NCBI GenBank assembly: GCA_026985515.1
Contig: JALSQH010000088.1
Coordinates: forward strand, 1 to 14,990
DNA from: a bacterium
Lineage (GTDB): Bacteria; JALSQH01
Direction: 5' to 3'
DNA: 14,990 nt
Shown: piece after piece, positions 1 to 14,990 of the stretch
Layout of the letters: the number at the start of each line of letters is the position of its first letter
Numbering within the stretch: the first letter of the stretch is position 1
The notes under the pieces: generated by a model
The model's input: only the letters and a program-made list of their open reading frames with translations
Told to the model about the DNA's origin: nothing
Databases searched by the model: none
Made by a program: the position numbers and the translations under genes

Positions 1-424
1 AAGGAGGTGGAGGGGGCGTCCCATCCACAGTTAATGTGAAAGTGGTTGAGTAGGTTCTGTTGTTATCTGTGGTCGTTGTGAGAATGAAAGGATACTTTCC
101 ATCCTGAAAATCAAAAATATATTTATCCCCGGTTTCAGTTGTAATGGAATTTGATGTTATGTAAAATCTGACTGTCACTCCTTCCTGGCAGGAAATATTT
201 TTCAAGGCCGCCTTTTCTTCAGTTCCATTTTTATATTTTAGAGTGTATCTCCCATCTGCAGGGGGTGTCCAGAAAATGTAAGCCTTTCCAGCAGGGATGT
301 TGGGGTTAATGTTTATAATAAGATCCTGAGGTGAAACATAGTCAAGTTTCAGAGGTTCATCTGCTACCAGGTTGAAGGAAAAGAGGAGGAGAAGTAAAAC
401 TCCTCCTCTACAGATATTTTTCAA
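1..424 (-). CDS. Exported protein of unknown function, N-terminal part (runs off left edge)
   Basis: This frame stays open from a TTG codon at 424-422 to the window edge, giving about 141 residues. The N-terminus reads MKNICRGG followed by a hydrophobic stretch (VLLLLLFSFNLVA) and then DEPLK, a convincing signal peptide with likely cleavage after LVA. The mature part is rich in Thr, Tyr and beta-branched residues (for example FTLTVDG), like an Ig-like or other beta-sandwich domain, and reaches a run of five prolines at the edge that looks like a domain linker. No ATG or GTG is available: the frame's only plausible start is the TTG inside the last codons of asd, and it has no obvious Shine-Dalgarno sequence. 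A strong SD-like AGGAGG lies inside the signal-peptide codons instead. It probably follows asd by translational coupling. Family not recognised; a cell-envelope or secreted role is inferred. Confidence 0.72.
   Translation of the reverse strand, partial: MKNICRGGVLLLLLFSFNLVADEPLKLDYVSPQDLIININPNIPAGKAYIFWTPPADGRYTLKYKNGTEEKAALKNISCQEGVTVRFYITSNSITTETGDKYIFDFQDGKYPFILTTTTDNNRTYSTTFTLTVDGTPPPPP
382..409 (-). terminator. Hairpin overlapping asd stop codon (possible weak terminator)
   Basis: On the minus strand the last bases of the asd stop codon begin a perfect 10-bp stem, AGAGGAGGAG pairing with CTCCTCCTCT, around an 8-nt loop TTTTACTT. Only three further T residues follow before CC, so the U-tract is short. 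It may act as a weak terminator or attenuator after asd. The same bases encode the Arg-Gly-Gly and poly-Leu part of the downstream gene's signal peptide, so the symmetry could partly reflect codon usage. Confidence 0.45.
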
Positions 425-1433
425 TAAGAATTTCAGCAATTTGTATGGCATTAAGGGCTGCCCCCTTACGAATATTGTCCGCCACTATCCACATATTTAT
501 ACCGTTGGGTATGGAAAAATCTTCTCTGATTCTTCCCACAAAGACCTCATCTTTTCCTGCGGCATTAATGGCAAGTGGATAGATGTTGTTCTTCGGATCA
601 TCCTCAACCACTACTCCGGGAGCTTTTTTAAGGAGTTCCCTCACTTCATCTGGAGTGATTTTCTTTTCCGTTTCAATATTAACAGCTTCAGAGTGTCCGT
701 AGAAAACGGGTACTCTAACGCATGTTGCTGTTACCTGTATGGAGTCATCATGCATTATTTTCTTGGTTTCATTAACCATTTTCCACTCTTCTTTGGTATA
801 GCCATCGTCAAAAAATACGTCGATGTGGGGTAGTACATTGAAAGCTATTTGATGGGGGAAAACTTTTGGTTCAGTTGGACCCTTCCCGTTAAGTATACTT
901 ACTGTTTGCTCAAAGAGTTCATCCATTGCTTTTTTTCCTGCTCCGGAAGTAGCCTGATATGTTGCAACAACTATTCTTTTAATTTTTGCCACGTCATGGA
1001 TTGGTTTCAGAGGAACAACCATCTGGATGGTGGAGCAATTTGGATTTGCTATAATGTTTCTGTTCCTGTACATTGCTATGTCTTCAGGATTGACTTCTGG
1101 AACCACAAGAGGGATGTCCGGTTCCATTCTCCATGCACTTGAATTATCAATTACCACTGCTCCAGCCTCTGCCGCTATAGGGGCAAACTTTTTGCTTGTA
1201 CTTCCACCTGCGGAAAAAAGGGCGATTTCAATTCCCTTAAATGAGTCCTCTTTCAATTCTTCCACCATAATATCCTCACCCTTCCACTGGAGGAATGTAC
1301 CAGCTGACCTGCTTGAGGCAAGGAATTTTATGTTTTTTACGGGAAAATTTCTTTCCTGCAGAATACTGATAAATTCTCTCCCAACTGCCCCTGTTGCACC
1401 AACCACTGCTACATTGTAACCTTCCTTCTTCAT
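408..1433 (-). CDS. asd: Aspartate-semialdehyde dehydrogenase
   Basis: Reduces aspartyl-4-phosphate to aspartate-4-semialdehyde with NADPH in the cytoplasm, the branch point to lysine/diaminopimelate, threonine, methionine and isoleucine. The protein is 341 aa, full length for the family. It begins with the dinucleotide-binding motif VVGATGAVGRE (residues 10-20). The catalytic cysteine is C133 in NPNCSTIQ, and the substrate-binding region includes CVRVPVFYGHSEA (about 238-250), with the conserved Arg240 and His247. An AAGGAGGA Shine-Dalgarno precedes the ATG at 1433. It lies 17 bp downstream of leuB and is likely the last biosynthetic gene of the leu run. Its last codons overlap the start of an exported protein. 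Asd beside leuB is a recurrent arrangement in bacteria. Family call is very secure. Confidence 0.97.
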   Translation of the reverse strand: MKKEGYNVAVVGATGAVGREFISILQERNFPVKNIKFLASSRSAGTFLQWKGEDIMVEELKEDSFKGIEIALFSAGGSTSKKFAPIAAEAGAVVIDNSSAWRMEPDIPLVVPEVNPEDIAMYRNRNIIANPNCSTIQMVVPLKPIHDVAKIKRIVVATYQATSGAGKKAMDELFEQTVSILNGKGPTEPKVFPHQIAFNVLPHIDVFFDDGYTKEEWKMVNETKKIMHDDSIQVTATCVRVPVFYGHSEAVNIETEKKITPDEVRELLKKAPGVVVEDDPKNNIYPLAINAAGKDEVFVGRIREDFSIPNGINMWIVADNIRKGAALNAIQIAEILIEKYL

Positions 1434-1450
1434 TTTATAAAATCCTCCTT

Positions 1451-2539
1451 TTATGCCTTTAAAATATTTTCTAAGTTTGCGGCAATTATGTCACCCATTT
1501 TTTTTGTACCTACAACAGTGGTTCCTTCTTCATAAATATCCTGAGTTCTGTAGCCATCTTCAAGAGCCTTTTCCACCGCTTTTTCAATTGCCTCCGCTAT
1601 TTTATCCTGTTTGAAAGTGTATCTGTACATCATTGCCACAGAGAGAATTGTTGCAATAGGATTGGCTTTATCCTGGCCGGCAATATCGGGAGCACTCCCG
1701 TGTACCGGCTCATACATACCTCCTTTTTCACCAAGACTTGCTGAAGGTAGCATTCCTATTGATCCCGTCAACATGGATGCTTCGTCACTCAGGATGTCAC
1801 CAAACATGTTGCAGGTGAGGATAACATCAAATTGTCCGGGATTCCTGACAAGCTGCATTGCGCAGTTATCCACATACATGTGGTTAAGTTCCACATCGGG
1901 ATAATCCTTGTGGACTTCTTCCACAACGTTTCTCCAGAGTTCCGTGGCTTCGAGTACATTTGCTTTATCAACGCTTGTTACTTTTTTCCTTCTCTGTCGT
2001 GCAATTTCAAAGGCTATTTTTGCAATTCTCCTTATTTCATCCTCGGTATAGGCAAGGGTGTTAACCCCTTTTCTTCTGCCATCAGGCAGAGTTTCCACGC
2101 CCTTGGGTGTTGCAAAGTAGAGGCCGCCTGTCAATTCTCTGACCACTATGAGGTCAATATTTTTAATGACATCCTCTTTGAGCGTAGAGGCAGACAGGAG
2201 TTGGGGAAAAACCCTCGCTGGCCGAAGATTGGCAAACAATCCAAGTTCCTTTCTCAGGGCGAGCAGTGCTCTCTCGGGTCTGATTGAATAATCCAGAGGT
2301 TCCCATTTAGGTCCACCCACAGCTCCCAGCAGTACGGCGTCAGCGGAGAGTGCAAGTTGAAGATTCTCATCTGTTAGGGGAACACCATATCTGTCAATGG
2401 AGGCACCTCCAGCAATTCCCTCCCTTATCTCAAGCTGTACGTCGGTTAATTTATTTACAGTGTCAATAATTTTCCTGGCCTCTGCAACAACTTCCACTCC
2501 AATTCCGTCTCCCGGGAAAACAGCGACGGTATATCTCAT
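1451..2539 (-). CDS. leuB: 3-isopropylmalate dehydrogenase
   Basis: Oxidises and decarboxylates (2R,3S)-3-isopropylmalate with NAD+ to 4-methyl-2-oxopentanoate, the third step of the leucine pathway. The protein has 362 aa, the normal length. Visible signatures are FPGDGIG near the N-terminus (8-14), substrate-binding arginines in [15 protein letters not shown] (95-109) and VVRELTGG (132-139), VDKAN with the catalytic Lys192, [10 protein letters not shown] (221-230), the metal-binding [11 protein letters not shown] (244-254) and the cofactor loop [12 protein letters not shown] (277-288). The context with leuC and leuD selects leuB over isocitrate or tartrate dehydrogenase paralogues. The ATG at 2539 directly follows the TAG stop of leuD (TAGATG), so translation is probably coupled. 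Confidence 0.97.
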
Positions 2540-3046
2540 CTATTTTCCTCCCAGGTTATATTTTTTCTTTATGTATTCCATCAGTCCTCCAGCTTCCAGA
2601 AGTTCCTCCATGAATGGTGGTATGGGATTGGCTTTGTAGGTGATTCCCGTTCGTGTATTTTTTATGGTACCAGCTTTGGTGTCTATTTCAATTATGTCTC
2701 CCTCTTCTATGCCATCCACAGCCTCCGGTGCTTCAAGAATGAGGAGTCCAGTGTTAAAAGAGTTTCTGTAGAAAATCCTTGCAAAGCTCTTAGCAATAAC
2801 TGCGGCAACACCCGCTGCTTTAATGGCTATGGGAGCGTGTTCCCTGCTTGACCCTGATCCAAAATTTTTTCCGGCAACAATTATGTCACCCTTGCTTACT
2901 TTTTTGGGAAAATCTGGATCTGCATCTTCCATGCAATGTTCTGCAAGTTTTTCAGGATCTGAGGTGTTGAGATATCTTGCAGGAATGATCCTGTCTGTAT
3001 CAATATCATCACCAAATTTCCAGACCTTACCTCTTATAATAGCCAT
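2540..3046 (-). CDS. leuD: 3-isopropylmalate dehydratase small subunit
   Basis: Small, swivelling subunit of isopropylmalate isomerase, which with LeuC interconverts 2- and 3-isopropylmalate. I place the start at the ATG at 3046, one base after the leuC TAA, giving 168 aa beginning [18 protein letters not shown]. An upstream in-frame ATG at 3073 lies inside leuC and would add nine residues not expected for the family; the GGGGGAAG sequence near the end of leuC fits the shorter start. Key motifs are [14 protein letters not shown] (13-26) and the substrate-specificity loop region [12 protein letters not shown] (61-72). The length is that of the short LeuD class shared with archaea and many thermophiles. 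It pairs with the adjacent long LeuC. Confidence 0.96.
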
Positions 3047-3047
3047 T

Positions 3048-4322
3048 TTAATCTTCCCCCTGATAAACTTCATCTGGATGAGTTATCCTACCTGTTATAG
3101 CTGAGGCAGCAGCAACTGCCGGACTTGCAAGATAGACCTCACTTTCAGGATGTCCCATTCTTCCCACAAAATTCCTGTTGGTGGTTGCAAGTGCCCGTTC
3201 CCCTTTAGCAAGTACCCCCATGTGACCTCCAAGACACGGACCGCATGTGGGTGGTCCGATTACTGCTCCGGCCTCAGTTAAAATTTCAATGATGCCTTCC
3301 TTTAAAGCCTGTCTGTAAATTGTGGGTGTTGCAGGAATTACTATGAGTCTGAGATATTTCTTTTTCTTCTTTCCCTTAAGAATTTTTGCTGCTATTCTGA
3401 GATCTTCAAGTCTTCCATTTGTGCATGAGCCTATGAAGACCTGATCAATTTCGATATGGGAAACTTCCCTTACATTTTTAGTGTTTTCCGGGAGGTGAGG
3501 TAGAGCCACCTGTGGTTCGATTTCAGTAACATCTATGTCTATGACTTCACTGTATTTTGCATCACTGTCGCTGTAGTAGAGTTTGTAACTTCTCTTTGCT
3601 CTGTTTTTTATGAATTCGAGTGTAATTTCGTCTGGCGGAATAATTCCATTCTTGGCACCTGCTTCAACAGCCATATTGGCCATTGTAAATCTATCTGACA
3701 TGGGTAATTCTTCAATTACAGGCCCACGGAATTCCATTGCCTTGTAAAGCGCTCCATCTACACCAATTTTCCCAATGGTGTAAAGTATGAGGTCTTTCCC
3801 TGTTACCCATCTATTTCTTTTGCCATGATAGACAAATTTTATACTTTCAGGTACCCTTAACCATATTTCACCGGTTACCCACGCAGCAGCTAAATCTGTG
3901 CTTCCCACCCCTGTTGAAAAGGCGCCAAGTGCTCCATATGTGCATGTGTGACTGTCAGCACCTATTACCAGATCCCCGGGGAGAACTATTCCCTGCTCAG
4001 GAAGGAGAACATGTTCAATCCCCACTTCACCCAGTTCAAAGTAGTGGGTAATCCCATATTCCCGAGCAAAATCCCTGAGTATCTTGGCCTGAGTTGCTGA
4101 AAGGATGTCTTTGTTGGGAGTGAAATGATCAGGTACAAGTACAACCCTGTTTACATCAAAGACCTGTTTGGCTCCCAGTTCTTTAAATTTTCTTATTGCA
4201 ATGGGTGCTGTAACATCGTTACCCAGTGCAATATCCACTTTCACCGTGATGAGTTCACCTGGCTCAACGCTTTTCTTACCGGCGTGATCAGCAAGTATTT
4301 TTTCGGTAATTGTCATTCCCAT
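3048..4322 (-). CDS. leuC: 3-isopropylmalate dehydratase large subunit
   Basis: Large catalytic subunit of isopropylmalate isomerase, an aconitase-family enzyme. The 424-aa length matches the shorter LeuC class paired with a ~165-aa LeuD. The three [4Fe-4S] ligands are visible: C300 in FIGSCTNGR, and C360 and C363 in [13 protein letters not shown]. The [20 protein letters not shown] region (122-141) is also typical. A GGAG sequence seven bases upstream supports the ATG at 4322; a second ATG two codons later is a possible alternative. The gene begins 14 bases after smpB, with no room for a leader peptide or attenuator, so leu gene expression here probably depends on transcription from upstream. 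A homoaconitase paralogue is unlikely because leuB and leuD are adjacent. The lysine-rich stretch GKKKKKY at about 317-323 is a small local oddity. Confidence 0.96.
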
Positions 4323-4336
4323 TGTGCTTCTCCATG

Positions 4337-4813
4337 TTACCAGTTCTTCTTTTGATATTCTTTTATTTCCCTTTCCATTTCGCGTTTCATCTCTTTTTCT
4401 CTGATTATTTCTCTTTTGTCGTACTTCTTCCTGCCCTTAACAAGGGCAAGCTCGACCTTTATCTTACCATTTTTAACATATACTTTCAAAGGAACGAGAG
4501 TGAGACCTTTTGTTTTCAATTTACCGGCAAGTCTGTCTATTTCCCTTCTGTGAAGGAGAAGTTTCCTCCTTCTGTAAGGATCCACTCTGTCGTATGTGGA
4601 ATATTGATACGGTGGAATATGCGAATTGAGCAAAAAAACTTCTCCGTTATCGATTATTGCAAAAGAGTCCCTGATGTTTATGTGACCATTTTTTGCCGAT
4701 TTAACTTCACTTCCTTTAAGTTCTATACCAGCTTCGATTGTTTCGAGTATCTCGTAATTGTGATAGGCTTTTTTATTTACTGTCAGAACCTTTACTGAAT
4801 CGTTTCTGGTCAT
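4337..4813 (-). CDS. smpB: SsrA-binding protein SmpB
   Basis: Binds tmRNA and brings it to stalled ribosomes for trans-translation and tagging of incomplete proteins. I choose the ATG at 4813 (158 aa, [20 protein letters not shown]) because a GGAGGA Shine-Dalgarno lies just upstream and this matches the usual 150-160 aa. A longer frame from 4882 would add residues unlike the family inside the preceding gene. Typical blocks are [15 protein letters not shown] (29-43), [20 protein letters not shown] (65-84), [20 protein letters not shown] (103-122) and GRKKYDKR (127-134). A long basic helical tail follows, ending in Trp, the tail that reaches into the mRNA path. The start overlaps the end of the DUF502 gene by 41 bp, so coupling is likely. 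No ssrA gene is visible nearby. Confidence 0.96.
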
Positions 4814-5417
4814 TTTCTCCTCCGGGCGTGTAGATTCCACCCGAAATGATGAATGAAAATGCATCATCAATGCTGATGTCAAGAGGAATCAACTCCTCTT
4901 CGGGTGCAAGAATTACGAAGCCGCTTGTTGGATTTGGTGAAGTTGGTATAAAGAGGGTAACTAAGTTATCCTTTTCCCCATTTTTGATAAAATTTTTTTC
5001 TGATGTGACAAAACCTATGGCAAATATGCCCTTTCTCGGATACTCAATTGCAACCACTTTGAGAAATCTGCTTCTGTCAATTACTGTTATATTCTGGGTG
5101 ATTTTTTTTATGCTTGTGTAAATTCCCCGTATTCCGGGTATTTTCTGGAGGAATTGCTCCCAGTAGAAAAGCAGTTTTTTGCCGAAGTATCTGTTTGAGA
5201 AGAATCCTATAAGGTAGATGATGATAAATGCCAGAAGCAATCCAAGGCCAGGTATTTCAGGAATTCCTTTAAATGGAATGAGAATTTTGAGAAGTTTGTT
5301 GGAAAATTTTATCAGAATGTAAAGCACATAAATTGTGCCGATAAATGGCAGGAGAAGCAACAGTCCTGTTATAAAGTTTTGTTTAATGTGAAGTGAAAAG
5401 CTGTTTTTTTCCTTCAT
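4773..5417 (-). CDS. DUF502 family membrane protein
   Basis: A 214-aa inner-membrane protein of the DUF502 family, whose biochemical role is not established. Two hydrophobic segments are visible at about 15-40 and 57-74, followed by the family's soluble part with SIKKITQ (about 102-108) and the very characteristic PTSPNPTSGFVILAPEEELIPLDIS, in which the PNPTSG block is diagnostic. The C-terminal tail is polar and charged. The ATG at 5417 has a GAGGGGG Shine-Dalgarno a few bases upstream. It is the first gene after the panD terminator and overlaps smpB by 41 bp. No promoter was recognised in the 27 bases between the end of the terminator hairpin and the start codon, so it may depend on read-through or on a non-consensus promoter. 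Confidence 0.92.
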   Translation of the reverse strand: MKEKNSFSLHIKQNFITGLLLLLPFIGTIYVLYILIKFSNKLLKILIPFKGIPEIPGLGLLLAFIIIYLIGFFSNRYFGKKLLFYWEQFLQKIPGIRGIYTSIKKITQNITVIDRSRFLKVVAIEYPRKGIFAIGFVTSEKNFIKNGEKDNLVTLFIPTSPNPTSGFVILAPEEELIPLDISIDDAFSFIISGGIYTPGGENDQKRFSKGSDSK

Positions 5418-5435
5418 ATCCCCCTCTATTTGAGC

Positions 5436-5476
5436 AAAATAAAAGGGGGAATGTTCCCCTCCAGGAATTCCCCCTT
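5436..5476 (-). terminator. Intrinsic terminator after panBCD
   Basis: Reading the minus strand after the panD stop, AAGGGGGAAT pairs perfectly with ATTCCCCCTT (10 bp; 5467-5476 with 5443-5452). The enclosed loop can extend the stem through TCC/GGA, and TTTTATTTT follows. This is a strong intrinsic terminator closing the pantothenate operon. The opposite strand also has an A/T-rich flank, so weak bidirectional action is possible. Confidence 0.88.
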
Positions 5477-5503
5477 ATTTTAGCTGGAGATGAACAGAAG
5501 CAC

Positions 5504-5875
5504 TTATACCAGTTGCGGACCTTTAATTTCTTTTATCCTGTTGTTTTCATCTACAAGGACAATTGTGGGAACATGATTTCTTGCTTCTTCCTCACTCATT
5601 GTGACATAGCAGGCAATTATGATAAGATCACCAACAGCAACTTTCCTCGCTGCAGCTCCATTGAGGCAGATTGTCCCACTTCCTCTTTCTCCTTCAATTA
5701 CATAAGTTGAGAATCTTTCTCCATTCGTTATGTTGTAAATGTCAACTTTTTCATAGGGAAGCAATCCTGCAGCATCCATAAGGTTTCTGTCTATGGTTAT
5801 ACTCCCTTCATAGTTGAGGTCGGCTTCTGTAACCTTCGCTCTGTGAATTTTGGATTTGAGAATGATCCTTTCCAT
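5504..5875 (-). CDS. panD: Aspartate 1-decarboxylase proenzyme
   Basis: Pyruvoyl enzyme that decarboxylates L-aspartate to beta-alanine for pantothenate synthesis. The proenzyme self-cleaves at Gly24-Ser25 in [11 protein letters not shown], leaving the pyruvoyl group on the new alpha-chain N-terminus. The protein is 123 aa from the ATG at 5875 ([20 protein letters not shown]). This start puts the cleaved serine at position 25, as is standard, and a GGAGG Shine-Dalgarno lies seven bases upstream; a TTG one codon earlier is less likely. Other family features are the conserved Lys9, [22 protein letters not shown] (about 62-83) and [13 protein letters not shown]. It lies 13 bp after panC, last in the panBCD operon, with a terminator downstream. 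Confidence 0.97.
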
Positions 5876-5888
5876 CAAAAATCCTCCT

Positions 5889-6737
5889 TTAGGGTTTAAG
5901 GATAGTGTTGTCTATCAGTCTTGCCTGACCAACCCAGACCGCAAGGGCAAGAAGAGCTCCGCTCTCTGGAAGTTCATCAATTGTTACGAGAGTTTCAGGA
6001 TCAGTTGTTTCAACATAATCTATCTTTGTATGGGGATATTTTTCTATAAATCTTTTGACTTCTTCTCTTATCTTTTTCAGATTCCTCTCTCCTTTTTTCA
6101 CCATCTCTTCGGCGATTCTGAGAGCTCTGTTTAAACTGAGGGCAGATTCTCTTTCCTCTGGAGAAAGGTATTTGTTCCTTGAACTCATTGCGAGACCATC
6201 TTTTTCCCTCACTATTGGCATTCCAATAATTTTCACCGGGAAATTCAGGTCCCTTACCATTCTCTCAATAATTTTCAACTGCTGGTAATCCTTCTTTCCA
6301 AATATGGCAATATCTGGTTGAACTATGTTAAAGAGTTTTGTAACCACAGTGGTAACACCTCTGAAGTGCCCCGGCCTGCTTTTTCCGCAGAGATACTTTG
6401 AGAGTTCTGTTACTTCAACAAATGTCTGATAACCCTCAGGGTACATATCCTTCATTTCAGGATAAAAAATATAATCAACCCCTTCTTTTTCACACAGCTT
6501 CTTATCCCGCTCAAAATCTCTTGGATATCTATCGAGGTCTTCATTGGGTCCAAACTGGGTGGGATTTACAAAGATACTGACAACCAGAATATCACCTCTT
6601 TTTCTACCTTCTCTTATGAGACTCAAATGACCCTCATGCAGGTATCCCATGGTTGGAACAAATGCTATTTTTTCTCCTTTAAGTCTGTGCTGAAAAATTA
6701 TCTTCTGCATTTCTTCTGGTTTCTGGACTATCTTCAT
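5889..6737 (-). CDS. panC: Pantothenate synthetase (pantoate-beta-alanine ligase)
   Basis: Joins pantoate and beta-alanine with ATP, through a pantoyl-adenylate intermediate, to form pantothenate in the cytoplasm. The 282-aa length is normal. It shows the nucleotidyltransferase HIGH-type motif [10 protein letters not shown] (28-37), [21 protein letters not shown] (53-73), the pantoate-binding RPGHFRGV (121-128), FGKKDYQQL (146-154) and the KMSKS-like segment [10 protein letters not shown] (183-192). The ATG at 6737 comes only 3 bp after panB, with a GAGGGATGAAAG ribosome-binding region inside the panB end. It receives pantoate from the PanB route and beta-alanine from PanD, encoded on either side. 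The reductase for ketopantoate (PanE or IlvC) is not in this window. Confidence 0.97.
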
Positions 6738-6740
6738 CTT

Positions 6741-7544
6741 TCATCCCTCAAATGAGTGGTTTTCATCCGGGAAGATTTCCTCTTTTACTTCCTTTATATA
6801 CATACCCACTGCTTCGGTAATGAGTGTGTGCAGATCAGCGTATTTTTTCAAAAATCTGGGATTGAATTCCTTATCCATTCCAAGTAAATCGTAAATCACA
6901 AGTATCTGCCCATCGGTGTATTTTCCTGCACCTATACCAATTGTTGGAATAGATATGCTTTCTGTAATCTTCTTTGCAAGAGGCCAGGGGATACTCTCCA
7001 GTACAAGAGCATAGGCACCTGCTTCTTCAATTGCTTTTGCAGATTCGAGAAGATACCTGGCCTGTTCCTCATCCCTTCCCTGAACCCTGTATCCACCAAA
7101 TTTATGAACTGATTGGGGTGTTAATCCTATATGCCCCATAACCGGGATTCCTGCCGAGGTTATTTTCCTGATGGTTTCGGCCCTTTCAACTCCTCCCTCA
7201 AGCTTGACTGCTTCAGCAAATCCTTCTTTTATGAGCCTGCCGGCACTCTCAAGAGCCTGTTCGGGAGAGATCTGATAACTCATAAAGGGCATGTCTGCTA
7301 CAAGATGAGCTCTTTTTATACCTCTTGATACAGCCCGGGTGTGATAAATAACATCTTCCAGGGTTACCTGAAGGGTTGTTTCTCTTCCCTGTATGACCAT
7401 TCCGAGGGAATCACCTACAAGGATAACCTCCACTCCGGCTTCATCAAGGATTCTTGCAAAGGTGGCATCGTATGCTGTTAGAGCTGTAATTTTCTCCCCC
7501 TTCTTTTTCATTTCTTTGAGGTAGGGGGCTGTAATCTTCTTCAT
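6741..7544 (-). CDS. panB: 3-methyl-2-oxobutanoate hydroxymethyltransferase
   Basis: Transfers a hydroxymethyl group from 5,10-methylene-tetrahydrofolate to 2-ketoisovalerate, giving ketopantoate, the committed step to pantothenate and CoA. The protein has 267 aa. Signatures include [17 protein letters not shown] (21-37), the metal-binding VGDSLGMV (43-50), ADMPFMSY (83-90), KLEGG (114-118), MGHIGLTPQ (136-144), the catalytic Glu183 in LVLESIP and [13 protein letters not shown] (201-213). The start at 7544 has a GGAG Shine-Dalgarno seven bases upstream, directly behind a terminator-like hairpin. It is first in panBCD and is probably controlled by the structured leader. It uses the same 2-ketoisovalerate that feeds leucine synthesis, whose genes lie downstream. 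Confidence 0.97.
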
Positions 7545-7555
7545 CTTCCATCTCC

Positions 7556-7636
7556 AATAAAAAAGGCCTTCCGAACCGGAAGGCCTGGATTTTCCTCCTC
7601 CAAACCGTCCCGGTCCGGAATTACCGGATCCAGGCG
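7556..7636 (-). promoter_or_regulatory. Structured 5' leader of panBCD: candidate riboregulator with terminator
   Basis: On the minus strand a GC-rich leader fills the space between a TATAAT box and panB. An 8-bp closing stem, GCCTGGAT (7635-7628) with ATCCAGGC (7590-7583), encloses 37 nt. That interior contains alternative short pairings: CCGG/CCGG across TAATT, or CCGGT/ACCGG. The 3' arm shares its last four bases with the 5' arm of the terminator at 7559-7586, so full versions of the two structures exclude each other. A conserved Pan RNA motif is known upstream of pantothenate genes in several phyla. This leader is in exactly that position, but I could not check it against the consensus. 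A T-box is not supported. Ligand unknown. Confidence 0.7.
7559..7586 (-). terminator. Intrinsic terminator inside panB leader (attenuator)
   Basis: The minus strand reads AGGCCTTCCG, a GTT loop, then CGGAAGGCCT, a perfect 10-bp stem (or 9 bp with a 5-nt loop), followed by six Ts that begin at the base of the stem. It lies only 14 bases before the panB start codon and upstream of its ribosome-binding site. It therefore cannot end a preceding gene and points to premature termination as a control point. Confidence 0.88.
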
Positions 7637-7643
7637 TATGTCA

Positions 7644-7677
7644 ATTATAAGTTTATATGTTTTTTCTTTTGTGTCAA
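7644..7677 (-). promoter_or_regulatory. Probable promoter of panBCD
   Basis: The minus strand carries a consensus TATAAT at 7649-7644. A consensus TTGACA lies at 7677-7672, but 22 bp away, which is longer than the usual 16-18. An alternative TATAAA at 7657-7652 would be 14 bp from TTGACA. With TATAAT as the -10, transcription would begin near 7637, immediately before the first stem of the leader RNA, which is a good fit. The -35 assignment is uncertain. Confidence 0.55.
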
Positions 7678-7786
7678 GGGATTAAATGAATCAATAATAT
7701 TCAATACAAAAAACCAAAAAGATAAAGCGGGATTACTCCTTTTTCTCCGTAAAGAATATCATCTTTTCGACAAAAGCAGGTTGTTC

Positions 7787-7815
7787 TTGACACACAATTG
7801 AGAATATGTTTAAAT
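7787..7815 (+). promoter_or_regulatory. Promoter of trpB2
   Basis: TTGACA (7787-7792), a 17-bp spacer, then TTAAAT (7810-7815) preceded by TG at 7807-7808 (extended -10). Transcription should begin near 7822. That is downstream of the ATG at 7806, which therefore cannot be the translation start. The region from about 7678 to 7786, between the two divergent promoters, is AT-rich and shows no further feature that I recognise. Confidence 0.75.
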
Positions 7816-7850
7816 TACTTTCAAAATGCAAACATCCAGGAGGTCGAAAG

Positions 7851-9206
7851 ATGGATATTAAAATTACTCTACCTGAAAAGGAAATTCCTTCTCAGTGGTA
7901 TAACATTCTGGCAGATCTTCCATCTCCTTTACCACCTCCCCTTCATCCAGTTACAAAGAAGCCGGTTGGACCGGAGGATCTTTCACCGATTTTTCCGATG
8001 GCGCTTATTGAACAGGAAGTGAGTACGCAGAGATGGATAGATATTCCCGAAGAGGTCAGAGAAATATACAGGCTATGGAGACCCACACCACTGATCAGAG
8101 CAAGAAGACTTGAGGAGTATCTTGGTACCCCTGCTCACATTTATTACAAGTATGAGGGTGCAAGTCCACCGGGGAGTCACAAGCCCAATACCGCCGTTGC
8201 CCAGGCTTATTACAATAAGAAGGAAGGTGTTAAGAGATTGACCACAGAGACAGGTGCCGGTCAGTGGGGAAGTGCTCTTGCCTTTGCAGGAAGGATGTTT
8301 GGTCTTGAAGTGGTGGTGTATATGGTAAAGGTAAGTTATCATCAGAAGCCATACAGAAGAGTAATGATTGAAACCTGGGGTGCCAATGTTTATCCCAGCC
8401 CAACCAACAGAACAGAGGCTGGAAGAAAAATTCTTGAAGCGGACCCTGATAATCCTGGTTCCCTTGGTATTGCAATAAGTGAAGCTGTGGAGGATGCTGT
8501 AAGTAGAGAAGATACAAAATATGCTCTTGGAAGCGTTTTGAATCATGTTTTGATGCATCAGACTGTAATTGGGCTTGAGGCCAAAAAGCAGTTTGAAATA
8601 GTGGGAGAGTATCCTGATGTTGTTATAGCACCCTGTGGAGGAGGAAGCAATCTTGGTGGGATCTCTTTTCCATTTCTGGCAGACAAGTTTGCTGGCAGAG
8701 AAGTTAGAGTAATCGCAGCTGAACCAACTTCATGTCCAACACTCACAAAGGGAGTGTACACATACGATTATGGTGATGTTGCTCAGATGACACCCCTTAT
8801 GAAAATGTACACTTTAGGCCATGATTTCATTCCTCCTGGAATACACGCGGGGGGACTCAGGTATCATGGAGATTCTCCCATTATCAGCCTCTTTGTTAAG
8901 GAGGGATTGATGGAAGCTGTGGCTCTTCCGCAGACTAAGGTGTTTGAAGCGGCAATAACCTTCGCAAGAACAGAGGGTATGATTCCTGCTCCTGAAACAA
9001 ATCATGCAATTGCTGCTGCCATTGATGAAGCTCTGAAAGCAAAGGAAGAAGGCAAAGAAAAGGTGATTCTCTTTAATTTTTCCGGACATGGTCTCCTTGA
9101 TCTGGCTGCTTATGATGCTTATCTTTCCGGTAAACTTGAGGATTACGATTATCCTGAAGAGAAAGTTAAGGAAGCCCTTGAAAGATTGCCAAAAGTTGAA
9201 GAATAG
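7851..9206 (+). CDS. trpB: Tryptophan synthase beta chain, TrpB2 type
   Basis: PLP enzyme that condenses indole and serine to tryptophan. I place the start at the ATG at 7851, with AGGAGGT six bases upstream, giving 451 aa. The frame extends back to 7806, but that ATG lies inside the promoter. The sequence is of the longer TrpB2 class (usual length about 420-450 aa) rather than the ~400-aa TrpB1. Visible are [16 protein letters not shown] (77-92), the PLP lysine K111 in [20 protein letters not shown] (133-144) and the phosphate loop [10 protein letters not shown] (261-270). No trpA is adjacent. TrpB2 proteins often lack strong contacts with TrpA and may recycle free indole or work alone, so this copy may serve salvage. 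It forms its own unit with a promoter and terminator. Confidence 0.95.
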
Positions 9207-9228
9207 GGAGGTTTTTCCTCCCTTTTTT
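9205..9228 (+). terminator. Intrinsic terminator of trpB
   Basis: AGGGAGG pairs with CCTCCCT (7 bp) around a TTTTT loop, followed by a run of six Ts beginning at the base of the stem. The stem starts inside the trpB stop codon. Only 23 bases separate its end from the next gene's start, so that gene must rely on read-through or on a promoter inside trpB. Confidence 0.85.
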
Positions 9229-9251
9229 CAATTTCGTAAGGGGAATCAATT

Positions 9252-9821
9252 ATGGTACCGCTGGGTATAATACCACCTGCAAGGCCATACATTGCGGAGG
9301 CTGAGACATTTTTTGAGTTTCAAATGTTTCCTGATGTTGATCAGGCGGTTAAGGCACTTGAGAGGAAGGTTGTGGATGGAATAATAATTGACAGAAGGTT
9401 GTATCCATCTGAGATTCCCCCCGAGTGGAAGGAGGTAATTTTAATAGATTCTTTTACTCTTGTTAAGTTCAAAGATGAAGCGGTAATAAGATATGAGGAT
9501 CTTTCCCATGTGCGTGTGAATGCATATGTAGAAGATGAAGGTATTGAGGAAATTTTAAAAGAACTTTTACCGGATCCGGATATGGTATTTTTTCATGGTG
9601 ATCTTGAAAGAGCTTGCAGTTTTGCTTTTGCCAATGATGAGCCGGTGCTAATAAGGTGGAGTGATTTTCACAGGATGAATTTTAAGTTGCTCATTCCTGT
9701 GGATGAAAATCACAGAAGGATTCAGAAGTTCAGAACCCCGGTGCTTTACTATGATAACCTGACTGATGAAGAAGTGAAGATTTTGAGAGACATAATAAGA
9801 AAACCTTCTCAGTCTCTTTGA
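9252..9821 (+). CDS. Hypothetical protein; possible stand-alone substrate-binding-like domain
   Basis: A 189-aa protein that I do not recognise by a diagnostic motif. AAGGGGA lies about seven bases before the ATG at 9252. It has no signal peptide or membrane segment, so it is probably cytoplasmic. The pattern is an opening MVPLGIIPPARPY, then QAVKALERKVVDGIIID, then a strand-rich middle (LSHVRVNAYVEDEGIEEILKELLPDPDMVFF), then LERACSFAFANDEPVLI, and late charged strands with a final helix. This resembles a two-lobed type 2 substrate-binding domain such as the LysR effector domain, here without a helix-turn-helix. That is inference from layout only. It sits between the trpB terminator and the promoter of the acyltransferase operon, so its partner is unclear. 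Confidence 0.75.
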   Translation: MVPLGIIPPARPYIAEAETFFEFQMFPDVDQAVKALERKVVDGIIIDRRLYPSEIPPEWKEVILIDSFTLVKFKDEAVIRYEDLSHVRVNAYVEDEGIEEILKELLPDPDMVFFHGDLERACSFAFANDEPVLIRWSDFHRMNFKLLIPVDENHRRIQKFRTPVLYYDNLTDEEVKILRDIIRKPSQSL

Positions 9822-9834
9822 TTCCTGCTATAAT
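9806..9834 (+). promoter_or_regulatory. Extended -10 promoter of the glycerolipid operon
   Basis: TTCTCA (9806-9811, four of six matches to TTGACA), a 17-bp spacer and TATAAT (9829-9834), preceded by TGC to form an extended -10. The predicted start of transcription is about 9841, only one to two bases before the ATG at 9843. The promoter overlaps the last codons of the upstream hypothetical gene. Confidence 0.75.
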
Positions 9835-9842
9835 ATTGTATC

Positions 9843-11435
9843 ATGTATGATCCAGACATACAAGTAGCCAGAGTTGAGGTACCGGCAAGGGTTCAGGAAT
9901 ACTTCTATGAGAGAATAAGAACAGGAAAAGATTCCCTTGACCAGATTCTGAGCGAGGTCCTTTATCTTGAAAGAAACAGGATTAAAGAAGAGAAACTTAA
10001 TAAAAGAGTTAAGTCAGATATCCAGTTTCTCAGACGTTTAAACAAGATCTTAAACAGAGGAAGCGAAGAAGAGAAAAAGGAAATTTTTGAAGAACTGGTA
10101 AATAGATATCTTGTTGAAATTACAGGTCATTTCAGTAAGCCTGTGTATAAATTTGCCACAATTGTTCTTCCCAGAGCCATAGGTCTCATGCTGAACCCTC
10201 TTTCTATTAAAAAGCTCATTGAAGATTTTCCCAATTTGCCATCTGTGGAGAATAATATCCATATTTCCGGAGAGATCGATTTGCTAAAATCTCTGTACAG
10301 GAAAGGAACTATCATTCTCACCCCCACCCACCAGAGCAATCTGGATTCACCCATTATTGGGCTTGCGATTTACATGATGGGGTTTGATCCTTTTCTCTAT
10401 GGGGCTGGTTTGAATCTCTTTGAAAATCCTGTCTTCAGTTTCTTCATGCACAATCTTGGAGCATACACTGTGGACAGGAAAAAGAAAAATGAAGTTTATC
10501 ATAAGACTCTGCGTGAATATGCTATATTTGCGCTGGAAAGGGGCTACAACATGCTCTTTTTCCCGGGGGGTACAAGGAGCAGAAGTGGTGCTGTGGAGAA
10601 AAGGCTCAAAAAGGGTTTGCTTGGAACGGGGATTAAAGCGTATATAAATAATCTTCTGCTCAAAAGGGAAAAACCAGATATATTTGTGGTTCCGCTGAAC
10701 ATGTCATATCAGCTTGTTCTGGAGGCTGAGACACTTATTGATGATTATTTAAAGGAAAGTGGAAAGTCTCGTTACATCATTGAGGATGATGAATCAAGCA
10801 AAATTGAAAAAATGGCTCTGTTTATCGCCAAGTTGTTTTCACTTGACGCACAGATATACCTGCGTGTTGGTAAAGCCATTGATGTTTTTGGTAATTTTGT
10901 GGATGATGAAGGAATATCTTATGACCAGAGAGGAAGGAGAGTTAACAGAGTTGATTATCTTACTGAAAATGGCGAAATTGTCCTGGATGATCAGAGAGAC
11001 AGAGTGTACACAGATGAGCTTGGTGAAACAATTTTGAAGGAATTCAAGAGAAACAATATTGTTCTCACCAATCATCTTGTATCCTTTGTTGCTTTTGAAA
11101 TCTTCCGGAAGTATCATAGAGATATTGATCTATATAAACTTGTAAAAATAGGTGTTACTTACAAAGGTATTCCCCTCCGGGATCTTGCCAGAAGTGTGGA
11201 CAAGTTAAAATCAGAACTGGTGAAGATGCATGAAAATGATCAAATTTTCCTGAGTCCAGAAGTGCTGAATTACAATGCTCTTGATATCATCAATGATGCG
11301 TTGAGATATGGAAGTATATACCACAAGAACGCTTTTCTCTACAGAGTAGGGGATAAAATATATTCGGATGATCTTGCAGTTTTATTCTACTATCATAACA
11401 GACTTGATGGGTATGGTTTAGAACAGAAGGTATGA
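9843..11435 (+). CDS. Glycerolipid (glycerol-3-phosphate / 1-acyl-G3P) acyltransferase
   Basis: A 530-aa LPLAT/PlsB-superfamily acyltransferase, expected to place a fatty acyl chain on glycerol-3-phosphate or its 1-acyl form at the inner membrane. The catalytic HX4D is H163-QSNL-D168. The second block is LGAYTVDR (205-212), the third is FFPGGTRSRSG (239-249) and the fourth VVPLNMSY (282-289). In the third block Gly242 stands where most members have Glu (PEGTRSR). About 130 residues precede the acyltransferase domain and over 200 follow it, more like PlsB/GPAT proteins than short PlsC. No Shine-Dalgarno precedes the ATG at 9843, no alternative start follows soon, and the promoter implies a leaderless message. 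The stop overlaps gpsA by ATGA. Choice between PlsB-like and PlsC-like activity is open; adjacency to gpsA favours glycerol-3-phosphate as acceptor. Confidence 0.88.
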   Translation: MYDPDIQVARVEVPARVQEYFYERIRTGKDSLDQILSEVLYLERNRIKEEKLNKRVKSDIQFLRRLNKILNRGSEEEKKEIFEELVNRYLVEITGHFSKPVYKFATIVLPRAIGLMLNPLSIKKLIEDFPNLPSVENNIHISGEIDLLKSLYRKGTIILTPTHQSNLDSPIIGLAIYMMGFDPFLYGAGLNLFENPVFSFFMHNLGAYTVDRKKKNEVYHKTLREYAIFALERGYNMLFFPGGTRSRSGAVEKRLKKGLLGTGIKAYINNLLLKREKPDIFVVPLNMSYQLVLEAETLIDDYLKESGKSRYIIEDDESSKIEKMALFIAKLFSLDAQIYLRVGKAIDVFGNFVDDEGISYDQRGRRVNRVDYLTENGEIVLDDQRDRVYTDELGETILKEFKRNNIVLTNHLVSFVAFEIFRKYHRDIDLYKLVKIGVTYKGIPLRDLARSVDKLKSELVKMHENDQIFLSPEVLNYNALDIINDALRYGSIYHKNAFLYRVGDKIYSDDLAVLFYYHNRLDGYGLEQKV

Positions 11436-12436
11436 AAAGAAAAAGTGAAAAGTCGGGAGTAGGTGTCATTGGTGGAGGCAGCTGGGGGACAACCATTGCT
11501 CAGCTGCTTGCGAGAAAGAGAAACAGGGTAATTTTGTGGGTGAGGGATGAGGCTCTGGCCAGGGAAATTAATGAAAAAAGGATTAACTCAAAGTATTTCC
11601 CGGCGCACAGGTTGAGTTCCCTTATTGAGGCAACCACGAGTATGGCAAAGGTGGCTGATGAATCCCAGGTTATTTTTGTGGTTGTACCATCAAGAGTGTT
11701 CAGGGAAGTGGTGAGAAGACTTGGAGATTTCCTTCACGGTGAGCATATTCTTATATCCGCGACAAAAGGGATCGAGGATGAAACATTTAAAAGAATGTCG
11801 GAGATTATCAAAGAAGAAACTCCTGTAAAGAAAGTGGGAGTACTGTCGGGACCAAATATTGCAGAAGAGATAATGAGGGGTCATCCATCTGCTACCATTG
11901 TTGCTTCAAGATTTGAACTGGTGAAGAGTAAAGTAATATCTCTCCTCAATCATAGATTATTCAATGTGTATGGCAGCAGTGATGTAACAGGGGTGGAACT
12001 GGCAGGAACATTCAAGAACATTGTGGCAATTGCGTCTGGTATAGCCCACGGAAAGGGATTTGGAGTGAACACATTTTCTTATCTAATGACCGAAGGCCTT
12101 CGCGAAATGAAAATACTTGGTGAAGCTATGGGAGCGGAGGGGGATACTTTCATTTCTCTTGCTGGAATAGGGGATCTCATTGCCACCTGTACAAGTCAAT
12201 ACAGTAGAAATTTCCGTTTTGGAAAGGCTCTTTCAGAAGGTTTATCACCGGATGAAGCTTTGAAAAAGGTAAATCAGACTGTTGAAGGTATATACGCAGC
12301 AAAAGTGATGTATCATTATGCTGAAAAACATGGGGTTAATCTTCCACTTCTCACAGCAATTCATGATGTTATTTACAGAGGATTAAAAGTTGAAGATGCC
12401 ATTGAAAAACTTACCAGAGTTCCTCAGGAAGAGTAA
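11432..12436 (+). CDS. gpsA: NAD(P)H-dependent glycerol-3-phosphate dehydrogenase
   Basis: Reduces dihydroxyacetone phosphate to sn-glycerol-3-phosphate, the backbone for phospholipids. The protein is 334 aa, normal for GpsA. The Rossmann motif GVIGGGSWGTTIA is at 11-23. TKGIE (111-115), SGPNIAEEIMRGHPSAT (139-155), the catalytic-lysine motif AGTFKN (K195) and GIGDLIATCTSQYSRN (245-260) are all present. The start overlaps the acyltransferase stop (ATGA), with AGAAGG immediately before it, so the two are probably translationally coupled. The product is a likely substrate for the upstream acyltransferase. The first eight or so residues (MKRKSEKS) are a charged extension before the first strand. 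Confidence 0.96.
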   Translation: MKRKSEKSGVGVIGGGSWGTTIAQLLARKRNRVILWVRDEALAREINEKRINSKYFPAHRLSSLIEATTSMAKVADESQVIFVVVPSRVFREVVRRLGDFLHGEHILISATKGIEDETFKRMSEIIKEETPVKKVGVLSGPNIAEEIMRGHPSATIVASRFELVKSKVISLLNHRLFNVYGSSDVTGVELAGTFKNIVAIASGIAHGKGFGVNTFSYLMTEGLREMKILGEAMGAEGDTFISLAGIGDLIATCTSQYSRNFRFGKALSEGLSPDEALKKVNQTVEGIYAAKVMYHYAEKHGVNLPLLTAIHDVIYRGLKVEDAIEKLTRVPQEE

Positions 12437-13316
12437 AACTGTTAAGAGGAATATTTATCCTGAGAGAATTGATTCTGTTTTTTATCCTCTGGTTATTTTC
12501 AGAGAACGTGACTCCTTTCCTGCGACCGGGAGAGTAATAATCAGCGATATTGATAAAACCTACCTGAACACCGATTTTGAATCCTTAAAGGGGCTTATGT
12601 GGATACCTCTTGAGGTGGCTGTTGATAAAGTGACCATTGACAGAATGAATCTTGTTTATCAGGCGCTGCGGCATGGTAGGGGGGATCAACCTGTTTTGAC
12701 GCCTTTTGTATTTGTAACTGCTTCTCCACCATTTCTTTTTTCTCCTTTGAGTGACAAGATGCTGAGGGATGGTGTGGAGTATGACGTTATAGCGATGAAA
12801 GATCAGCCTGCACTTTTCAAGAGATTTGAATTTGATCAATTAAGGTCTCAGGTTACATTTAAACTCTTTGCTCTATTTGAGATTTTGAGGCTGATGGATG
12901 GGAAAAGACATTCACTCATATTATTCGGAGACGATACAGAAAGTGATCTTCAAATTTATCTACTTTTTAAGAAAATAGTTGAAGAAAAACCACGGATGTT
13001 TAGAGTAGCAGATTTGTTGCTTGAAAATGGAGTTTCTCTCAAGTACATGGAGAAGCTGCTAAAGTTGATAAGAGAGTTTTACACGATGAATGTTTCAATA
13101 AAGGTTGATTATATTTTTATCTATCTTTCAAAGGGAGAATTTTTACCAGGAGGTGTTTATCCACCAGTAGTTGAATATACCTCTTCCTCACAGGTGGCAA
13201 TTTTCCTGTTTGAAAAGAAATTGATAAACAGGTATTATTTAGAAAAAATTGTTTCACCGGAGAGTGAAGAGTATTTTCTTGCTACGGAATGGTTAAGAGA
13301 TTACGGATACCTGTGA
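12390..13316 (+). CDS. App1/lipin-like HAD phosphatase (probable phosphatidate phosphatase)
   Basis: A 308-aa protein with haloacid-dehalogenase motifs in order: I, ISDIDKT (51-57, Asp53 and Asp55); II, FVFVTASPP (106-114, Thr110/Ser112); III, a lysine in QVTFKLFAL (about Lys158); and IV, LFGDDTESD (178-186). DxDxT in motif I is typical of App1 (DUF2183) and lipin-type phosphatidate phosphatases. That fits its place behind an acyltransferase and gpsA and suggests phosphatidate to diacylglycerol conversion. No signal peptide or membrane segment is seen, so it would act at the membrane from the cytoplasm. The start is uncertain: the TTG at 12390 has AGAGGA seven bases upstream, and an ATG follows at 12396. 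Either way it overlaps gpsA by about 40-47 bp. The substrate is inferred. Confidence 0.82.
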   Translation: MKMPLKNLPEFLRKSKTVKRNIYPERIDSVFYPLVIFRERDSFPATGRVIISDIDKTYLNTDFESLKGLMWIPLEVAVDKVTIDRMNLVYQALRHGRGDQPVLTPFVFVTASPPFLFSPLSDKMLRDGVEYDVIAMKDQPALFKRFEFDQLRSQVTFKLFALFEILRLMDGKRHSLILFGDDTESDLQIYLLFKKIVEEKPRMFRVADLLLENGVSLKYMEKLLKLIREFYTMNVSIKVDYIFIYLSKGEFLPGGVYPPVVEYTSSSQVAIFLFEKKLINRYYLEKIVSPESEEYFLATEWLRDYGYL

Positions 13317-14678
13317 ATGAATAAATTACGAAAAGCTCTGCTTTTTCTTTTTCTTATTTGTCTTAATGGTTCAGTTGTTTTACTGGCTGAAGAGGATCTT
13401 TATCTAAAATACAAAACTCTCGTTCAGCAGTTTCCCGATAACCCTGTTTATCATTACAATCTTGGAATAATTCTTGCAGAAAGAGGAAACTTATCTGAAG
13501 CAGAGAAAGAGGTGGAGAAGGCAGCAGAACTTGAGGAAAAGCCTGAATTTTACTATTCCCTTGGGATGATAAGAAAAGATCTTGGTAAAGTGGACGAAGC
13601 CATTGTGTCTTTTAAAAAAGCCCTTTCTCTAAAGCCAGATTATGTTGATGTTTTTCTTCCTCTTGCCAGACTATTGCACAAGAAAGGGAAAGATGATGAG
13701 GCACTCAGATATCTTGAAAGTGGATTGATTCTGGCTCCTGATAATGTTGATATGCTGATGCTTGATGCGAGGATTTCCGGAGAAATGGGACTTTTTTCAA
13801 GAACCATTAATGACCTCAAACATGTTGTGCAGATTGATCCTTCCAATTTAGAAGCTCACTATTTCCTTTATCAGGTTTATTTTAATCTGGGCAATTTTGA
13901 CCTTGCTCTTAAAGAAATTTTTTTCGTGGAAACACTCGATCCCCGGAATTATAAAGTTTATCTGGAGAAGGGCAGGGTTCTTCAAAAGATGAAACGTTAC
14001 AGTGAATCCAGAAAGGCTCTTGAGAAGGCGATAAAACTGAATCCCGGATGTTCTATTTGTTACAGTATACTTGCCATGGATCTTTATTTTTTGAAAGATT
14101 ATGCTGGCGCTCTTTTAAATTTTAAAAAATCCCTGCAGATTCATTATGATGAGACTGTAGCCAGCAATTACAGTAAGTTGCTTTCATATATTTCAGCAGT
14201 AACACTTGATATGATGAATGGAAGTAATCTGGATAAAGCGGAGAAATATGCCAGATTACTTGTTCAGGTTGAACCGGCAAATCCATCATATATGGTGCTC
14301 CTGGGAATGGTTTTGTTGAACAAAGGAGAATGTGAGGAGAGTATCAGGATTTTGTCTGAAGCGGTTGAAAAGGAATACAGTAAACCTGAAGTTGTTTACT
14401 ACAATCAGGGTATCTGCTATTTTAAACTTGGGAAGTATAATGAAGCTGAAAAGGTGTATGAAAAGGTTGTCAGGAAGAGGCCTGATTTTGCAGAGGCGTG
14501 GTACAATCTTGGGAGTACTTATGAAAAGGAGGGGAAAAAAGAGAAAGCGATTCTCGCTTATCTAAGATTTATTTCCCTTAAACCAGATTCAACACTGGTA
14601 CCGCTGGTTAAGCACAAAATATCGGTTCTCAGGGGAAGCCTCACTCATACTTCAACTTCGGTTGACGGGCAGCCCTGA
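13317..14678 (+). CDS. Exported tetratricopeptide-repeat protein
   Basis: A 453-aa protein with an N-terminal signal peptide ([21 protein letters not shown], cleavage likely after LLA near residue 25), followed by about eleven tandem 34-residue TPR units from about residue 40 to 440. Clear examples are [40 protein letters not shown] and [14 protein letters not shown]. The eighth unit is degenerate and longer. TPR solenoids serve as protein-binding scaffolds. Here it should act in the periplasm or outside the cytoplasmic membrane; its partner is unknown. The ATG directly follows the phosphatase stop (TGA ATG) without a clear Shine-Dalgarno, so it probably depends on coupled translation. Its 3' end overlaps gcvPB on the opposite strand by 38 bp. 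Confidence 0.9.
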
Positions 14679-14990
14679 CCTCATCAAGGCGGGATACGAG
14701 GGTATTCTCTGGCGCATTTCTTATTTTTTCAGGATTTTTTTCAGCCTCTTCAGCAATTTCAATCATTGCATTTATAAACTGGTCGAGTTCCTCTTTACTT
14801 TCAGTTTCAGTTGGTTCAATCATTATTGCATCTTTAACCACCAGCGGAAAGTAAACTGTGGGTGGGTGAAATCCCCTGTCAATGAGTGCTTTGGCAATAT
14901 CCATCGTTGTAACATGATTTTTCATCTGATACCTGTCAGTAAATACAACTTCATGCATTGAAGGGGTTTCAAAGGGAAGATGAAAATGTT
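14641..14990 (-). CDS. gcvPB: Glycine dehydrogenase (decarboxylating) subunit 2, C-terminal part
   Basis: C-terminal 115 residues of the beta subunit of two-subunit glycine decarboxylase (P-protein), the PLP enzyme of the glycine cleavage system; the rest lies beyond the right edge. The frame is open to the edge and continues upstream of the ATG at 14958, so that ATG is internal. Recognisable family blocks are [48 protein letters not shown] and the near-invariant end [16 protein letters not shown]. The stop codon TGA is at 14641-14643. The gene converges on the TPR gene and overlaps its end. No terminator hairpin was recognised at the junction. Confidence 0.96.

Follow-up and report, generated by a model that had tools for sequence, protein, structure and literature searches.

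In a 14,990-nucleotide stretch of bacterial DNA (contig JALSQH010000088.1, hereafter the window), the leader of the panBCD operon carries a single hairpin of the pan RNA motif (RF01749). We consider it probable that this leader is a transcription attenuator in which a closed pan hairpin turns panBCD off, while a freed pan strand forms an antiterminator and keeps the operon on. The antiterminator pairing proved to be specific to each leader across many bacteria when examined computationally, and it accounts for the conserved GGAAGG tail of the motif as an antiterminator strand wherever the leader has a terminator. The pan motif was described by Weinberg et al. in 2010 (PMC2864571), where, as far as the available part of that paper goes, most but not all members have tandem hairpins and no antiterminator is described. 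It was reported then without a ligand, protein or mechanism, and transcriptome studies of Bacillus and Paenibacillus have also noted it before panB; the literature searched, which included few subscription journals, described no pan ligand, antiterminator or kinase context. The present analysis names the competing bases, predicts a direction (pan stabilized, operon off) and narrows the signal to the late CoA pathway. These predictions are testable in B. subtilis, a carrier of the motif, and we infer that the switch and the wider regulon apply to the pan class as a whole.

A single pan hairpin in the panBCD leader

The operon lies on the minus strand and comprises panB (6741 to 7544; TIGR00222, 370 bits), panC (5889 to 6737; TIGR00018, 361 bits) and panD (5504 to 5878; TIGR00223, 182 bits). 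A consensus scan and reading of the same strand point to a probable panBCD promoter at 7644 to 7677, with a −35 candidate TTGACA (7677 to 7672) and −10 candidates TAAACT (7655 to 7650) or TATAAT (7649 to 7644), from which RNA would plausibly start at the pan hairpin or just 5′ of it. The initial annotation had likewise placed the leader between a predicted transcription start and the panB ribosome-binding site. The minus-strand leader reads CAUAC GCCUGGAUCC GGUAAUUCC GGACCGGGAC GGUUUGGAGGAGGAAAAUCCAGGCCUUCCGGUUCGGAAGGCCUUUUUU ... AUG(panB), the letters past the loop overlapping the 3′ arm, and folds more stably than its shuffles (z = −4.0; 0 of 200 as good). No further copies of it were found elsewhere in the genome. 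After panBCD, the same strand carries an unnamed membrane protein gene, smpB, leuC, leuD, leuB and asd (window 408 to 7544), and the leader might influence a longer transcript beyond panBCD.

Positions 7636 to 7606 form one hairpin in the minimum-energy fold, with arms at 7636 to 7624 and 7618 to 7606, a U7632–G7611 wobble, and opposed bulged residues A7629 and A7608 that appear in both covariance models as well. The likeness to RF01749 lies in this stem with two opposed conserved bulged As, in the core GCCUGGAUCC/GGACCGGGAC, and in its place upstream of panB, panC or panD, the core standing 62 nt from the start of panB in an operon of confirmed identity. It differs from the usual motif in having one hairpin where tandem hairpins are usual, and in its score. 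A covariance search against the Rfam pan model, as had been suggested for this leader, returned RF01749 as the top match in a permissive scan, at 26.2 bits against a cut-off of 36.2 bits, a curated gathering score for a two-hairpin model and not a structural definition. This low score is explained by the absence here of the first of the two hairpins that the model spans. Genome-wide, the leader was the sole RF01749 match (E = 0.024). The Phe leader, PyrR and rliA families also surfaced in the permissive scan, with weak scores at odds with the gene context, and were set aside.

A one-hairpin covariance model, R1, was constructed from 47 pan hairpins of other genomes with this genome excluded; several of the source hairpins exceed the Rfam cut-off at the same place. 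Searched against the 2.36 Mb genome, R1 gave one match, at the leader (33.8 bits, E = 3.9e-5), bearing out the earlier suggestion of a pan-motif relative independently of this genome. Within the R1 alignment of 47 relatives, 9 of the 11 pan-hairpin pairs changed on both sides, which none of 500 shuffles equaled. R1 found no second match in the window, the place of a tandem partner being taken by the AT-rich promoter region, and a simple pattern describing a tandem's first hairpin performed no better than on shuffles. From position and model together, the leader element is a pan hairpin, albeit one below the formal Rfam threshold; what is new is a single-hairpin, below-threshold member from a poorly sampled lineage.

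A probable leader-specific antiterminator

The intrinsic terminator (7559 to 7586, minus strand) was confirmed as initially annotated: a perfect 10-bp stem, AGGCCTTCCG/CGGAAGGCCT (7586 to 7564), with a 3-nt loop and six Us at 7564 to 7559. Its 5′ half can instead pair with the pan hairpin. The 5′ strand of this antiterminator (7619 to 7599) consists of the pan 3′ arm and tail, UCCGGACCGGGA and GGUUUGGA on either side of the bulged C7607, and its 3′ strand (7589 to 7570), UCCAGGCCUUCCGGUUCGGA, comprises the bases before the terminator together with the terminator 5′ arm and loop. The resulting 20 bp, interrupted by the one bulged C, amount to −34.4 kcal/mol, a strength reached by 0 of 20,000 shuffles and by 3 of 20,000 random terminators matched to it in composition. 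Neither the pan hairpin nor the terminator can coexist with this pairing, which gives the leader the mutually exclusive states of an expression platform as judged by sequence and energy only.

The same relation recurs in relatives. Where a pan leader has a terminator, the terminator 5′ arm and loop are complementary to the pan 3′ arm and its conserved tail, usually GGAAGG, as when GAGACGGAAGGC pairs with GCCTTCCGTCT in locus L046 and GGACCGGGACGGGAGG with CCTTTCGGACTCGGTCC in L168. The window has GGUUUGGA in place of the consensus tail, with a matching departure in its partner (UCCAGGCC). Across 52 distinct leaders, own pairs averaged −22.3 kcal/mol versus −19.0 (sd 0.43) for partners exchanged between leaders, and 0 of 20,000 permutations, which here and below ignore phylogeny, reached the own mean, also after G+C correction. 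Other terminators of the same loci averaged −13.6 kcal/mol against the −22.3 of own terminators; the panB terminator beat the best other one in 32 of 42 loci, where 14.5 were expected. In 49 of the 52 leaders, the pairing involves five or more bases of the 13-nt pan 3′ segment. Two held-out sets, for which the definitions were fixed before testing, gave a permutation fraction of 1.5e-4 (25 leaders, one of them a duplicate of L062) and 0 of 20,000 (64 new leaders). Taken individually, 31 of 52, 15 of 25 and 29 of 64 leaders reached p 0.05 against shuffles. No terminator was detectable under the settings used in 25 of 78 leaders. A few carry the tail directly at the start codon (L048, L180), where it could serve as a ribosome site, and other expression platforms may therefore exist.

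Competing stems and rival explanations

The leader of a biosynthesis operon that is controlled by a transcription-terminating riboswitch contains a sensor stem, an antiterminator and a terminator that are mutually exclusive. The window leader has the same three stems, with the difference that its putative sensor is a bare hairpin of ~31 nt whose ligand is only proposed. RNA polymerase would make the pan hairpin (7636 to 7606) first. A signal that holds it closed would render the pan 3′ arm unavailable, so that the terminator (7586 to 7564 plus the Us) would form and panBCD would be off; with no signal, the pan 3′ arm and tail (7619 to 7599) would pair with the 5′ arm and loop of the terminator (7589 to 7570) as these emerge, and the 20-bp antiterminator thus made would let transcription run on into panBCD.

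At the end of the U-tract, the predicted energies are −40.3 kcal/mol for pan plus terminator, −38.2 for the antiterminator and −35.0 for an 8-bp stem discussed below, differences that fall within parameter error. With increasing transcript length, the predicted minimum shifts from the pan hairpin (~31 to 55 nt) through the 8-bp stem (58 to 67 nt) and the antiterminator (70 to 73 nt) to pan plus terminator (76 to 91 nt). This succession, together with the state energies, suggests that a signal holding the pan hairpin would favor termination. Since the terminator state is much more stable in most relatives (median 9 kcal/mol), the choice between states is probably kinetic.

The initial annotation had likewise proposed that competing stems set read-through into panBCD, which probably holds, but with the pan hairpin, antiterminator and terminator as the competitors. 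It had named instead a stem of the pan 5′ arm with downstream leader (7583 to 7635, minus strand), which would itself have to act as the antiterminator, a reading we regard as highly improbable. The stem does exist, GCCTGGAT (7635 to 7628) perfectly complementing ATCCAGGC (7590 to 7583) around a 37-nt interior, and it shares four bases with the terminator (7586 to 7583); it is borderline against shuffles (about 0.05) and is the predicted minimum for transcripts of ~58 to 67 nt, and solely for those. By itself it is not significant, because 23% of dinucleotide shuffles of the intergenic region contain a perfect 8-bp stem with a 20 to 60 nt interior. For the full leader it does not give the lowest predicted energy: when forced, it lies 3 to 5 kcal/mol above the other states, and it takes away only four terminator pairs. 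Collecting leaders from relatives gave no signal for pairing of the pan 5′ arm with downstream leader in any of the 52, 25 and 64 leaders, so that the 7635/7583 stem found no support as a conserved switch element, while the pairing of the pan 3′ arm with the terminator was leader-specific. The supported pair is thus the pan hairpin (7636 to 7606), to which the 5′ arm of the 8-bp stem belongs, and the antiterminator (7619 to 7599 with 7589 to 7570); the 8-bp stem was rejected as an antiterminator and is at most a transient folding intermediate. A plain constitutive terminator or leader-peptide attenuation, with the pan-like hairpin incidental, fares hardly better and is also very improbable: a terminator by itself reduces expression, and a 20-codon frame (7603 to 7541) crosses the leader, but the covarying hairpin and the leader-specific antiterminator would be left without explanation. 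The leader peptide is unsupported in its own right, as the frame begins only after the pan hairpin, with TTG, and lacks any run of pathway-related codons.

A stronger contender keeps the same switch and has the pan hairpin held by a pathway-responsive regulatory protein, not by a metabolite directly; we give this a substantial chance, somewhat short of even. The pyr attenuator controlled by PyrR is a protein-dependent precedent, resembling the pan leader in an RNA hairpin whose stabilization would free the terminator, and differing in that the PyrR Rfam model scores 16.7 bits at the leader against a cut-off of 54. To our knowledge, there is no candidate protein for the pan hairpin. A protein could bind such a simple hairpin, with its two opposed bulged As and conserved U–G wobble, and a dimeric protein was proposed by the discoverers since most copies were tandem (PMC2864571). 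Against this, the window makes do with one copy, and R1 found a second adjoining copy in only 2 searched loci, a weak test as the 5′ hairpin diverges.

Gene contexts and the candidate signal

R1 matches occurred in 58 of 386 genomes drawn across bacteria and in 114 of 299 genomes of one phylum. Named records with a match include Deltaproteobacteria, Geobacter, Oryzomonas, Firmicutes, Clostridia, Nitrospinota and Nitrospirae, the last two being part of the R1 training set and hence not independently scored; one other genome of the window's phylum that was examined had neither panB nor a pan match. In a set of 31 loci, every match lies upstream of panB or panC. Other records have a DUF2520 gene (Pfam PF10728), perhaps a ketopantoate reductase, first after the pan RNA and then panB; such DUF2520/Rossmann-like genes, seen for example at L062 2112–2996, L079 329–1192 and L107 2027–2962, are the first gene in 52 of 79 loci of one set.

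Pan RNAs also precede operons for uptake and phosphorylation of pantothenate, contexts absent from the original description (PMC2864571). These comprise birA, an ECF S component and type III pantothenate kinase (L236, 100–2750; L240; L284); BioY, ECF S and the type III kinase (L239, 1292–3450; L254); ECF S and kinase (L296); and an OPT transporter with type II pantothenate kinase (L238, 100–2740). The ECF S components would carry pantothenate, judging from the neighboring kinase. In L255 a PanS-like transporter (298.9 bits; cut-off 400 bits) stands between the pan RNA and panC, and L258, with the same spacing to panC, probably shares this arrangement.

That biosynthesis, uptake and the first CoA step share one element suggests an end-product signal made after pantothenate kinase. 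The most likely signal is CoA, or else a different metabolite from late in the CoA pathway, acting by direct binding or via a protein, with phosphopantetheine, an acyl-CoA or a protein sensor as possible alternatives. Pantoate, one of the metabolites initially put forward, is less likely, since pan RNAs elsewhere stand before operons for pantothenate kinase and for transporters. CoA does not inhibit those type II and III pantothenate kinases that have been tested (PMC10116679), and control of kinase synthesis would fill this gap. We tentatively propose, while rating the full proposal as rather unlikely, that the pan RNA is a candidate class of CoA-sensing riboswitch for which one ~31-nt hairpin can suffice as the sensor, and that, by a pan/antiterminator/terminator switch common to the family, it jointly turns off the synthesis of pantothenate, its uptake and the pantothenate kinases that are insensitive to CoA.

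The window's genome contains a type III pantothenate kinase match, which has one in-frame TGA (L319; G000:C94:2074-2820), and no match to an ECF S component. Elsewhere, a pan RNA and terminator precede the gene of a 78-residue protein that has a CxxC pair and matches no family (L237, 3865–4101). In L252, L265 and L285 they stand before an unnamed amidohydrolase-family gene, followed by birA, and this amidohydrolase might act in pantothenate or CoA metabolism.
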